Part shown: positions 1 through 64,000 of the stretch, piece after piece | How the letters are laid out: each line of letters opens with the position of its first letter | Numbering within the stretch: position 1 is the stretch's first letter | NCBI GenBank assembly: GCA_015075545.1 | Contig: JABTUC010000008.1 | Span: forward strand, 33,783 to 97,782 | Source of the DNA: Ideonella sp. | GTDB taxonomy: Bacteria; Pseudomonadota; Gammaproteobacteria; Burkholderiales; Burkholderiaceae_C | Reading direction: 5' to 3' | Length of the DNA stretch: 64,000 nt | Notes under the pieces: model-generated | Databases searched by the model: none | Told to the model about the DNA's origin: nothing | Seen by the model: the letters and a program-made list of their open reading frames with translations, nothing else | Position numbers and translations under genes: made by a program

Positions 1-465
1 GCCGCGCCCGGCGCGCTCGCGATGCCGGGCCTGAACGAATACGACAGCGCGGCGATCGTCCGCACCGTGCACCCGCAGCCGCTGCCGCCGGCGCGCAATG
101 CCGACGAGGTGCGGCAGCACTTCCGGCTGCTGCGCCAGGGGCTGCTGGCGTGGATGGACGGCAGCGCACGGCCCGAGGGCATGCCGAGCTTCGCCGCATT
201 CCGCGACGGCATCGTGGCGGCGCTCGATCACGTGCGTGCGAACTACGAGGGCCACGTGCTCGTCGTCTCCAGCGGCGGGCCGATCGCCACCGCGGTGGCG
301 CACGTGCTCGACGCGCCGCCGGCGACGATCGTCGAGCTGAACATGCGCATGCGCAACAGCGCGCTCAGCGAGCTGACGTTCACGCCCAGGCGCCATGCGC
401 TCGTCACCTTCAACACGCTGCCGCACCTGGTGGGCGCCGACCCCGGCTGGGTGACGCACACCTGA
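1..465 (+). CDS. Histidine phosphatase (phosphoglycerate mutase-like) family protein, 5' end cut off
   Basis: The reading frame is open from base 1, so the N-terminus with the usual RHG phospho-histidine motif lies outside the window. The visible part begins with the PGLNEYD stretch that follows the first conserved block in this superfamily. It continues to a VLVVSSGGPIA segment, where most members carry a conserved His or its equivalent near 'vSHGgpi'; here the position reads SSGG. The helix-rich C-terminal half ends normally at a TGA. Members are cytoplasmic phosphatases or mutases of varied substrate; no substrate can be named. An internal ATG at 22 exists but would remove conserved sequence. 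The gene converges with the GGDEF/EAL gene across a hairpin-rich gap. Confidence 0.75.
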   Translation, partial: AAPGALAMPGLNEYDSAAIVRTVHPQPLPPARNADEVRQHFRLLRQGLLAWMDGSARPEGMPSFAAFRDGIVAALDHVRANYEGHVLVVSSGGPIATAVAHVLDAPPATIVELNMRMRNSALSELTFTPRRHALVTFNTLPHLVGADPGWVTHT

Positions 466-518
466 GCTTGTTCGCAGCAGGACGGCGCTGCGCGCCTTCC
501 CGCTGCGGTTTGATCAGT

Positions 519-588
519 GTGAGAAGGACCGGCAAAGCCGACTCCTTCTCACAAGGGGGACCCCGCTACGCGTTGCTTCGCGGGGTCC
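519..588. terminator. Two hairpins between convergent genes, probable bidirectional terminator
   Basis: A perfect 10-bp inverted repeat (arms 519-528 and 543-552, GTGAGAAGGA/TCCTTCTCAC) encloses a smaller CGGC-AAA-GCCG stem. It is followed by a 9-bp inverted repeat (558-566 and 580-588, GGACCCCGC/GCGGGGTCC). Both lie in the gap between a plus-strand gene ending at 465 and a minus-strand gene ending at 615, where a two-way terminator is expected. There is no long T tract, so termination strength is uncertain. Confidence 0.6.
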
Positions 589-614
589 GAAGGCGGGCTT
601 GCGCCACCCGCGTA

Positions 615-3308
615 TCAGCGCTCCGGCGCGTGGTTGCGCAGCAGCTCGGCGAACTCGGCTGCCGAGACCGGCTTGCTGAAGAAGAAACCCTGCATCTGGT
701 CGCACGCGCGCTCGCGCAGGAACTGCTGCTGCTCGAGCGTCTCCACGCCCTCGGCCACCACCGTCAGGCTGAGCGTGCGGCCCATGGCGATGATCGCCTC
801 GGCGATGGCCTTGTCTTCGCTGTCGCTCGGCAGCTCGCGGATGAACGAACGGTCGACCTTGAGAGTGTCGATCGGAAAGCGCTTGAGCTGCGCCAGCGAC
901 GAGTAGCCGGTGCCGAAGTCGTCGATCGCCAGCCACACGCCCATCGCCTTGAGCGCGCCGAGCACCTCGAGCGCACGCTCGACGTTGTGCATCACCGAGC
1001 TCTCGGTGACCTCCAGCTCGAGCAGATCGGGCGCGAGCCCGGTCTCGACCAGCACGTTGCGCACCGCGCCCACCAGCTCCGGGTCGAGCAGTTGGCGCGG
1101 CGAGAGGTTGACCGACACCCGCACCGGTGGCAACCCGGCGCGCTGCCAGGCGACGCCTTGCGCGCAGGCGTTGCGCAGCACCCAGCGGCCGATCGTCAGG
1201 ATCAACCCGGTCTCCTCGGCCAACGGGATGAATTTGGCCGGCGACACCGGCCCCAGCTCGGTGCTCGTCCAGCGCAGCAGCGCCTCGACGCCGGCGATGG
1301 TGTTGTGCGCCAGGTCGAGCTTGGCCTGGTAGTGCAGCGACAGCTCGTTGCGCTCGATGGCGCGGCGCAGCTGCGTCTCCAGCGTCAGCCGCTCGAGCGA
1401 CATCGTCTCCAGCCGGCCATCGTAGAACTGGAAGTTGTTCTTGCCTTCCTCCTTGGCGTGGTACATCGCCAGATCGGCATGCGTCATCAGCAGCATCTCG
1501 TCGCGCGCATCGTCGGGGAACAGCGAAATGCCGATGCTGGCCGTGACGCGGCACTCCTGGCTGTTGAGCTCGATCGGGCGGATCACCGCCGACAGCAGCT
1601 TGCGCGCGATCGTCGCCGACTCCTCGGCGCTGTTCAGGTCCTGCAGCAGCATCACGAACTCGTCGCCGCCCAGGCGCGCCACGATGTCGCTGGCGCGCAG
1701 GCTCTCCTTCAGCCGCCGCGCCACCTCGCGCAGCAGCGCGTCGCCGGCGTCGTGACCGAGGCTGTCGTTGATGAACTTGAAGCGGTCGAGGTCGATGAAC
1801 AGCACCGCGAAGCGGCGTTCGTTGCGGCGCGCCGACGCCAGCACGTGGCTCAGCAGCTCGGCGAACATCACCCGGTTGGGCAGCCCGGTCAGGCTGTCGT
1901 GGGTGGCCAGGTACTCGATGCGCGCCTCGGCCTGCTTGCGCGACGTGATGTCGCGCGAGACGCCGCGGTAGCCGACGAAGCGCCCTTCGGCGTCGTGCAG
2001 CGGCTCGCCGCTGCCGCTGATGTGACGGCGCCGGCCGCGCTTGTCGGTGTACGCGTACTCGAAGTCGCGGAACGACTCGCGGCGCTCCAGCCGGGCACGC
2101 AGGTCGGCCCAGCCGAGGTCGCTGTCGGCGCCGGGCAGATCCCAGGCCAGGCGGCCGCGCAGCCGCTGCGCCGCCTCTTCCTTGCCCGCGCCGCCGAAGA
2201 CGGTGTAGCGCAGGTCGGCGTCGAGCTCCCAGTACCAGTCGGACGACAGCTCCACCAGGCTCTTGAAGCGCTGCTCACTGCGCTGCAAGGCCAGCTCGGC
2301 GAGCTTGCGCGACGTGACGTCCTGCGTCACCGAGATGTCGTGCAGCGGGCGGCCGGCGCCATCGCGCTGCACCGACACGGTGAGCTGCACCCACACCGTC
2401 GAGCCATCCTTGTGCAGGTAGCGCTTCTCGAGCTGGAACGAATCGATCTCGCCCGCGCGCAGGCGCGAGCGCAGCGAATCGGTGGCGTTGCGGTCGTCGG
2501 GGTGCGAGATCTGCTTGACGGTCTTGCCCAGCAGCTCGTCGCGCGGGTAGCCGAGCATCTCGCACAGCGCGCGGTTCACCTGGATGTAGCGTCCGCCTTC
2601 GTCGACGTGCGAGATGCCGGTCGCCGCCAGTTCGATGGTGTCGGCATAGCGCTTCTCGCTCTCGCGCAGCGCGGCCTGCGCCTGCGCGCGCAGGCAGAAC
2701 TGGCCGATCTGGCTGCCGATGTAGCGCGTGCACTCGAGCAGCTCGGCGTCGAGCTCGGCGACATCCTGGCTGTAGAACTCGACCACGCCGAGCACCCGGC
2801 CCGAGGCCACGATCGGAAACGCGAACGCGCTGCGCAGCCCGGCGCGCGCGGCGTGCGGCGCGCGCCCGAAGCTGGGCTCGGCGGTCACGTCGCGCATCCA
2901 CACCGGCGCGCCGGCGAGCCAGCTACGGCGCACCAGGCCGCCTTGCACGGCCACCTGGCGCTGCCCCGCGGTCAAGCGCACGAACGCCTGCACCGGCGCC
3001 TCGTCGATGCCCCAGCCGCCGATGCAGCGCATCGTGTCGTCGTGCGCCTCGTCGAGCCAGACGGCACCGCAGGCCCAGCCCAGTTCCTCGCACACCGCGC
3101 GCACGACCAGCGGCGCCGCCTCGCGCAGATCGAACGAGCGCGACAGCGCGCCCGTGACGCCGTGCTCGATCACCAGCCGCTGCGCGGTGCGCGAACGGCG
3201 CAGCTGCTCGGGGGTCATGCGCAGCGCCGCCGGCTCGTAGCTTCCAAGCTCGGCCAGGACGGATTCGCTGGGTGTGACGTCGCGCATGAGGCTCACCAGG
3301 GTGGACAT
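615..3308 (-). CDS. GAF-PAS-PAS-GGDEF-EAL cyclic-di-GMP turnover protein
   Basis: About 897 residues with no membrane segment. The order is a GAF-like sensor (roughly residues 55-215), two PAS domains (about 225-345 and 350-470), a GGDEF domain with an intact RLGGDEF motif, and an EAL domain with EALLRW, DDFGTGYSSL and VAEGVE motifs. A potential inhibitory I-site (RASD) sits five residues before GGDEF. Both catalytic motifs look intact, so it may synthesise and hydrolyse c-di-GMP; in such tandem proteins one activity is often dominant. The start at 3308 (MSTLVSLM) was chosen over an upstream in-frame ATG at 3347 because residues before it look non-conserved; neither has a strong ribosome binding site. 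It transcribes away from tRNA-Thr and has no obvious operon partner. Confidence 0.9.
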   Translation of the reverse strand: MSTLVSLMRDVTPSESVLAELGSYEPAALRMTPEQLRRSRTAQRLVIEHGVTGALSRSFDLREAAPLVVRAVCEELGWACGAVWLDEAHDDTMRCIGGWGIDEAPVQAFVRLTAGQRQVAVQGGLVRRSWLAGAPVWMRDVTAEPSFGRAPHAARAGLRSAFAFPIVASGRVLGVVEFYSQDVAELDAELLECTRYIGSQIGQFCLRAQAQAALRESEKRYADTIELAATGISHVDEGGRYIQVNRALCEMLGYPRDELLGKTVKQISHPDDRNATDSLRSRLRAGEIDSFQLEKRYLHKDGSTVWVQLTVSVQRDGAGRPLHDISVTQDVTSRKLAELALQRSEQRFKSLVELSSDWYWELDADLRYTVFGGAGKEEAAQRLRGRLAWDLPGADSDLGWADLRARLERRESFRDFEYAYTDKRGRRRHISGSGEPLHDAEGRFVGYRGVSRDITSRKQAEARIEYLATHDSLTGLPNRVMFAELLSHVLASARRNERRFAVLFIDLDRFKFINDSLGHDAGDALLREVARRLKESLRASDIVARLGGDEFVMLLQDLNSAEESATIARKLLSAVIRPIELNSQECRVTASIGISLFPDDARDEMLLMTHADLAMYHAKEEGKNNFQFYDGRLETMSLERLTLETQLRRAIERNELSLHYQAKLDLAHNTIAGVEALLRWTSTELGPVSPAKFIPLAEETGLILTIGRWVLRNACAQGVAWQRAGLPPVRVSVNLSPRQLLDPELVGAVRNVLVETGLAPDLLELEVTESSVMHNVERALEVLGALKAMGVWLAIDDFGTGYSSLAQLKRFPIDTLKVDRSFIRELPSDSEDKAIAEAIIAMGRTLSLTVVAEGVETLEQQQFLRERACDQMQGFFFSKPVSAAEFAELLRNHAPER

Positions 3309-3408
3309 CCGGATATCGGCGCCGCCGCAGGCGACTTGAGCGCGCACCCGCGTCGATTCAGCGGGCGAATGTGGCAGCCGCGACGCGGCCGGCCGCAGGG
3401 GCGCTCGC

Positions 3409-3414
3409 TATAAT
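3409..3414 (+). promoter_or_regulatory. -10 element of the tRNA-Thr promoter
   Basis: A perfect TATAAT lies 18 bases before the mature tRNA start in otherwise very GC-rich DNA, correctly placed for transcription starting near 3421. No convincing TTGACA -35 box is seen at the usual distance. Confidence 0.65.
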
Positions 3415-3431
3415 CCGCGCCCTCGCACCCA

Positions 3432-3507
3432 GCCGGTGTAGCTCAGTTGGTAGAGCAGCGCATTCGTAATGCGAAGGTCGACAGTTCGAGTCCGTCCATC
3501 GGCACCA
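3432..3507 (+). tRNA. tRNA-Thr, anticodon CGT
   Basis: A 76-base cloverleaf can be folded by eye. The acceptor arms GCCGGTG/CATCGGC pair with one G-T, there is a D-arm AGCTCAGTTGGTAGAGC, an anticodon loop TTCGTAA with CGT at 3465-3467, a T-arm GTTCGAGTC, and an encoded CCA at the 3' end. The CGT anticodon reads ACG threonine codons. The gene stands alone; no integrase or duplicated 3' end suggesting an attachment site is seen nearby. Confidence 0.95.
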
Positions 3508-3665
3508 GCCTTAAGCCTGTCCGACCCTGAGACACGGCGGGCCGGACCTGAGACACCGGCGACATCCGCAGGCCGAGCCGCGGAAGGTGGGTCGGCGCAG
3601 TGGGAACCCGCTGTTTTCGTGCGCTTTGCACCGACGGCGATGCCGGCCGCGGCCAAACGCGGCAC

Positions 3666-4367
3666 TCAGCCACCGCCCGCGGGCAGGCGCGACATGTAGT
3701 CGGCGAGCGCGTCGAGCTCGGCATCGCCCATCGGCCCGACCACATTGACCATGCGCGGATTGGCGTTGCGGCGCGCGCCGTCGCGAATGTCGACCATCTC
3801 GCGCAGCAGGTAACGGTAGTGCTGGCCGGAAACGCGCGGGTAGAACTTGCTCGCGTCGCCCTCGCCGGCCCTGCCGTGACATTCGGCGCAGTGGCTGTCG
3901 TAGCTGCGCTGCGCAGCATCGAGCCCGGCGCCGCTGCCGCGACCGTTGTTGGGTGGCGAAGGCAGCTTCGACAGGTAGACGGCAATATCGGCGATGTCTT
4001 GCGGGCTCAACACGTGGCGGTCGGCGAACGGCAGCATCGTTGTGTTGCTGCGGCGGCCGGCGCGCACGTCGGTGAGCTGCTTGATCAGCACGGTGTCGTG
4101 CTGACCCGCCAGCCTCGGGTAGCTGCCGTCGGGGCGGCCCAGCGCTCCTGCCCGGTGGCAGCCTTGGCACACCTCGAACGCGATGGCGCCGCGCGTGGCG
4201 TCGCCGTGTGCACGCAGCGCGATCAGCTTCTCGCCCTGCATCTGGTTCCAGGTGTACTCGGGTTCGTCGGCCCGCGGCGGGGCGCCGCAGCCGGCCAGGC
4301 CCGCCGCCACGGCGAACAAGGCCAAGTTGCGTGGCCACCGGCGGCCCGACGATGTACGCATGGTCAT
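3666..4367 (-). CDS. Dihaem c4-type cytochrome c, probable lipoprotein
   Basis: 233 residues. The N-terminus has an arginine-rich stretch, a hydrophobic run and a lipobox ending LAGC (Cys around residue 27), predicting a lipid-anchored periplasmic protein. Two haem-binding motifs, CQGCH and CAECH, each begin a cytochrome c4-like half with a YPRLAGQH/YPRVSGQH block. It is the last gene of the minus-strand run decahaem cytochrome, porin, cytochrome, cytochrome, starting 5 bases after the preceding stop. A GAGAAAG ribosome binding site precedes the ATG at 4367; an ATG two codons later is possible. The likely role is periplasmic electron carrier linking the outer-membrane conduit to the inner membrane or an oxidase; this comes from context, not sequence alone. 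Confidence 0.85.
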   Translation of the reverse strand: MTMRTSSGRRWPRNLALFAVAAGLAGCGAPPRADEPEYTWNQMQGEKLIALRAHGDATRGAIAFEVCQGCHRAGALGRPDGSYPRLAGQHDTVLIKQLTDVRAGRRSNTTMLPFADRHVLSPQDIADIAVYLSKLPSPPNNGRGSGAGLDAAQRSYDSHCAECHGRAGEGDASKFYPRVSGQHYRYLLREMVDIRDGARRNANPRMVNVVGPMGDAELDALADYMSRLPAGGG

Positions 4368-4372
4368 CTTTC

Positions 4373-4978
4373 TCACGGCAGCGTCGCCAGGTACTGAGCC
4401 ACCGCCGCCATCTCGTCGTCGCTCAGGCGTGCCGCGACGGCGCGCATGACGCGGGCCTTGTCGTTCTTGCGCACGCCGCTCTTGAACGCCTTCATCTGGT
4501 CGAGTGCATAGCTCGGCACCTGGCTCGCCAGCCGCGGGTAGCGCTCGTTGCCCGTGGCACCCTCGGCGTGGCAGCCCACGCACGCGGGAACCCCGGTGGC
4601 GGTGTTGCCGTCCGCGTACAAGGCCTTGCCGGCGGCGACGAGCTTCTCGTCGCTCGCCCCGGCCGGCCTGGGCTTCTGCGCCGCGTAGTACGCAGCCACC
4701 GTCGCCACGTCGGCCGCCTTCAGGGCCTCGAGGGCGGGCGCCATCGCATCGTTGCTGCGGCGACCGGCCAGAAAGTCGCGCAGCTGCTTGTCGAGATACT
4801 CGGCGCGCTGCCCGGCGAGCTGCGGAAACGCCGGCACCGGCGGGTTGCCGTCCGCGCCGTGGCAGGCCTGGCACATCGTCTGCACCACCTCGGGCAGTGG
4901 TTGCGCCGATGCGCCAGCCAGCACCGCAGCGAGGAGCCACGCCGCGGTGCGGGGCGTCGCACTCGCGCGACTCACCAT
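4373..4978 (-). CDS. Dihaem c4-type cytochrome c, periplasmic
   Basis: 201 residues with a cleavable signal peptide (hydrophobic run AAWLLAAVLAGASA) and two haem motifs, CQACH and CVGCH, in a duplicated c4 fold (FPQLAGQ and YPRLASQ after each haem). The start at 4978 overlaps the last codons of the upstream porin gene by 7 bases, which suggests translational coupling. It is paralogous to the next cytochrome, so the operon carries two related dihaem carriers. Such proteins shuttle electrons in the periplasm; the partner is inferred to be the decahaem protein. Confidence 0.87.
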   Translation of the reverse strand: MVSRASATPRTAAWLLAAVLAGASAQPLPEVVQTMCQACHGADGNPPVPAFPQLAGQRAEYLDKQLRDFLAGRRSNDAMAPALEALKAADVATVAAYYAAQKPRPAGASDEKLVAAGKALYADGNTATGVPACVGCHAEGATGNERYPRLASQVPSYALDQMKAFKSGVRKNDKARVMRAVAARLSDDEMAAVAQYLATLP

Positions 4979-7734
4979 GCGACCTGCACGAACGCACCCA
5001 ACGCGTTGACGCGATAGTCCTGCGGGCCGGAGTCGAGATAGGTCTGCTGGTTGGCCGCCGGCGTGGGGTTGGCGGCCACACCGTCGTAGTGCCAGTCGCT
5101 GATCCGCCCGCGCTCGTGGCGCAGCAGCAGGCGCAGGGTCACATTGCGGTTCACCGGCATCAGCAGGTTCGCATCGAGCACCTGCTGGCGCAGCGTCATC
5201 GCGGGGAAGCCGCCCCCGACGAGCGCTGCGGCGGCCGGCGTCATCGCCAGTGCAGCGGCGTTGTAGGTGTAGTCGAGCGTGCTGCGGCTGCTGGCCCAGG
5301 TGTAGGTGGCGTCCAGCCGCACGCGGCCGAAGTCGTGACGGCCGCCGATGCCCAGGCTCGTGCTGCGGTCGGTCTGGGTGGCCGACCAACTGCGGCTCGA
5401 GGGGAAGAGCGGGCTCAAGGCATCGGCCGTGCCGCACAGCGCGAGGAAATTGGCACCGGTCAGGGCGCCCGCGGTGCCGACGACCGTCTGGCCCACAGGC
5501 GGCACCGCACTGGTGCCGACGGTGCCGTCGCTGTACAGGTAGTAGGTGTTGCCCAGCACGCAGGCGTTCGACTGCACACCGTACTGGCGCATCCGCGCGT
5601 CCTGCTGCGAGGCAAAGCCGAACAGGCCGGTATTCGGCGTGGGCTGCCAGTTCAGGTCGAGGTTCAGCGAGTTCTGCGTCTGCCGGCCGGTGCGGCCATA
5701 CGCCGAGTCGGGGTACTTCTGCTCGCGCGCCTGCGCCGCCAGCATGAGATCGAGGTTGTCCGCCAGCGCGGTGTTGAAGCGCAGGTTGAGCACCATCTGG
5801 TCGCGGTCGGCGAGGTCGAACTTGCGATGCAGCGAGTTGATGTGGATCCAGCCCGCCACATTGGTGCCGTTGGCCGTGGGCTCGGGCCCCATCGAGACGC
5901 TGAAGAACTCCTCGTACGGGTCGGAATGGTAGGTGCTGCCGCGCCGGCGCGAGCCTTCGAGCGAGGCGCGCAGCGTTCCGCCGGCGAGGTTGCGATGCAC
6001 GTAGCCCAGCTTGAGGCGATCGTCCCAGGTGCGGTCGCGTTCGCGGTGCGATCGCTCGATAGTTTCGCGCTCGAGCTGGACGTTGAACGCCTGGCTGCGC
6101 GCGAAGCGCCACTCCGCGGCCGCGCTGATGTTGTCCTGCGTGTGGTCGTAGGGGACGTTGGCGATGTTGACGTTGCCTGCGCTGGGCACCAGCCCCAGCG
6201 CCCGCACGGCATCGAGGTTGCACAGCGCGGCGTTGTACGCGGTCGGCAAGGTTCCGACCGGGTTGTTGCCGGGCGTCACGTTCGGCACCACCGCCGCCAC
6301 GCCGCTGCCATCGTTGATCAGGCGCGCCCACTGGCCGGTGAGCGGGTTGCAGCTCAGGTACTCGGGTGTGTCGTTGGAGGTCTCGTAGCGTCGCAGCTTC
6401 GCGCGCACGTCGACACTCGGCGCAGGCGCGAAGGCGGCCCCGAGATCGAGCAGGCGGGTGTCCATGCGGGCGCGCGCGCTGTCGCGGTACAGCGACGCCG
6501 TCGTGTCCCAGGCGCCGCCCGCGATGCCGTTGACGATTGCAGCCGCGTATGGCGTGGGCGGAATCAGCGCGTCGTTCTGGCGCATCCGCGTCAGCGATAC
6601 GACTCCGGTCAGTCGCATGCGGGCGAACTCGGGCATCGAGTGCGCGACTTCGGCCCTCAGGTTGTACATGTCGTTGTCGGGGTACAGGTCGAACACCGCC
6701 TGCGGGAAGCTGGCGAGGCCGTTGGCCGGCGCGACGAACAACGGGCTGTCGACGGTCATCGTGCCGACGCGGTTGCGGAACATCGAGGCCGACGCCTGGA
6801 CGTTGGCGCTCGTGCGCTGGCCGCTCCAGCGCAGCCCGGCCACCAGGTCGGTGGTGCGGTAGTCGATCGACTCGGGAATCTCGACGCCGCCCGTGCCGCC
6901 GCCGCCGCCCATGACCATGCCGAACGGTCGCGCGCCCTTGCGGTTCTCGTTGGTGAGGTTGGCAAAGACCTCGAGCGAGTCGCTCAGATGCACATCGAAG
7001 CGCAGCCCGCCCTTCTCGCGCAGCGCGCTGAGCGACGAATACGGCGTGGCCAGCGCGGCGGCGCCGATCGCGGCATCGGTGGTGGCGGCGGTGGCCGGCG
7101 CCACCGGGCCGGCCACCAGCGGACTGCGCAGCGTCAGGCGCGCGCCGCCCGTGCCGTCCCAGAGGTTTCGGTAGGTGCTGGTGAAGACGTGATTGGTCTC
7201 GTTGTAGAAACCGCTCAGCTTCCAGGCGTTGTGGCGCCCGATGCTGGCGCCGATGTACTGGTCGTGGTAGCCGATGCCGCCGGCCTCGGCTTCGACGAAC
7301 AGCCCTCGGGCGGGGTTCTCCGCCTCGAACGACAAGCCTGCAAGGTAGGGGCCGTTCTTCAGCGTGCGGTACTGCCTGAACAGCGCCGCATCGCGGTCGC
7401 CGCCGACGCTCAAGCCGCCGAGCTCGACGCTGCCGCGCGTCAGCCAGCCGCCATCGCCGAGCGCGCTCTTCTCGCCGAGAACGTACGGCGCCAGGTGCAG
7501 GAAGCCGGTCGGCGTGCGTTGGTTGGCGCTCTCGGCACCGAGCCCTTCCGCATCGCGCAGGCGCAAACCGCCCGACAGCGGCACGATGCTGTTGCCCAGC
7601 GTCGTATCGCCGATCAGGCCCGAGTCGGCCCACGCAGCCGGCGCCGCCAGGCTGGTGGCTGCCGCAAGGGCGACGAGCGAGCGGTGCGGCGCGAAAGCGG
7701 GCCGTCTGCGGATGACACGTCGACGTGAACTCAT
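4972..7734 (-). CDS. MtrB/PioB-family outer-membrane beta-barrel of an electron conduit
   Basis: 920 residues. A signal peptide (hydrophobic run to AWA-DSG) is followed by many alternating amphipathic strands with aromatic girdles and a C-terminal W, typical of an outer-membrane barrel. The N-terminal mature region and the long strand/loop pattern resemble the family that forms the sheath around a decahaem cytochrome in metal-reducing (MtrB) and iron-oxidising (PioB/MtoB) bacteria. No N-terminal CxxC motif like that of Shewanella MtrB is seen. The immediately upstream gene encodes a ten-haem cytochrome, which strongly supports the assignment. Expected role: lets the cytochrome cross the outer membrane for electron exchange with extracellular donors or acceptors. 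Direction of flow is unknown. Confidence 0.85.
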   Translation of the reverse strand: MSSRRRVIRRRPAFAPHRSLVALAAATSLAAPAAWADSGLIGDTTLGNSIVPLSGGLRLRDAEGLGAESANQRTPTGFLHLAPYVLGEKSALGDGGWLTRGSVELGGLSVGGDRDAALFRQYRTLKNGPYLAGLSFEAENPARGLFVEAEAGGIGYHDQYIGASIGRHNAWKLSGFYNETNHVFTSTYRNLWDGTGGARLTLRSPLVAGPVAPATAATTDAAIGAAALATPYSSLSALREKGGLRFDVHLSDSLEVFANLTNENRKGARPFGMVMGGGGGTGGVEIPESIDYRTTDLVAGLRWSGQRTSANVQASASMFRNRVGTMTVDSPLFVAPANGLASFPQAVFDLYPDNDMYNLRAEVAHSMPEFARMRLTGVVSLTRMRQNDALIPPTPYAAAIVNGIAGGAWDTTASLYRDSARARMDTRLLDLGAAFAPAPSVDVRAKLRRYETSNDTPEYLSCNPLTGQWARLINDGSGVAAVVPNVTPGNNPVGTLPTAYNAALCNLDAVRALGLVPSAGNVNIANVPYDHTQDNISAAAEWRFARSQAFNVQLERETIERSHRERDRTWDDRLKLGYVHRNLAGGTLRASLEGSRRRGSTYHSDPYEEFFSVSMGPEPTANGTNVAGWIHINSLHRKFDLADRDQMVLNLRFNTALADNLDLMLAAQAREQKYPDSAYGRTGRQTQNSLNLDLNWQPTPNTGLFGFASQQDARMRQYGVQSNACVLGNTYYLYSDGTVGTSAVPPVGQTVVGTAGALTGANFLALCGTADALSPLFPSSRSWSATQTDRSTSLGIGGRHDFGRVRLDATYTWASSRSTLDYTYNAAALAMTPAAAALVGGGFPAMTLRQQVLDANLLMPVNRNVTLRLLLRHERGRISDWHYDGVAANPTPAANQQTYLDSGPQDYRVNALGAFVQVAW

Positions 7735-7749
7735 CTGCGTCCTCCTCGA

Positions 7750-8700
7750 TCAGCGCTGGAAGCGCGCACCGCTCGGGTGATTGCTGCCGTGGATCTGCGA
7801 GTGGCAGTTCTGGCAGCTACGCCCGATGACCCGCTGGCCCGCCACGCCGCCCGGGAGTTGCGCCGCGGCGGCCGTCTGGTTGGCGCCGTAGAAGGTGCCC
7901 GGATGGAAGATCTGGTTGTGGCACTGCTGACACAGCTGAGGTCGCGTCGCAACCAGCAGCTTGTCGTGGTTCGAACCGTGCGGACTGTGGCAGTTCAGGC
8001 AGCTCTCGCGCACCGGCGCGTGCTCCCACAGCATCGGCCCGCGCTTCTCGGCGTGGCATGCGTAGCAGACGTCGTTGACGCTGTCGGCCTTGAGCAGCGG
8101 CCGCGTCGGGCTGCCGTGCGGGTTGTGGCAATCGGCGCAGCTCATCTTGCCCTCGGGCAACGGCATGTGCGATCGCTTGGCGAACTCCGAGCGCTGCTGG
8201 CGGTGACAGTTCTGGCAGGTGTCGTTGATCGTCGCGCGCACCAGCAGGGCGCGGTCGGACCCCTTCATCATCGGGTTATGGCAATCGGCGCAGCTGAGCT
8301 GGTTGCTGGCATGCACCGAACCCGGCCAGTGCAGCCGGTTGCCCCCGCTGTGGCACGACAGGCACGCGGCGGTCTGCACCTCCGGCGGGGTGCCCGAGGC
8401 CCGCGTGAAGCCGATGATGAGACTCTTGTCGGACGCCTTCTTCGCATGCGCCGCGCCCGGCCCGTGGCAGGCCTCGCAACCGGCGCGCTCGCGTTCGTTG
8501 GCCGGGTTGCCGCGGAAGATCTTGGCGTGCCCGGTTTCGCGGAAGTGCGCCTCCTCCTGCGTGTGGCAGCCGATGCAGACCTTCTCGCCGACGTAGCCGT
8601 TGGCCTGTGCCTGCGCAGCCGGGGCCACGACGGCGGCCAGGGCGACCATCAGGAAGACGCGAACGACCGGGCTCCACAGGTGCTGCGTGATGTCGCGCAT
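7750..8700 (-). CDS. MtrA/DmsE-family decahaem c-type cytochrome
   Basis: 316 residues: a signal peptide (hydrophobic FLMVALAAVVAPAAQA) and exactly ten CxxCH motifs (CIGCH, CEACH, CLSCH, CADCH, CQNCH, CADCH, CYACH, CLNCH, CQQCH, CQNCH) spaced as in MtrA/DmsE. These proteins form a haem wire plugged into an MtrB-type barrel; that barrel is encoded 15 bases downstream. A GGAGGGG ribosome binding site precedes the ATG at 8700. This is the first gene of the four-gene conduit operon. With the sulfur oxidation loci nearby, it could discharge electrons to extracellular acceptors, or take them from Fe(II) or minerals; the sequence does not decide. Confidence 0.92.
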   Translation of the reverse strand: MRDITQHLWSPVVRVFLMVALAAVVAPAAQAQANGYVGEKVCIGCHTQEEAHFRETGHAKIFRGNPANERERAGCEACHGPGAAHAKKASDKSLIIGFTRASGTPPEVQTAACLSCHSGGNRLHWPGSVHASNQLSCADCHNPMMKGSDRALLVRATINDTCQNCHRQQRSEFAKRSHMPLPEGKMSCADCHNPHGSPTRPLLKADSVNDVCYACHAEKRGPMLWEHAPVRESCLNCHSPHGSNHDKLLVATRPQLCQQCHNQIFHPGTFYGANQTAAAAQLPGGVAGQRVIGRSCQNCHSQIHGSNHPSGARFQR

Positions 8701-8809
8701 GACCCCTCCATTGCCCCGCGGCGGGGACACTTCGCCCCCGCATGTGCCGCAGCCTAGGCCCACGCCATGCCGTGCGGTTGCCCGCCAGCGCACCATCGGT
8801 TGACGTTTC

Positions 8810-8831
8810 GTGCACCTGCGCGCCGGTGCAC
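8810..8831. promoter_or_regulatory. Perfect 7-bp inverted repeat upstream of the conduit operon
   Basis: GTGCACC (8810-8816) and GGTGCAC (8825-8831) are separated by 8 bases. The element lies between the AraC regulator gene (ends 8847) and the decahaem cytochrome gene (starts 8700). It could be a weak terminator for the regulator or an operator; no T tract follows. Confidence 0.4.
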
Positions 8832-8846
8832 CCGATGCGGCGCCGA

Positions 8847-9773
8847 TCAGAGCGACGATGGCGGCACGCCGAAGCGCTTGCGGAAAGCGCGGCTGAAGTG
8901 CGCCGGGCTCTCGAAGCCCCAGCCGATCGCGATGTCGGCGATGCGACGCGCGCCGCGCGCAGCGATCTCGCGCCGGCACGCCTCGAGGCGCTGCTCGCGC
9001 ACCCAACCCATCACGCCATGCTCTCGCCCGGCGTACAGCTTGTGCACGTAGCGCGCCGACAGACCGAGATCGGCCGCGAGCTGCGCGATGCACAGATCGC
9101 GATCTCGCAGGTGTGCGCGCAGCCAGCTCTCGATGCGACGGCGGTGGAAATCGGCGAGGCGACCCTGCCCGGCGGTGTCGCCGGCGGGCTGCGCAGGTGC
9201 GCGACGCAGGCCCTCGACCAGGTGCAGCGCCGTCGCACCGAGGCGATCGCGGTCGCTTGCCCCGAGCTGCCGATGATGGGCGACCACGAAGCGCAGCAGC
9301 CCCGCCACCGCCGACGCCGGCGCCGACTCCGCCGGGATGCGATTCAGCAGATGCTGAGCCCAATCGGGCAGACAGGCATCCAGTTCGTGCCGAGGCACGT
9401 TGAACAGGACCTGGGCGAACGACGTGACCCGGTCGACGACGATGTCGCGGTCCGGCGGCACGATGCAGGCATCGCCGGGCGCAAGCTCGACCCGGCGGCC
9501 ACGATCGGCGAAGATCGACACGCCGCGGGTCTGGAACACGAGCGACACCCAGCCCGCACGGCTGGGCCCGCGACGCAAGGTGCGATACGCCCGGCCTTCG
9601 ATCGCAACCAGCTCGGTCACCCCGCAGGCCAGCACCCGCATTGCGGCGTCGAAGTCGGGCTCCAGCGGCTCGATGCGGCATTCGGCGGCGAGTGCCGTGC
9701 GCATGGCCTCGCGCCAGTACTCCACGCGTTCGCCACGGTCCACCCGTTGTGTCGCAAGACAGAGTTCGGACAT
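8847..9773 (-). CDS. AraC-family transcriptional regulator (AraC_binding_2 type)
   Basis: 308 residues. The N-terminal part (to about 190) resembles the cupin-like ligand domain of FeaR-type regulators, with the blocks VSLVFQTRG and PGDACIVPPD. The C-terminal 100 residues carry the double helix-turn-helix, with DLCIAQLAADLGLSARYVHKL as first helix pair and IADIAIGWGFESPAHFSRAF as second. The ligand is unknown. It lies 146 bases upstream of, and on the same strand as, the decahaem cytochrome operon, so it is a candidate local regulator, though the family often acts on divergent genes. Confidence 0.85.
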   Translation of the reverse strand: MSELCLATQRVDRGERVEYWREAMRTALAAECRIEPLEPDFDAAMRVLACGVTELVAIEGRAYRTLRRGPSRAGWVSLVFQTRGVSIFADRGRRVELAPGDACIVPPDRDIVVDRVTSFAQVLFNVPRHELDACLPDWAQHLLNRIPAESAPASAVAGLLRFVVAHHRQLGASDRDRLGATALHLVEGLRRAPAQPAGDTAGQGRLADFHRRRIESWLRAHLRDRDLCIAQLAADLGLSARYVHKLYAGREHGVMGWVREQRLEACRREIAARGARRIADIAIGWGFESPAHFSRAFRKRFGVPPSSL

Positions 9774-10122
9774 GCGCCGCCGCCTCTCCCTCGAAGACGA
9801 CTCCCCCGGGTCACTGTGGGCCGTTCTCGATCGGCCGGCCTTGCTTCAGTTCAAGTTCAGCCTGTCGGCAGGGCCGCCGCTGCCGGTGCTCACGGTGCAC
9901 GCCGTCGGCGACCCGACGGCGTTCGTCGAGTTGGAGTCCGCGTTTCGCCGGCGCGCGCTGCCGCTTCCTGCCGCAATACCAGCCGGCACCGCTGGCGTCG
10001 CGCGTGCCGCCGCGCTGACGGCGGCGCTGCAGCGAGGGATCAGCGACGCTCAGGCCCGGCGCGGGAGCCGGCGGCGCCCCAGGGCCTGGCGAGCGAGCCG
10101 TGCGCGCTCGGCGACCCGCATC
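9774..10122. other. Intergenic stretch without a convincing gene
   Basis: About 350 bases between the start of the AraC gene and the end of the MaoC-like gene. A plus-strand frame is open through it but shows no recognisable protein and runs on antisense to the MaoC-like gene. The right half holds one copy of a direct repeat described separately. Confidence 0.5.
9982..10060. repeat. Imperfect direct repeat, copy 1 (partner at 10594-10668)
   Basis: The segment starting GCCGGCACCGCTGGCGTCGC matches 10594-10668 closely, by eye roughly 85-90 % with one 4-base gap. Both end in the same GACGCTCAGGCCCGGC. The two copies bracket the MaoC-like gene. They look like members of a dispersed intergenic repeat family. 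Confidence 0.7.
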
Positions 10123-10581
10123 TCACGCCGTGGGACGACGCAGGAAGAACTGCGTACCGATCATCGTCACCGGAATCTCGTCGCGTTGATTGAGCAGTTC
10201 CCAGCGCCAGCGCACGATGCCGCGCTCGGGCCTGCTCGCCGAGGCGCGCGATTCGAGGACGCTGGCACGATAGCGCAGCGCGTCGCCCGCACGGACGGGG
10301 AGAGCCATGCGCCAATCCTCGATGCCAGGCGCACCGATGCACGAAGACTCGTTGAGATACGCGTCGCACATCATGCGCATCAGCATGCAGCCGCTGTGCC
10401 ATCCCGACGCGATCAGACCGCCGTAGGGGGTTTCCTTGGCCGCCACCGGGTCGACGTGATAGCGCTGCGGATCCCACTGCCGGGCGAAGTCCACGATCTC
10501 GTCGTGCGCGATCGTGCGCGGGCCGTGCTCGAACACCCGGCCTGCCGGGAAATCCTCCCAGTAGTAGCGGAAGCGGGTCAT
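10123..10581 (-). CDS. MaoC-like hot-dog dehydratase family protein
   Basis: 152 residues in the R-hydratase/MaoC hot-dog fold: YWEDFPAG near the N-terminus, FARQWDPQRYHVDP followed by GGLIASGWHSGCMLMR. That pattern of Asp and His (D..P.H.D, G.I.SG.H) is the typical hydratase active-site block. Such enzymes hydrate enoyl-CoA thioesters, but many members have unknown substrates. A strong AGGAGGAAGGAA ribosome binding site precedes the ATG. The flanking direct repeats suggest this gene is a unit on its own rather than part of the downstream sulfur genes. Confidence 0.85.
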   Translation of the reverse strand: MTRFRYYWEDFPAGRVFEHGPRTIAHDEIVDFARQWDPQRYHVDPVAAKETPYGGLIASGWHSGCMLMRMMCDAYLNESSCIGAPGIEDWRMALPVRAGDALRYRASVLESRASASRPERGIVRWRWELLNQRDEIPVTMIGTQFFLRRPTA

Positions 10582-10593
10582 TTCCTTCCTCCT

Positions 10594-10668
10594 GCCGGCG
10601 CCGCTGGCGTCGCGCGTGGTGCCGCGCTGGCGGCGGCGCGGCAGCGGAAGCCGACGCTCAGGCCCGGC
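10594..10668. repeat. Imperfect direct repeat, copy 2 (partner at 9982-10060)
   Basis: Second copy of the repeat described at 9982. It overlaps the last codons and stop of the DUF302 gene (10658) and reaches to 13 bases before the MaoC-like start codon. Confidence 0.7.
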
Positions 10669-11068
10669 TCGGCGATGTCCCACCGAGTGCGCTGCAAGCA
10701 CGCCTCAGCCGCGACTCGGCCTCGTCGGCAACCACCTTGACCTCGGGCTTGCCGACCAGGCCGACCATGGTCTGCGGATCGAGAAAGCCGACCACGACGC
10801 GGCCGGGCGCCTCCTCGCGAACGATCACGTTGCACGGCAGCAGCAGGCCGATGTCGGGCTCGCTCTGTAGCGCCTGATGGGCCAGCGGCGGGTTGCACGC
10901 GCCGAGGATGCGATACGGCGGCCTGTCGGCCCCGAGCTTCTCCTTCATCGCGCGCTGGACGTCGATGTCGCTCAGCACGCCGAAGCCCTCGGCCTTGAGC
11001 GCCGCCGTCGTCTTCTCGATCGCCTCGTCGAACGACAGGCCGTTGAGCGTGGTGGTGAATCCGTACAT
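10658..11068 (-). CDS. DUF302 family protein
   Basis: 136 residues matching the DUF302 pattern: an N-terminal beta-alpha-beta with FDEAIEKTTAALKAEGFGVLSDID, then ILGACNPPLAHQALQSEPDIGLLLPCNVIV, followed by VVVGFLDPQTM. Two Cys (in GACNPP and LLPCNV) are conserved in many members of this family. Biochemical function is not established. The family is frequent in sulfur-oxidising and metal-stressed bacteria and here sits just downstream of a DsrE2-TusA pair on the same strand, so a sulfur-related role is plausible but inferred. The C-terminal tail runs into a dispersed repeat. Confidence 0.85.
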   Translation of the reverse strand: MYGFTTTLNGLSFDEAIEKTTAALKAEGFGVLSDIDVQRAMKEKLGADRPPYRILGACNPPLAHQALQSEPDIGLLLPCNVIVREEAPGRVVVGFLDPQTMVGLVGKPEVKVVADEAESRLRRACSALGGTSPSRA

Positions 11069-11293
11069 GGAAGACCTCGCGAAATCCGTAGCGACCGCTT
11101 GTGCGCGGCCGGTCAGCGGCCTCGCGACTCGCGGGCGCCGCAGCGCCAGTGTCGCGCGCCTCGGCCGATCACGCAGCGTCGACGAGAAGTCACCGCACCT
11201 CGAGGGCGGGCAAGCGGCGCGCCGTCGGCGCTCCGCCTCGATGCGCCCGACACGCTGCCGGCACGCGGGCCGCGAACCGAAGCCGACCCGGCA

Positions 11294-11764
11294 TCAGATG
11301 AACAGGCAGACGTCGGTGTCGCCCGCGAACGCCAGGAAGGTGGCCGCGCCGCCGAAGTCGATGCCGTCGATGAAGTCTTCCTTCTTGAACTCGAACAGGT
11401 CGACGGTCATCTGGCAGGCGATGAACTTGACGCCGGCCTCGAGGCACAGCTCGCGCAGCTCGGTCAGCGAGGCGACGCCCTTCTTCTTCATCTTGTCCTT
11501 CATCATCATCGTGGCCATCGACTCCATGCCAGGCAGGATCGACACCACCACCGGCATCGGCACCGGCATCGGCATCGCCGGGTTGGCCAGCGGGCTGATC
11601 TTGATGCCGCTCAGGTCCTTGCGCAGCAACTGCAGGCCGTAGAAGGTGAAGAACACCTGCACGTCCCAGCCCATCGCGGCGGCCGTCGACGACAGGATCA
11701 GCGGTGGGTACGCCATGTCGAGCGCGCCCTTGGTGGCGATGATCGCCATCTTCTTTGCAGCCAT
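11294..11764 (-). CDS. dsrE2: DsrE2-family sulfur-carrier protein (DsrE/F/H-like)
   Basis: 156 residues of the DsrE2/YrkE type: KKMAIIATKGALDMAYPPLILSSTAAAMG at the start, a flexible methionine/proline-rich middle (PMPVPMPVVVSILPGME), then MMKDKMKKKGVASLTELRELCLEAGVKFIACQMTVDLF with a candidate active Cys in ACQM. Family proteins form membrane-associated or soluble persulfide carriers working with TusA. The tusA gene lies 31 bases upstream on the same strand. A GGAGGAG ribosome binding site precedes the ATG. Likely role: relaying sulfane sulfur toward the oxidation machinery. Confidence 0.88.
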   Translation of the reverse strand: MAAKKMAIIATKGALDMAYPPLILSSTAAAMGWDVQVFFTFYGLQLLRKDLSGIKISPLANPAMPMPVPMPVVVSILPGMESMATMMMKDKMKKKGVASLTELRELCLEAGVKFIACQMTVDLFEFKKEDFIDGIDFGGAATFLAFAGDTDVCLFI

Positions 11765-11795
11765 GGTTTCTCCTCCAGTCTGGCGCAGCAGGCTC

Positions 11796-12023
11796 TCAGG
11801 CCTTGCGGATCATGAACACGTACTTCTTGTTCTCGGTGGTCGACGACAGCAGCGTATGGCCGGTCTGCTCGGTGAACGCCTGCATGTCGCCCACCGAACC
11901 GGGGTCGGTGGCGACAACGCGCAGCACCTGGCCCGAGGCCATGTCGGCCAGCGCCTTCTTGGTCTTGACGACCGGCAGCGGGCACGACAGACCCGATGCA
12001 TCGAACTCCTTGTCATAGCTCAT
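11796..12023 (-). CDS. tusA: TusA-family sulfurtransferase (sulfur carrier)
   Basis: 75 residues with the hallmark CPxP motif (Cys14 in GLSCPLPVVKTKKAL) at the start of helix 1 and the usual two-layer beta-alpha fold. TusA accepts sulfane sulfur as a cysteine persulfide and hands it to DsrE-type proteins, DsrEFH and DsrC. It is the first gene of a tusA-dsrE2 pair. A GGAG ribosome binding site lies 7 bases before the ATG. A second TusA gene is at 23974, with a different CPGP version. Confidence 0.92.
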   Translation of the reverse strand: MSYDKEFDASGLSCPLPVVKTKKALADMASGQVLRVVATDPGSVGDMQAFTEQTGHTLLSSTTENKKYVFMIRKA

Positions 12024-12127
12024 CTGTGTTCTCCGTCGGCCTGCGCGGCCGCTGGGTGCAGGCGGCGCGCCGCCGATTACGGGGTAGCCCTGCGGGGGCG
12101 TCTACTACCGCTAAGGATGATGCACGG

Positions 12128-12143
12128 TAGCCCATGTGGGTAG
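12128..12143. promoter_or_regulatory. Palindromic element upstream of tusA-dsrE2
   Basis: TAGCCCATGTGGGTAG (CCC-N4-GGG with TA flanks) lies in the 165-base gap between the FadL-type gene and tusA, in the region expected to hold the tusA promoter. Comparable CCC-N4/5-GGG elements occur in front of dsrA and of the module at 23.5 kb. In DNA this GC-rich such matches arise often by chance. Confidence 0.3.
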
Positions 12144-12188
12144 TGCGCAAGCGGCGCGCCGCGCGCGAGGCGTCGCACGGCGCTCGCA

Positions 12189-13484
12189 TCAGAACTTGTG
12201 GCCCCATGCCATGCCGATCTGCGACTGGCGCATGCGGATGGTCTCGTTGCCGCCCGCGCCGGCGCCGAGCACCGCGTTGAAGAGCGAACTGCCGGTCACG
12301 CTCTGCCGCGGCGCAAACATCAGCGCGCCGGTCAGTTCGTTGTCCTTGCTCAGGGCGACGGTGAAGCCCGCGGTGTAGTGGTCCTTCATCACCCCGGGCG
12401 CCAGGATGTTGAAGCTTACGTCGGCCGGCTCGATCGGGTTGCCGCCGCGGTTGTAGCCGACGCGCACGGTCCAGGCGTCGCTGGCGCGCCAGGCGACGCC
12501 GACCTTGAAGACGTCGATGTTCTTCCAGCCGAACCCCGGGCCGTTGGCGGCGCCCAGCGGCGCAGCCGCCGAACTCGGGTTGCCGACCGACGGCACGCCG
12601 GCGTACTTGATGCGGCCGTAGTCGATCGCCACGGTCCATGCCGGGTTCGGCGTGATGGCCACGCCGACGCTGTAGTGCTCGGGGATGTCGAAGTCGCCGG
12701 CGCCCGCGAACAGGCCCTTGTACTTGTCGAAGCGGCTCATGTTCATCTTCGGCGCGTAGGCCGCGCCGATCGCGAACTGCTCGCTCAGGCGACCCTGGTA
12801 CCCCAGGCGCACGCCGACGCCGGTGGAGGAGTCGTAGCCGTTGTCGGTGACGCTGCCCGGCGCGCCGGTGAACGGCGGGAAGCCCGGTGCATTGTCGAAC
12901 GCCTGCAGGCCGCGCATCTTGAAGCGCTGGTAGCCCAGCAGCAGCGCCAGACCGACGGCATGCTGCTCGTTGATCTTGTAGGCCAGCGTCGGCGCGACGA
13001 CCAACTGCGACAGGTCGACCCCGAGCGTACCGCTGCCGCACAGCATGTTGGCCGGCCCGGCACCGCAGTTGAAATTGCCCTGCGGGTACGAGGTGTTCAT
13101 GCCGCCATTGCCGTACACGGTGAGGCCCAGCGACAGGTTGCTGCCCAGCATGCGGTTGTAGCCGAACTCCGGCACCAGGAACACGTTGCTGTCGCTCTCG
13201 ACCTTGCCGTTGAGCGTGGGGAAGCCCGCGCCGCTGCGCTCGGCGTCGCGCTGCGGCATGAACAGGTCGGCGCCGACGTCGATGCGCGAGCCGACGAACA
13301 CCATCGACGCCGGGTTGGTGGCGCCGCCCAGGCTGTCTTGCGCCATCGCGGTCGATGCGCCGCCCATGCCCTTGGCTTTCATGCCGTAGCCGTGCGGAAA
13401 GTAGCCGTTGGTCGCCAGCGCCGAGCCGGCCACGCAGGCCGCGGCCAGCGGCAGCAAGCGAAGAAGCGATCTCGAGCGTGTCAT
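12189..13484 (-). CDS. FadL/OmpP1-family outer-membrane transport protein
   Basis: 431 residues. The signal peptide ends SALA-TNGYF, and the mature N-terminus TNGYFPHGYGMKAKGMGGAS, rich in Gly and with the NPASM block, is the FadL hatch signature. Beta-strands follow through to the terminal F. FadL proteins carry long-chain fatty acids or other hydrophobic compounds across the outer membrane. An AAGGAG ribosome binding site precedes the ATG. It lies upstream of tusA-dsrE2; a role in taking up hydrophobic sulfur is an attractive but unproven guess. Confidence 0.9.
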   Translation of the reverse strand: MTRSRSLLRLLPLAAACVAGSALATNGYFPHGYGMKAKGMGGASTAMAQDSLGGATNPASMVFVGSRIDVGADLFMPQRDAERSGAGFPTLNGKVESDSNVFLVPEFGYNRMLGSNLSLGLTVYGNGGMNTSYPQGNFNCGAGPANMLCGSGTLGVDLSQLVVAPTLAYKINEQHAVGLALLLGYQRFKMRGLQAFDNAPGFPPFTGAPGSVTDNGYDSSTGVGVRLGYQGRLSEQFAIGAAYAPKMNMSRFDKYKGLFAGAGDFDIPEHYSVGVAITPNPAWTVAIDYGRIKYAGVPSVGNPSSAAAPLGAANGPGFGWKNIDVFKVGVAWRASDAWTVRVGYNRGGNPIEPADVSFNILAPGVMKDHYTAGFTVALSKDNELTGALMFAPRQSVTGSSLFNAVLGAGAGGNETIRMRQSQIGMAWGHKF

Positions 13485-13554
13485 CGTCTGTCTCCTTGAT
13501 CAGGCGTTTGGTTGCCGGTCGATCCGGTGGTGGTGGTGGATGCGCGCCGGCCGC

Positions 13555-14181
13555 TCACCAGCGCGCGAGAACGCGCCCGTTGGCGATGCTGCTCTCCCAC
13601 TGGGTGAGCGGGCGGTCGCCGCGGGCGATGCAGCGGCCGCTGCGCACGTCGAACACCCACTGGTGCTTGGGGCAGGTGAGCGTCGTGCCTTGCAGCGCGA
13701 GTTGCGTGATGTCGGTGCCTTGATGCGGGCAGCGGCTGTCGAACACCTTCCAGCCGTCGTCGCCGTGGTGAACGAACAGGCCGCGGCCGTCGCAATCGAC
13801 GCGCGCGATGCCGCCGGGCGCCAGGTCGGCCTCGGCCATCACGTCGTGCCACGCACCCTCGGCGCCGAGCGCAGCGGGTTGGAACTGCGGCAGATCCATC
13901 GCCAGGATGATGTCCACCGCCCACACGATCTTGGCCAGCCCGAGCGCCGGAAACGCCATCAGCAGCGCATCGAGGATCTCGGCGGCGCTGCAGCCTTCGT
14001 GCAGCGCACGGCCGAGATACTGGCGAAAGCCGCGCTCGGTGCGCGAATGCACCTTGGTGATCAGCGAGATCAGCGCGCGCGTCTTCGGGTCGAGGTGCTT
14101 GCCGCTGTCCTTCAGGAACGCGAAGTAGTGGCCCATCGCCTCGGGGCGGGCCTTGACGAGGAAGCTCAGGGCATCGCTCAT
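13555..14181 (-). CDS. Carboxymuconolactone decarboxylase-like / Rieske [2Fe-2S] fusion
   Basis: 208 residues in two parts. Residues 1-115 resemble the all-helical AhpD/CMD fold (MGHYFAFLKDSG, LDPKTRALISLITKVHSRTERG, then EGCSAAEILDALLMAFPALG). Residues 120-208 form a Rieske domain with CPHQGTDI and CPKHQWVFD, the two Cys-His pairs that bind a [2Fe-2S] cluster. The combination is uncommon. The CMD half lacks the CxxC redox pair of AhpD. A possible role is a soluble electron-transfer or detoxification protein; nothing more specific can be said. A GGGAGCG ribosome binding site precedes the start. The next genes upstream are the TauE/SafE exporter and its small membrane partner. Confidence 0.82.
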   Translation of the reverse strand: MSDALSFLVKARPEAMGHYFAFLKDSGKHLDPKTRALISLITKVHSRTERGFRQYLGRALHEGCSAAEILDALLMAFPALGLAKIVWAVDIILAMDLPQFQPAALGAEGAWHDVMAEADLAPGGIARVDCDGRGLFVHHGDDGWKVFDSRCPHQGTDITQLALQGTTLTCPKHQWVFDVRSGRCIARGDRPLTQWESSIANGRVLARW

Positions 14182-14218
14182 GGTCGTTCGCTCCCGGCAC
14201 CGATGACGCGCCGCGCCT

Positions 14219-14641
14219 TCAGTGTGCTGCTGCCAGCCCCGAGGCGGCCAGCACGATGACCGCCACCTCGGCCAGGCACACCGCGGCGAACGCACGCTCG
14301 CCGCGCGCCAGGTAGATCGGCAGCAGCGCGAGCAGGCACCACGCCGAGGTGCCGGCCAGGATCGCGATGCCCAGCAGGCCGGCGATGTCGCCGCGGTGCA
14401 GCAGCGCTACCCAGCCCCAGCCGGCGGGCGACTCGCTCAGCTCGAGAAAACGTCCCACCGGGTGCACCCACAGCTCGGGCAGGCGCGACACCGGCACGTG
14501 CGACTCGGCCAGGCCGAACACATAGGCCGCGAAGGCGAGCAGCAGCACCGTCATGCCAACGCGCGTGCTCCACTCGAGCCAGCGCGCGTAGCGCAACTGC
14601 TCGGGCGGCTGCATCGACGCTGACGGCTCGTTCACGGCCAT
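14219..14641 (-). CDS. Small membrane protein paired with a TauE/SafE exporter
   Basis: 140 residues with about three hydrophobic segments (VGMTVLLLAFAAYVFGLA; GDIAGLLGIAILAGTSAWCLLALLPIYLA; FAAVCLAEVAVIVLAASGLA). The ATG at 14641 overlaps the end of the exporter gene by 10 bases. Small DUF1634-type partners are often encoded next to TauE/SafE proteins and this layout fits, but similarity to that family is not certain by eye. Probable accessory subunit of the exporter. Confidence 0.7.
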   Translation of the reverse strand: MAVNEPSASMQPPEQLRYARWLEWSTRVGMTVLLLAFAAYVFGLAESHVPVSRLPELWVHPVGRFLELSESPAGWGWVALLHRGDIAGLLGIAILAGTSAWCLLALLPIYLARGERAFAAVCLAEVAVIVLAASGLAAAH

Positions 14642-15567
14642 ACGCCGGTGCCCTTGAGCAATGCGCGCACGCCGGCGAACACCAGCACGGCGATGACCAG
14701 GCGCCGCACCGTCGCCGCGGCAAAGGTGTGCAGCAGGCGCGCGCCGATGCGCGCGCCGAGCATCATGCCGATCACCGACGGCACGGCGATCATCGGCAGC
14801 ACCGCGCCCTGGTTCAGGTAGACCCACGCCGCCGACGAATCCACCAGCGACAGCACCACGCCCGAGGTGCCGGCGGCAACCTTGAGCGGCGCGCCCATCA
14901 GCAGGTTCAGCGCCGGCACGTTGGCCCAGCCGGCGCCGAGCCCGAACATGCCGGCCAGCACGCCGATGGCGGTGAAGCACAGCAGCCCGGCGGGCGTGCG
15001 GTGCACCCGCCAGGCGTGCACGCGCTGCGTCGCGCCGTCGACGAACACACCGTTGAGCGCCAGCGCCTGCGAGAGCCGGCCGGGCCGCTCGACGAGCGGG
15101 AACTCCGACCGCCTGGAGACGAACATCAGCGCCACGATGCCCAGCACCACGATGCCCAGCAGCACCTGCACGAGGTGTGCCGGCATCGCCAGACCGGCCA
15201 GTGCGCCGACGATCGACGAGGCCGATGCCAGCACCGCCAGCGGCAGCGCCAGGCGCAGGCTGCCCAGCCCGCTGCGCAGCAGCATCGGCCCGGCCGCCAG
15301 CGCGCTGGCCAGCGCCACCAGCAGCCCGGCACCGCGAACGAAATCGAGGTGGAACGGAAAGAAGCCGCCGACGATCGGCACGAACAGCGTGCCGCCGCCG
15401 ATGCCCGCGGGGACGGCGACGATGCCGATGACGAAGCAGATCGCGCACAGGCCGAGCGGCCACACCCACCACGGCGCCGCGCTCGCACCCGCCGGGCCCG
15501 CGGCGTGCGCCGACGCCGACGACAGCACCAGGGCCGAGATCACGAGGGCGGCGGCGCGGCGGTGCAT
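14632..15567 (-). CDS. TauE/SafE-family sulfite/organosulfonate exporter
   Basis: 311 residues with a signal-like N-terminus and eight or so membrane segments. The family's two glycine-rich repeats are present: GIGGGTLFVPIVGGF near the N-terminus and GLGAGWANVPALNLLMGAPLKVAAGTSG in the second half. Members export sulfite, sulfoacetate or similar anions, or import sulfur compounds. With a sulfite-producing Dsr pathway in the same window, sulfite export is a reasonable inference. A second exporter lies at 61.5 kb. Confidence 0.88.
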   Translation of the reverse strand: MHRRAAALVISALVLSSASAHAAGPAGASAAPWWVWPLGLCAICFVIGIVAVPAGIGGGTLFVPIVGGFFPFHLDFVRGAGLLVALASALAAGPMLLRSGLGSLRLALPLAVLASASSIVGALAGLAMPAHLVQVLLGIVVLGIVALMFVSRRSEFPLVERPGRLSQALALNGVFVDGATQRVHAWRVHRTPAGLLCFTAIGVLAGMFGLGAGWANVPALNLLMGAPLKVAAGTSGVVLSLVDSSAAWVYLNQGAVLPMIAVPSVIGMMLGARIGARLLHTFAAATVRRLVIAVLVFAGVRALLKGTGVWP

Positions 15568-15693
15568 GGGCTATCGGGCCGCGCCCGGCCGGCACCGCGC
15601 CTTATGGCTGACCGGAATTTCGATATGAAAAGGCAGTCGTGGCGCCGGTGCGGACCGCTGGCGAGAATCGCGCTGCGACGCCGCGCCACCGCC

Positions 15694-16083
15694 ATGGAAC
15701 ACCTTCACCCCACGCAGGCCAGCGACGCCCTGCAGGCCAACCCCCACATCCTGCTGATCGACTGCCGCACCGAGGTCGAGCACTACTATGTCGGCCACCC
15801 GGTCAACGCCGTCAACATCGAGTGGCATACCGGGCCCGATTTCGAGGTCAACCCGCAGTTCGCCGAGCAGGTGCTGCGGCTGGCCGGCCGCAAGGACCGC
15901 CCGCTGATCCTGATCTGCCGCAGCGGCAAGCGCTCGGTCGACGCCGCGCTCGAGCTGGAGAAGCACGGGTTCTCCAACGTCGCCAACGTGCTCGAAGGCT
16001 TCGAGGGCGACCTCGACGCCCATCACCACCGCGGCAAGCTCGGCGGCTGGCGCAAGCACGGCCTGCCCTGGCGGCAGATGTAG
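15694..16083 (+). CDS. Rhodanese-domain sulfurtransferase
   Basis: 129 residues forming one rhodanese domain: LLIDCRTEVEHYYVGHPVNAVNIE at the N-terminal side and an active-site loop CRSGKRS with the persulfide-carrying Cys. Single-domain rhodaneses move sulfane sulfur from donors such as thiosulfate, GSSH or SQR products to TusA or other acceptors. The start at 15694 is the ATG closest to the domain. The gene is divergent from the exporter and convergent with the apr-associated small gene that ends at 16095. Confidence 0.9.
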   Translation: MEHLHPTQASDALQANPHILLIDCRTEVEHYYVGHPVNAVNIEWHTGPDFEVNPQFAEQVLRLAGRKDRPLILICRSGKRSVDAALELEKHGFSNVANVLEGFEGDLDAHHHRGKLGGWRKHGLPWRQM

Positions 16084-16094
16084 CGACGGCACGG

Positions 16095-16256
16095 CTACGG
16101 CTTCTTCGGCGTCTGGTATCGGGCTTCCTTCTGGAACGGCTTCCAGACGGTTTCGAAGCCGACGAAGCCCTTTTCGTTGGGCGCCATCTGCCGCGTGGTC
16201 ACGAAGCGCGTGACGCCGTCGGGTGTCTTGGCGGGGGCTGGTTTCGGTTCGCTCAT
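16095..16256 (-). CDS. Small hypothetical protein at the end of the sat-apr cluster
   Basis: 53 residues, basic and proline-rich at both ends, with a central segment GVTRFVTTRQMAPNEKGFVGFETVWKPF. A good GAGGAG ribosome binding site precedes the ATG, and it follows the FKBP gene on the same strand after 53 bases, which supports it as real. No family is recognised. It may be a small cytoplasmic accessory protein of the apr operon. Confidence 0.6.
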   Translation of the reverse strand: MSEPKPAPAKTPDGVTRFVTTRQMAPNEKGFVGFETVWKPFQKEARYQTPKKP

Positions 16257-16309
16257 GAGTCTCCTCTCTTGAAGGTGAGCTTCGAGTCGTCCTCGTAACG
16301 CCGCGCCGC

Positions 16310-16831
16310 TCAGATCGGCCGCAGGCGCGACGGCGCGACATCGACGCCTGCAGGGGCAGTCGATCCGCCCACGGCCGTCTCTGCGGCGGTCGCCTCGCGC
16401 ACGCTCAGGACCTCGAGCGTGAAGACGACCACCCTGCCGGAGAGCGGGTTGTTGCCATCGACCGTCAGCCACTCGTCGTCGAGGTGCGTCACGAGGAAGC
16501 TGCGCGTCTGACCGCGATCGTTCTCCATCAGGATCGAGGTGCCGACCTGCCGGTACGCCTCGGGGACGTTCTCGATGTGGTCGGTGAAGACCAGCGATTC
16601 GTCCCTGGGGCCGAAGATCTGCCCGCCGTCGATCTCCACCTCGATCACGTCGCCGGCCGACCTGCCCTCGAGCTGCCGGTGCACCGAAGGGGCCAGGATC
16701 TCGTTGTGGCCGTGCACGTAGCCCAGCGGGAACTCGACCCGGGTGAGCACATGCCCCAGCTTCTTGTCGGTCACCTTGTAGGTCAGCTCGACGAACTTGC
16801 CGGCGCGGACGACTTCGTTCATGTCATCCAT
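16310..16831 (-). CDS. SlyD-like FKBP-type peptidyl-prolyl isomerase
   Basis: 173 residues. The N-terminal half matches FKBP/SlyD proteins: FVELTYKVTD, then PLGYVHGHNEILAPSVHRQLEGRSAGDVIEVEI, and the insert-in-flap domain around FGPRDESLVF. It ends with NNPLSGRVVVFTLEVLSVREAT. The C-terminal tail lacks the His/Cys-rich metal-binding extension of E. coli SlyD. Such proteins fold prolines and can assist metalloenzyme assembly. It starts 3 bases after the preceding gene in the apr run, so a helper role in maturation of AprBA is likely from context only. Confidence 0.85.
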   Translation of the reverse strand: MDDMNEVVRAGKFVELTYKVTDKKLGHVLTRVEFPLGYVHGHNEILAPSVHRQLEGRSAGDVIEVEIDGGQIFGPRDESLVFTDHIENVPEAYRQVGTSILMENDRGQTRSFLVTHLDDEWLTVDGNNPLSGRVVVFTLEVLSVREATAAETAVGGSTAPAGVDVAPSRLRPI

Positions 16832-16834
16832 CGC

Positions 16835-17185
16835 TCAGAAGATCGAGGCACCGAAGATGCGGACCTTCCCGTCCTCGTAGCCGAGGACGAGCCGGCCGAG
16901 CCATTCGCCCGGCTTCTTGGTGCTGCGCTGGCGGTACACGACGGTGACGTGCTCGCCGCGGCGGATGATGCCCAGCGTGTCGACGTCGGCCGACAGGCTT
17001 CTGGCCAGCTCGCTGTTGGCGAACTGATGGCCGGCGACCACCTGGTCGACCGCGCGCGCCATCGAGGCGGAGAAATTCTTCGCGAACTCGCCGTAGCTGC
17101 CGCTGTTCGAGGCCTCGAGGAGATCGCGCCACAGCGGCCTGGCGATGGCCAGGATCTCCTCGTCGGTTTTCTCGGTGATGTTCAC
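16835..17185 (-). CDS. Hypothetical protein coupled to aprA
   Basis: 116 residues starting with GTG inside the aprA stop (GTGA overlap), so translation is very probably coupled to aprA. It shows an N-terminal helical region (EEILAIARPLWRDLLEASNSGSYGEF) and a C-terminal sheet-like region (VTVVYRQRSTKKPGEWLGRLVLGYED), a cystatin/NTF2-like alpha+beta outline. No enzyme motif is seen. Position suggests a partner of adenylylsulfate reductase; function unknown. Confidence 0.75.
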   Translation of the reverse strand: MNITEKTDEEILAIARPLWRDLLEASNSGSYGEFAKNFSASMARAVDQVVAGHQFANSELARSLSADVDTLGIIRRGEHVTVVYRQRSTKKPGEWLGRLVLGYEDGKVRIFGASIF

Positions 17186-19059
17186 GCCCGCGGCTTGTCA
17201 TCGGCGATGAGGTGATAGCAAGGCGCCTTCTCCATGGTGTATTCGCCGGTGGCCGGATCGCGGCGCGAAACCGTCAGCACGTGCCAGTTCGCGTCGTCGA
17301 CCTTCATCGCGTCGCCCCGGTAGTAGTAGCCCGGCCAGCGGGTCTCCTTGCGAAAGAGCGTGTGCTGCGTCACGCACTCGGCGGCGCGGTGGCGGTGCTT
17401 CAGCTCCCACGCCCGCAGCAGTTCGTGGATGTCCTTGGCGGCCAGTTTCTCGAGGTCTTCCTCCAGGATCGCGAGCTTCTTGAGCCCGATGTTCAACAGC
17501 TTCTCGTTGGTCATGTAGTTGACGGTGGCCCCGCCGCAATACTCGTCCATCAGCTTCTGCAGGCGATCGAGCCCCTGCTTGGGATTGATGTAGTTCGGGT
17601 TCACGTCGCCCGCCACGACCTCGTTGCGGTAGACCCTGTAGTGCTCCAGCGGCCGGTAGATCTCCTCCTTGCGGCGCCTGATCTGCGCCTCGCCGACGAC
17701 GATGCCTTCGCCCTTGCCGTCGTCGATGTACTTGCAGGCGGCCTTGGCCGCCAGGCGGCCCTCGGTGAACGACCCCGACGAGAACGCGTGCGGCGTGCCG
17801 CCGACCGCATCGCCGGCGCCGAACAGACCTTCGATCGTCGTCATGCGGTTGTAGCCCCAGAAGTACTCGGGCGGCGACACGTCCTCGGGGCCCGAGCACC
17901 AGGCCCCCGAGCCGGTCGCGTGCGAGCCCATCACGTAAGGCTCCGAGGTGGTCAACTCGGGGTTCTCGTTCTTCGGGTCGACGTCGGTGGCGGCCCACAG
18001 AACGGCCTGGCCGACGGTCATGCCGAGGAAGTTCTCCCAGCCCACCTCTTCGAGATGCGGGTCCTGGAAGGCGCGCATGGTCACCATGTGGATGGGGCCG
18101 CGGCCGGCATTGACCTCGTTGATCAACGCGTGGTTGCGCAGGCAGGTCGGGATCGGCCGATGCGTCAGGTGCGAGGCCTCGGGGTCGAGGTACTCCTTGC
18201 CGACCATCTTCTGCAGCTCGGGGAACCACTTCGACTCGAACTCTTCGCCCAGGCCGTTCTGGGTGTAGGTCTTCAGGTGCAGGAAGTACGCGCCGACCGG
18301 ACCGTAGCCGTCCTTGAAACGCGCCAGCACGATGCGGTTCTCCATCTGCGTCATCTTGGCGCCCGCTTCGATCAGCAGGCCGTAGGCCGACGCCGACGAC
18401 CACGGCGCGTACCAGGTGCGGCCGGAGCCCTCGCCCACCGAGCGCGGCTTGAAGATGTTGGAGGCGCCGCCGGCGCCGCAGATGACGGTCTTGGACTTGA
18501 AGACGTGGTAGTTGCCCGTGCGCACGTTGAAGCCCACGGCACCGGCCACCCGGTTCTCCTTGGCTTCGTCCATCAGCAGGTGCGTGACGCAGATGCGGTT
18601 GAACACCTTGTCGGCCGACTTCTTCGCGGCCTCGGCGACGATGGGCTTGTACGACTCGCCGTGGATCATGATCTGCCAGCGCCCTTCGCGCAGGTAGCGC
18701 CCGGTCTTCGGGTCCTTCATGATCGGCAGGCCCCACTCCTCGAACTGGTGCACCGTGGAATCGACGTGCCGGGCCATGTCGAACAGCAGGTCTTCGCGCA
18801 CCATGCCCATCAGGTCGATGCGCGCGTAGCGCACATGGTCCTCCGGCTGGTTCTCGCCCCAGCGGGTGCCCATGTAGCAGTTGATCGCGTACAGACCCTG
18901 CGCGACCGCGCCCGAGCGATCGATGTTGGCCTTCTCGGCGATGACGATCTTCTTGTTCTGCCCCCAGAATCTCGCCTCCCAGGCCGCGCCCGTGCCGCCG
19001 AGGCCCGCGCCGACGACGAGGATGTCGATGCCGTCTTCGATGATCGTTTCGTAAGCCAT
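17182..19059 (-). CDS. aprA: Adenylylsulfate (APS) reductase alpha subunit, FAD protein
   Basis: 625 residues, full length for AprA. It has the FAD-binding dinucleotide fold LVVGAGLGGTGAAWEA and the conserved blocks EKANIDRSGAVAQGLYAINCYMG, HGESYKPIVAEAA, ASNIFKPRSVGEGSGRTWYAPWSS and LFGAGDAVGG. In sulfur oxidisers AprBA oxidises sulfite plus AMP to APS in the cytoplasm. Its start overlaps the aprB stop by one base (TGATG). The neighbours aprB, aprM and sat give the complete sulfite-to-sulfate pathway with substrate-level ATP formation. Confidence 0.97.
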   Translation of the reverse strand: MAYETIIEDGIDILVVGAGLGGTGAAWEARFWGQNKKIVIAEKANIDRSGAVAQGLYAINCYMGTRWGENQPEDHVRYARIDLMGMVREDLLFDMARHVDSTVHQFEEWGLPIMKDPKTGRYLREGRWQIMIHGESYKPIVAEAAKKSADKVFNRICVTHLLMDEAKENRVAGAVGFNVRTGNYHVFKSKTVICGAGGASNIFKPRSVGEGSGRTWYAPWSSASAYGLLIEAGAKMTQMENRIVLARFKDGYGPVGAYFLHLKTYTQNGLGEEFESKWFPELQKMVGKEYLDPEASHLTHRPIPTCLRNHALINEVNAGRGPIHMVTMRAFQDPHLEEVGWENFLGMTVGQAVLWAATDVDPKNENPELTTSEPYVMGSHATGSGAWCSGPEDVSPPEYFWGYNRMTTIEGLFGAGDAVGGTPHAFSSGSFTEGRLAAKAACKYIDDGKGEGIVVGEAQIRRRKEEIYRPLEHYRVYRNEVVAGDVNPNYINPKQGLDRLQKLMDEYCGGATVNYMTNEKLLNIGLKKLAILEEDLEKLAAKDIHELLRAWELKHRHRAAECVTQHTLFRKETRWPGYYYRGDAMKVDDANWHVLTVSRRDPATGEYTMEKAPCYHLIADDKPRA

Positions 19060-19538
19060 CAGTAGGTGACCCCCATCTTCATCTCGAGGCCGGCAGCCTG
19101 CAGCGTGCGCAGGCCGCCGTCGTCCATGCGGATGTACTTGGGCTCGTTGTAGAGCAACTCGCCGTCGCGCATCTCCTTGCTCGGGCCGGGCACCTCGGCG
19201 AGCTTCGGGATCGCCTGTCCCCACGGTTTGGTCGTGATCGGCGAGAGGAAGTTCTTCTCGGTGCCGTTGCGGAACTTGATGCGCCAGGCGATCGTGCCCT
19301 TGCGCTCGTCGCGGTCGACGCGCACGCTGTGCCCCAGCGGCGCGAAGTCGGCGTAGCCGCGCACATCGATCGCATGCTGCGGGCAGGCCTTCACGCAGGA
19401 GTAGCACTCCCAGCACATGTTCGGCTCGATGTTGTAGGCGCGCCGATACGTCTTGTCGATGTGCATGATGTCCGACGGACAGATGTCGACGCAGTGTCCG
19501 CATCCGTCGCATCTCGTCATGTAGACGAAGGTGGGCAT
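19059..19538 (-). CDS. aprB: Adenylylsulfate reductase beta subunit, two [4Fe-4S]
   Basis: 159 residues. Eight cysteines in two ferredoxin-type motifs (CDGCGHCVDICP and CWECYSCVKACP) bind two [4Fe-4S] clusters that carry electrons between the AprA flavin and the membrane anchor. The C-terminal tail (NEPKYIRMDDGGLRTLQ) is the AprB extension that wraps around AprA. It lies between aprM and aprA in one transcription unit. Confidence 0.97.
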   Translation of the reverse strand: MPTFVYMTRCDGCGHCVDICPSDIMHIDKTYRRAYNIEPNMCWECYSCVKACPQHAIDVRGYADFAPLGHSVRVDRDERKGTIAWRIKFRNGTEKNFLSPITTKPWGQAIPKLAEVPGPSKEMRDGELLYNEPKYIRMDDGGLRTLQAAGLEMKMGVTY

Positions 19539-19577
19539 GGGTTGACTCCTTGATTCGTTGCGCTCGAGGCCGCGTTC

Positions 19578-20405
19578 TCAATAGTGGCGCGGCGCTTCGC
19601 GTTTGATGCCGAGCCCCATGTCCATCGGGGCATCGCGCAGCAGTTCCATCGAGTGTCGCGCCCGCTGGGCCGGGTCGTCGCGCGTCTGCAGAGGCAGGTT
19701 GGCGTGCGTGCCGTTGGCCTTGGACACTCGCTTCTCGAACGCCGCCGCCGGCTTGAAGAACATGTGTGCGAACTTCGACCAGTAGACCCCGACGAACAGC
19801 ACCGCGGTGGCAACGATGTAGAGGCCGAACAGGATGCCGGCGGCAGCGCTGCCGCTCGCCTGCAGCCAGGCCCAGACGACGCCCAGCGTCACGCTGGCCA
19901 GCAGCGAGAGCACGAACAGATCGGCGCGCATCAGGCGCCACGGCGAGCTGCCCTCGGCGGCGACGTCGACGCGGATGAAGAACCAGAACCAGTAGCCGCC
20001 GACCAGGGCCAGCGCCGCGCCGAGCCACCAGAGCTGCACCACCAGCGCCGGCGTCGGCGTCGCGGCGCTCGGGTAGCCGAACACCATGATCGCGGTGGTG
20101 ACGAGATACACGATGAAGCCGTACATCGTCAGCAGGTGGGCGATGCGGCGCCGCGGGTTGCAGAACTCGCCCGAGGCGAGCACGTCGACCACCACGGTCT
20201 TGACCGCGATCGACGCCACGTCGACCGGCGCGCCCTTGCCGCGCGACTTGCGCCAGTTGGCGAAGAAGTAGGTCGCGCTGCCCTTGTGGATCATGTCGAG
20301 CAGCGTGCCCACCAGCACCGCCAGCGCCATCACGATCACGAACACCTGCATCGCGTTGGCCGGCAGCGCGCTCGCCACCGCGGCAAAGGGGTTGATCGTG
20401 AACAT
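19578..20405 (-). CDS. aprM: AprM-type membrane anchor of APS reductase
   Basis: 275 residues with about five to six hydrophobic segments (VFVIVMALAVLVGTLLDM; LTMYGFIVYLVTTAIMVFG; LWWLGAALALVGGYWFWFFI; LFVLSLLASVTLGVVWAWL; LFGLYIVATAVLFVGVYW), and the N-terminal residues KGSATYFFANW before the cysteine/arginine region EFCNPRRRIAHLL. This matches AprM, which replaces the QmoABC complex in several beta- and gammaproteobacterial sulfur oxidisers and passes AprBA electrons to quinone. No qmo gene is in the window. It sits 39 bases upstream of aprB. Confidence 0.9.
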   Translation of the reverse strand: MFTINPFAAVASALPANAMQVFVIVMALAVLVGTLLDMIHKGSATYFFANWRKSRGKGAPVDVASIAVKTVVVDVLASGEFCNPRRRIAHLLTMYGFIVYLVTTAIMVFGYPSAATPTPALVVQLWWLGAALALVGGYWFWFFIRVDVAAEGSSPWRLMRADLFVLSLLASVTLGVVWAWLQASGSAAAGILFGLYIVATAVLFVGVYWSKFAHMFFKPAAAFEKRVSKANGTHANLPLQTRDDPAQRARHSMELLRDAPMDMGLGIKREAPRHY

Positions 20406-20490
20406 CGTGCGAACCTCCTGTCGGTCTTCTCGTTGGCCCGGTCTGCGGCAACGTGTGCGCGGCGGGCCGAGGGCCGCGCAACGTTCTGTG

Positions 20491-21021
20491 CTATGTCGGC
20501 GCGGGCCGGCGCTCGCCCAGTTCGCGCACCTCGAAGCGCATCGCCGCCAGATCGCCCAGCACCCAGGTGGCCGGCGCGGCGAGGCCGGCCACCGTGCCGG
20601 GGTTGACGAGCCAGGTCTGCTCTCCCGTCACGCCCCTGACCTGCCGCACCTCGGCGCGGTGCGAGTGCCCGCAGCACACCAGGTCCCACTGACCGGTGCA
20701 GGCCATCGCGTAGCCGATGTCGTCGAGGTGCACGACGCAGATGTGCCGCCCGGCGATCTCGAGCCGCGCATCCGGCCCGTGGTAGCGCAGCTGCCCTTCG
20801 CTGGCGCGCTCCAGTCGCGCCAGCGCCGCCGCGTCGCCGAGGTTGTTGCCGTGGATCAGGTGCACCGGCAGGCCACACGCCAGCGCCGGCTTCAGCGACT
20901 GCGTGCCGATCAGGTCGCCGCAGTGGATCACCGCTGCGGCGCCCTCGGCCTTGGCCGCGCGCACCGCGGCGGCCAGCGGGTCGGCGCGGTCGTGGCTGTC
21001 GGAGACGATGCACACCTTCAT
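20491..21021 (-). CDS. YfcE/MJ0936-type metallophosphoesterase
   Basis: 176 residues with the calcineurin-like metal-binding set: VSDSHDR, GDL in HCGDLIG, GNN in HGNNLG, and GHSH in [10 protein letters not shown]. The ATG overlaps the sat stop (ATGA), so the two are translationally coupled. Family members hydrolyse phosphodiesters, nucleotides or pyrophosphate-like compounds. Coupling to Sat raises the possibility of action on an APS/pyrophosphate-related nucleotide, an inference only. Confidence 0.85.
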
Positions 21022-22214
21022 CGCGACGCGCTCTGCTGCGGCTTCTCGAGGCCGGCGTAGTACTCGCGCAGGATCTGCAGCACCTCGGGCCGGCTGAACT
21101 CGGCCGGCACCGGCTGCCCTTCGGACAGCCACTTGCGCAACTGGGTGCCGCTGACCTGCAGGCGGTCGGCGTCGTCGTGCGGGCAGGTGCGGCCCGAGGC
21201 CATGCCGCCGCAGCGGTAGCACCAGAACGAGACGTCGATCTTCAGCGGCCGCGTCTGCAGCGCGTCGGCGGGGATCTGGTCGAAGATCTGGTGCGCCTCG
21301 AACGGCCCGTAGTAGCTGCCGACGCCGGCGTGGTCGCGGCCGACGACCAGGTGCGAGCAGCCGTAGTTCTGGCGGAACAGCGCGTGCAGCAGCGCCTCGC
21401 GCGGGCCGGCATAGCGCATGTCCAGCGGATAGCCGGCCTGCACGATCGTCGAGGGCCGGAAGTAGTGGCGCGCCAGCGCGGCGATTGCCTTGGTGCGCAC
21501 CTCGGCCGGGATGTCGCCGGGCTTGACCGCGCCCAGCAGCGAGTGCACCAGCACGCCGTCGCACACCTCGACCGCGATCTTGGCGAGATACTCGTGCGAG
21601 CGGTGCATCGGGTTGCGCGTCTGGAACGCCGCGATGCGCGACCAGCCGAGCGAGGCGAACAGCCTGCGCGTCTGCGACGGCGTCATGAAAAGGTCGCCGT
21701 ACTTCTCGGGGAAGCCGCCCTGCGACAGCACCTTGAGCGGGCCGGCGAGGTTGACCTCGCCTTGCTGCATCACCATCTTCACGCCCGGGTGCGCGTCGTC
21801 GGTGGTCTTGAAGACGCGTGCGCACTCGTGCGCCTTGTCGATGCCGTACTTCTCGTCGACTCGCATCGTCGCGAGCACATGGCCGTCGTCGGGGTCGATC
21901 AGCGCGATCTCCTGCCCGAGCGCGATGCCGTCGGCCTGCGCCGCGCTGGCCGACAAGGTGATCGGTATCGGCCAGAACAGGCCGCTGGCCAGCCGCATGT
22001 CGTCGCACACGCCGCGCCAGTCGGCCTGCCCCATGAAGCCCGGCAGCGGCGTGAAGCCGCCGATGCCCAGCATCACGATGTCGCCGCGCTCGCGCGAGCT
22101 GACGCGCAGCCCCGGCAGCGTCGCGGCGCGCGCGCGCTCGGCAGCGGCTTGCGCGCCTTGCAGCAGCAGCGGGCGCAGGCTGCCGCCGCCGTGCGGACTC
22201 ACCAGCGACTTCAT
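21018..22214 (-). CDS. sat: ATP sulfurylase (sulfate adenylyltransferase)
   Basis: 398 residues of the dissimilatory homo-oligomeric type. The [13 protein letters not shown] block is the nucleotide-binding HxxH region, and [14 protein letters not shown] and the zinc-like cysteine cluster [14 protein letters not shown] are also present. In oxidative metabolism it converts APS plus pyrophosphate to sulfate plus ATP. The ATG at 22214 was taken because an earlier in-frame ATG at 22244 adds only non-conserved residues. It heads the minus-strand unit sat, phosphoesterase, aprM, aprB, aprA and three accessory genes. Confidence 0.96.
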
Positions 22215-22379
22215 CGCCCGGCCCTTCGAGGGCACGCTTCGCACGTCGCGCGGCGGTGCAGTCGCATCGATCTCACGGCAGTTCGCAACGACGTTGTTGT
22301 GGCGCTCGTGCGCCGGCTCCGACGACGGATAACCCCGCGCATGCTAGGGGCGGCCGACACAAAGAAGAAGCGGACAATA

Positions 22380-23315
22380 ATGGCCAAGATGTCCGGAAAA
22401 ACCGATCAGCATGCGGACCGGATCGCGAGCCAGCGGCTGCGCGTCAACCTGCGGCAGCTCGAGGTGTTTGCCGCCACCGCGCGCGCCGGCACGGTGCGCG
22501 CGGCCGCGGGCCAGGTGTCGCGCTCGCAATCGGCGGCCAGCGCCACGCTGGTCGAGCTCGAGGACACGCTGGGCGTGCAGTTGTTCGACCGCGTCGGCCG
22601 GCGCCTGCTGCTCAACGAGAACGGGCGCGCGCTGCTGCCCAAGGCGATGTCGCTGCTCGACCGTGCCGCGGAGCTGGAGCACCTGTTCGCGGCCGAGCAC
22701 GATGCGCCATTGCGCCTGGCCGCGAGCCTGACCATCGGCGAGTGCCTGCTGCCGGAACTGCTCGCCGACTGGAAGATCGCGCATCCGGCGAGCCCAGTGC
22801 AGTTGATGATCGGCAACACCAGCGAGGTGATCGCCGCCGTCGCCGGTTTCGACGTCGACATCGGCTTCGTCGAGGGCCGACAGACGCATCCGCAGCTCAT
22901 CGTTCACGCCTGGCGCAGCGACGAACTGGTGATCATCGCCGCGCCCGGGCATGCGCTGGCGCGCGGCACCGCCAGCGCGCGCCAGCTTGGCGAGGCGACC
23001 TGGGCGCTGCGCGAGCGCGGCTCGGGCACACGCGAGGCGGTCGAGCGCTGGCTGCTCGAGCATGTGGGTTCGCTGCGGGTCGACTTCGAGTTCAGCAGCC
23101 CCGAGGCGATCAAGCGCCTGGTGGCCGCAGGCAGCGCGCTCGGCTGCCTGCCGCGCGAGGTCGTCGCGCGCGAGCTGGAGCACGGCGCGCTGGTGGAACT
23201 GACGACCCGACTGCCACGCGCGACGCGCCGGCTGACGATCGTGCTCCATCGCGACAAGCACCTGGGCCGCGGCGCCGAGGACTTCCTGCGCCACTGCGCA
23301 TCGTTCGCGGCGTGA
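22380..23315 (+). CDS. LysR-family transcriptional regulator divergent from sat
   Basis: 311 residues. The N-terminal winged helix is LRQLEVFAATARAGTVRAAAGQVSRSQSAASATLVELED; the C-terminal substrate-binding domain includes VDIGFVEGRQTHPQ and a lone VAAGSALGCLPREVV block typical of the YeiE/CysL subgroup. Regulators of that subgroup respond to sulfite or related signals and activate sulfite detoxification genes. The 165-base gap shared with sat makes sat-apr the obvious target; inducer unknown. A frame-internal ATG nine bases later is an alternative start. Confidence 0.88.
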   Translation: MAKMSGKTDQHADRIASQRLRVNLRQLEVFAATARAGTVRAAAGQVSRSQSAASATLVELEDTLGVQLFDRVGRRLLLNENGRALLPKAMSLLDRAAELEHLFAAEHDAPLRLAASLTIGECLLPELLADWKIAHPASPVQLMIGNTSEVIAAVAGFDVDIGFVEGRQTHPQLIVHAWRSDELVIIAAPGHALARGTASARQLGEATWALRERGSGTREAVERWLLEHVGSLRVDFEFSSPEAIKRLVAAGSALGCLPREVVARELEHGALVELTTRLPRATRRLTIVLHRDKHLGRGAEDFLRHCASFAA

Positions 23316-23548
23316 GTCCTGATCGCCCCGCATTGCGCGTGCTGACGCAAAGGGGTAGCGTGCCAGCACCCCACAAGGGTGATTCCATCGTTCGCGGCGC
23401 CGTGCTGCAGTGGCCGGGGTCGGCGTTCGCTGGGGAACGATCGGCGACGGGCGTTGTCTGACGCGGTCTTGACCGTCGTCAAGCGATCGCTGGCGACGAT
23501 GGCGAAGATGAGGTGCAGCGCCCGAGTCGACGTTCCGAAAGGTCCGAG

Positions 23549-23941
23549 ATGGAAGCCAACAAGATCAAGATCATCGTGGTGTCGGGCGCGCTCGAGCGGT
23601 TGCAGATGGCGGCGATGATCGCCTCGGTCGGTGCGGTCAGCGGCAACGAGGTCCGGGTCTTCCTGTCGATGAACGCGATGCCGTTCTTCGTCAAGGGCAA
23701 TCAGGCCACGCCGCCGCCCGAGGGGCCTTTCGGCGAGCTGATGGCCGGCAAGAACGTGCCGCCGTTCCGCACCCTGTTCCAGCAGGCGATCGACCTCGGC
23801 GACGCCAAGGTCCACCCGTGTTCGATGGCGATGGACGTGATGGGCGTCGACAGCGCCGCACTGGAGCCCTACCTCAGCGAACCGCTGGGCCTGACCAAGT
23901 TCCTGCACGACGCGCGCGACAGTCAGGTGTGGTCGTTCTGA
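23549..23941 (+). CDS. DsrE-family protein (peroxiredoxin-like sulfur relay)
   Basis: 130 residues: KIKIIVVSGALERLQMAAMIASVGAVSGNEVRVFLSMNA at the start, and later KVHPCSMAMDVMG with a single well-placed Cys, features of the DsrE/DsrE-like superfamily. It is first in a plus-strand run with tusA, an SQR-like gene and a DUF1641 gene. By analogy, it takes sulfane sulfur from, or hands it to, the adjacent TusA. Distinct in sequence from DsrE of the main dsr locus and from DsrE2 at 11.3 kb. Confidence 0.85.
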   Translation: MEANKIKIIVVSGALERLQMAAMIASVGAVSGNEVRVFLSMNAMPFFVKGNQATPPPEGPFGELMAGKNVPPFRTLFQQAIDLGDAKVHPCSMAMDVMGVDSAALEPYLSEPLGLTKFLHDARDSQVWSF

Positions 23942-23973
23942 ATCGTTGCTTCGAGCCTGACCCGGGAGCCCCG

Positions 23974-24204
23974 ATGTCCGAAAAGAAGGTGATCGACGCC
24001 CGCGGCAGTTTCTGCCCCGGACCGCTGATGGAGCTGATCGGCTGGATGAAGATGGCCGCGGTCGGCGACGAGCTCGAACTGCTGTCGACCGACAAGGGGT
24101 CGGCCAGCGACGTTCCCGAGTGGGTCAAGAAGGTCGGCCACGAGTTCCTCGGCGCGCGCGAGGAAGCCGGGGTCTGGCACATCACGGTCAAGAAGACCAA
24201 GTGA
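23974..24204 (+). CDS. tusA: TusA-family sulfur carrier, second copy
   Basis: 76 residues with Cys14 in RGSFCPGPLMEL, a CPGP version of the CPxP motif. A GGGAG ribosome binding site precedes the ATG. It lies 32 bases after the DsrE-like gene and 37 before the SQR-like gene, making a compact sulfur-relay operon. Likely role: persulfide carrier linking SQR output to the cytoplasmic pathway. It differs markedly from the tusA at 11.8 kb. Confidence 0.9.
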   Translation: MSEKKVIDARGSFCPGPLMELIGWMKMAAVGDELELLSTDKGSASDVPEWVKKVGHEFLGAREEAGVWHITVKKTK

Positions 24205-24241
24205 GAACGCGCCGTCGCAGGCGCCCAAGAAAGGAGACACG

Positions 24242-25375
24242 ATGAAGATCCTGATCGTTGGTGGCGGCATGGGCGGAACGATCCTTGCCAACAACCTGGC
24301 GCGGCGACTGTCGGCCGAGATGAAGACCGGCAAGGCCAAGATCACGATGCTCACGGCATCGGAGAAGCACATGTACCAGCCGGGGTTGCTGTACCTGGCG
24401 TTCGGCCGCGTCACCCCCGACGAGCTGTACAAGGACCAGGCGACGCTGCTCGAGCCGGGCATCGCGCTGGCCGTCGACCCGGTCGAGGAGTTCATGCTCG
24501 ACGACAACCGCGTCAAGACCAAGAGCGGCAAGACCCACGACTACGACATCCTCGTCATCGCCACCGGCTCGCGACCGGTGCCCGAGCTGATCCCCGGCCT
24601 GGCCGAGAACTCCGAAACCTTCTACACGGAGGAGACGGCGATCAGGATGTTCCGCAAGCTGCAGGCGTTCCAGGGCGGGCGCGTGGTGATCGCGGTGGGC
24701 GTGCCGCACAAGTGCCCGATGGCGCCGCTCGAGATCACGTTCATGCTGTACGACTACTTCAAGGATCGCGGCATCGGCGACAAGGTCAAGCTGCACTACA
24801 CCTACCCGATCGGGCGCGTGCACTCGCTGGAGAACGTCGCCAAGTGGGCGGCGCCGGAGTTCGACCGGCTCGGCATCACCTACGAGACGTTGTTCAACGT
24901 GAAGGAGGTCGACGGCAAGGCCAAGGTCGTGAAGAGCGAAGAAGGCACGCAGACGCCGTACGACCTGCTGATCTCGATTCCGGCGCACCGCGGCATGGAG
25001 GTGCTCGAGAAGAACAAGATCGGCGCCGGCGGCTGGGTGCCGGTGAACCGCCACCAGCTCAGCATGGATGGCCGCAAGAACGTGTTCGCGCTCGGCGACA
25101 CCACCAACATCCCGATCAGCAAGGCGGGTTCGACCGCGCACTTCCAGGCCGAGGCGCTGGGCGAGAACATCGCCGCGATGGTCAAGCTCGGCGCGCCGGT
25201 GCGCGACTACGACGGCAAGGTGTTCTGCTTCATCGAGGCGGGCAAGGACCGCGCCACCTACGCGATGTTCGACTACCTCAACCCGCCCGACCCGAAGCCG
25301 CCGACCAAGGCCGTGCACTGGTTCAAGATGGCCTACAACAAGCTCTACTGGATCTCGGCACGCGGCCTGCTCTGA
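24242..25375 (+). CDS. Sulfide:quinone oxidoreductase-like FAD protein
   Basis: 377 residues. The N-terminal dinucleotide-binding loop is VGGGMGGTILAN, a second FAD site ends NVFALGDTTNIPISKAG, and two well-placed cysteines remain at 158 (PHKCPMAP) and 329 (KVFCF). These correspond to the two redox Cys that form the disulfide/trisulfide in SQR; an additional N-terminal Cys seen in some SQR types is absent. SQR oxidises sulfide at the membrane and reduces quinone. An AAAGGAG ribosome binding site is present. The DsrE, TusA and DUF1641 neighbours fit a sulfide or persulfide oxidation module; exact SQR subtype is undetermined. Confidence 0.85.
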   Translation: MKILIVGGGMGGTILANNLARRLSAEMKTGKAKITMLTASEKHMYQPGLLYLAFGRVTPDELYKDQATLLEPGIALAVDPVEEFMLDDNRVKTKSGKTHDYDILVIATGSRPVPELIPGLAENSETFYTEETAIRMFRKLQAFQGGRVVIAVGVPHKCPMAPLEITFMLYDYFKDRGIGDKVKLHYTYPIGRVHSLENVAKWAAPEFDRLGITYETLFNVKEVDGKAKVVKSEEGTQTPYDLLISIPAHRGMEVLEKNKIGAGGWVPVNRHQLSMDGRKNVFALGDTTNIPISKAGSTAHFQAEALGENIAAMVKLGAPVRDYDGKVFCFIEAGKDRATYAMFDYLNPPDPKPPTKAVHWFKMAYNKLYWISARGLL

Positions 25376-25385
25376 GGAGCCCGCC

Positions 25386-26186
25386 ATGAACGCACAAGCA
25401 AACGAAGCAAGCGGCGTCGACGTCGAGGTCGAACGCGTCATCGCCGCGGCGCGCGATTCGCTCACCGACGAGATGGTGACGCGCCTGGCCTCCACCGCGG
25501 GCGATGCCGTCGATCTGATCGACCAGGTCAACCGCGCCGGGCTGACGCGCGCGATCCCCGCGCTGGCGCAGATGGTCGCCAACGGCGACCTCGATCGCCT
25601 GTCGCAACTGGCGCGCGTCTACAGCTCGGCGCAGGACTCGCTCACCGACGAGATGGTGTCGCGCCTGAGCGGGGCCATCGGCGACGGCCTGGCGATGCTC
25701 GACCAGGTCAACCGCGCCGGGCTCGACCGCGCGATCCCCGCGCTCGCCGAGATGGTCAACAACGGCGACCTGAACCGCCTGGTCAAGCTGGCACGCGTGT
25801 ACGGGTCGGCCGAAGACGCGCTCACCGACGAGATGATCGGCCGCCTCACCGAAACGGTGGGCAACGGGCTGTCGCTGCTCGACCGCGCCAGCCGCGGCGG
25901 CGCCGAGCAGGTGGTGACGATGCTCGAGAAGCTGCACGACAGCGGCGCGCTCGAACGCATCGCCACCATGCTGCCGCAACTGACCGAGCGACTCACCACG
26001 GTGCAGGAGCTGCTGCAGTCGATCGACACCGCAGCGGCCGCCAGCCGCGCCGCGGCGCCGTCGAGCGGCGGCTTCGGCGGGCTGTGGCAACTTATGCGCG
26101 ACCCCGAGACGCAAGACACGCTGCGCTTCCTGCTCACCGTGGGCAAGCAGCTGCGCAAGGGCTGGGGCGTGAGCAAACCGTCGTAG
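25386..26186 (+). CDS. DUF1641 protein with three internal ~60-residue repeats
   Basis: 266 residues. A unit beginning D-S/A-L-T-D-E-M (residues about 24, 84 and 144) recurs three times with a period of 60 residues. Units 1 and 2 are nearly identical through DQVNRAGL-RAIPALA-MV-NGDL-RL. Unit 3 is diverged and leads into a C-terminal part with FGGLWQLMRDPETQDTLRFLLTVGKQLRKG, the DUF1641 core. The protein is helical and lacks Cys. DUF1641 proteins are commonly encoded next to SQR-like and formate dehydrogenase-type genes and may act as membrane-proximal partners. It lies 10 bases after the SQR-like gene. Confidence 0.85.
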   Translation: MNAQANEASGVDVEVERVIAAARDSLTDEMVTRLASTAGDAVDLIDQVNRAGLTRAIPALAQMVANGDLDRLSQLARVYSSAQDSLTDEMVSRLSGAIGDGLAMLDQVNRAGLDRAIPALAEMVNNGDLNRLVKLARVYGSAEDALTDEMIGRLTETVGNGLSLLDRASRGGAEQVVTMLEKLHDSGALERIATMLPQLTERLTTVQELLQSIDTAAAASRAAAPSSGGFGGLWQLMRDPETQDTLRFLLTVGKQLRKGWGVSKPS

Positions 26187-26212
26187 CGCACCGCGCGCGC
26201 GTCGCGGGGCCC

Positions 26213-26614
26213 TCAATCGGCCAGGCGGTCGGCCACCAGCTCGAGCAGGCTCTCGGGCGACATGTGCCACCTAGCCTGCTGGGCGCCCATCTCCAGCGTG
26301 ATGCGGCACTGGCCGCAGCTGGTGACGAGGCGCTCGGCGCCGGTGGCTTCGACCTGCTCGCGCTTCATCGCGAACACCTTCTGGCGCAGCGGCGCGGCAC
26401 GCTGGTTCGACACCACGCCACCACCGCCCCCGCAGCACCAGCCGGTGACGCCATGGTCCTGCAGCTCGCGCAGTTCCAGCCCGAGCGCGGCCAGCACCCG
26501 CCGCGCCGACGCTTCCAGTCCGCCGCGCCGGACCATCTGGCAGGGATCGTGAAAGGCGGCGCTGGCGCCGATTCCCTTCACGCGGATGCGACCCGAGGCG
26601 ATCAGTTCGTCCAC
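26213..26614 (-). pseudogene. Truncated DsrK/HdrB-like protein: single CCG domain
   Basis: 133 residues if it begins at the GTG at 26614, overlapping the end of the DsrM-like gene by 13 bases. Only a C-terminal CCG domain is present: FHDPCQMVRRGG, then WCCGGGGGV and SCGQCRITLEMG. DsrK, HdrD and related (Fe-S) proteins normally have two ferredoxin motifs plus two CCG domains in 400-500 residues. Here the ferredoxin part and the first CCG domain are missing, so the gene looks like a remnant, although the remaining cysteines are intact and the frame is open. It could still work as a small HdrB-like subunit. Confidence 0.65.
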
Positions 26615-27288
26615 ACCCCGCGATGGCTGAAGCGCATGCCGGTGGCACCACGCGAGAACGCGAACAGCACCGCGTGCATCAGCTTGCCGAACGGGAACCA
26701 CACCAGAAGCAGTTCGAGCGACAGCAGGTGCACCGCCAATGGACCGCGGTAGACCGTGTGCGCGGGCGACAGCACGGCCGCCGAAGGCTCGGCCAGGACG
26801 GCCATGCCGGTGATCAGCGGTAGCAAGGTGACCGTCCAGGTGATGGTGTCGTCGGCGCGCGAGATCGACTTCAGCACCGGGTCGGTCAGCCGGGCGGCCA
26901 ACGCGATCAGCAGCGACACGATCGTCGCAGCGCCGGCCAATGGCATCACGGCGTCGGGCAGCGCCGGCCACCACAGCCCCGTGAGGCGGTGGATGAATGC
27001 GATGTGCGGCGCATAGCCGAAGAACACGAGCGCCAGCCCGATGTGGAAGACATAGCCGTTGACGGCGGCGAACCCAGCGGCAGAACCGAACTCGCGGCGC
27101 GGCCACATGCCACGCACGATGCCGTGCCAGGCACCGGCCGCGTTCGACGGCGCCCCCTCGCGCGACGACGAGCGATCGCTCATGCGCGGAAGCCTCAGCA
27201 CGCCGGCAAGCCGCCACGCCGTGCCGAGCACGAAGACCGCGACGGCGCCGATCAGCCCCGGTCCGCGCGCGAAGTCGAGCAGGTCCAT
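26602..27288 (-). CDS. DsrM/NarI-like membrane cytochrome b subunit
   Basis: 228 residues with about five membrane segments and histidines in several of them (GYVFHIGLALVFFGYAPHIAF, VHLLSLELLLVWFPFGKLMHAVLF). PFGKLMHA parallels the PISKLMHA block in the DsrM of the main dsr locus in this window. It would bind haem b and exchange electrons with quinone. It is followed by a truncated DsrK/HdrB-like gene, so the pair looks like a partly decayed DsrMK-type module. The ATG at 27288 was preferred over one 21 codons upstream on grounds of conservation. Confidence 0.8.
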   Translation of the reverse strand: MDLLDFARGPGLIGAVAVFVLGTAWRLAGVLRLPRMSDRSSSREGAPSNAAGAWHGIVRGMWPRREFGSAAGFAAVNGYVFHIGLALVFFGYAPHIAFIHRLTGLWWPALPDAVMPLAGAATIVSLLIALAARLTDPVLKSISRADDTITWTVTLLPLITGMAVLAEPSAAVLSPAHTVYRGPLAVHLLSLELLLVWFPFGKLMHAVLFAFSRGATGMRFSHRGVWTN

Positions 27289-27504
27289 CGTCGCTTCGGC
27301 TAAGTTCTCCGATCGCCCATTCGGCGCGTCGATCCGACCCGCGTCTATCACCCGGATGGGGAATCGCTGCGACTCTCATGGGGTATCGGCGTCGGCCGCG
27401 GTTCCAGTGGAAGTGCAGCGCGAGCCCGTCAGGGTATTCCGCTAGCGCGCGAGAAAGTCACTGTCGTTACTATCATCGCCGTCACCGCTGAGCAGGAGAG
27501 GCGA

Positions 27505-28533
27505 TTGAGCGATGCGACGGCTCCGCAGCGGCGCGCGCGCCTCGAGGCGCTGCTGCGCACGATGTGGCGCATCCGCGCGTTCGAGGACGCGGCCGAGGCC
27601 GCGAGCCAGGGCGGCGTGTCGGCGTTCGGGCAGACCGCGGGCGGCGAGGCCACGGTGCGTGGGCCGCTGCACCTGTCGACCGGGCAGGAGGCGGTGGCCG
27701 CCGGCGTCGGCCTGCACCTGCGCCGCGACGACCTGCTGACCAGCACGCATCGCGGCCACGGTCACACGCTGGCCAAGGGTGGCGATCTTCGCCGCATGAT
27801 GGCCGAGCTGCACGGGCGCGCCAGCGGCTGCAACGGCGGCAAGGGCGGCTCGATGCACATCGCCGATTTCTCGGTCGGCATGCTCGGCGCCAACGGCGTC
27901 GTCGCCGCCGGCCTGCCGATCGCCGTCGGCGCCGCGCAGGCGGTGAAGCTGCAGCGCCGCGACGCCGTGGTCGCGTGCTTCTTCGGCGACGGCGCGATCA
28001 ATCGCGGGCCGTTTCTCGAGGCGCTGAACTGGGCGCAGGTGCACCTGCTGCCGGTGCTGTTCGTCTGCGAAGACAACCGCTGGTCGGCGACCACCGCCAC
28101 CGAGGCGCTCACCGCGGGCGCCGGCGCGGCGGCGCGCGCCGAGGCGATCGGCGTCGCCGCGTGCACGGTCGACGGCAACGACGTCGAAGCCGTCGCCGAC
28201 GCGGCGGCGGCACAACTCGCGCCGGTGCGCGCGGGCGCCGGCCCGCGGCTGCTGCATGCACAGACCTACCGCGTGAAGGGCCACGTCTCGGTCGATCCGG
28301 CGTCGTATCGCGACGCGGCCGAAGTCGAGCGCGCGCAGGGGCGCGATCCGATCGCGCTCGCCGAGCAGCGCCTGCAAGCGCTGGGCGCGCCCGCGGCGAC
28401 GATCGAATCCATCCGTGCGCAAGCGATGGCCGAGGTGGCCGCCGCGGTGGAGGCCGCGCAGGCCGCGCCGTGGCCCGAAGCATCGGCTGCCTACACCGAC
28501 GTGCAGGACGTCGGCAACGATCGCTGGTATTGA
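27505..28533 (+). CDS. 2-oxo acid/acetoin dehydrogenase-type E1 alpha subunit, first copy
   Basis: 342 residues starting at TTG with an AGGAG ribosome binding site 7 bases upstream. Thiamine-diphosphate motif GDGAINRGPFLEALNWAQ ends in CEDN, and E1-alpha blocks such as STGQEAVAAGVG and HRGHGHTLAKGG are present. This family decarboxylates a 2-oxo acid and transfers the acyl group to a lipoyl domain. An E1 beta gene follows 10 bases later, then a TRAP transporter, suggesting an imported organic acid as substrate; which one is unknown. Confidence 0.88.
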   Translation: MSDATAPQRRARLEALLRTMWRIRAFEDAAEAASQGGVSAFGQTAGGEATVRGPLHLSTGQEAVAAGVGLHLRRDDLLTSTHRGHGHTLAKGGDLRRMMAELHGRASGCNGGKGGSMHIADFSVGMLGANGVVAAGLPIAVGAAQAVKLQRRDAVVACFFGDGAINRGPFLEALNWAQVHLLPVLFVCEDNRWSATTATEALTAGAGAAARAEAIGVAACTVDGNDVEAVADAAAAQLAPVRAGAGPRLLHAQTYRVKGHVSVDPASYRDAAEVERAQGRDPIALAEQRLQALGAPAATIESIRAQAMAEVAAAVEAAQAAPWPEASAAYTDVQDVGNDRWY

Positions 28534-28543
28534 GGCCGCCGCC

Positions 28544-29533
28544 GTGAACACGCGGGACGAACGCCCCACTTACGCCGACGCTGCCTGCGCGGCGCTGGGC
28601 GACGCGATGGCGCACGACGAGCGCATCGTGGTGGTCGGCGAGGACGTCGGCCGCGGCGGCATCTTCGCGCAGTACCGCGGGCTGCAGCAGCGTTTCGGCG
28701 CCGCGCGCGTGATCGATGCGCCGATCTCCGAGGCGACGATCATGGGCGCCGGCGTCGGCATGGCGCTGGCCGGCTGCCGGCCGGTGGTCGAGATGCGCGT
28801 CGTCGACTTCGCGCTGTGCGCGATCGACGAGGTCGTCAACCAGGCCGCGAAGTGCCGCTACATGTTCGGCGGCCAGGGCCGCGTGCCGCTGGTGGCGCGG
28901 CTGCCCGGCGGCATCTGGAGCGCATCGGCAGCGCAGCACTCGCAGTCGCTCGAGGCGTGGTTCGTGCACGTGCCCGGGCTGTTGGTAGTTGCACCGTCGA
29001 CGGCCGCCGACAACGCGGCGCTGCTGCGCGCGGCGATCGATTGCGGCGATCCGGTCGTCTACCTCGAGCACAAGGAGCTGTGGGGTCAGCGCGACGCACC
29101 AGAGGTTGCAGCAGCACCGCCTGCGCGGCTCGGGCAGGCGCGCGTGCGCCGCAGCGGCGGCGACCTGACGATCGTGAGCTGGTCGCGCCAGCTGCACTGG
29201 GCGCTCGAGGCCGCGGCGCAACTCGCCACCGAAGGCATCGACGCCGAGGTGATCGACCTCGTCACCTTGTGGCCGTGGGACCGCGACACCGTGCTCGAGT
29301 CGGCCGGCCGCACCGGCGCGCTGCTCGTCACGCACGAGGCGGTGCAGATCGCCGGGCTCGGCGCCGAGATCGTCGCCTGCGCGGCCGAGGCGCTCGGCTG
29401 CCGCGTGATGCGCGCCGGCGCGCCGCGCATCCCGGTGGGCTACGCGCCCACGCTCGAGGAGCAGGCGCGCGTGCGGCCGGCGGCGATCGCCGCCGCGGCG
29501 CGGCGCCTGCTGGACCGACGGAAGCGCCCATGA
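28544..29533 (+). CDS. 2-oxo acid/acetoin dehydrogenase-type E1 beta subunit, first copy
   Basis: 329 residues starting at GTG. Transketolase-like pyrimidine-binding domain (VVVGEDVGRGGIFAQYRGL, DAPISEATIMGAGVGMAL) and C-terminal domain (VSWSRQLHWALEAAAQL, EVIDLVTLWPWD). Forms an alpha2beta2 E1 with the preceding gene. Its stop overlaps the start of the TRAP small subunit (ATGA). No E2 or E3 is encoded next to it. Confidence 0.9.
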   Translation: MNTRDERPTYADAACAALGDAMAHDERIVVVGEDVGRGGIFAQYRGLQQRFGAARVIDAPISEATIMGAGVGMALAGCRPVVEMRVVDFALCAIDEVVNQAAKCRYMFGGQGRVPLVARLPGGIWSASAAQHSQSLEAWFVHVPGLLVVAPSTAADNAALLRAAIDCGDPVVYLEHKELWGQRDAPEVAAAPPARLGQARVRRSGGDLTIVSWSRQLHWALEAAAQLATEGIDAEVIDLVTLWPWDRDTVLESAGRTGALLVTHEAVQIAGLGAEIVACAAEALGCRVMRAGAPRIPVGYAPTLEEQARVRPAAIAAAARRLLDRRKRP

Positions 29534-30024
29534 CGCGCGACGCGAGGCGGCACCTCATCCCGGTGGCCTTCGAGGAGGGGGTCGCGGTCGCCTGCATGGC
29601 GCTGCTGGTGGTGATCACGCTGCTCAACGTCGTCACCCGCTATCTCACCGCCCAATCGTTCGCCTGGACCGAGGAGATCTCGGTGTTCCTGATGGTGGTG
29701 ATGACGCTGGCCGGCGGTGCCGCCGCGGCGGCGCGCGACCGCCACATCCGCATCGAGGTGTTCTACGACGGCGGCAGCGCCGCGAGGCGGCAGCGCCTGC
29801 GCATCTTCGGCGCCTGCGTGACTGGGCTGCTGTTCAGCGCGCTGACACTGCTGTTCGTGCGCACGGTGGTCGACGAGATCCGCTTCAGCGAGACGACGAT
29901 GGGCCTGGGCGTGCCGCGCTGGTGGTACACGGTGATCGTGCCGCCGCTGTGCGCCGTGCTGGCCGCGCGTGCGTTCGGCGTCGCCTGGGCGGCGGCGCGC
30001 AGCCACGAAGAGGCGCGCCGATGA
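29530..30024 (+). CDS. TRAP transporter small membrane subunit (DctQ type)
   Basis: 164 residues with four hydrophobic segments and the family blocks LLNVVTRYLT, FAWTEEISVFLMV and AARDRHIRIEVFYD. It overlaps E1 beta before it and the DctM-type gene after it by 4 bases each, so all are one translationally coupled unit. With DctM it forms the inner-membrane part of a sodium-coupled, binding-protein-dependent uptake system. Confidence 0.92.
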   Translation: MTRDARRHLIPVAFEEGVAVACMALLVVITLLNVVTRYLTAQSFAWTEEISVFLMVVMTLAGGAAAAARDRHIRIEVFYDGGSAARRQRLRIFGACVTGLLFSALTLLFVRTVVDEIRFSETTMGLGVPRWWYTVIVPPLCAVLAARAFGVAWAAARSHEEARR

Positions 30025-31319
30025 CCAGCCTGACGCTGTTCGGGCTGTTCGTGCTGCTGATGCTGGCCGGCGTGCCGATCGCCGCGGCGCTCGGCATCGG
30101 CGGCATCGTGGCGATCGCGATGGCCAACGCCGACGCGCAGTGGTTCGGGCTGATGGCGGTGCCCGAGAACATGCAAGGCAGCATCGCCAAGTACCCGCTG
30201 CTGGCGCTGCCGATGTTCGTGCTCGTCGGCTCGGTGTTCGATCGCGCGGGCGTCGCGCAGCGGCTGGTGGACTTCGCGCTCGCCTGCGTCGGGCGCTCGC
30301 CGGGCATGCTGCCGCTGGTGGCGATCACGGTGGCGATCGTGCTCGGCGGCATCTCCGGCTCGGGCCCGGCCAACGCCGCGGCGGTGGGCGGCGTGATGAT
30401 CGCCACCATGTCGCGCACCGGCTATCCGGCGCCGTTCTCGGCCAGCGTGGTCGGTGCCGCGGCGGCCACCGACATCCTGATTCCGCCGTCGATCGCCTTC
30501 ATCGTCTACAGCGTCTACGTGCCCGGCGCATCGGTGCCGGCGATGTTCGCCGCCGGCGTGCTGCCGGGGCTGCTGGCCGGGCTGGCGCTGATGGTGCCCG
30601 CCGTGTGGTTGTCGCGCCGGCACGGCTGGGGCGCGCACGAGCGCGATCTGCCGCGCCCGCCGTTCTGGCGCTCGCTGCGCGAGGCGAGCTGGGGGCTGGC
30701 CGCGCCGGTGCTGATTCTCGGCGGCATGCGCGTGGGCTGGTTCACGCCCACCGAGGCGGCCGTCGTCGCGGTGGCCTACGGCATCTTCATCGGCCTGGCC
30801 GTGCACCGCACGATCGGCTGGCGCGACCTCTACCCGATCTTCCGCGAGGCCGCCGAGATCTCGGCGGTGATCATGATCGTGATGGCGCTGGCCGGCGTGT
30901 TCGCCTACTCGGTGGCCACCCTCGGGCTGGCCGACCCGCTGGTGCAGGCGCTGCAGGCCTCGGGCCTGGGCAGCGCCGGCGTGCTGCTGGCGCTGCTGGC
31001 GATCGGCATCGTGGTCGGCATGTTCCTCGACGGCGTGTCGATCTTCCTCATCTTCCTGCCGCTGCTGTACCCGCTGATGATCGCGTACCGCTGGGATCCG
31101 GTGTGGTTCGGCGTGCTGCTGACGATGGTGGTGGCGATCGGCCAGTTCACGCCGCCGATGGCGGTGAACCTGCTGGTCGCTAGCCGGCTCGCCAACGTGC
31201 GGATCGAGCAGACGCTGCCGTACATCGGCTGGCTGGTGCTCGGGTTCACGCTGGCGACCGTACTGGTGGGGGTCGCCCCGTGGCTGGCGTTGTGGTTGCC
31301 CCGTTCGCTGGGGTTTTGA
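30021..31319 (+). CDS. TRAP transporter large permease subunit (DctM type)
   Basis: 432 residues with about twelve membrane segments. Family blocks: LALPMFVLVGSVFDRAGVAQRLVDFA, GGISGSGPANAAAVGG, LIPPSIAFIVYSVY, WFTPTEAAVVAVAYG and GQFTPPMAVNLLVA. This is the transport channel of the DctPQM system. It starts inside the DctQ stop. Substrate is set by the binding protein encoded 16 bases downstream. Confidence 0.95.
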   Translation: MTSLTLFGLFVLLMLAGVPIAAALGIGGIVAIAMANADAQWFGLMAVPENMQGSIAKYPLLALPMFVLVGSVFDRAGVAQRLVDFALACVGRSPGMLPLVAITVAIVLGGISGSGPANAAAVGGVMIATMSRTGYPAPFSASVVGAAAATDILIPPSIAFIVYSVYVPGASVPAMFAAGVLPGLLAGLALMVPAVWLSRRHGWGAHERDLPRPPFWRSLREASWGLAAPVLILGGMRVGWFTPTEAAVVAVAYGIFIGLAVHRTIGWRDLYPIFREAAEISAVIMIVMALAGVFAYSVATLGLADPLVQALQASGLGSAGVLLALLAIGIVVGMFLDGVSIFLIFLPLLYPLMIAYRWDPVWFGVLLTMVVAIGQFTPPMAVNLLVASRLANVRIEQTLPYIGWLVLGFTLATVLVGVAPWLALWLPRSLGF

Positions 31320-31335
31320 AGCAAGGAGAACCGTG

Positions 31336-32361
31336 ATGAAGCGTAGAAGCCTGATCCGCGGCGGCGCCGCAACGCTCGCCTCGCTGGCGCTGCCGCACAT
31401 GGCGCGCGCGCAGACGGCCTACAAGGCCGAGTACAAGATGAGCACCGTCGTGCCGCCGGCCTTCGCCTGGGGCAAGGGCGGCGCGATCTTCGCCGAGCTG
31501 GTGCGCGAGCGCACCGCCGGTCGCATCAACATCAAGCAGTACCCCGGCGCCAGCCTGGTGCAGGGCCAGCAGGATCGCGAGTTCGCCGCCATGCGCCAGG
31601 GCGTGATCGACGTGCTGTGCGGCGCGCCGATCAACTGGGCCGGCACGGTGCGCGAGCTGGGCGTGTTCACGCTGCCGTTCATCCTGCCCGACCACAAGGC
31701 CTGGGACGCCGCGACCCACGACGCCGGGGTGATGGACGAGTACTTCGGCCTGGTGCGCAAGGCCGGCGCCGAGCCGCTAGCGGTCGGCGAGACGGGGTTC
31801 CGCCAGATCAGCAACCGGGTGCGGCCGATCAAGACGCCCGAGGACATGAAGGGCCTGAAGATCCGCGTCGTCGGCAGCCCGATGTACGGCGAGATCATGT
31901 CGTCGATGGGCGCCAATCCCACCTTCATGAGCTGGGCCGATGCGCAGCCCGCGCTCGCCTCCGGCGCGGTCGACGCGCAGGAGAACCCGCTCGAAGTGTT
32001 CCTCGCCGCCAAGATCCACACGCTCGGCCAGAAGTACGTGACGAAGTGGAACTACTCGAACGACATCCTGCTGTTCGCGATCGCCGGCCCGGTGTGGCAG
32101 AGCTGGGCCGAGTCCGACCGCAAGATCGTTCGTGACGCGGCGCAGGACGCGGCCAAGCAGCAGGTGGCGCTGGTGCGCAAGCTCTACGCCGACGACGTGG
32201 AGGCGGTGCGCGCGCTCGGGGTCGAGGTGCACCTGCCGACGCCCGCCGAGATGCAGGGCTGGCGCAGCGCGACGCGCAGCACCTATGCGAAGTGGAAGGC
32301 GGCGATCAACCCCGGGCTGATCGACAAGATCGAGAAGGTCGCCGAGCGGGCGCGTAGCTGA
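31336..32361 (+). CDS. TRAP transporter periplasmic substrate-binding protein (DctP type)
   Basis: 341 residues. N-terminus KRRSLIRGGAATLASLALP is a twin-arginine-style signal, so it may be exported folded. DctP signature blocks: EYKMSTVVPPAFAWGKGGAIFAE, GETGFRQISNRVRPIKTPEDMKGLKIRV and GADPQPALASG-like GAVDAQENP. An arginine in the conserved KIRV segment usually binds the substrate carboxylate, so a carboxylic or sulfonic acid is expected. AAGGAGAA ribosome binding site supports the ATG at 31336 rather than the GTG one codon earlier. Confidence 0.92.
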   Translation: MKRRSLIRGGAATLASLALPHMARAQTAYKAEYKMSTVVPPAFAWGKGGAIFAELVRERTAGRINIKQYPGASLVQGQQDREFAAMRQGVIDVLCGAPINWAGTVRELGVFTLPFILPDHKAWDAATHDAGVMDEYFGLVRKAGAEPLAVGETGFRQISNRVRPIKTPEDMKGLKIRVVGSPMYGEIMSSMGANPTFMSWADAQPALASGAVDAQENPLEVFLAAKIHTLGQKYVTKWNYSNDILLFAIAGPVWQSWAESDRKIVRDAAQDAAKQQVALVRKLYADDVEAVRALGVEVHLPTPAEMQGWRSATRSTYAKWKAAINPGLIDKIEKVAERARS

Positions 32362-32957
32362 TGGTGCGCCGCGACACCGCGGCGGCGGGCGTGCCACCGC
32401 TGCCCCACGACCGCGAGCTGTTCTTCAAGCTCGTGCGGGTGGTCAACCTGACCGGGCGGCCGTTCGTCGAGACGCTGGCGCGGCGGCACCGGCTGTCGCT
32501 CAACGAATGGCGCACGATGATCGTGCTGGCCAGCGAGCCCGGCATCGCCGCGCACGAGATCGTCGAGGTCACCGGGCTCGACAAGATGAGCGTCAGCCGG
32601 GCGGTGACGGCACTGGCCCGCCAGGGCCGCATCGTCAAACGCGACGATCCGCTCGACGCGCGCCGCGCGCGGCTCGAGCTGAGTGCGGCCGGCCATCGGC
32701 TGTACGAGCAGATCGGCGTCTTCGGCCGCGCGCGCGAGCAGCAACTGTTCGGCGGCCTCGATGCCGCCGAAAGGGCCCAGCTCGAAGCGCTGGTCGACCG
32801 CCTGATCGCGGCCATCCAGGGGCAGGCCCCCGAGGCTGGCGCCACACGGCGGCGTCGCGCCAGGGCCGATGCGGGCTCGACAGCGCGCAGCACGTTAGTA
32901 ACTATTGATACTAAATGGGCGCGGTCGAGCCGCCGCATCCGCAGACCGACGCTGTGA
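32361..32957 (+). CDS. MarR-family transcriptional regulator
   Basis: 198 residues. Winged-helix core: LSLNEWRTMIVLASEPGIAAHEIVEVTGLDKMSVSRAVTALARQGRI, then the wing DPLDARRARLELSAAG. The last 35 residues are arginine-rich and unusual for the family; part of that DNA also contains the TTAGTA palindrome listed separately, so the C-terminus may be less reliable. It overlaps the DctP stop by one base (TGATG), so it is co-transcribed with the transporter and probably regulates it and the following lipoyl-E1 genes. Confidence 0.88.
   Translation: MVRRDTAAAGVPPLPHDRELFFKLVRVVNLTGRPFVETLARRHRLSLNEWRTMIVLASEPGIAAHEIVEVTGLDKMSVSRAVTALARQGRIVKRDDPLDARRARLELSAAGHRLYEQIGVFGRAREQQLFGGLDAAERAQLEALVDRLIAAIQGQAPEAGATRRRRARADAGSTARSTLVTIDTKWARSSRRIRRPTL
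32895..32914. promoter_or_regulatory. AT-rich palindrome, candidate MarR operator
   Basis: TTAGTA (32895-32900) and TACTAA (32909-32914) form a perfect 6-bp inverted repeat with 8 bases between, in an otherwise very GC-rich region. It lies in the last codons of the marR gene, upstream of the lipoyl-E1 genes. A half-site GTTACTA (TAGTAAC in reverse) also occurs near 27469, ahead of the first E1 alpha gene. MarR proteins bind palindromes of about this size. Confidence 0.55.
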
Positions 32958-33183
32958 ACACCCCTGCCGCGCGCACCACCGCGCTGCCGCCGATGCAGCG
33001 GCCGGCGGCCGAGCACCTGACGCGCAAGCGGCGCCAGAGCGTGGCCGTCACGCTGCACGGCGCAGTCGAAGCCGATGAACTGCCGGCGTTGCGCGAGTCG
33101 TCGCGCCTTTTCGACGAGAACCACCCACCAATCGCCGAGCCCGGTCGCATCGCGCTCGACGGCGAGACACCGAAGGAGCCGCG

Positions 33184-33426
33184 ATGCTGATCGAGATCCT
33201 CGTACCCGAGATGGGCCACGACGCGAAGGAGGCGATCCTCGTCGTCTGGCACCGGCAGCCGGGCGACACGGTCGCCGCCGGCGACGCGGTGGCCGACGTG
33301 ATGACCGACAAGGTCAACGTCGAGGTCGCCAGCCCGGCGTCCGGCACGCTGCGCGAACTGCGCGCCGCCCCCGACGACAAGGTCGCGGTCGGCGCGGTCA
33401 TCGCCACCTTGGAGAGCGCGTCATGA
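33184..33426 (+). CDS. Stand-alone lipoyl-carrier (E2-type biotinyl/lipoyl) domain protein
   Basis: 80 residues, only a lipoyl domain. The lipoyl-lysine motif is MTDKVNVEVASP, preceded by VPEMGHDAKEAILVVWHRQPGDTV. In normal complexes this domain is fused to a large E2 acyltransferase; here the catalytic and subunit-binding domains are absent. It overlaps the next E1 alpha gene by 4 bases (ATGA). It could be loaded by either E1 pair in this cluster and served by an E2 elsewhere, or act as a free acyl carrier. A GAAGGAG ribosome binding site is present. Confidence 0.88.
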   Translation: MLIEILVPEMGHDAKEAILVVWHRQPGDTVAAGDAVADVMTDKVNVEVASPASGTLRELRAAPDDKVAVGAVIATLESAS

Positions 33427-34442
33427 CGGGCGCCATCGAACAGGCGCGCCAGCGAGTCGCATCGGACGCGCCGCTGCTGCGCCGGATGTACGAGACGATG
33501 CTGGCATCGCGCGAGATCGACCGCGCCGCGGGCAGCGCCGACGGCCACTGGCACGCCGCCGAGGGCGAGGAGGCGGTGATCGCCGCCTGCTACTGCGGGC
33601 TGCGCGACGACGACTGGGTCGCGCCGCACTACCGAGGCATGGTCGCCGCGGCGCTGGCGCGCGGCGCCGATCTGCGCCGGCTGCTCGCCGGCATCACCGG
33701 CAAGGCCACCAGCTACAGCCGTGGCCGCTATCGATCGGACGTCTGCGCGCCGATCGAGCAGCGGCTGATCGGCCTGTACTCCGGCGCGCTCGGCCCGACG
33801 CTCGAATACGCCACCGGCACCGCGCTGGCAGCCAAGCTCGACCGCAGCGGCGCGGTGGCGATCGCCGTGTTCGGCGACGGCACGTCGAGCCGCGGCAACG
33901 CGCACGAGGCCATCAACCTGGCCGCGGTGCTCGGGCTCGGCGTGGTGTTCGTCTGCCAGAACAACCAGTTCGCGATCTCGACGCCGGCAGCTCGCGGGGT
34001 CGGCGCACGCGCCATCGCCGACCGCGGCGCGGCCTATGGCATCGAGGGCGTGGCGGTCGACGGCAACGACGCGATCGCGCTGCGCGCGGCCGTCGAGGTG
34101 GCGATCGCTCGTGGCCGCGCGGGCGACGGCCCGACGCTGATCGACGCGCAGACCTATCGCGTCGCGGGCCATCTGGTGGCCGACCCTGCGCCGTACCGCA
34201 ACGCCGACGACGTCGCCGCCTGGCGCGCGCGCGATCCGATCGCGCGGCTGCGCAACCACCTGCTGACCGCCGGCCTGCTCGACGAGGCCGGCGACGCCGC
34301 GCTGCGCGAACGGCTGCGCCGAGAGGTCGACGCCGCGATGGCGCTCGCCGCCGCCGACCCCGAGCCGGCGGCCGAGACGATCGGCACCGGCGAGGTGTTC
34401 GCCGGCGGCAGCGTGGCCGGCGCCCACGGGAGCACGACATGA
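33423..34442 (+). CDS. 2-oxo acid/acetoin dehydrogenase-type E1 alpha subunit, second copy
   Basis: 339 residues with TPP motif GDGTSSRGNAHEAINLAAVLGLGVVFVCQNN, and blocks HWHAAEGEEAVIAAC and APHYRGMVAAALARG. Clearly diverged from the first E1 alpha (27.5 kb). It starts within the lipoyl gene and its stop overlaps the E1 beta start. A thiamine-dependent decarboxylating subunit; substrate unknown. Confidence 0.88.
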   Translation: MTGAIEQARQRVASDAPLLRRMYETMLASREIDRAAGSADGHWHAAEGEEAVIAACYCGLRDDDWVAPHYRGMVAAALARGADLRRLLAGITGKATSYSRGRYRSDVCAPIEQRLIGLYSGALGPTLEYATGTALAAKLDRSGAVAIAVFGDGTSSRGNAHEAINLAAVLGLGVVFVCQNNQFAISTPAARGVGARAIADRGAAYGIEGVAVDGNDAIALRAAVEVAIARGRAGDGPTLIDAQTYRVAGHLVADPAPYRNADDVAAWRARDPIARLRNHLLTAGLLDEAGDAALRERLRREVDAAMALAAADPEPAAETIGTGEVFAGGSVAGAHGSTT

Positions 34443-35416
34443 CGCGCATGACGATGCAGGAGGCGATCGTCGCCGCGATCGCGCAGGAGATGCGGCGCGA
34501 CCCGCGCGTTTTCATCATGGGGCTCGATATCGGCCCCTTCGGCGGGCCGCTCAACTCGTGCAAGGGGCTGTGGGACGAGTTCGGCGCCAGCGGGCGCGTG
34601 ATCGACACGCCGATCTCCGAAGGCGCGATCGTCGGCGCCGGCGTCGGTGCGGCGCTCGCCGGCAAGCGGCCGATCGTCGACATCATGTTCTGCGAGTTCC
34701 TGCCGCTGGTGATCCAGCAGCTCGGCTGCGACGGCGGCGCGATGCACTACTACTCGGGTGGCGCCGCGCGCGTGCCGCTGGTGGTGCGCGGCAAGTACGG
34801 CGTCGGCCCCTTCCACGGCCACGCCTACGACCACCACGCCTGGCTGATGCACACGCCGGGGGTGAAGATCGTGGTGCCGGCGACCGCGCTCGACGCCAAG
34901 GGCCTTATGACGGCGGCGATCCGCGACGACAACCCGGTGTTCTTCATGGAGCACATGGCGCTCTACCACGGCCAGCGCGACGCCATTCCCGACGGCGACT
35001 TCGTGATCCCGCTCGGCCGCGCCGAGCTCAAGCGACGCGGCCGCGACGCGACGGTGATCGCCTCGGCGGCGATGGTGCGCAAGGCCCTCGCGGCGGCGCA
35101 GAAGCTCGCCACGGAAGGCCTAGACGTCGAGGTGGTCGACCTGCGCACGATCGTGCCGCTCGACGAGGCGACGATCCTCGAGTCGGCGCAGCGCACCGGC
35201 CGCGCGCTGGTCGTGCAGGAGACGATCCGCACCGGCGGCTCGACCGCCGAGATCGCTGCGCTGGTCGGCACCCACTGCTGGCGCGAGCTGAAGGCGCCGG
35301 TGGCACGACTGGGCGCCGAGGTGGTGCCGATGCCCTTCGCGCGCAGCCTCGAACAAGCGGCAATTCCCGACGAGGCGGCGATCGGCAATGCGGTGCGCGA
35401 GCTGATGCGCGCCTGA
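34439..35416 (+). CDS. 2-oxo acid/acetoin dehydrogenase-type E1 beta subunit, second copy
   Basis: 325 residues: TMQEAIVAAIAQEMRRDPRVFIMGLDIG, DTPISEGAIVGAGVGAAL, and the C-terminal EVVDLRTIVPLDEATILESAQRTGRALVVQE. Full-length E1 beta, last gene of the transporter-dehydrogenase region. The second pair is not a recent duplicate of the first, so two substrates or a hetero-complex are possible. A hairpin at 35430 follows. Confidence 0.9.
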   Translation: MTRMTMQEAIVAAIAQEMRRDPRVFIMGLDIGPFGGPLNSCKGLWDEFGASGRVIDTPISEGAIVGAGVGAALAGKRPIVDIMFCEFLPLVIQQLGCDGGAMHYYSGGAARVPLVVRGKYGVGPFHGHAYDHHAWLMHTPGVKIVVPATALDAKGLMTAAIRDDNPVFFMEHMALYHGQRDAIPDGDFVIPLGRAELKRRGRDATVIASAAMVRKALAAAQKLATEGLDVEVVDLRTIVPLDEATILESAQRTGRALVVQETIRTGGSTAEIAALVGTHCWRELKAPVARLGAEVVPMPFARSLEQAAIPDEAAIGNAVRELMRA

Positions 35417-35429
35417 GCGGCAGCGCACG

Positions 35430-35451
35430 CGCGGACACCGCGCTGTCCGCG
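35430..35451. terminator. Hairpin between convergent genes
   Basis: A perfect 8-bp stem CGCGGACA/TGTCCGCG with a 6-base loop lies 14 bases after the E1 beta stop and 24 before the end of the opposing lipoprotein gene. No T tract, so a probable but not certain terminator. Confidence 0.55.
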
Positions 35452-35475
35452 ACGGCACCACCGAACCGCGGGCGC

Positions 35476-36063
35476 CTAGCACTTCCTGCACTTCTCCAAC
35501 ACGAGTTCCCCGGTCGGGTAGCTCACCCTCAGCAAAGGCCAGCCATTCGCGTCGCGATCGAGCGTCAGGGTGTGGGTGCCTGGCTTGACCGGCGCCGGGT
35601 CCAGGTACTTGAACTCGCCGCAAGTGTCGGTCTGGAGATACGTCGCTCGGCCGGGATTGAACGTGAATTCCGCGCCCTCGCTGGTCAACGTGCCGTTCTC
35701 TTGCCACGCGCCAGTGCGGATGCAGTTGCCGCCGAAGTAGACCTGCAGCACATCCCACTTGTGCTCGTAGCGGCCGTCGGGATGGAAGAAGAACGCGGCC
35801 GCCAGCGAACCGTCGTTGCCCGAGACGATGCCGAATTGACTGATGAAGTTCGGCGGAACATAGGTCTGGGTCATGTCCCAGCGGCCGCGCAGTTCCTCCG
35901 GGATCACCACGCCCGGCGGCGGCTCCGCGCCTACCCCCGGATCCAACGTTTCGCCGCCACCGCCGCCTCCGCCGCCACAGCCGAACAGCGTGAGGATCAC
36001 GGCGATGAGTCCGACGCCGAGGACGGCCTGGCCGAACCCGGCCCGGTGCTCTTGTGCTTGCAT
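35476..36063 (-). CDS. Hypothetical lipoprotein with glycine-rich linker
   Basis: 195 residues. A hydrophobic run ending LTLFGC predicts lipidation at Cys, followed by eight glycines and a proline-rich linker. The remaining 140 residues are predicted beta (RGRWDMTQTYVPPNF, DGRYEHKWDVLQVYFGGNC, CGEFKYLDPAPVKPG) with four scattered cysteines, a lipocalin-like layout of unknown function. GGAGG ribosome binding site 5 bases before the chosen ATG. Not linked to neighbours. Confidence 0.72.
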   Translation of the reverse strand: MQAQEHRAGFGQAVLGVGLIAVILTLFGCGGGGGGGGETLDPGVGAEPPPGVVIPEELRGRWDMTQTYVPPNFISQFGIVSGNDGSLAAAFFFHPDGRYEHKWDVLQVYFGGNCIRTGAWQENGTLTSEGAEFTFNPGRATYLQTDTCGEFKYLDPAPVKPGTHTLTLDRDANGWPLLRVSYPTGELVLEKCRKC

Positions 36064-36283
36064 GCATGCCTCCGATGAGAATGAGGCGTGCACTGTCGAC
36101 GCAAGTTGCTACCGCGCCTTGAAGCGCCGATGAAATGTGCTCAAGAGTGCTGAAACGTCCGCTGCATCCGCCGCACCGGGCTCGAGGGCCGTCGCGTGCA
36201 TGGCCGTTTCAAACGCCTCGGGGCCGACCTGCGACGGGCCGGCAGCGGCCTGAGGCGTCATGATCGCTCGGCGCGAGGCGAGC

Positions 36284-38935
36284 TCACTGCGCGCCTGTGG
36301 CCAGCGCGTCGTCATCGCGCCCGAGCCCCAGTTCGCCGATGCGCTGACCGCGCAGCCGCTTGCCGGCGGCATGGGCGCGCCTGAATGCCGCATTGCCCAG
36401 CGCCGCTGCGGCCAGCGCGCGCGAGCACGCCATGGCTGCCGCTTCGTTGCCTTCCACCGCTTCGGCGCGCACCTGATAGCCGTGCTCCGCACAGCCAAGC
36501 AGCTGCGCGGCCGCCGTCGGCCGTTGCTCGAGCGCAGCGAGCTGCGCGAGATAGGCCGCAACCACATGCGGTAGATCGAATGCAATCGCCGGCGCCCACG
36601 CGGCGCTCAACACCTCGCGCGCCTGCGCCACCTCGCCCTGCGCGAGCAGCGCGGCACACAGGTTGATGCGCGCGAACGCCAGGCTGTACTCATGCCGCGA
36701 TCCGCTGAGCGCAGCCACCAACGCCGCACCATTACGCGCCGCGGCCGCCGCGTCGCCCGCAGCCAGCTCGTGATCGATCAGGTTGCCCAGCGCGATCGAT
36801 CCGTCACTGCCGCGCTCCCGATCCAGCTTCACCAGGTGGCGCCCGATCTGCAGCGCCTGGGCGGTTTCGCCGCCCAGGCGCGCCACGGCCAGCGCCGCCT
36901 CGGCGGCCCACAGCAGTCGCTGCGCCGGCCAGGCGGTGTCTTCGAGCGCGAGCGCCTCGGCGAGCGGGGCTCGCGCACCCGCCACGTCGCCCGACTGGGC
37001 CATGGCGCTGGCCATGCGGCATAGCGCCAGGTAGAGCACGAACCCAGCGTCGCCGCGCGCTTCGGACCGGTGCGCGGCATCGGGCAGCAGCGCGCGCGCA
37101 AGCGACAACGCACGTTCGGCAGCCTCGAGGCTGCGCGGCTTGCGGGTATCGGCCAACGCGCAGCTCAACTCGAGCCAGGCGCGCTGTTGCAAGGCCGGCG
37201 GCAGGTCAGGCCCGATGTGCGGCTCCACGGCATCGGCCAGCGCCATGCGCTCGGCGTGCAGCGATGGCGGCAGTGCGCGCAGCAACGTGGCCGCCACCGT
37301 GAGTTCGACACCCTGGTCGCCGGCGGCGCGCGCCCACGCCAGAGCGTCGCGCGCGTGGTCGAATTCGAGCGCCATGCGGCGCAACCACGCGTCGACCCCG
37401 ATCGTGCCGCCGAACAGCTCAAGGTATTCCATGTCGGCACGTGACGCCACTGCGAGCGCGTGCCGGCGTTGCAGCGCAGCGCGCTCGCCGCTGGCATCCA
37501 GCTGGCGTTGCGCGAAGAGCCGAGCCGTCTCGAGCAGCCGATAGCGCGGCGGCTCGGCAGCGTCGGCCATCACCAGCGCAACCAGCGAACGGTCCACCAG
37601 CGCATCGAGGGCGTCGAGCACGGCCCAGGCATCGAGTTCGTCACCGTGGTCGCTGGCGGCCACCACTTCTTGAATGAATCCGAGCGCAGCGCTGCAGGGC
37701 ATCACCGCCAGGCGGCGAAACACCGTCTGCTCGCGCAGCGGCAGCAGATCGTGGCTCCACTGCATGGCGGCCAGCAGGGTCTGCTGGCGTGCCGGCGCAT
37801 GGCGGTTGCGCGACGGCCCGAGCAGAGCCAGCCGCTCGCCCAGCGCCGCCCGCAGCTGCTGCACACCCAGCAGCGGTGCTCGCGCCGCGGCCAGCTCGAT
37901 GGCCAGCGGCACGCCGTCGAGCGCGCGGCACAGCGCGGCGACCGTGCTCGCGTTGTCGTCGCTGAGGCCAAATGGCAAGCCGGTGGCGCGTGCGCGTTCC
38001 ACGAACAGCTCCACGGCCGGAAAATCCATCGCCTGCGCAGCTGACACCGCTTGCGGCGGCGCAGCCAGCGGCCCGAGCCGGTAGACCTGCTCGGCCGCGA
38101 GCTTCAGCGGCACCTGGCTGGTCACCAGCAGGCGCAGCCGTGGCGCCGCGCGCAGCAGCGCGCGACACAGACGTGCCACGTCGGCCGACAGGTGCTCGGC
38201 GTTGTCCAGCGCGAGAACCATCGCCAGTGGCGCCACGGTGGAACACAGGGCCTGCAGCGGCTCACCGCCGCCGATCTGCACGCCGAGCGCAGCGGCCACC
38301 GCGGCCGGCAGCGCCGCGGCATCGGCCATCGGCGTCAGCTCGACCCAGCACACGCCCTGCGGGCAGAGCTGCGGACGCAAGTGCGGGAGCCGTTCGAGCA
38401 GATGCGCGACCAGCAACGACTTGCCCATGCCGCCGACGCCCACGACGCTGACCAGGCGATGCCGGTCGAGCAACGCGGCGAGCGATGACAGATCGTCGTC
38501 GCGGCCGAGCAAGGGCTGCAACTCCGCAGGAAGACGGGTCGGCAACCGCAAGAGGGGCGATGCTGCGCCTGCGCCCGCGCCAGCGGCAGGCGGCGTCGCG
38601 GCGTCGACGGGGGCGGCACCGACGGTGGTGACGGGGGCGACCAGGCGATAACCCCGTCCGGGAATGGTGACGACCACCTGATCGCCCAGCGCCTTGCGCA
38701 GTGCGCTCATCTGCGCCGCCAGGTTGTTGTCCTGCACGACCAGGCCGGGCCAGACGAACTCCATCAACGCGCGCTTGCTCACCAGTCGCCCTGGCCGCTC
38801 GGCCAGCGCGAGCAGCAGATCGAAAGCGCGTGCACCCAGCGGCACGTCCTGGCCGTCGGCCAGCAGGCGGCGTTCGTTCGGCTGCAGTTCGAAGCGGCCG
38901 AAGCGCAAGGGGGTTGCCGCCTGAGTCGTCACCAT
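36284..38935 (-). CDS. Winged-helix DNA-binding / P-loop ATPase regulator
   Basis: 883 residues. N-terminal OmpR-type winged helix (FGRFELQPNERRLLADGQDVPLGARAFDLLLALAERPGRLVSK ... GRGYRLVAPV). Central NB-ARC-like ATPase with Walker A GVGGMGKS and hydrophobic Walker B-like VLALDNAEHL, then a C-terminal region of helical hairpins likely to form a TPR-type ligand-sensing solenoid. This resembles the large stand-alone regulators common in Burkholderiales. Target unknown; the divergent 524-base region contains only a small open frame, so its own promoter is there. The ATG at 38935 was chosen over 38965. Confidence 0.8.
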   Translation of the reverse strand: MVTTQAATPLRFGRFELQPNERRLLADGQDVPLGARAFDLLLALAERPGRLVSKRALMEFVWPGLVVQDNNLAAQMSALRKALGDQVVVTIPGRGYRLVAPVTTVGAAPVDAATPPAAGAGAGAASPLLRLPTRLPAELQPLLGRDDDLSSLAALLDRHRLVSVVGVGGMGKSLLVAHLLERLPHLRPQLCPQGVCWVELTPMADAAALPAAVAAALGVQIGGGEPLQALCSTVAPLAMVLALDNAEHLSADVARLCRALLRAAPRLRLLVTSQVPLKLAAEQVYRLGPLAAPPQAVSAAQAMDFPAVELFVERARATGLPFGLSDDNASTVAALCRALDGVPLAIELAAARAPLLGVQQLRAALGERLALLGPSRNRHAPARQQTLLAAMQWSHDLLPLREQTVFRRLAVMPCSAALGFIQEVVAASDHGDELDAWAVLDALDALVDRSLVALVMADAAEPPRYRLLETARLFAQRQLDASGERAALQRRHALAVASRADMEYLELFGGTIGVDAWLRRMALEFDHARDALAWARAAGDQGVELTVAATLLRALPPSLHAERMALADAVEPHIGPDLPPALQQRAWLELSCALADTRKPRSLEAAERALSLARALLPDAAHRSEARGDAGFVLYLALCRMASAMAQSGDVAGARAPLAEALALEDTAWPAQRLLWAAEAALAVARLGGETAQALQIGRHLVKLDRERGSDGSIALGNLIDHELAAGDAAAAARNGAALVAALSGSRHEYSLAFARINLCAALLAQGEVAQAREVLSAAWAPAIAFDLPHVVAAYLAQLAALEQRPTAAAQLLGCAEHGYQVRAEAVEGNEAAAMACSRALAAAALGNAAFRRAHAAGKRLRGQRIGELGLGRDDDALATGAQ

Positions 38936-39459
38936 GCGTGGGCCCCGTGCGGTTGCTCGCCGCAACCTTGCGGCGCGGGCGCCGGCGATTTCAGCACTTG
39001 GGAGAAGCCTTCACAACGCCTTCAGGGCGTTGGGCCACCGTGGGTCGACAATGACGACTCGCCCAATCCGCAGCCCATCTGCCCTCCTCCGGGAGGACGC
39101 ATCATGACCCATTCGCACACCGCCGGACACCGCCGGCTCGACGCGACGCGTCCGCTGGCCCGCCAGGCCGCTGGGCTCGGCCTGGCGGCAAACAGGCGCG
39201 CGCCTTGACGAGTTCCCCGACCGGCAAGCCTGTCCTCGACGAGTACCGGCGCTACCAGTGAGGCGGACCGCCTGACGCCTGCTTCGATTCTTCAACTGCC
39301 AAAGTTGCCGCGAACCGCGGCACCTCCCCGGGCCGCCGGCAGCGCCTACGTCAACGGCCGCATCTCGCAGTGGCACCCGACCGCGTGGAACAAGCGCCCC
39401 AGGCGGCGAAGATCGAGGTCGCCGTCCGTGCGTCGACGCACGGATCACGCGCCGCCGCC
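38936..39459. other. Long region with no established gene
   Basis: About 520 bases upstream of the ATPase regulator. It contains a 7-bp inverted repeat CAACGCC/GGCGTTG (39014-39020 and 39026-39032), a possible operator, and one small frame (39104-39208). Nothing else is recognisable. An arginine/lysine-rich or mixed coding look is absent. Confidence 0.5.
39104..39208 (+). CDS. Possible small protein divergent from the ATPase regulator
   Basis: 34 residues (MTHSHTAGHRRLDATRPLAR...), with a strong GGGAGGA ribosome binding site 8 bases before the ATG. A second short frame begins at 39205 in another phase, reading LTSSPTGKPVLDEYRRYQ, so this may be a longer gene broken by a frameshift. No family is recognised; low confidence. 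Confidence 0.3.
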   Translation: MTHSHTAGHRRLDATRPLARQAAGLGLAANRRAP

Positions 39460-40083
39460 TCACCCCGTCAGCAGCAACGGCCCGTTGGGCGTGCGAATCG
39501 CCAGGCGCATGAACGGCCGGTCGGCGCGGTGCACCGTGACCTCGGCGCCGAGGTCGGCGAGCAGCGCGCGCAGCGGCTCGGGTTCGGGGTGGCCCATCTC
39601 GAACGACGCGAAGCTGCAGCCGGCGATCGACGTCGTCGCCGGGTGCACCGAGTCGAGCCAGTCGATGCAGTTGGGCGTCATCGAGCCGAACGGGTTGTCG
39701 TCGGCCGGCACCAGCAGCCGCCAGCGCAGCGTGCCGCCGTCGGGCGTCTGGCGCGAGGCGTCGGACAGTTCGGCCGCGATGCCGTGGCGGCGCATCGTGT
39801 CGCGCGCGTCGTCGAGCCGGCTGCTCTTCAGCATATAGAAGAACAGGCACGGCTGCGTCAGCTTGGCGATGCCCCGGCCCTTGGGGCCCTGCCCCCCGCT
39901 CTGCGACGGGTCGAGCGCCAGCAGCTCGAGGTAGACCTCGCCGCCGAGCGAGGCCAGCGCGTTCATCGTGCCGCGCCCGGGGTGGCGGCCGCCGAATTGC
40001 GGCCGCACGCCGCTGAGCCGCTCGAAGCGCTCGACCAGCGCGTCGAGGTCGCGGCCGGCGTAGGCGAAGTGGTCGAAGTGCAT
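39460..40083 (-). CDS. Glyoxalase/VOC-fold protein (Glyoxalase_3 type)
   Basis: 207 residues. Starts MHFDHFAYAGRDLDALVERFERLSGVRPQFGG, a typical first beta-alpha-beta module with the metal-binding His at position 5, then GGEVYLELLALDP as conserved core. The second half repeats the fold. Proteins of this group are often of unknown substrate. No operon partner on this strand; divergent from the NarX-like kinase. Confidence 0.82.
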   Translation of the reverse strand: MHFDHFAYAGRDLDALVERFERLSGVRPQFGGRHPGRGTMNALASLGGEVYLELLALDPSQSGGQGPKGRGIAKLTQPCLFFYMLKSSRLDDARDTMRRHGIAAELSDASRQTPDGGTLRWRLLVPADDNPFGSMTPNCIDWLDSVHPATTSIAGCSFASFEMGHPEPEPLRALLADLGAEVTVHRADRPFMRLAIRTPNGPLLLTG

Positions 40084-40269
40084 CGTGGTCTCGTTCTGGA
40101 GTGAGGGGTCGATCGTCGCCTGAGCGTGCATCGGCGACGACCCTGGCCGTCGCCGAGCGGGCATGTTGCCCAGTTCGGGCCGAGCCGGCAACGCCCCACG
40201 GGCGCGGCCCTTTCGACGAAGGTGTCCAATACGCTGGTTGCGGGCACGGAGGGCCCGGGAATCATCGCG

Positions 40270-41445
40270 ATGTCGAACGCGGGCACGACGAACACGATCA
40301 GCGCGGCGCCGGCGGGCGCCGGCAAGTCGTCGATCCTCGGCGATCTGGCCGAGGGCCTCGCCGCGGGCGGCGACCTGCATGCGTTGCTGCGGCGCTTCCT
40401 GGCGCCGGTGATGCGCATCGGCGGCGCGCACGCCGGCGCGGTGCGCGTGCTGTCGGCCAGCGGCGAGCATCTCGAGCTGGTGAGCCAGCTCGGCCTGCCC
40501 GATGCGGTGGTCGTCGCCGAGCGGCTGGTCGATCGCGACTGCGGCGCCTGCGGCGCAGCCTTCGCGCGCGACGTGCTGGTGTGCGACTCGGCGCTCGTCG
40601 AGTGCGCGCGCCACGGCGACGGCCGCTATTTCGGCCACGAATGCCGGCACGTGGTCGCGGTGCCGATGAACCACGGCGGCCACGTGCTCGGCCAGTACAC
40701 GCTGTTCTACGCGCAGCCCACGGTGCTCGCGCCGGACACCGCGGCGCTGCTGAAGACGATCGGCGAGCTGCTCGGCCTCGCGCTGCACGGCGCGCGACTG
40801 GAGCGCGAGAACCTGCAGGCCACGGTGCTCGCCGAGCGTCAGGCGCTGGCCGCCGAGGTGCACGATTCGGTGGCGCAGACGCTGGCGTTCGTCAAGATGC
40901 GCATGCCGCTGCTCGAGGCGGCGGTGCGCGCGCACGACGACGACAGTGCGCTCAGGTATTGCAGCGACGTGCGCCAGGCGGTCGGCGGCGCACACACCAA
41001 TCTGCGCCACATCCTGACCCAGTTCCGCGCGCCGATGGACCCGCTGGGTCTGAAGCACGCGCTGCATTCCAGTATCCTGTCGTTCAACGAATTGACGCGA
41101 GTCGAGTTGTCGTACGACGACCGGGCCCCCGACCTTCGGCTGTCGGCGGCGCAGGAGTCGCAGGTGTTCCGCATCGTCCAGGAGGCCTTGGCCAACATCG
41201 CCAAACATGCCGGCGCGCAGCATGCCTGGCTGACGATCGAACGCGCGCAGGGGCGGGTCGAGTTGCTGGTCGAGGACGACGGTGCGGGGATGGCCGACAC
41301 ATCGCCGGCCGAATCGCATTTCGGCATCGACATCATGCGGCAGCGCGCGCAGCGCCTGGGCGGCGACATCGAGGTCGGCCCGCGCGAGGGCGGTGGTACG
41401 CGGCTGCGCGTGCACTTTCCCGATCCGGCGGGAGCGGCGTCGTGA
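40270..41445 (+). CDS. Soluble NarX-like sensor kinase with Cys-rich GAF domain
   Basis: 391 residues without membrane segments. Residues about 40-180 form a GAF domain with five cysteines at 91, 94, 105, 112 and 125 in the pattern CxxC...C...C...C. The HisKA_3 dimerisation domain has phospho-His198 in EVHDSVAQTLAF, and a HATPase domain ends the protein (NIAKHAGAQHAW, DDGAGM, HFGIDIMRQRAQRLGG). Soluble NreB- or NarX-type kinases with clustered cysteines sense oxygen or redox state through an Fe-S cluster or thiols, so redox sensing is inferred. It is 4-base-overlapped with its response regulator and faces the dsr cluster. Confidence 0.85.
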   Translation: MSNAGTTNTISAAPAGAGKSSILGDLAEGLAAGGDLHALLRRFLAPVMRIGGAHAGAVRVLSASGEHLELVSQLGLPDAVVVAERLVDRDCGACGAAFARDVLVCDSALVECARHGDGRYFGHECRHVVAVPMNHGGHVLGQYTLFYAQPTVLAPDTAALLKTIGELLGLALHGARLERENLQATVLAERQALAAEVHDSVAQTLAFVKMRMPLLEAAVRAHDDDSALRYCSDVRQAVGGAHTNLRHILTQFRAPMDPLGLKHALHSSILSFNELTRVELSYDDRAPDLRLSAAQESQVFRIVQEALANIAKHAGAQHAWLTIERAQGRVELLVEDDGAGMADTSPAESHFGIDIMRQRAQRLGGDIEVGPREGGGTRLRVHFPDPAGAAS

Positions 41446-42116
41446 GCGATGCGGCGCTGCGCGTCGTGCTGGTCGACGACCATGCCTTGTGCCGCAGCGG
41501 GCTGAGCGACCTGCTGCGCCACCGCGGCAACGTGCAGGTGGTCGCCGCGCTGGGCGACACCGATCAGGTGGCCGGCGTGCTGCGCCAGCACCGCCCCGAC
41601 CTGCTGGTGCTCGACCTGCGCATGCCGCAGATCGACGGCCTGTCGCTGCTGCGCCGCCTGCGCGGCGAAGGCATCGACACCCCGGCGCTGGTGCTGACGA
41701 TGAGCGACGCCGAAACCGACCTTGCCGCAGCGCTGCGCGCCGGCGTGCGCGGCTACCTGCTGAAAGACATGGAGCCCGAGGACGTGGCCGCGTCGATCGA
41801 GCGCGCGGCGCGCGGCGAGCTCACCGTGGCGCCGGCGATGACGCTCAAGCTCGCGCAGATGCTGCAGGCCGGCACCAAGGGCAGCGACCGCAAGGGCCTG
41901 CTCGACTCGCTCACCGATCGCGAGCGCCAGATCCTCGACCACCTGGCGCGCGGCGCCAGCAACAAGGCGATCGCGCGCACGCTCGACATCAGCCACGACA
42001 CCGTCAAGCTGCACGTGCGGCACATCCTGTCGAAGCTCAACCTGAGCTCGCGCGTCGAGGCCGCGGTGTTCGCCGTCGAGGCGCGCGCCGCCGACGAGGC
42101 CCGCGGCGGCCGCTGA
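41442..42116 (+). CDS. NarL/LuxR-type response regulator
   Basis: 224 residues starting with GTG (GGAG ribosome binding site) inside the kinase stop. Receiver domain with VDDHALCRSG and the phospho-acceptor Asp in LLVLDLRMPQIDG, then a LuxR DNA-binding domain DRERQILDHLARGASNKAIARTLDIS. Works with the preceding kinase. Its DNA targets are unknown; the dsr/cobA genes converge with it 48 bases downstream. Confidence 0.92.
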   Translation: MSDAALRVVLVDDHALCRSGLSDLLRHRGNVQVVAALGDTDQVAGVLRQHRPDLLVLDLRMPQIDGLSLLRRLRGEGIDTPALVLTMSDAETDLAAALRAGVRGYLLKDMEPEDVAASIERAARGELTVAPAMTLKLAQMLQAGTKGSDRKGLLDSLTDRERQILDHLARGASNKAIARTLDISHDTVKLHVRHILSKLNLSSRVEAAVFAVEARAADEARGGR

Positions 42117-42164
42117 AGGGCCGCGCGAGCCGCGACGCGCTGCATCGGGCGAGCGACGAACCGG

Positions 42165-43004
42165 TCAGCCGCTGAAGGCCGCCTCGAGCGCGGCCTGCGT
42201 CTCGGGCAGCGCGCTCGCGCGCCACGCGTCGAACCAGTCGAGTTCTTCGCGCAGGCGCACCACCTCGCCGACCACGATCAGGCACGGCGCGCGCAGCCCC
42301 GCCGCGGCCACGCGCGCCTCGAGGTCGGCCAGCGTGGCGCTGACCACCTGCTGCTCGACCGTGGTGCCGCGCTGCACGACCGCCGCCGGCGTGTGCGCGC
42401 TCAGGCCGTGCGCGATCAACTGGCTGCAGATCTCGGCCAGCGCGGCCAGGCCCATGTAGATCACCACCGTCTGCCGCGGCCGCGCCAGCGCGGGCCAGTC
42501 GAGATGGCAGCTGCCGTCCTTCAGATGCCCGGTGACGAACACGCAGGCCTGCGCGTGGTCGCGGTGCGTCAGCGGAATGCCGGCGTAGCTCGCCACCGCG
42601 CACGCCGCGGTGATGCCGGGCACGGCCTCGAACTCGATGCCCTGCGCGGCCAGCGCCTGCAGCTCTTCGCCGCCGCGGCCGAACACGAACGGGTCGCCGC
42701 CTTTCAGGCGGATCACCTCGCGGCCCTCGCGCGCCAGGCGCACCAGCAAGGCGTTGATCTCGTCCTGCGACAGCGCGTGGCAGCCGCTGTGCTTGCCGAC
42801 GTAGATGCGTTCGGCGGCGGGCGCGATCAGGTCGAGCACGCCCTCGCCCACCAGATGGTCGTACACCACCACGTCGGCGCGCGCCAGCAGCCGCGCCGCA
42901 CGCAGCGTCAGCAGGTCGGGGTCGCCCGCGCCGGCGCCGACCAGAACCACCTTGCCCGTGCGGCGCGCGGGCCGCCGCGCGTGCAGTTCGACGATCGTGT
43001 TCAT
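42165..43004 (-). CDS. cobA: Uroporphyrinogen-III C-methyltransferase (SUMT)
   Basis: 279 residues of the tetrapyrrole methylase family: VVLVGAGAGDPDLLTLRAARLL (SAM-binding start) and RLKGGDPFVFGRGGEE. Makes precorrin-2 for sirohaem, the DsrAB cofactor. It is single-domain; the dehydrogenase/ferrochelatase part is not here. The ATG at 43004 was chosen because a GGAG lies 6 bases upstream; an ATG at 43016 is an alternative. It is the last gene of the dsr operon. Confidence 0.92.
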   Translation of the reverse strand: MNTIVELHARRPARRTGKVVLVGAGAGDPDLLTLRAARLLARADVVVYDHLVGEGVLDLIAPAAERIYVGKHSGCHALSQDEINALLVRLAREGREVIRLKGGDPFVFGRGGEELQALAAQGIEFEAVPGITAACAVASYAGIPLTHRDHAQACVFVTGHLKDGSCHLDWPALARPRQTVVIYMGLAALAEICSQLIAHGLSAHTPAAVVQRGTTVEQQVVSATLADLEARVAAAGLRAPCLIVVGEVVRLREELDWFDAWRASALPETQAALEAAFSG

Positions 43005-43019
43005 GCGCGACTCCATGAC

Positions 43020-43373
43020 TCAGTGTTCGCCCTTGGTGCGCAGCAGCCCGGCCAGCCGGTTGCCCTGCTTCTGCGGGCCGCCGACGGGGAACAGGTCGTG
43101 CAGATAGCGGTTGCTGCCCTGCTCGGCACCCCACAGGCGCGTGAAGTGCTTGATCATCACGCGCACCTGCGCCTGCACACCGTGCTCGTGGTAGTACTGC
43201 CGCAGGTAGCGGATCACCTCCCAGTGCTGCGGCGTCAGCGTCAGGCCTTCCACGCGCGCCTGCGCGCGCACGAAATCCTCCGACCAGTCGGCCAGGTTCT
43301 GCAGGTAGCCCTCGCCGTCGGTGCGCACCTCGCGGTCGCCGACCATCAGGGTTCGTTGCAGCACGGTGGACAT
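43020..43373 (-). CDS. Cysteine-less DsrC/TusE paralogue
   Basis: 117 residues clearly homologous to DsrC of the same locus: GYLQNLADWSEDF, LTPQHWEVIRYLRQYYHEHG, LWGAEQGSNRYLHDLFP. The two catalytic Cys of DsrC are missing: GNRLAG replaces the AC-K-IAG segment and the C-terminal arm ends TKGEH instead of GCV. There is no Cys at all, so it cannot carry sulfur. It may be a regulatory or structural DsrC-like protein, a type described for other sulfur bacteria. It sits between cobA and dsrN. Confidence 0.85.
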   Translation of the reverse strand: MSTVLQRTLMVGDREVRTDGEGYLQNLADWSEDFVRAQARVEGLTLTPQHWEVIRYLRQYYHEHGVQAQVRVMIKHFTRLWGAEQGSNRYLHDLFPVGGPQKQGNRLAGLLRTKGEH

Positions 43374-43386
43374 CTGACGCTCTCCT

Positions 43387-44850
43387 TCAGGCGGCGCGGG
43401 CCAGGGTCGCGCGCGCGGCCGCACGCTCGCGCTCGCGCCGCACGAACTCGACGAAACGCGCCGGCCAGTCGGTGCCGGTGACGCCGCGCAGGTGCGCGTA
43501 CGACGCGAGCAGGTTGTGAATCACCACGCCGTCGTGCGCGCCGTCGATGCCGTGGCCGCGCTCGACGCGGTAGGCGAAGGCGACGCCGGGGTCGAGGTTC
43601 TCGAGGCTCGAATGGTGGAACTCGTGGCCGCGCACGAGCGCGCCGCCACCGGCCCAGGGCATGGCGCCGGTCTCCTGCAGGTGCACGTAGCCGCGGCCCA
43701 CCGGCCGCTCGTGCATCACCGCGTCGCCCGGGATCACGCCGACCATGCGCGCGCTGCGGCCGCGCCAGTGCAGCGAGCGTGCCAGGTACATCAGGCCGCC
43801 GCACTCGGCGTAGGTGGGCAGGCCGGCGCTGACCGCCGCGTGCACGGCCCCGCGCAGCGCTGCGTTGGCCTCCAGCTCGGCCATGCAGGTTTCGGGGAAG
43901 CCGCCGCCGATGAAGAGCCCGTCGATCGCCGGCAGCCGCGCGTCGCGCAGCGTGTCGATCGGCACCAGCTCGGCCCCGGCCGCTTCGAGCGCAGCGAGGT
44001 CGTCGGGGTAGTAGAAGCCGAACGCGCGGTCGCGCGCGATGCCGATGCGCACGGCATGCCGCGCGCTCGCCGCGCTGGCCCCTTGGCGTTCGGTGTCGCG
44101 CGCGACCGGGGCGCGCACGGCCGCAGCGGCGTCGCACGGCAGCGCCGCCACGTCGGGCGGCAACGCGCCGGCCGAGGCGGCCAGCGCGGCCACGCGATCG
44201 AGGTCGACCTGCGCGGCGACGGCGCGGCCGATCTCGCGCACCCTTGCGTCGGCGTCGGCGACCTCGGCGCACGGCATCAGGCCGAGGTGGCGCTCGATCA
44301 TCGCCAGGCGCTCGTCCTCGCCGAGCGCGCCGAGCACCGGCACGTCGGTGTAGTGCTCGATCACCGCGCGCAGCTTGGCTTCGTGGCGCGAGCCGCCGAG
44401 CCGGTTGAGGATCACGCCGCCGATGCGGATGTCGCGCTCGAACGCCTGGTAGCCGAGGATCAGCGGCGCGATGCCGCGCGTCATGCCGCGCGCGTCGAGC
44501 ACCAGCACCACCGGCAGGCCGAGCCGGCGCGCCAGCGCCGCATTGCTGTTGCTGCCATCGAGCGCCAGGCCGTCGTAGAGGCCCTTGTTGCCCTCGACCA
44601 GCGCCAGTTGCGCGCCGCGCAGCGCCTGCACGAACGCGCTCGCCAGCGCGGCGGCGTCCATCAGGTACGGGTCGAGGTTGATGCAAGGCCGCCCGGCGGC
44701 GCGCGCGAGCCACATCGGGTCGATGTAGTCGGGCCCCTTCTTGAACGGCTGCACGCTCTGGCCGCGCGCCACCAGCGCCGCCGCCAGGCCGAGCGTGACG
44801 GTGGTCTTGCCCGAAGACTTGTGCGCGGCCGAGACGAGCAGGCGGTCCAT
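43387..44850 (-). CDS. dsrN: DsrN, sirohaem amidase / cobyrinate a,c-diamide synthase family
   Basis: 487 residues. N-terminal P-loop domain SAAHKSSGKTTVTLGLAAAL (as in CbiA), C-terminal class I glutamine amidotransferase domain with nucleophile Cys in LPTYAECGGLMYLA. In dsr loci DsrN amidates sirohaem. 13 bases separate it from the DsrC-like gene. Confidence 0.92.
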   Translation of the reverse strand: MDRLLVSAAHKSSGKTTVTLGLAAALVARGQSVQPFKKGPDYIDPMWLARAAGRPCINLDPYLMDAAALASAFVQALRGAQLALVEGNKGLYDGLALDGSNSNAALARRLGLPVVLVLDARGMTRGIAPLILGYQAFERDIRIGGVILNRLGGSRHEAKLRAVIEHYTDVPVLGALGEDERLAMIERHLGLMPCAEVADADARVREIGRAVAAQVDLDRVAALAASAGALPPDVAALPCDAAAAVRAPVARDTERQGASAASARHAVRIGIARDRAFGFYYPDDLAALEAAGAELVPIDTLRDARLPAIDGLFIGGGFPETCMAELEANAALRGAVHAAVSAGLPTYAECGGLMYLARSLHWRGRSARMVGVIPGDAVMHERPVGRGYVHLQETGAMPWAGGGALVRGHEFHHSSLENLDPGVAFAYRVERGHGIDGAHDGVVIHNLLASYAHLRGVTGTDWPARFVEFVRRERERAAARATLARAA

Positions 44851-44855
44851 CGCGT

Positions 44856-46025
44856 TCAGTGGGCCGCGGCCGGCTGGTCTTCGCGCGGCATGAAGTCGAG
44901 CACGTGCACGCCCACCGTGGTCAGCACAAAGGCCGCGCCCACGCCGCCCAGGCCGAGCAGCAGCTCGGGCCACGACGGTGCGTAGTGCGCGAGCGCGCCG
45001 TCGCCGAACGAACTGCTCGCGGTGTAGCCCGGAAAAATGTCGAGCGGGAACACCTGCGCGCCGACGATGAACACGTACAGCCACGCGAAGGCGCCCGCGA
45101 CGACCAGCGCCGAGGCGGCGAGCACGGCGCGCTCGCCGGCCAGCCGCGGGTGGAACACCAGCAGCAGCGGCAGCAGCGACCCGGCGGCGACGTAGCCGCC
45201 CCAGAACAGCAGCGTCAGCACGCCGCCGTCGCGCAACACGAAGGCCTCGAAATCGGCCTGGCGCGCGAAGTACAGGTTGGTCAGGTGCTGCGCGGCCACC
45301 AGGTACAGCGACGCGACGACGAACACGCCGAGCAGACGCGCCATGCGGCGCAGCAGCGCCGCGTCGAGCGGCCGGCCGGCCCAGCGCGCCATCGCCGACT
45401 GCACGATCAGGAACACCGCCATGCCCCAGGCGAACGACAGCACGATGAACAGCGGCGCCAGCAGCGCCGACTGGTACGCCTGGCGCGCCACCAGGAAGCC
45501 GAAGATGAGGCCGGTGCCGCTGGTCAGCACGAAGCGCCATGCCAGCACCACCAGCCCCGCGGGGCGCACGAAGCCGACGAGGCGGCGCTCGAACATCGTC
45601 CACAGGTACACCGCGACCACCGCGGCCAGGCCCGAGTACAGCAGCACGTTCCACGCGAACACGCTCGACAGGTTGTAGTGCGTCGCCGCGACGAGCAGGC
45701 GATCGGGCCGGCCGAGGTCGAGCACCAGCACCATCAGGCCGCCGGCGAGCATGGCCAGGCACAGCAGCCCCGACAACGGCGCGCGCGCCTTGTACTCGGG
45801 CCGGCCGAACACCGAGCCGATCGAGCCGACGTTGAGCACGCCCGAAGCCGCCACGATCATGAAGATCGCGAACACGTGCGGCAGGCCCCACACCACCTGG
45901 TTGTTCATGCCGGTGACGATGTGGCCGCGATCCTCCATCACGTGCGCCGCGGCCAGGCCGATTGCCGTGATGACGCCGCCCAGCGCGACGAGCAGCCAGA
46001 AAGCGCGGGTGTCGTTGCCGCCCAC
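44856..46025 (-). CDS. dsrP: DsrP, NrfD-type membrane subunit of DsrMKJOP
   Basis: 389 residues, about ten membrane segments, starting with GTG one base after the dsrO stop. NrfD-family blocks include AFWLLVALGGVITAIGLAAAH and LPHVFAIFMIVAASGVLNVGSIGSVFGRPEY. Exchanges electrons with quinone on the periplasmic side of DsrMKJOP. Confidence 0.93.
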   Translation of the reverse strand: MGGNDTRAFWLLVALGGVITAIGLAAAHVMEDRGHIVTGMNNQVVWGLPHVFAIFMIVAASGVLNVGSIGSVFGRPEYKARAPLSGLLCLAMLAGGLMVLVLDLGRPDRLLVAATHYNLSSVFAWNVLLYSGLAAVVAVYLWTMFERRLVGFVRPAGLVVLAWRFVLTSGTGLIFGFLVARQAYQSALLAPLFIVLSFAWGMAVFLIVQSAMARWAGRPLDAALLRRMARLLGVFVVASLYLVAAQHLTNLYFARQADFEAFVLRDGGVLTLLFWGGYVAAGSLLPLLLVFHPRLAGERAVLAASALVVAGAFAWLYVFIVGAQVFPLDIFPGYTASSSFGDGALAHYAPSWPELLLGLGGVGAAFVLTTVGVHVLDFMPREDQPAAAH

Positions 46026-46026
46026 G

Positions 46027-46827
46027 TCAGAGTCCCTGGTAACGCACGCCGGGGTCGAGCCGCAGGTCGGCGCGCAGCGCCACGGTGCCGGCCTCGCGAA
46101 CGCGCTGCGCGATCTCGCTGCCGGCGTCGTTCAGATCGCCGAATACGATCGCACGGTGGCCCGCGTCGGCGCAGGCCTCGGCGCACGCGGTCATGAACAC
46201 GCCGCGATCGATGCGGTGCACGCACAGCGTGCAGCTCTCGACGCAGCCCTTGCCGCGCGGCACTTCGGGCCGCTGGTCGACCACCGGCTCGTGCACGAAC
46301 GAGCGCGCCTTGTACGGGCACGCCATCATGCAGTAGCGGCAGCCGATGCAACTATGGCGGTCGACCAGCACGATGCCGTCGGCGCGCTTGAACGACGCGC
46401 CGGTGGGGCACACGTCGACGCACGGCGGCTGCGCGCAGTGCTGGCACATCACCGGTGCCGATGCCTTGCGGCCGGTGGACGCCTGCTGCAGCTCGACCTT
46501 GCGGATCCACTGCGCCGAGGTCGGCGTGGCCGTGCTCGGCAGCCCGTTCTCGCGCTGGCAGGCGTCGACGCACGCGGTGCAGCCGTCGGCGCACTTGGTG
46601 GCGTCGACCAGCAGGCCCCAGCGCTTGCGCGCGTCGGCGCCGGCGCTCGGCGTGGCGGCGTGCGCCACCTCGACCAGGTGCACGCCGGGCGCCAGCAGCG
46701 CACCGGCCATGCCGGCCGCGGCCACGCCGAGCACCGCGCGCCGCGCGGGCGAGGCCTTGCTCGTCGCCTCGTTCGCCGCGCTGCCTTTCGCGCGGTGCAC
46801 TCCGGTATCGGACCCCTGCGCGCTCAT
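46027..46827 (-). CDS. dsrO: DsrO, periplasmic ferredoxin-like subunit
   Basis: 266 residues. Tat signal SPARRAVLGVAAAGMAGALL directs export. Ferredoxin motifs include CADGCTACVDAC, CQHCAQPPCVDVCP and CIGCRYCMMACPYKAR. Start ATG at 46827 overlaps the dsrJ stop by 4 bases; the earlier ATG at 46872 lies within dsrJ. It mediates electron transfer between DsrJ and DsrP. Confidence 0.93.
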   Translation of the reverse strand: MSAQGSDTGVHRAKGSAANEATSKASPARRAVLGVAAAGMAGALLAPGVHLVEVAHAATPSAGADARKRWGLLVDATKCADGCTACVDACQRENGLPSTATPTSAQWIRKVELQQASTGRKASAPVMCQHCAQPPCVDVCPTGASFKRADGIVLVDRHSCIGCRYCMMACPYKARSFVHEPVVDQRPEVPRGKGCVESCTLCVHRIDRGVFMTACAEACADAGHRAIVFGDLNDAGSEIAQRVREAGTVALRADLRLDPGVRYQGL

Positions 46828-47306
46828 GGCTTGGTCTGCAGCGCGACCGCGCTCGGCTTGCTGCTGTGGCATTCGAAGCAGTCGATGCGCACCGCGGCAT
46901 AGCTGTGGCAGCTCACGCAGAAGTCGGTCGGCGCCTGCGCGACGCTGTGCGTCTTGGCGCTCGCGTGGCAGTCGATGCAGCCGGCGAGGCTGAATTTGGC
47001 GCCGCGGATGCCGCCGTGCACCGTGTCGTCGCGCTGGTGCTTCAGCATGTCCATGTGGTTACGCCGCATCGACGCCGTGTCGGCCACGCACTGCTCGCCC
47101 TTGATGGCACGCTCGATCACGGGCCTGGGCGTACGCTCCTCCCCCGCCTGCGCAGGCCCCAGCACGAAGAGAGCGAACAGCGCGGTCAGGCCTCGCAGCA
47201 CCTGCCTGCCGAGCCAAGCGGCCGCCGCGGATCCGGCTTTGCCGGTCCGCTGGCGGCGCCCCCTCGAGGGGGAGGCGGCCGCCAGGCCGCATCGGGGGTG
47301 GGTCAT
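46824..47306 (-). CDS. dsrJ: DsrJ, triheme cytochrome c
   Basis: 160 residues from an ATG overlapping the dsrL stop (ATGA). Three haem motifs CIDCH, CVSCH and CFECH and a signal sequence LTALFALFVLGPAQAG. Residues 4-30 derive from a dispersed GC-rich repeat (47218-47297), giving an odd leader. A GTG at 47201, just after the repeat, is an alternative start yielding 125 residues with a normal-length signal. Confidence 0.87.
   Translation of the reverse strand: MTHPRCGLAAASPSRGRRQRTGKAGSAAAAWLGRQVLRGLTALFALFVLGPAQAGEERTPRPVIERAIKGEQCVADTASMRRNHMDMLKHQRDDTVHGGIRGAKFSLAGCIDCHASAKTHSVAQAPTDFCVSCHSYAAVRIDCFECHSSKPSAVALQTKP
47218..47297. repeat. Dispersed GC-rich hairpin repeat inside the 5' part of dsrJ
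   Basis: Matches 53061-53141 closely (shared core GGATCCGGCTTTGCCGG then CCGCTGGCGGCGCCCCC) and folds as CCGGC-TTT-GCCGG followed by a C-run/G-run hairpin. It sits at the dsrL-dsrJ junction. Confidence 0.8.
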
Positions 47307-49267
47307 TCTCCCAGGCCCATCTGGATGTAGCCGGTGGGGCAGACGTCCTTGCAGATGTGGCAGCCGATGCACTTGGCATAGTCGGTGTCGACGTAGCGAC
47401 CCATCGTCGACTTCGCCTTCGGCACCTTGAACACCGCGGTCTGCGGACAGAAGACGACGCAGTTGTCGCACTCGAAGCACAGGCCGCAGCTCATGCAGCG
47501 CTTGGCCTCGGCCTGCGCCTGCGCCTCGAGCAGCGGCAGCATGCGCTCCTCGAAGTTGTTGAGCGCCTGCTCGGCGCTCAGCGTGACGACCTTGCGCTTG
47601 TTGCGCGGCGTGTAGCCGAAGTGCCCGAGGAACAGCTCGCTGTGCGGGATCACGTAGCGGTCGGAGCGGTTGTCGAAGTTGTGCACCGCGCCCTTGTTGG
47701 TGTCGGTGCCGTGCAGCGGCTCGTGAATCGCGGGGATCTCGAGGCCTTTCTCGACCATCTTGCGCATCAGGTCGAAGCTGTGCACGTCGACCTTGGGCCG
47801 CTTGCCCTGCGGCTCGCCGCGCAGCAGGCGGTCGATGCCGTCGGCGGCGATCGCGCCGTGGCCGATCGCGGTGGTCAGCAGGTGCGGGCGGATCACGTCG
47901 CCGCCGCAGAACATGCCTGGCTGGCCCTGCACCTGGTAGTTCTTGTCGGCCGCGACCGCGCCCTTGCCGTTGTCGAGCACTTCGAGCCCGGTGAAGTCGA
48001 CCGCCTGGCCGATCGCCGAGACGATCAGGTCGGCCTCGATGTCGACTTCGGTGCCGGCGACGTTCTTGATCTCGAGGCGGCCGCCGGCGATGCGGGCTTC
48101 GCACTGCACCACGCGCAGCGCGGTGGCGCGGCCCGAGGCGTCGCAGATCACCGCCACCGGCGCCATGCCGCCGCGGATCGCGATACCCTCGGCGAGCGCG
48201 TGCTCGATCTCGTGGCGGCTGGCCTGCATCTTGTCGATCGCGAACACCGAGGTCAGCGTCACCTCGGCGCCCTGGCGGCGCGACAGCAGCGCGGCATCGT
48301 GCGCGGCAAAGCCCGTGCTGCCCGAGATCGCGACCTCGGGCCGGTCGCTCTCGTGCACCTGGTCGATGTGGCCGAGCCGGCGCGCGACGGTGGCCACGTC
48401 GATCGAGGTATCGCCGCCGCCGACCACCACCACGCGCTTGCCCACGTGCTGCATGCGGCCGTCGTTGAACGCCTTCAGGAACGCGGTCGCGGTGACGACG
48501 TTGGGTGCCTGCGCGCCCGGCACCGGCAGCGGCCGGCCGCTTTGCGCGCCCAGGCCGAGGAACACCGCGTCGAACTCGGCGCGCAGCGCCTCGAGCGTGA
48601 CGTCGCGGCCGATGCGCGTGTTCATGCGCGTGGCCACGCCGAGGTCGAGGATGCGGCCGATCTCGGTGTCGAGCACCGTGCGCGGCGTGCGGAAGCCCGG
48701 GATGCCGTAGCGCATCATGCCGCCCAGCTCGGCGCGCTCGTCGAAGATCGTGACGTCGTGGCCTTTGCGCGCGAGCTGATAGGCCGCCGACAGCCCTGCC
48801 GGCCCGCCACCGATCACCGCCACCTTCTTGCCGCTGCGCTGCGCGGGCTTGGGATACGCGAGTCTGTGCTCGTTGGCCCACTCGCCGAGGAAGTGCTCGA
48901 CCGAGTTGATGCCGACGAAGTCTTCCACCTGGTTGCGGTTGCAGCCCGACTCGCACGGCGCCGGGCACACGCGCCCCATCACCGAGGGCAGCGGGTTGGC
49001 CTCGGTGAGGCGGCGCCAGGCGTACTCCTGCCACGGCATGCCGGCGGGGGGCTTCTCGATGCCGCGCGCGATGTTGAGGTAGCCGCGGATGTCCTCGCCC
49101 GACGGGCACGACGCCTGGCACGGCGGCGCGCTCTGGATGTAGGTGGGGCACTTGTGCGAATGGTCGGCGTCGAAGATCTCCTGCTGCCAGGGCAGAGGGG
49201 CCTCGTCGCCATCCTTGAAGCGGCGGAAGGTCAGCTTGGCCGGGGCGGCGGGCGGCACGGACGACAT
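47303..49267 (-). CDS. dsrL: DsrL, NAD(P)H:acceptor oxidoreductase iron-sulfur flavoprotein
   Basis: 654 residues. N-terminal Fe-S region (CQASCPSGED, CPAPCESGCNRN), GltD-type FAD domain (VIGGGPAGLSAAYQLARKGHDV), NAD(P) domain (VVVGGGDTSIDVATVARRLG), and two C-terminal ferredoxin motifs (CGLCFECDNCVVFCP, CIGCHICKDVCPTG). DsrL couples DsrAB to NAD(P)H in oxidative sulfur metabolism and is a marker of reverse Dsr pathways. Confidence 0.95.
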   Translation of the reverse strand: MSSVPPAAPAKLTFRRFKDGDEAPLPWQQEIFDADHSHKCPTYIQSAPPCQASCPSGEDIRGYLNIARGIEKPPAGMPWQEYAWRRLTEANPLPSVMGRVCPAPCESGCNRNQVEDFVGINSVEHFLGEWANEHRLAYPKPAQRSGKKVAVIGGGPAGLSAAYQLARKGHDVTIFDERAELGGMMRYGIPGFRTPRTVLDTEIGRILDLGVATRMNTRIGRDVTLEALRAEFDAVFLGLGAQSGRPLPVPGAQAPNVVTATAFLKAFNDGRMQHVGKRVVVVGGGDTSIDVATVARRLGHIDQVHESDRPEVAISGSTGFAAHDAALLSRRQGAEVTLTSVFAIDKMQASRHEIEHALAEGIAIRGGMAPVAVICDASGRATALRVVQCEARIAGGRLEIKNVAGTEVDIEADLIVSAIGQAVDFTGLEVLDNGKGAVAADKNYQVQGQPGMFCGGDVIRPHLLTTAIGHGAIAADGIDRLLRGEPQGKRPKVDVHSFDLMRKMVEKGLEIPAIHEPLHGTDTNKGAVHNFDNRSDRYVIPHSELFLGHFGYTPRNKRKVVTLSAEQALNNFEERMLPLLEAQAQAEAKRCMSCGLCFECDNCVVFCPQTAVFKVPKAKSTMGRYVDTDYAKCIGCHICKDVCPTGYIQMGLGE

Positions 49268-49289
49268 GCGGTTCTCCTCGTCTTCGGGG

Positions 49290-50822
49290 TCAGTGCGGCT
49301 CGCCGAGGCGGATCGCCGCGCTGACCAACTGATGCACGCCGCCGACCATGCTCATGTCGAAGCCGTAGTACGGCAGCACCTTGCTGAACTGCGCCTTGCA
49401 GATGGCGCAGATCGTGGCCATGAAGTTGACGCCGTGCGCATCGCGCACGTTCTTCAGCGCCTCCATGCGTGGCAGCGCGCCCTTGACGCGCACTTCCATC
49501 AGGTCGTCGGTGAGCAGACCGCCGCCGCCGCCGCAGCAGAAGGTGGCTTCGTGCGTGGTGCCCGGCGCCATGTCGTGGAAGCGGTTGGCCACCGCGCGGA
49601 TGATCCTGCGCGGGATCTCGAACTGCCCGCCGGGCACGTCGCCCATGCGCGAGGCGCGCGCCACGTTGCACGAGTCGTGGAAGGTGACGATGCGGTGGTC
49701 GTTCTTCTCCTTGTCGAACTTCAGCGCGCCGCGCTCGATCAGGTCCCAGGTCAGCTCGCAGATGTGCATCGGCTGCCGGACCCGCGAATCGAGCTGGCTC
49801 TGCAGCGCGAGCGCGAACGGGTCGTGACCACCGGCGCCGATGCCCACCAGCGTGTTCCAGAAGCTGTAGGCCACGCGCCACGCGTGGCCGCATTCGCCGA
49901 CCACGATGCGCTTGGCGCCCAGTTCGAGCGCGGCCTCGCGGATGCGCAGCGCGATGGTGCGCATCTGCTCGTAGTTGCCGATGAAGAGGCCGAAGTTGCC
50001 CGCCTCGCTGGCCTTGGAGCTGAGCGTCCAGCGGATGCCGGCGGCGTGGAACACCTTGGCGTAGCCGATCAGGCTCTCGACGTGCGGCTCGGAGAAGAAG
50101 TCGGCGCTCGGCGTGATCAGCAGCACCTCGGCGCCGGCCTCGTCGAGCGGGAAGCGCACGTCGACGCCGGTCTCCTCCTTGGTGTCCTCCTCGAGCCCGG
50201 CCAGCGTGTCGGCCAGCGCCGGCTCGGGAATGCCGAGGTTGTTGCCGATGCGGTGCACCTTGCCGATGATCTCGTTGGCGTATTTCTGCCCCAGGCCCAC
50301 CGAGTCCATGATCTCGCGCGCGGCCATCGTCACCTCGGCGGTGTCGATGCCGTACGGGCAGAACACGCTGCAGCGGCGGCACTCGCTGCACTGGTTGAAG
50401 TAGCTCCACCACTGGTCGAGCACGTCCTTGGTCAGATCGACCGCGCCCACCAGCTTCGGGAAGTGCTTGCCGGCGAAGGTGAAGTGGCGGCGGTACACGC
50501 CGCGCATCAGGTCCTGCCGCGCCACCGGCATGTTCTTGGGGTCGCCGGTGCCGAGGAAGTAGTGGCACTTGTCGGAGCACGCGCCGCAGTGCACGCAGGC
50601 GTCCATGTAGACGCGCAGCGAGCGGTACTTGTCGAGCAGCTCGCCCATCTTGGCGATCGCGCGCTGCTGCCAGCCCTCGGCCAGTTCGCCCGGGAAGCCG
50701 ATCGCTTTCTGGATCGCCGGCGACGCGACGAACGGCTTGCTGTGCGCCATCGCGCCCTCGGCCACCAGCGGGATCACCGGGTAGGCGTTGAGCTTCGGGG
50801 TGGCGAACGCGGCGGTGGCCAT
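49290..50822 (-). CDS. dsrK: DsrK, cytoplasmic Hdr-like Fe-S subunit
   Basis: 510 residues. Ferredoxin motifs CVHCGACSDKC and CSECRRCSVFCP, and CCG domains including HDSCNVARAS and FCCGGGGGLL, which bind the special [4Fe-4S] that reacts with DsrC trisulfide. Interacts with DsrM at the membrane. The gene starts 11 bases after dsrM. Confidence 0.95.
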   Translation of the reverse strand: MATAAFATPKLNAYPVIPLVAEGAMAHSKPFVASPAIQKAIGFPGELAEGWQQRAIAKMGELLDKYRSLRVYMDACVHCGACSDKCHYFLGTGDPKNMPVARQDLMRGVYRRHFTFAGKHFPKLVGAVDLTKDVLDQWWSYFNQCSECRRCSVFCPYGIDTAEVTMAAREIMDSVGLGQKYANEIIGKVHRIGNNLGIPEPALADTLAGLEEDTKEETGVDVRFPLDEAGAEVLLITPSADFFSEPHVESLIGYAKVFHAAGIRWTLSSKASEAGNFGLFIGNYEQMRTIALRIREAALELGAKRIVVGECGHAWRVAYSFWNTLVGIGAGGHDPFALALQSQLDSRVRQPMHICELTWDLIERGALKFDKEKNDHRIVTFHDSCNVARASRMGDVPGGQFEIPRRIIRAVANRFHDMAPGTTHEATFCCGGGGGLLTDDLMEVRVKGALPRMEALKNVRDAHGVNFMATICAICKAQFSKVLPYYGFDMSMVGGVHQLVSAAIRLGEPH

Positions 50823-50832
50823 GGTGCGGGCC

Positions 50833-51567
50833 TCAGCGTTTCGGGTCGAGCGCGGCGGCCCAGGGCGCCAGGTGCCGCGCCTCGCGCGGCGTGTCGGCCT
50901 GGTTGCGCGTGGGGCTGAAGAGCAGCCCCGGTGCGTGCATCAGCTTGCTGATCGGGAACACCAGCATCAGCAGCGCCACCAGGCTCAGGTGCGCGAGCAG
51001 CAGCGGGTCGGCCGGCAGCGGCTGCAGGTCGAAGCGCAACAGGCCGAGCATGAACGCCTTGAGCGCGACGATGTCGGTGTGCGCCACGAAGCGCATCGCC
51101 AGCCCCGTGCCGGCGATGGCCAGCAGCAGCGCCAGGTGCAGGTGGTCCGACGGCGTCGAGATGTAGCGCACGCGGTCGACCCGCCAGCGCCGCACCCACA
51201 GCCCCGCCAGCCCCAGCACCATCACGAAGCCGGCGTAGGTGCCGAACGCCTGCACCCAGACCACCGGCGCCCACACCGGCTGCTGGAAGTAGCGCAGGTG
51301 GCGCAGCAGCACCAGCAGCAGCGCGGCGTGGAACAGCCAGCCGAACGCCCAGGTCCACTTGCTCGACTTGAACAGGCTCTCGAAGAACACCACCTCGCGC
51401 GTCATGCGCAGCACCACGCCGGTGCCGGTGATGGGCGCCGGCGTGGTGGGGATCTTCAGCGGCGCCGGCGTGCGCGCGTAGCCGCGGATCTTGACCGCCA
51501 GCCCGACCACCATCACCGCCGCCGCGACATACAGCAATGCCGCGTAGCCGATCGTCAGCGCGCTCAC
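50833..51567 (-). CDS. dsrM: DsrM, membrane cytochrome b subunit
   Basis: 244 residues starting with GTG. Five membrane segments with haem-ligand histidines (WLFHAALLLVLLRHLRYF, LLLAHLSLVALLMLVFPISKLMHAPG). NarI-like quinone-reactive subunit of DsrMKJOP. Confidence 0.94.
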   Translation of the reverse strand: MSALTIGYAALLYVAAAVMVVGLAVKIRGYARTPAPLKIPTTPAPITGTGVVLRMTREVVFFESLFKSSKWTWAFGWLFHAALLLVLLRHLRYFQQPVWAPVVWVQAFGTYAGFVMVLGLAGLWVRRWRVDRVRYISTPSDHLHLALLLAIAGTGLAMRFVAHTDIVALKAFMLGLLRFDLQPLPADPLLLAHLSLVALLMLVFPISKLMHAPGLLFSPTRNQADTPREARHLAPWAAALDPKR

Positions 51568-51601
51568 GGCGAGCCCTCTGCTGCGGCGGTCGGGTCCCTC
51601 G

Positions 51602-51934
51602 TCAGACGCAGCCGGTGGGCTTGGGCAGCCCCGCGATCTTGCACGCCTGCTTGGCCGGGCCGTACGGGAACAGCTCGTACAGGTACTTGCTGTTGCCCTT
51701 GTCGGGGCCGAGCTGCTTGCCGATCGCCTTGGTCAGCACGCGCACCGCCGGCGCGATCTGGTACTCGTTGTAGTAGTCGCGCAGGAAGTTCACGACCTCC
51801 CAGTGGTTGGGCGACATCTCGACGTTCTCGCTCTTGGCGATCTCCAGCGCGACGTCTTCGCTCCAATCGGCCAGGTTGACGAGGTAGCCCTCCTCGTCGG
51901 TCTCGTAGGTGGTGCCGCTGACTTCGATGCCCAT
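51602..51934 (-). CDS. dsrC: DsrC, sulfur-carrier with two catalytic cysteines
   Basis: 110 residues. Conserved Cys98 (QACKIAG) and penultimate Cys109 (TGCV) form the mobile-arm trisulfide that DsrAB and DsrK act on. AGGAGG ribosome binding site before the ATG. It is the substrate link between DsrEFH, DsrAB and DsrMKJOP. Confidence 0.97.
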   Translation of the reverse strand: MGIEVSGTTYETDEEGYLVNLADWSEDVALEIAKSENVEMSPNHWEVVNFLRDYYNEYQIAPAVRVLTKAIGKQLGPDKGNSKYLYELFPYGPAKQACKIAGLPKPTGCV

Positions 51935-51970
51935 GGATAGACCTCCTTCAGGATTTGCGTCGGCCGGGCC

Positions 51971-52270
51971 CTAGAGCCACGACTGGTTGTTGGGATGCTC
52001 GGCGACCAGGTCGACGAAGCCATCGTAGTCGACCGGCACGACGCCCTCGACCAGCCGGCCCGCCATGCCGCGCGCCTCGACGTCGGGCTGCAGCGCGTAG
52101 ACCTTCAGCGTCTGCAGCGCCTGCGCGAGCTGCGCCGACTCGGCGCCGCCGCGCGTGGCGGCGTAGATGGCGTCTTCGATCAGCAGCAGCGCGTGCCCGG
52201 GCTGCGCCAGCCGCAGGCAACTGCGCAGCGCGCTGGTCTGGGTGTGCGACTTGTTGACGATGTGCAGCAT
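51971..52270 (-). CDS. dsrH: DsrH, sulfurtransferase subunit
   Basis: 99 residues; Cys18 in SALRSCLRLAQPG matches the conserved cysteine of DsrH. Forms DsrE2F2H2 with DsrE and DsrF, which hands sulfur to DsrC. DLLIEDAIYAATRG-type core supports the family. Confidence 0.93.
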   Translation of the reverse strand: MLHIVNKSHTQTSALRSCLRLAQPGHALLLIEDAIYAATRGGAESAQLAQALQTLKVYALQPDVEARGMAGRLVEGVVPVDYDGFVDLVAEHPNNQSWL

Positions 52271-52286
52271 GGGCGTCCCTCGGCCT

Positions 52287-52643
52287 TCAGAACGACAGCA
52301 CGACGTCCTGCTCGGCCATCAGCGCCGCCAGCTCCTGGCTCGACAGCACCTCGACGGGCACCAGCAGGTCGGCCTCGGCGAGGCCGCGCGCCTGCAGCGA
52401 CTCGCGCTCGACGAAGAGCTTCTCGACGTCGTAGCCCTCGAGCGCGCGGTAGGTCGGCGAGAAGTTCTTGATGCCGATCGCCTTGCTGTTCTGGCCCTTC
52501 ACCAGCTCGTAGACGCCGTCGTCGACGAACACCAGGCTCACGTCCTGGTCGAAGGTGGCGGCGATCAGCACCACCTCGAGGCTCTCGAGCGCGTAGATCG
52601 TGCCGTACGGCGCCTTGCGGTTGACGAACATGAACTTCTTCAC
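52287..52643 (-). CDS. dsrF: DsrF, sulfurtransferase subunit
   Basis: 118 residues starting with GTG one base after dsrE. Core KFMFVNRKAPYGTIYALESLEVVLIAA and VDDGVYELVKGQNSKAIG. No cysteine, as expected for DsrF, which is structural in the DsrEFH hexamer. Confidence 0.93.
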   Translation of the reverse strand: MKKFMFVNRKAPYGTIYALESLEVVLIAATFDQDVSLVFVDDGVYELVKGQNSKAIGIKNFSPTYRALEGYDVEKLFVERESLQARGLAEADLLVPVEVLSSQELAALMAEQDVVLSF

Positions 52644-52644
52644 G

Positions 52645-53004
52645 TCAGTCTCCGAAGGTCACGAGCCGATCGGCCTTGATGCCCGAGTCGACCAGTTGCC
52701 CGAGGCCGGCGATGCGGAACCCCGGCGCCAGCAGCTCGTCCTTGATGCCGCGGCGCAGCGCGGCGGCGACGCACACCACCAGGTCGACCCCGTGCTCGGC
52801 GTTCAGCGCCGACCAGCGGTTGACGATGTGGCGGTCGTCCTGCGGCGGCTCGGTGTAGCGGCTCGCGTTGTAGACCCCGTCGTGATAGAAGAACACGCGC
52901 TGCACCTGGTGCCCGCGCCGGATCGCCGCGGCCGCGAACTGGTACGCGCTGTCGCTCGCCTGGTGCGTGTAGGGGCCTTCGCTGACGAGCAAGCCGAACT
53001 TCAT
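52645..53004 (-). CDS. dsrE: DsrE, catalytic sulfurtransferase subunit
   Basis: 119 residues. Cys78 in DLVVCVAAALRRGI matches the active Cys of DsrE, and EGPYTHQASDSAYQFA plus FFYHDGV are conserved. Start at MKFGLLV; an ATG three codons upstream is possible. Accepts persulfide from TusA-type donors. Confidence 0.94.
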   Translation of the reverse strand: MKFGLLVSEGPYTHQASDSAYQFAAAAIRRGHQVQRVFFYHDGVYNASRYTEPPQDDRHIVNRWSALNAEHGVDLVVCVAAALRRGIKDELLAPGFRIAGLGQLVDSGIKADRLVTFGD

Positions 53005-53060
53005 TTCAGTCATCCATGGTGCCAAACAGCACTCGCGCCGCATGAATCCGTCGCAACCGA

Positions 53061-53141
53061 GCGGCCGCCGCGGATCCGGCTTTGCCGGGCCGCTGGCGGC
53101 GCCCCCCTGGGGGGGAGGCGCCGAAGGCGCTTCGGGGGGGA
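53061..53141. repeat. Dispersed GC-rich hairpin repeat between dsrB and dsrE
   Basis: Same family as 47218-47297: GGATCCGGCTTTGCCGG core, then GGCGCCCCCCTGGGGGGGAG and GAAGGCGCTTCGGGGGG. Located immediately after the dsrB stop in the 143-base dsrB-dsrE gap. It can form strong hairpins that may stabilise or trim the mRNA. Confidence 0.8.
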
Positions 53142-53147
53142 TTCACT

Positions 53148-54215
53148 TCAGAAGCGGATGTGTGCCGACGCGTTGAGGCTCGAGCGCGAGCCGCGCCAGT
53201 CGTCGATCAGGTACTTGGTGAACGGCAGGTCGCACTTCTCGAAGAAGCGCGGCCAGCCGATGCGCTCGACCCAGTCGGACAGGCGCTCCCACGGGCGCGC
53301 ATCGGCCTTGTAGGTGTAGAGGATCTTCTTGACGATCGCCGACACCTCGGGCCAGCGCGGCGGGTTGTTGGGCAGCCCGGCGGCCACCATCTTCATGAAG
53401 GTGGGCTTGCCGCGCGCGTTGGAGTTCTTGCCGCCGACCCAGATCGCGAACTTGGAGTGCTCGGGGTCGTTGATCTGCATCGGCGGGCACGGCGCGTAGC
53501 AGGCGCCGCAGCAGATGCACTTCTTCTCGTCGACCTCGAGGCTCGGCTTGCCGTTGACCAGCGCCGGGCGGATCGCCGCCACCGGGCAGCGCGCCACCAC
53601 CGCCGGGCGCTCGCAGATGTTGGCCACCAGATCGTGGTTGATCTTCGGCGGCTTGGTGTGCTGCATCACGATCGCCAGGTCGGCCTGGCCGCCGCAGTTG
53701 ATCTCGCAGCACGAGGTCGACAGATGCACGCGGTTGGGCATCTCCTCCTTGATGAACTCGGTGTACAGCTCGTCCATCAGCGCCTTGGCGGCGCCGGAGG
53801 CGTCGGTGCCCGGGATGTCGCAGTGCAGCCAGCCCTGCGTGTGCGCGATCATCGACACCGAGTTGCCGGTGCCGCCCACCGGGAAGCCGTTGCTGGTGAG
53901 CGCCTCGATCAGCGGCGCGACCTTGTTCTGGTCGGCCACCATGAACTCGATGTTCGAGCGGATCGTGAAGCGCACGTGGCCGTCGGCGTACGTGTCGGCG
54001 ATGTCGCATAGCTTGCGGATGGTGTGCACGTCCATCTGCCGCTGCGTGCCGGCGCGCACCGTCCACACCTCGTCGCCCGAGTGCGACACGTGGTGCAGCA
54101 CGCCGGGGCGCGGGCGGTCGTGGTACCTCCAGTTGCCGTAGTTCTTCAGCAGCGTGGGGTGCATGAACGGCTTGGGGTCGGGGCAGCCGCTCTCGATCGG
54201 GGTGCGATGGGCCAT
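53148..54215 (-). CDS. dsrB: Dissimilatory sulfite reductase (reverse type) beta subunit
   Basis: 355 residues. Sirohaem-[4Fe-4S] region with STSCCEINCGGQADL, then ferredoxin motif CICCGACYAPCPPM. Catalyses, with DsrA, oxidation of DsrC-bound sulfur to sulfite. Start at 54215 (MAHRTPIES) after a GAGGAC ribosome binding site. Confidence 0.97.
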   Translation of the reverse strand: MAHRTPIESGCPDPKPFMHPTLLKNYGNWRYHDRPRPGVLHHVSHSGDEVWTVRAGTQRQMDVHTIRKLCDIADTYADGHVRFTIRSNIEFMVADQNKVAPLIEALTSNGFPVGGTGNSVSMIAHTQGWLHCDIPGTDASGAAKALMDELYTEFIKEEMPNRVHLSTSCCEINCGGQADLAIVMQHTKPPKINHDLVANICERPAVVARCPVAAIRPALVNGKPSLEVDEKKCICCGACYAPCPPMQINDPEHSKFAIWVGGKNSNARGKPTFMKMVAAGLPNNPPRWPEVSAIVKKILYTYKADARPWERLSDWVERIGWPRFFEKCDLPFTKYLIDDWRGSRSSLNASAHIRF

Positions 54216-54241
54216 GAAGTCCTCGTCTATCGGTTTGTCAC

Positions 54242-54328
54242 GCGGACAGTCGCCGCCGGGCCGCCCCAAGGCGACTGAGCCCCCTCGGGGGGCAGCGACG
54301 CGGCGCAGCCGCTAGCGTGGGGGTCCAC
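54242..54328. repeat. Comamonadaceae-type intergenic repeat between dsrA and dsrB
   Basis: Contains GAGCCCCCTCGGGGGGCAGC and GCGTGGGGGTCC, an intergenic repeat pattern common in Burkholderiales genomes. It fills almost the whole dsrA-dsrB gap of 114 bases. Confidence 0.75.
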
Positions 54329-54329
54329 A

Positions 54330-55625
54330 TCAGGCTTCCGCCTTCTTGGCATTGATGCGCGCGACCTCGTCGTCCCAGCCGTCGGTGCGCACGTAGGGGT
54401 TGGTGCGTGGCGTGGTCACCATGTTGGCGTCGACCTCGACGCCGATGCCCTCGAGGAAGTTGACCAGCCCGATGCGCTCGATCATCTCGCCGGTGCGCTC
54501 GTGCTCGAGCGCGTTCTCGGCGAAGAAGTCGATCACCTTCTGGCCCAGCTCGACCAGCGCGGCGTAGTCCTCGTCGGTCTTCAGCGGCATGAACGGGATC
54601 ACCACCGTGCCCATCAGGTCGCCGATCTTCAGCGTGCGCTTGCCGCCGATCAGGATGGTGGCGCCGGTGTCGGTGCCGTGCGCGAGCGCGCCGGTCATCA
54701 CGTTGATGCAGTGCATGCAGCGCACGCAGTTGCCGTTGTCGATCTCGAGGGCCTGGGTGTCGTTGACCTTGACGCTGGAGATCTTGTCGCCCTGTGCGAC
54801 GTCGCGCACCTCCTTGAGCATGATGGCCTTGGTCGGGCAGCGCGCGACCACGTCGTTGACCAGCTCGTTCATGCCGTGCTTGGCGAACCACTTGCGCGCC
54901 AGCGTCTCGTCGGTTCGCATGTTGTCGCGCCAGGTGCCGATCACCGCCATGTCGGAGCGCTGGATCGAGTTCATGCAGTCGTTCGGGCAGCCGCTGAACT
55001 TGAACTTGAACTTGTACGGCAGCGCCGGGCGGTGGATGTCGCCGACGAAGGTGTTGATCACCTGCCGGTGCGCGCGCTGCTCGTCGTAGCAGCTCTGCTC
55101 GCAGCGCGCGGCGCCGACGCAGCTCATCGAGGTGCGCACCGCGGGGCCCGCGCCGCCGAGGTCGAAGCCCAGCTCGTTGAGCTCGTCGAACGCGGCCTGC
55201 ACCTTGTCGCTCTTGGCGCCCTGGAACATGATGTCGCCGCTTTGCCCGTGGAACGCGATCAGGCCCGAGCCGTGCTTCTCCCAGATGTCGCACATCTTGC
55301 GCAGCACCTGGGTGTCGTAGTGCATGCCCGCCGGCGGCTGCACGCGCAGCGTGTGGAACTCGGCGGCGTCGGGGAACACCGGCTTGTCGTCCTCGCCCTT
55401 CAGCTCGGTGAAGCGCGGGATCACCCCGCCGCCGTAGCCGAACACGCCGATCGTGCCGCCCTTCCAGTAGCCCTTGCGCGTGCGGTACGAGGTCTCGAGC
55501 TGGCCGAGCAGGTCGACCATGTAGTCCTTGTCCTTCGCCAGGTGCTTCAGGCCGGTGACGAAGCTCGGCCAGGGGCCGCCCTCGAGCTGGTCGAGGATCG
55601 GCGTGGGGTGCGGTTTCTTGGCCAT
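54330..55625 (-). CDS. dsrA: Dissimilatory sulfite reductase (reverse type) alpha subunit
   Basis: 431 residues. Sirohaem-binding Cys set CVGAARCEQSC and SGCPNDCM, and ferredoxin motif NCVRCMHCINVM. Start at MAKKPHP with an AGGAG ribosome binding site. First gene of the 13-gene dsr operon; presence of dsrL, dsrEFH and apr/sat marks the oxidative direction. Confidence 0.97.
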   Translation of the reverse strand: MAKKPHPTPILDQLEGGPWPSFVTGLKHLAKDKDYMVDLLGQLETSYRTRKGYWKGGTIGVFGYGGGVIPRFTELKGEDDKPVFPDAAEFHTLRVQPPAGMHYDTQVLRKMCDIWEKHGSGLIAFHGQSGDIMFQGAKSDKVQAAFDELNELGFDLGGAGPAVRTSMSCVGAARCEQSCYDEQRAHRQVINTFVGDIHRPALPYKFKFKFSGCPNDCMNSIQRSDMAVIGTWRDNMRTDETLARKWFAKHGMNELVNDVVARCPTKAIMLKEVRDVAQGDKISSVKVNDTQALEIDNGNCVRCMHCINVMTGALAHGTDTGATILIGGKRTLKIGDLMGTVVIPFMPLKTDEDYAALVELGQKVIDFFAENALEHERTGEMIERIGLVNFLEGIGVEVDANMVTTPRTNPYVRTDGWDDEVARINAKKAEA

Positions 55626-55745
55626 CGGTGGTCTCCTGTGGTCGCCGCTGCTTCGAGGCGCCGGCCCGCCGGCGCCGCCACGAGCGCCGGCCGTGCGGAC
55701 GGCGCGCGCGCGTTGGCCGCCACGATAGGGCCCTGGCGCGTCCAA

Positions 55746-55793
55746 GATATACCCCGGAAGGGTTATCCGCCGCTCACCCGTACCGGGTATGGA
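55746..55793. promoter_or_regulatory. Two inverted repeats in the divergent dsrA / 55.8-kb operon promoter region
   Basis: Imperfect ATACCCCGGAAGGGTTAT (55748-55765) and perfect ACCCG-TAC-CGGGT (55780-55792). They lie in the 215-base gap between dsrA and the plus-strand operon, where a shared regulator could act on both. Confidence 0.5.
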
Positions 55794-55840
55794 CGCCGGC
55801 TGGCGCGCCCGCGCTCAATGCGGCTTTCGCAGGGCCTGGC

Positions 55841-56056
55841 ATGACGCGCCTGACACCGCTCGCGCAACTGCGCGCGCCGCTCGGCGGCCAGCGCATCGAA
55901 CTGCAGCAGGTCGACCACGAGGCCGGCGGCATGAGCCTGCTGCGCACGCGCATCCGCGAAGGCCAGCGCTTCACCGTGTTCGACATCGATCCGCAGACCG
56001 CGCTCGAATGGGGCCGCGCGCTGCTGCGCTGGGCCGATGCCCAGCAGACGCGCTGA
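55841..56056 (+). CDS. Small conserved-looking protein, first gene of the divergent operon
   Basis: 71 residues (MTRLTPLAQLRAPLGGQRIE...). A beta-rich first half (GQRIELQQVDHEAGGMSLLRTRIREGQRFTVFDIDP) and a terminal helix (TALEWGRALLRWADAQ). No motif for a known enzyme. Its stop lies 4 bases before the Cas6-like start, suggesting one transcript. Confidence 0.65.
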   Translation: MTRLTPLAQLRAPLGGQRIELQQVDHEAGGMSLLRTRIREGQRFTVFDIDPQTALEWGRALLRWADAQQTR

Positions 56057-56060
56057 GGCG

Positions 56061-56678
56061 ATGGACGCCGCTGCCGCGATGGTCGACGTGAAGTTCTCGC
56101 TGGCGGGCGACGCGCTGCCGCGCGACCACGGCCAGCTCGTGGCGCAGGCGCTGGCGCAGCACCTGCCGTGGCTCGACGACGACCCCGCGTTCGGCGTGCA
56201 CCGCGTCAAGCTGGTCGCCGGCAGCGGCGAGCCGGCGCTGCTGTCGCGGCACTCGCGCCTCGCGCTGCGCGTGGCGCGCACGCGCGCCGCCGCGGTGGCC
56301 GCGCTGGCCGGCGCCACGCTCGACATCGGCGGCTGCCGCGTGCAACTGGGCGCGGCGGTGGTGCGCGAGCTGCTCGCGCACGCCACCTTGTACGCGCCGC
56401 TGGTGGTGGCTCCGGCCGACGGCGACTGCGACGAGGCCACCTTCCTCGGCTGCGTGCAGGCCGAACTCGACGCGCTGGGCGTGCGCGCCCGCCTCGTCTG
56501 CGGACGGCGCGGTGCGCTGTGCCACTGCGGCGCGCAGCTCGCCGGCTTCAGCCTGATGCTCGACGGCCTGTCGGCCGCCGATTCGCTGCACGTGCAAGAG
56601 CACGGCATCGGCGGCCACCGGCGCCTGGGCTGCGGCGTGTTCGTGCCCCACCGCTCGGCCGCGGCCGTGGCGGCCTGA
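56061..56678 (+). CDS. Cas6-like (Cmx6-type) RAMP-fold protein without a CRISPR locus
   Basis: 205 residues resembling the Cas6/Cmx6 family. An N-terminal DVKFSLAGDALPRDHG block with His23 (a possible catalytic His), PWLDDDPAFGVHRVKL, SRLALRVARTRA, and C-terminal SLMLDGLSAADSLHVQEHG leading into GIGGHRRLGCGVF (182-194), an exact G-h-G-x5-G-h-G glycine-rich loop of RAMP proteins. Cas6 cleaves CRISPR repeat RNA, but no array or other cas gene is in this window. An internal ATG at 56079 is an alternative start. RNA cleavage or binding is inferred only from the fold. Confidence 0.78.
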   Translation: MDAAAAMVDVKFSLAGDALPRDHGQLVAQALAQHLPWLDDDPAFGVHRVKLVAGSGEPALLSRHSRLALRVARTRAAAVAALAGATLDIGGCRVQLGAAVVRELLAHATLYAPLVVAPADGDCDEATFLGCVQAELDALGVRARLVCGRRGALCHCGAQLAGFSLMLDGLSAADSLHVQEHGIGGHRRLGCGVFVPHRSAAAVAA

Positions 56679-56727
56679 AGTCGTGCGCTTCGCCGACGGC
56701 CACCGATTCCGCTAGAGGCCAGTCACC

Positions 56728-57345
56728 GTGCGCGTCAAGAGCCACTGGTTCCGCAGCGAGGCGCCCAAGAGCGCCGAGCAGCAGGCCAGCGCGGCGGCGT
56801 TCATCGTCTGGCGCACGGCGCACCACATGCTGCAGCAGATGCGCAAGGCCGGCTTCCAGATCGACCCCGGCGTCGCCTACTTCGAGTTCCAGCGCGAGGC
56901 GATGGCGTTCCTGATCGCGGTGGTCGACCGCATCGCCTACGCACGATTCGACGCCGACACCCGCGCGGCGTTCATCCAGGCGCTGGTGCACCACGGCGCG
57001 CGCACCTTCGAAGACAACGCCGCCGAGCTGCTCGGGCCGCGCCCCGATGGCGCGTCGCACGGCGACGCCTTCATCGACCTCGTCAACGAGCTGAGCGACC
57101 AATATGCCGATTTCGGCGCCGAGCGGCGAGCGGGCGACGCGTCGTTCACGCCCGACTTCGCGTTCGTGCGCTACTTCGCCAGCCGGCTCGCCGATACGTT
57201 GCCGCAACCCGACCAGCGCTGGGCGCTCGACCAGGTGATCGCCAGCGAAGCGCCGGCTGCGGTGGCGACGATGCAAAGCGCGCTCGGCAACCTGCTGTCG
57301 CCGCGGCCGCGCAGCGCGCGGCGCACGACCCTGAGCGGCGACTGA
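56728..57345 (+). CDS. Hypothetical helical protein in the Cas6-like operon
   Basis: 205 residues starting with GTG. Almost wholly helical (FIVWRTAHHMLQQMRKAGFQ, FLIAVVDRIAYARFD), with no recognised domain or Cys. Located between the RAMP and dioxygenase genes on the same strand, 49 bases after the former. Function unknown. Confidence 0.72.
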   Translation: MRVKSHWFRSEAPKSAEQQASAAAFIVWRTAHHMLQQMRKAGFQIDPGVAYFEFQREAMAFLIAVVDRIAYARFDADTRAAFIQALVHHGARTFEDNAAELLGPRPDGASHGDAFIDLVNELSDQYADFGAERRAGDASFTPDFAFVRYFASRLADTLPQPDQRWALDQVIASEAPAAVATMQSALGNLLSPRPRSARRTTLSGD

Positions 57346-57361
57346 TGCAAGGCCGCGAGCG

Positions 57362-58324
57362 ATGAACCCACCGCTCACCGCCGCCGCCTGCGCGTCGCCC
57401 GCGCCGGGCCAGCAGACCAGCCCTGAGCGCCACGCCGTGCCCGATCTCGCCGATGCGCAGGCCTATGCCGCGTGGCGCGAGCGCAAGCTGGCCGGGCGCG
57501 CACGCAGCGCCGCCGAGCTGCAGGTCGACATCGGCGACCCGCGCGCGCTGACCCCCGACGAGCGCCAGGCGCTGCTGCAGCGCTGCGCGCGCTGGAACAT
57601 GGCGATCTACCGCTGCCGCGACGCGGTGGCCGACAAGCCGGCGGTGCTCGCGCTGGCGCGTCAGCTCGGCCTGCGCCGCCTCGACGGCAACTGGCTGGCC
57701 GACGACGACGGCCTGTCGAGCATCGCGGTGCGCGACGGCGAGCCGCGCGGCGAGTACATCCCGTACACCACGCGGCCGATCAAGTGGCACACCGACGGCT
57801 ACTACCACCCCGACGGCCGGCGCATCCACGGCATGCTGCTGCACTGCGTGCGTGCGGCCGCCGCCGGCGGCGTCAACGCGCTGCTCGACCACGAGCTGGC
57901 GTACATCGCGCTGCGCGACGCCTCGCCGCGCTGGCTGGGCGCGCTGATGGCGAGCGACGCGATGACGATCCCGGCGCGCACCGACGAAGGCGGCGTCGCG
58001 CGCGCGGCGCAGGCCGGGCCGGTGTTCTCGATCGGCGCGGGCGGCGCGCTGCACATGCGCTACACCGCGCGCACGCGCAGCATCGTCTGGAAGGACGACG
58101 CCGCCACGCGCGAGGCGGTGGCGTTCCTCGAGCGCTTTCTGGCCGACAACCCGTTCACGCTGCGGCTGCGGCTCGAGCCCGGCATGGGCCTGGTGGCCAA
58201 CAACGTGCTGCACGACCGCAGCGGCTTCGCCGACGACCCCGCCGCGCCGCGCCTGCTGTGGCGCGCACGCTACCTCGACCGCGTCGACGCACCCGCCCCG
58301 GAGGCCGCATGGCGCAGTGGGTGA
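57362..58324 (+). CDS. TauD/TfdA-family Fe(II)/2-oxoglutarate dioxygenase
   Basis: 320 residues. Iron-binding HxD in KWHTDGYYHP, distal His in NNVLHDRSGF and 2-oxoglutarate Arg region in LLWRARYLDR, all in order. The family hydroxylates taurine, sulfonates, alkyl sulfates and many other substrates. The actual substrate is unknown. It lies 16 bases after the helical protein and overlaps the next gene by 16 bases. Confidence 0.88.
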   Translation: MNPPLTAAACASPAPGQQTSPERHAVPDLADAQAYAAWRERKLAGRARSAAELQVDIGDPRALTPDERQALLQRCARWNMAIYRCRDAVADKPAVLALARQLGLRRLDGNWLADDDGLSSIAVRDGEPRGEYIPYTTRPIKWHTDGYYHPDGRRIHGMLLHCVRAAAAGGVNALLDHELAYIALRDASPRWLGALMASDAMTIPARTDEGGVARAAQAGPVFSIGAGGALHMRYTARTRSIVWKDDAATREAVAFLERFLADNPFTLRLRLEPGMGLVANNVLHDRSGFADDPAAPRLLWRARYLDRVDAPAPEAAWRSG

Positions 58325-59793
58325 CGATCTGGCGCGCCGCGCAACTCGTCGGCGTGCCGCGCGGCGTGCTGCAGCAGCGCGTCCGATCCGGCGAGATCGA
58401 GCTGAACGACGGCCTGGTGTCGACCGACGCGCTGCTGCGCCTGTACCCCACGGCCGAGATCGAGCAATCGGGGATGTTCGAGCGCGTGATGCAGATCCGC
58501 GACGACGCCTTCGCGCGGCGTGTGCGCGAGCGGCTGCTGCCGAGCCAGGAGGTGCTGGCGCAGCGGCTGTTCCGCCAGGGCCAGGAGCTGGCCGACGTGC
58601 AGCGCCACCTGCAGCGCTACCACGCGCTGGTGCTCGAGCTGCGCGAGGCGCTGCGCCGCGCGCGGGCCGACGATGCCGACGACACCCGGCTGCTCGCATT
58701 GCAACGCCAGCTGAACGACGGGCTGGCGCGGGCGCTGGCCACCGAACCGGTCGATGTGCTGAACGTGATGGACGACGTGCTGAAGATGGTGTCGGCGCAG
58801 GTGACGCTGCGTCCGAGCGGACACCAGTTCGCGGTGGAAGGCCACGACACGCTGCTGCAGGCGGGCCTGCGCGCGGGGCTGAAGCTCAACTACGGCTGCG
58901 GCAACGGCACCTGCGGCATGTGCAAGGTGCGCGTGATCTCGGGGCAGGTGGTCAAGTGCATGCCGTTCGACTATCCGATGTCGGAGATCGAGAAGAGCCA
59001 GGGCTACGCGCTGATGTGCGCCAACACCGCCGCCAGCGGCGAGCTGACGCTCGAGACGCTGGAGGCCGGCGGCCCGGCCGACATCCCCGAGCAGCAGATC
59101 GTGACCGCCGCGCGCGCTGTGCGCGAGCTGGCGCCGCGCACGCGGCTGCTGCACCTGCAGACGCCGCGCACCCACCGGCTGCGCTTTCTGGCCGGCCAGG
59201 CGGTGACGCTCGGCCACGCCGGCACGCTGCAAAGCGGCGGCGAAGACATCAGCCTGACGCTGCCGATCGCCAGCTGCCCGTGCGACGACCGCAACCTGCA
59301 CTTCTACATCGACGGCGACGCCGACGACGCGTTCTCCAGGCGGGTGTTCGACGGCACCATCAAGCCGGGCGACCCCATCAACCTGCGCGGGCCGATGGGC
59401 GAGTTCGTGCTCGGCGACGGCCAGCGCCCGCTGGTGTTCGCCGCCTGCGACCTCGGCTTCGCGCCGATCAAGAGCCTGATCGAGCACGCGCTGTCGCTCG
59501 ACAGCGCGCCGTCGCTGTCGCTGTTCTGGCTGGCCACGCGCGCCGACGGCCACTTCCAGGCCAACCAGTGCCGTGCCTGGTCCGAGGCGCTCGACCCGTT
59601 CGAGTACGCGCTGTTCAACCATGCCGACGCCGCCGCCGGCGCACAGCAGGTGTTCGAGGCGATCCGCGCCGACCAGTTCGACGTCGACTGCGACTTCTAC
59701 CTCGCCGGCCCGCCCGGCTTCATCGGCCCGCTGGGTGACGCGCTGGCCGACGCCGGCGTGCCGGCGCAGCAGATCTCGCGCGAGGTCGTGTGA
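58309..59793 (+). CDS. HTH / coiled-coil / [2Fe-2S] ferredoxin / FAD-NAD(P) reductase fusion
   Basis: 494 residues. N-terminal MerR-like helix-turn-helix (WVTIWRAAQLVGVPRGVLQQRVRSGEIEL), then a charged coiled-coil (about 70-145), a plant-type ferredoxin (CGNGTCGMCKVRV, later LMCANT), and an FNR-type reductase (GQAVTLGHAG, DPINLRGPMGEFVL, CDLGFAPIKSLIEHA). A redox enzyme with its own DNA- or partner-binding head. Ends in an overlap with the S24-like gene. Confidence 0.87.
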   Translation: MAQWVTIWRAAQLVGVPRGVLQQRVRSGEIELNDGLVSTDALLRLYPTAEIEQSGMFERVMQIRDDAFARRVRERLLPSQEVLAQRLFRQGQELADVQRHLQRYHALVLELREALRRARADDADDTRLLALQRQLNDGLARALATEPVDVLNVMDDVLKMVSAQVTLRPSGHQFAVEGHDTLLQAGLRAGLKLNYGCGNGTCGMCKVRVISGQVVKCMPFDYPMSEIEKSQGYALMCANTAASGELTLETLEAGGPADIPEQQIVTAARAVRELAPRTRLLHLQTPRTHRLRFLAGQAVTLGHAGTLQSGGEDISLTLPIASCPCDDRNLHFYIDGDADDAFSRRVFDGTIKPGDPINLRGPMGEFVLGDGQRPLVFAACDLGFAPIKSLIEHALSLDSAPSLSLFWLATRADGHFQANQCRAWSEALDPFEYALFNHADAAAGAQQVFEAIRADQFDVDCDFYLAGPPGFIGPLGDALADAGVPAQQISREVV

Positions 59794-60134
59794 GCGAGAA
59801 CACCTCGAGCGCCATACCAACCGGCGGCGGCTGCGAAAGCGGCGAGCCGTTCGCGCTGCGCGTGCTGGGCCACAGCATGCTGCCGGAGTTCGCGCACGGC
59901 GACGTCATCGTCATCGAGCCCGACGGCGCGCTGCACGACGGCAGCTTCGTGCTCGCCTACGTCGGCGACGAATGGCTGTTCAGGCAGCTCGCCCGCGACG
60001 CCGACGGCTGGCGGCTGCGCGCGCTGAATGCCGCCTACCCCGAGCAGCGCCTGAGCGACCTGGCCGCGGTGCGCGGCGTCGTGATCCAGAAGGCGGTGCC
60101 GGGCCGGCGCCGCCTGAGCAAGCGCTACGTCTGA
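59790..60134 (+). CDS. S24/LexA-like peptidase-fold protein, probably inactive
   Basis: 114 residues starting with GTG inside the preceding stop. LexA-type core VLGHSMLPEFAHGDVIVIEPD with the nucleophile Ser, then WLFRQLARDADGWRLRALN, where Arg replaces the catalytic Lys usually found as V-K-R. No DNA-binding domain. It might be a non-peptidase adaptor or a regulator partner for the preceding HTH protein. Confidence 0.8.
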   Translation: MSENTSSAIPTGGGCESGEPFALRVLGHSMLPEFAHGDVIVIEPDGALHDGSFVLAYVGDEWLFRQLARDADGWRLRALNAAYPEQRLSDLAAVRGVVIQKAVPGRRRLSKRYV

Positions 60135-60203
60135 CGGCCGCCCGCTCGGTGCAGGCTCCGTGCGGTTAGCATCAGCGCGGCCCGCAAAGGGCGCGTTGGC
60201 GAG

Positions 60204-60587
60204 GTGCGCGTGTCGTACTTGAACGATCCCCGGGTGTTCTTCGCGGCCGAGCGCACGCTGCTGGCCTGGCAGCGCACGGCCATCGCGCTGATCGGACTGG
60301 GATTCGTGGTCGAACGATTCGGCCTCTTCATGCGGCTGGCCACCGGCGCGAGCCTGCCGGCGATGCAAGGCCACATGTCGCTGCTGTTCGGCGTCGCGTT
60401 CCTGCTGCTCGGTGCCGCGGTGGCCACGGTCGCCGCGTGGCAGTTCGGCCGCTTCCTGCACGAGCTGTCGGGGCCCGAGATCCCGCGCGGGCATGCCGTC
60501 TGGATGGGTCCGGCGATCAACTATGCGCTCGCGCTGACGGCGCTGGGGATGGTGGTGTGGCTGGTCACCGCCGCGCTGGCGGCCTGA
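60204..60587 (+). CDS. DUF202-family small membrane protein
   Basis: 127 residues. Starts NDPRVFFAAERTLLAWQRTAIALIGLGFVVERFG, the DUF202/YidH signature, followed by two further hydrophobic segments. Cytoplasmic membrane, function unknown. Start is GTG; another GTG two codons later is possible. Overlaps the amidase frame. Confidence 0.85.
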   Translation: MRVSYLNDPRVFFAAERTLLAWQRTAIALIGLGFVVERFGLFMRLATGASLPAMQGHMSLLFGVAFLLLGAAVATVAAWQFGRFLHELSGPEIPRGHAVWMGPAINYALALTALGMVVWLVTAALAA

Positions 60588-61336
60588 GCCGGCTGCGCGC
60601 CGCAGCACGGCTTGCGACGACGCTGCTGGTCGCCTGTGCGCTGGCCGCCTGCTCGGCATGGCCGCTGGGCACCTCGATCCCGACGCGCTGGCAGCCGTCG
60701 GCCAACTTCGACCAGCGCCGGCCGACGCTGGTGGTCATCCACTACACCGGCAGCGAAACCGCCGCCGACGCGCTGCGCACCCTCACCACCGCAACGCCGG
60801 CGGTCAGCGCACATTACCTGATCGTGCGCGACGGCAGCATCGTCCAGTTGGTCGACGAGCGCGCGCGGGCGTGGCACGCGGGCGAGTCGCGCTGGGGCGC
60901 GTCGTTCGACGTCAACTCCGACTCGATCGGCATCGAGCTCGACAACGACGGCCGCACGCCCTACCCGCAGGCCCAGATCGACGCGCTGCTGGCGTTGCTG
61001 GCGGATCTGCAGCGGCGCTATCGGCTGCCGGCGGCGGCGTTCGTCGGCCACGCCGACGTCGCGCCATGGCGCAAGGTCGACCCCGGCCCGCTGTTCCCGT
61101 GGCGCACGCTCGCGGCCAGCGGCTTCGGCCAGTGGTGCGACCCGCCCTACCCCGAGCCGCCGCCAGATTTCGACTTCGCGCTCGGGCTGCGCGCGATCGG
61201 CTACGACACGCGGCAACTGGACAGCACGTGGGCCGCCTTCCGGCTGCACTACGCGCCCGACGAAACGGCGGCCGAGCCCAGCGAGCGCGAGCGCGCGCTG
61301 GTGTACTGCCTGAGCGGGCTCGCCAGCTCGCCATAG
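60557..61336 (+). CDS. N-acetylmuramoyl-L-alanine amidase lipoprotein (AmiD-like)
   Basis: 259 residues if GTG at 60557 is the start. Lipobox LAAC after TTLLVACALAACSAW. Amidase_2 domain with zinc ligands in VVIHYTGSE, WHAGES and GHADVAPWRKVDPGP. Cleaves peptidoglycan peptide from sugar in outer-membrane-anchored form. Start is inferred; no strong ribosome binding site. Confidence 0.85.
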   Translation: MAGHRRAGGLSRLRAAARLATTLLVACALAACSAWPLGTSIPTRWQPSANFDQRRPTLVVIHYTGSETAADALRTLTTATPAVSAHYLIVRDGSIVQLVDERARAWHAGESRWGASFDVNSDSIGIELDNDGRTPYPQAQIDALLALLADLQRRYRLPAAAFVGHADVAPWRKVDPGPLFPWRTLAASGFGQWCDPPYPEPPPDFDFALGLRAIGYDTRQLDSTWAAFRLHYAPDETAAEPSERERALVYCLSGLASSP

Positions 61337-61460
61337 GCGGCGCGGGCGCGGTGGCTTCGATCGAGCCCCCGCGCGCTGCCCAATCTCGCACCCGTGCCGG
61401 CGGCCGCGGCGCCGGATCGGCGCGGCCGGTCGCCGCGCCCGCGCAGGCGATACTGCGCCG

Positions 61461-62261
61461 ATGTTCGCGGCCTGGATGCTCGGCTACTTCGTCACCGGCG
61501 CGCTGGTGGGTTTTCTGGCGGGGCTGCTCGGCATCGGCGGCGGCATGTCGCTGGTGCCGATCCTGGCGGCGATGTTCACCGCCCAGCACCTTGCGCCCGA
61601 CCACACTGTGCACCTGGCGCTGGGCACCGGCATGGCGTCGATCATGTTCACCTCGAGCGCCAGCGTGCGCGCGCACCACGCGCTCGGCGGCGTCGACTGG
61701 TCACTGGTGCGCCGCCTCGGGCCGGGCATGGTGGGCGGCACGCTGCTGGCCACCGCGCTGTCGGGCTGGGTGCCGCAACGCGCGCTCGCACTGGCCTTCG
61801 CGGCGATCGTCTACGCGGGGGCGACGCAGATCATGCTCGGCCGCAAGCCGAGCGCTGGCCGCGGCCTGCCGGGCACAGGCGCGTTGCTCGCGATCGGGTT
61901 GCTGATCGGCGTGGTGTGCGGGCTGGTGTCGGCCGGCGGCGCCTTCATGACCGTGCCGTTCATGCTCTATTGCGGCGTCGCGATGACCAGGGCCATCGGC
62001 ACCGGCGCCGCGCTCGGCGTGCCGGTGGCGGTGGTGGGCACGATCGGCTACGTGAGCAGCGGCCTGCAGGTCGCCTCGCTGCCGCCGTGGGCGCTCGGCT
62101 TCGTGCACGGCCCGGCGCTGCTGGGCATCGTGGCCGGCAGCATGCTCACCGCGCGCTTCGGCGCGCGCACCGCGCACCGAATGCCGGTGGTGGTGCTGCG
62201 CCGCATCTTCGCCGTGCTGCTGTACGCGCTGGCGACGAAGATGCTGTGGACGTATCTGTAG
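61461..62261 (+). CDS. TauE/SafE-family exporter, second copy
   Basis: 266 residues with about eight membrane segments; repeats GFLAGLLGIGGGMSLVPILAAMF and GLVSAGGAFMTVPFMLYCGV are the family signature. A sulfite or sulfonate exporter by family; location near the dsr locus favours sulfite. Confidence 0.88.
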   Translation: MFAAWMLGYFVTGALVGFLAGLLGIGGGMSLVPILAAMFTAQHLAPDHTVHLALGTGMASIMFTSSASVRAHHALGGVDWSLVRRLGPGMVGGTLLATALSGWVPQRALALAFAAIVYAGATQIMLGRKPSAGRGLPGTGALLAIGLLIGVVCGLVSAGGAFMTVPFMLYCGVAMTRAIGTGAALGVPVAVVGTIGYVSSGLQVASLPPWALGFVHGPALLGIVAGSMLTARFGARTAHRMPVVVLRRIFAVLLYALATKMLWTYL

Positions 62262-62379
62262 CCGCGCAGCGCGCGTGGCGGGAGCGAGCCGTTCATCTTG
62301 CCGCGGCGAGATTTACCTCTGCGGGCATTGGCGCGATACTGCGTCCCCCTCGCGCCGGTTCACCGGCAAGGAGACGCTC

Positions 62380-63135
62380 ATGGACCTCGGGCTCAAAGGC
62401 AAGTGTGCGCTCGTGACGGGCGGCACCAAGGGCATCGGGCGCGCAGTCGCCGTCGGCTTCGCCGACGAGGGCGCCAACGTCTCGATCTGTGCACGCAACG
62501 CCGACGAAGTGAGGGCTGCGGTGGCGGCGCTCGAGGCCAAGGGCGTCAAGGCCTTCGGCCGCGCGCTCGACGTGGCCGATGGCGCAGCGCTCGCCGGGTG
62601 GGTCGGCGCGAGCGCCAAGGCGCTCGGCGGCGTCGACGCCCTGGTGTGCAACGTCAGCGCCCTGGCGGCCGGCGACAACGCCGACACCTGGGAGAAGTCG
62701 TTCCGGGTCGACATGATGCACACCGTCAACGCCGTGCAGGCGGCGGTGCCGTTCTTGGAGAAGTCCGACTGCGCGTCGATCGTGCTGATCTCCAGCGTGT
62801 CGGGCTTCGAGGTCGACTTCGCCGCCGGCTCGTACGGCGCGATCAAGGCCGCGCTGATCCACTACGCCAAGGGCCTGAGCCGCCAGTTGGTGGGCAAGGG
62901 CATCCGGGTCAACTGCGTGTCGCCGGGCAACACCTACTTCGACGGCGGCTTCTGGCAGACGGCCGAGAAGAACATGCCCGATCTGTTCGCGTCGACCCTG
63001 AAGGTCAACCCCACCGGCCGCTTCGGCACCGCCGAGGAAGTCGCCCATGGCGTGGTGTTCGTCTCCAGCCCGAAGGCCAGCCGCATCTCGGGCACCAACC
63101 TGGTGATCGACGGCGCATTGACGGTCGCCGTCTGA
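62380..63135 (+). CDS. Short-chain dehydrogenase/reductase (SDR)
   Basis: 251 residues. Cofactor motif TGGTKGIG, catalytic ISSVSG Ser and YGAIK Tyr-Lys pair, plus the N in VCNVSA. AAGGAG ribosome binding site. Substrate unknown; followed 11 bases later by the acetamidase gene, so they may act on one pathway. Confidence 0.9.
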   Translation: MDLGLKGKCALVTGGTKGIGRAVAVGFADEGANVSICARNADEVRAAVAALEAKGVKAFGRALDVADGAALAGWVGASAKALGGVDALVCNVSALAAGDNADTWEKSFRVDMMHTVNAVQAAVPFLEKSDCASIVLISSVSGFEVDFAAGSYGAIKAALIHYAKGLSRQLVGKGIRVNCVSPGNTYFDGGFWQTAEKNMPDLFASTLKVNPTGRFGTAEEVAHGVVFVSSPKASRISGTNLVIDGALTVAV

Positions 63136-63146
63136 AGGAGCGCCCC

Positions 63147-64000
63147 TTGGCCTCGCACGACCACGCGCAGCACACCATCCACCGCCGGCACATCCACCAC
63201 GGCTGGGACAACAGCTTCGAGCCGAAGCTGCGCATCGCGCCGGGCGAGACGGTGCACTTCGAGACCGTCGACGCGTCGTCGGGGCAGTTGAACCGCGAGT
63301 CGACCGCGGCCGATCTGGTCAAGCTCGACCTGGCGCGCGTCAACCCGGTCACCGGCCCGGTGTACGTCGATGGCGCGAAGCCCGGCGATGCGCTGAAGGT
63401 CACGGTGCTGTCGTTCGCGCCGTCGCGCTGGGGCTGGACCGGCAACATCCCGGGCTTCGGCCTGCTGACCGACCAGTTCCCCGACGCGCACCTGCACCAC
63501 TGGCAGGTCGACCCCGGGCTGAAGCCATCGATGTACGGCCCGGGCGGCCGCGTGCCGCTGAAGCCGATGTGCGGCACCATCGGCGTCGCGCTCGCCGAAC
63601 CGGGGCTGCACAGCGTGATCCCGCCGCGCCAGGTGGGCGGCAACATGGACGTGCGCGACATCGCCGAGGGCACCGAGCTGTGGCTGCCGGTCGAGGTGGC
63701 CGGCGCGCTGTTCTCGGTGGGCGACACCCACGCCGCGCAGGGCGACGGCGAGGTGTGCGGCACCGCGATCGAGAGCGCGATCGACGTCAGCCTGAAGATC
63801 GAACTGGTGAAGGACGCGCGGCTGCGCCTGCCGCGCTACCTGACGCCGGGCCCGGTGTCGACCCACCTCGACAGGCGGGGCTACGAGGTCACCACCGGCA
63901 TCGGCCCCGACCTGATGGCCGGCGCGCGCATCGCGGTGTCGGAGATGGTCGAGCTGCTCGCACGGCGCTACAACTACTCGCCGATCGACGCCTACATGCT
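63147..64000 (+). CDS. Acetamidase/formamidase family protein, 3' end cut off
   Basis: TTG start with AAGGAG 6 bases before it. Family blocks HHGWDNSFEPKLRIAPGETVHFETVDASSGQL, PVTGPVYVDGAKPGDALKV, GNMDVRDIAEGTELWLPVEV and GDTHAAQGDGEVCGTAIE. Hydrolyses short amides to ammonia and acid. The last part runs off the window. Confidence 0.9.
   Translation, partial: MASHDHAQHTIHRRHIHHGWDNSFEPKLRIAPGETVHFETVDASSGQLNRESTAADLVKLDLARVNPVTGPVYVDGAKPGDALKVTVLSFAPSRWGWTGNIPGFGLLTDQFPDAHLHHWQVDPGLKPSMYGPGGRVPLKPMCGTIGVALAEPGLHSVIPPRQVGGNMDVRDIAEGTELWLPVEVAGALFSVGDTHAAQGDGEVCGTAIESAIDVSLKIELVKDARLRLPRYLTPGPVSTHLDRRGYEVTTGIGPDLMAGARIAVSEMVELLARRYNYSPIDAYM

Follow-up and report, generated by a model that had tools for sequence, protein, structure and literature searches.

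The window analysed here, a stretch of 64,000 nucleotides from Ideonella sp. (contig JABTUC010000008.1), contains six consecutive plus-strand genes that diverge from the dissimilatory sulfite reductase gene dsrA, as had been described in the first-pass annotation (Table 1). Several overlaps of start and stop codons had also been claimed, and two were found: 16 nt between the TauD and reductase genes and 4 nt between the reductase and S24 genes. The helix-turn-helix attributed to the ferredoxin reductase was not recovered, as no HTH family was matched in Pfam; the protein carries an N-terminal extension, and BenC-like reductase profiles match it below cut-off only. The identified neighbours of the Cas6-like gene are dsr and sulfur genes, with no linked cas genes among them. 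Most relatives keep, at this spot, a DsrC-like gene together with a gene for rhodanese or TusA; the window locus has neither there.

Table 1. Genes and sites of the dsrA-divergent locus (positions in the window)
Feature	Coordinates	Strand	Remarks
dsrB	53151-54215	-	followed by the remaining dsr cluster, also on the - strand
dsrA (dissimilatory sulfite reductase alpha)	54330..55625	-	TIGR02064 509.6 bits (cut-off 392.85); divergent neighbour
Divergent promoter region common to dsrA and the DUF6967-Cas6 operon	55626..55840		between two divergent gene starts
Operator-like dyad 1	55751..55763		ACCCCGGAAGGGT
Operator-like dyad 2	55776..55788		ACCCGTACCGGGT
DUF6967 small protein, 71 aa	55841..56056	+	Pfam PF22295 104 bits (cut-off 27)
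Cas6/Cmx6-family protein, 205 aa (main subject)	56061..56678	+	PF09559 187.4 bits (cut-off 26.7); TIGR02807 154.4 bits (cut-off 98.85)
Six-helix protein, 205 aa, no known family	56728..57345	+	no Pfam match; model pLDDT 92.4
TauD-family Fe/2-oxoglutarate dioxygenase (dsrQ)	57362..58324	+	PF02668 77 bits
2Fe-2S ferredoxin / FAD-NAD reductase with N-terminal extension	58309..59793	+	PF00111 51 bits
S24/LexA-type peptidase domain protein, 114 aa	59790..60134	+	PF00717 64.8 bits

The second gene of the series encodes a genuine Cas6/Cmx6-family protein. Its matches to both Cas6 profiles, over residues 6-198 of 205, pass the curated cut-offs, and the two motifs from which the family had initially been recognised, the RAMP glycine loop GIGGHRRLGCGVF and the N-terminal PRDHG block, both occur and can be aligned with those of CRISPR-linked Cas6/Cmx6. 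The predicted structure agrees with this assignment. An AF2 model of the dsr-linked family, made on the relative G182 as first sequence (37% identical to the window protein), reached a pLDDT of 94.4 and shows the double ferredoxin/RRM (RAMP) fold, with 29 PDB matches at E ≤ 0.001 that are all Cas6, Cse3, RAMP or Cascade entries. Among solved structures the closest comes from a type I-B CAST Cascade, whose Cas6 (8fcj_B, TM 0.90; also 8fcu) is the only meaningful solved relative by sequence (profile E 4e-33). A misannotated generic RRM fold was rejected on the curated profile scores and the structure. The carrier alignment covers 44 of the 46 carriers found in the order Burkholderiales, 35 of which were used in the structure alignment.

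The distribution of the gene in the order follows that of dsr. PF09559 was found in 46 of 250 genomes, belonging to 26 genera, and all 46 also have dsrA. Thus 46 of the 51 dsrA genomes (49 over cut-off and two, G014 and G161, in which fragments were found) carry the family, compared to none of the 199 genomes lacking dsrA (Fisher p 5e-45). In every carrier the gene is divergent from dsrA, at a distance of at most 0.9 kb in 44. The existence of five dsrA genomes without it, in two of which (G122 and G145) the dsr locus is interrupted by contig ends or fragmentary, indicates that the gene is not strictly needed for rDsr. A second set of 80 named loci, the best-scoring of 588 listed relatives, leans towards query-like sequences and overlaps the first set in organisms such as Sulfuricella sp. 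T08; dsrA adjoins the Cas6-like gene in 79 of these best 80, and the last one (L110) lies at a contig end. The link to dsr proposed from a single locus therefore extends to the order, where the homologues are tied to dsr and not scattered. The distances between Cas6-like proteins are correlated with those between DsrA proteins (r 0.65 over 34 loci, with 0 of 2000 permutations as high); shared descent alone would be enough to produce such co-divergence, and the two cannot be told apart.

The conserved operon is composed of DUF6967, the Cas6-like gene, a DsrC-like gene without the redox cysteine pair, a rhodanese or tandem TusA, the helical protein and TauD (DsrQ). Four members of the six-gene operon initially described are thus kept in relatives, namely DUF6967, Cas6-like, helical and TauD. 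The other two are not: the ferredoxin reductase occurs in 1 of 45 loci of the order and in 7 of the 80 named loci (best 80 of 588), and a same-strand S24 gene in none of either; G483, a close relative, has both genes. DUF6967 was found in 44 of the 250 genomes, all 44 being dsrA genomes. A DsrC-like gene lies downstream in 45 of 45 loci of the order, accompanied by a rhodanese in 26 and by TusA in 15, and a penultimate cysteine was seen in none of 111 DsrC-like proteins (two of these translations, L060 and L112, are without a DsrC-like ending). Besides the window, four of the best 80 of 588 named loci (L114, L115, L116 and L128) have the Cas6-like gene without an adjacent DsrC-like gene. As for dsr loci devoid of the Cas6-like gene, G083 and G217 also lack the DsrC-like gene and G132 keeps it. 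The helical protein is present in 42 of 45 loci of the order and 75 of the best 80 of 588 named loci; its model has no PDB match at E ≤ 0.001, and a search run without a positive control found it in none of 47 dsrA genomes outside the order. TauD is present in 35 of 45 and 56 of 80 of the same loci, respectively. The tauD-type divergent gene of rDsr clusters is called dsrQ in PMC7596348 (citing Lenk et al. 2012), and such a gene likewise belongs to the divergent operon of the window; the passages of that article dealing with dsrQ make no reference to a gene of the Cas6 family, to DUF6967 or to a helical protein. Outside the order, TauD and DUF6967 occur in 5 of the 47 dsrA genomes, with no Cas6. 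In all five DUF6967 loci tauD adjoins duf6967, and the pair is divergent from dsrA in the four that hold dsrA. From this, Cas6 looks like a later recruit.

No connection with CRISPR is visible, as the initial reading of the window had suggested. The array scan revealed no CRISPR-like array in the window, and in the Ideonella genome, which is 85% complete, there were no Cas1 matches and no cas3 over cut-off. Among 189 scanned sequences, four were array-like, three beside CRISPR-linked genes (L159, L160 and L165) and one in a Cas6-less dsr locus; none corresponded to a dsr-linked Cas6 locus. Cas1 is not associated with the gene (15 of 46 carriers versus 80 of the 204 other genomes of the order, p 0.5), and cas3 exceeds the cut-off in 10 of the 46 carriers. 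Eight homologues were found on cyanobacterial plasmids, and four of the five examined lie among type I-MYXAN cas genes. An array and cas genes elsewhere in the genome using this protein, a failed profile search or homologues without link to dsr had been named as observations that would speak against the first reading; none was seen, the Ideonella genome having been searched for Cas1 and cas3 and the window for arrays, with two further caveats, the incompleteness of the genome and the position of these plasmid homologues in CRISPR loci. The family name, and the 10 of 15 Cas1-positive carriers that have no Cas6e or Cas6f over cut-off (these two types being searched), could be taken to mean that the protein processes crRNA in trans for arrays elsewhere in the genome. 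This is very improbable: 31 of the 46 carriers have no Cas1, the other five Cas1-positive carriers already possess a separate Cas6e on another contig, and the perfect association in the order is with dsrA instead. As a side role, processing in trans might occur in the ten Cas1-positive carriers without Cas6e or Cas6f over cut-off.

The residues expected at an RNA-contact surface are among the most conserved positions of the family. In an alignment of 105 distinct dsr-linked sequences, window included, G182, G184, G190 and G192 of the glycine-rich C-terminal loop are found in 104-105, and the basic core includes R70 (105 of 105) and R187 (102). Other positions distinguish the dsr-linked proteins from five homologues located outside dsr loci. 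A lysine or arginine at position 198 and E125 are present in 105 of 105 and absent from all five; H197, next to the glycine loop, is found in 99, the remaining 6 having Y, and in none of the five; R64 is present in 103 of 105 compared to one of the five, the window protein having H at this position. The catalytic histidine of active Cas6 is placed after the first strand in PMC3150331. The corresponding residue is H in 77 sequences, including that of the window, and is replaced in 28 (N in 16, Y in 11, D in 1), which represents at least eight changes on the tree by parsimony; in the type I-B CAST Cas6, Asn stands where most have His. The dsr-linked proteins are often acidic, with a pI below 7 in 69 of 105 and a median of 6.6 versus 9.3-9.6 in the five homologues outside dsr loci (the translations of the charge controls L165 and L166 being partial or in doubtful frame). 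Taken as proof of lost RNA binding, the charge is weakened by five pairs in which a dsr-linked Cas6 was compared with the Cas6e of the same genome, since the difference ranged from none to large.

A strict dyad, ACCC-N(2-8)-GGGT, was found in 70 of 113 shared divergent regions, compared to a mean of 4.1 and a maximum of 9 in 50 mononucleotide shuffles. When the spacer is 4 nt long, as in the form CTACCC-N4-GGGTAG, the right arm is GGGTTAT in 21 of 51 dyads. With no compensating change, this arm can no longer form the outer pairs of an RNA hairpin; the dyad therefore resembles an operator in DNA and was set aside as the RNA target of Cas6. Five lineage groups were tested for an RNA structure shared by all of them in the divergent promoter region, and none emerged; the Rfam search of positions 53000-61500 gave sub-threshold matches only. 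The strongest windowed folding signal of the first lineage group was the ACCC/GGGT dyad itself; its z value was computed from 30 column shuffles and is given no weight.

We conclude with high confidence that the protein is a domesticated Cas6, dedicated to dsr and working outside CRISPR. This conclusion rests on the family membership, the fold, the almost invariable occurrence together with dsrA and divergently next to it, the lack of Cas1 association and the conservation across many families, and it suggests the co-option of a defence protein by energy metabolism. We propose that a RAMP protein of the Cas6/Cmx6 family departed from CRISPR and that its gene settled permanently in the order as an accessory of the rDsr locus for sulfur oxidation. 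It would most likely still bind a specific RNA, probably a transcript from the dsr region or acting on it, and the RNA-bound protein could, together with its operon partners, tune the expression or the mRNA processing of the dsr genes. An RNA-binding role in regulation or processing is the reading that we favour by a little over even chances, RNA binding being predicted from the conserved glycine loop and the invariant basic residues. From these features we infer binding more safely than cleavage, although cleavage of a cellular RNA, as initially imagined for this locus, is possible.

The operon partners are sulfur-relay genes, and the role might therefore be a protein-only one, in which the Cas6 fold would serve without RNA to scaffold or partner the sulfur-relay proteins (DsrC-like, TusA, rhodanese) or in the maturation of DsrAB. 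The constant presence of the DsrC-like gene in loci of the order, the missing penultimate cysteine, the joint absence of both genes from G083 and G217, the repeated loss of the presumed catalytic histidine and the often neutral or acidic charge are in line with such a role. It is nevertheless rather unlikely, since the glycine-rich loop and the basic residues through which RNA is typically contacted count among the best conserved positions and the pairing of Cas6 with the DsrC-like protein is not obligate, as illustrated by the window, the four named loci and G132. It is also unlikely that the protein is an active endoribonuclease cutting a hairpin in a dsr-linked transcript via H23 (in most species) or H197 with K/R198. 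The histidine kept in the window and most relatives, the second histidine specific to the dsr-linked proteins, the known variation of catalytic residues among Cas6 enzymes (PMC6452270) and the hairpin-capable dyad of the shared promoter would fit this activity; the operator-like right arm and the lack of a common RNA structure argue against it. More doubtful is the specific scheme in which a CRISPR endoribonuclease would have become a dedicated, sequence-specific riboregulator that cuts or caps RNA of the dsr region and couples rDsr output to the sulfur-relay state via the DsrC-like partner without redox cysteines. If this scheme is true, a Cas protein would be acting on its own, with no guide RNA, in the core energy metabolism of a whole bacterial order.

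The domesticated Cas6 can be compared to several known systems. The type I-MYXAN Cas6/Cmx6 belongs to the same family by curated score, and shares the DH block near the N-terminus as well as the GxGxxRxxGCGxF loop. Its cyanobacterial plasmid loci carry cas3, cmx8 or cas8a1, cas7/DevR, cas5 and sometimes cas1 and cas2, whereas the window locus lies in a dsr operon context. The type I-B CAST Cas6 is a subunit of an RNA-guided transposition complex, and no such partner genes were seen at the window locus. A cas-derived module working outside defence is also known from the dev operon of Myxococcus, a CRISPR locus taken over for sporulation (PMC8730458); dev is a CRISPR-Cas operon, whereas the dsr locus holds a single Cas protein in a metabolic operon. 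No link between Cas6 and dsr was seen in searches of open-licence PMC papers, and the relevant portions of PMC5944118, PMC5728499, PMC10952691 and PMC8889020 place Cas6 and dsr in separate contexts. In spite of the family's CRISPR-derived name, the gene adjoins dsrA in every PF09559 carrier among the 250 genomes, which points to systematic misnaming and to the clear-cut exaptation of one Cas protein for metabolism. The widely conserved, uncharacterised operon of DUF6967, Cas6-like, DsrC-like and helical genes adjoins dsrAB in Thiobacillus, Sulfuricella and relatives, and the presence of cultivated species among its carriers makes the role directly testable.

The 205-residue protein encoded beside dsrA is a member of the Cas6 family, as the first-pass annotation had proposed, and the six same-strand genes which it described were present at positions 55841-60134. 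The Pfam Cas6 profile PF09559 matched the protein with 187.4 bits (cut-off 26.7) and the Cas6/Cmx6 profile TIGR02807 with 154.4 bits (cut-off 98.85), both nearly over the full length, and six PADLOC Cas6 models matched as well. A profile built from 35 dsr-linked relatives found a sole meaningful solved structure, the Cas6 of the type I-B CAST Cascade (8fcj, E 4e-33). Structure prediction agreed: the AlphaFold2 model of the dsr-linked family (pLDDT 94.4), whose first sequence was a relative from genome G182 located at the same place and 37% identical to the window protein, superposed on 8fcj_B with a TM of 0.90. The 29 structure matches to this model at E<=0.001 corresponded to Cas6, Cse3, RAMP or Cascade entries.

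Features of the window in the region of dsrA and the Cas6-like gene
Feature	Position	Strand	Remarks
Further DsrC-like gene	43020-43424	-	Far end of the dsr cluster, adjoining a uroporphyrinogen-III methyltransferase gene; no C-terminal cysteines
dsrA	54330-55625	-	
Operator-like dyads	55751-55763, 55776-55788		Twice in the dsrA/DUF6967 divergent promoter
DUF6967	55841-56056	+	
Cas6-like protein, 205 residues	56061-56678	+	PF09559 and TIGR02807 matches
Helical protein	56728-57345	+	No Pfam family match; no PDB relative for its model

A single sample of 250 genomes from the order Burkholderiales was searched for PF09559, DUF6967, Cas1 and dsrA, which were found in 46, 44, 95 and 49 genomes, respectively (above the cut-off for dsrA). 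Two genomes with dsrA fragments, G014 and G161, were counted in, giving 51 dsrA genomes. The tie to dsr suggested by the divergent arrangement in the window was general: all 46 PF09559 genomes possessed dsrA, and in all 46 the Cas6-like gene was divergent from it, the two matches lying 416-833 nt apart in 44 genomes and 2082 and 4969 nt apart in the other two. PF09559 was present in none of the 199 dsrA-less genomes (Fisher p 5e-45 for co-occurrence among the 250). The dsrA genomes without PF09559 were G083, G122, G132, G145 and G217, the absence being less certain in G122, where the contig ends near dsrA, and in G145, where one dsrA copy is a fragment. In six genomes (G062, G088, G167, G182, G201 and G243) dsrA was present in two full copies, only one of which had the sole PF09559 gene beside it. 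In the Cas6-less G132 (locus L062, about 9787), four regularly spaced short hairpin repeats resembling REP elements were visible between DUF6967 and dsrA.

The dsr-linked gene showed no link to CRISPR in the distributions of Cas1, cas3 and Cas6e. Cas1 was found in 15 of the 46 carriers versus 80 of the 204 other genomes (p 0.5), and cas3 was above the cut-off in 10 of the 46, all among these 15. Cas6e and Cas6f, searched in 27 Cas1-positive genomes including the 15 carriers, were above the cut-off in six and one, respectively. Five of the six Cas6e genomes also held the dsr-linked protein, with Cas6e on a different contig. The remaining 10 Cas1-positive carriers showed neither of these two types, the only ones searched, above the cut-off; one of them, G020, gave a weak Cas6e match. 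The window's own genome (85% complete) had no Cas1 match and no cas3 above the cut-off. On the Gloeobacter morelensis plasmid pGMOR1 (L156, 5974-6765), a Cas6/Cmx6 protein lies in a second non-CRISPR-looking setting, annotated close to a cupin gene and a gene of the phosphoadenosine phosphosulfate reductase family; the plasmid's gene table, which is incomplete, lists no cas gene within about 6 kb.

A scan across named organisms (84,980 species) returned at least 588 relatives, and the best 80 of the 588 (Sulfuricella, Sulfurimicrobium, Sulfuriferula, Thiobacillus, Tepidiphilus, Hydrogenophilales, Gallionellaceae and others) were compared with 45 order loci, i.e., every carrier except the window. 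The co-occurrence of the six genes with dsr, which had been proposed for survey, held mostly for DUF6967 (40/45 order loci and 74/80 named loci), the Cas6-like gene, the helical protein (42/45 and 75/80) and TauD (35/45 and 56/80), and did not for the reductase (1/45 and 7/80) and the same-strand S24 gene (0/45 and 0/80). dsrA was found in 45/45 and 79/80, a downstream DsrC-like gene in 45/45 and 76/80, rhodanese in 26/45 and 71/80, and tandem TusA in 15/45 and 4/80. The misses in all these counts include early-ending contigs and divergent members possibly beyond the reach of a single query. The close relative G483 shows the order DUF6967, Cas6-like, DsrC-like, helical, TauD, reductase and S24; since the matching genes stand in the same order, the window operon is the G483 operon minus the DsrC-like gene. 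This second DsrC-like gene, 3' of the Cas6-like gene (e.g., L042, 9716-10045), was present in nearly all relatives. None of 111 DsrC-like proteins of these operons had the penultimate Cys; 109 ended in GGY, nine of which had some Cys within the last 30 residues. The helical protein family showed invariant E57, D67, R68, R79, Y126, D162, W165 and D168 (38 sequences).

Among 398 genomes drawn from the phylum, 52 had dsrA above the cut-off and five had PF09559, all five in the order and with dsrA. The 47 dsrA genomes from outside the order contained no PF09559, and five contained DUF6967, each time beside a TauD-type gene. Four of the five loci contain dsrA, and there the pair is divergent from it; the fifth contig is without dsrA. 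Siroheme synthase was the next gene in the three loci tested for it; in a fourth (L184), a gene tested further on was not siroheme synthase. The TauD-type gene is the one called dsrQ in the literature (PMC7596348). As these loci have TauD without PF09559, the simplest reading is that TauD and DUF6967 form a wider accessory of rDsr, and that the Cas6-like gene joined the module in the order.

We compared 105 distinct dsr-linked sequences with five non-dsr homologues, four of them surrounded by type I-MYXAN cas genes in cyanobacteria and one lacking cas neighbours. The glycine loop, R70 and R187 were conserved in both. E125 (105/105), H197 (99/105, else Y) and K198 (103/105, else R, as in the window) were absent from all five homologues, and R64 (103/105; H in the window) was found in one; four of the five shared P196. 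The median pI was 6.6 (69/105 below 7) versus 9.3-9.6 in the homologues; the contrast with Cas6e inside single genomes was uneven. The presumed catalytic His of the N-terminal PRDHG block, at the position where active Cas6 proteins carry it (PMC3150331), was kept in 77 of the 105 sequences and replaced by N in 16, by Y in 11 and by D in one, with at least eight changes by parsimony and His ancestral.

The strongest statement is an evolutionary one, that a Cas6 protein was domesticated in the rDsr locus; no report of this was found in the open-licence literature searched. A retained specific RNA contact seems more likely than a protein-only role, because the RNA-facing loop and basic residues are conserved. 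Cleavage would be a less secure guess, since the presumed catalytic His was replaced repeatedly. Its loss is no proof of lost cleavage, as the type I-B CAST Cas6 also has Asn there and catalytic residues differ among Cas6 enzymes (PMC6452270). The divergent shared-promoter placement and the sulfur-relay neighbours suggest that the protein would help to control the rDsr system or act in its maturation.

No RNA structure was shared by all five lineage groups whose alignments were folded, and the Rfam search yielded only matches under family thresholds. A dyad ACCC-N(2-8)-GGGT was observed in 70 of 113 dsrA/DUF6967 shared promoter regions, near-duplicates included, versus a mean of 4.1 and a maximum of 9 regions in 50 rounds of mononucleotide shuffles. 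An RNA hairpin was set aside: the right arm varies without matching left-arm change, so we take the dyad as a putative DNA operator. A four-base spacer was present in 51 of 103 distinct regions, mostly as CTACCC-N4-GGGTAG or near it, with CTACCC-N4-GGGTTAT in 21 of the 51. Dyads related to the two of the window were widespread in the order.
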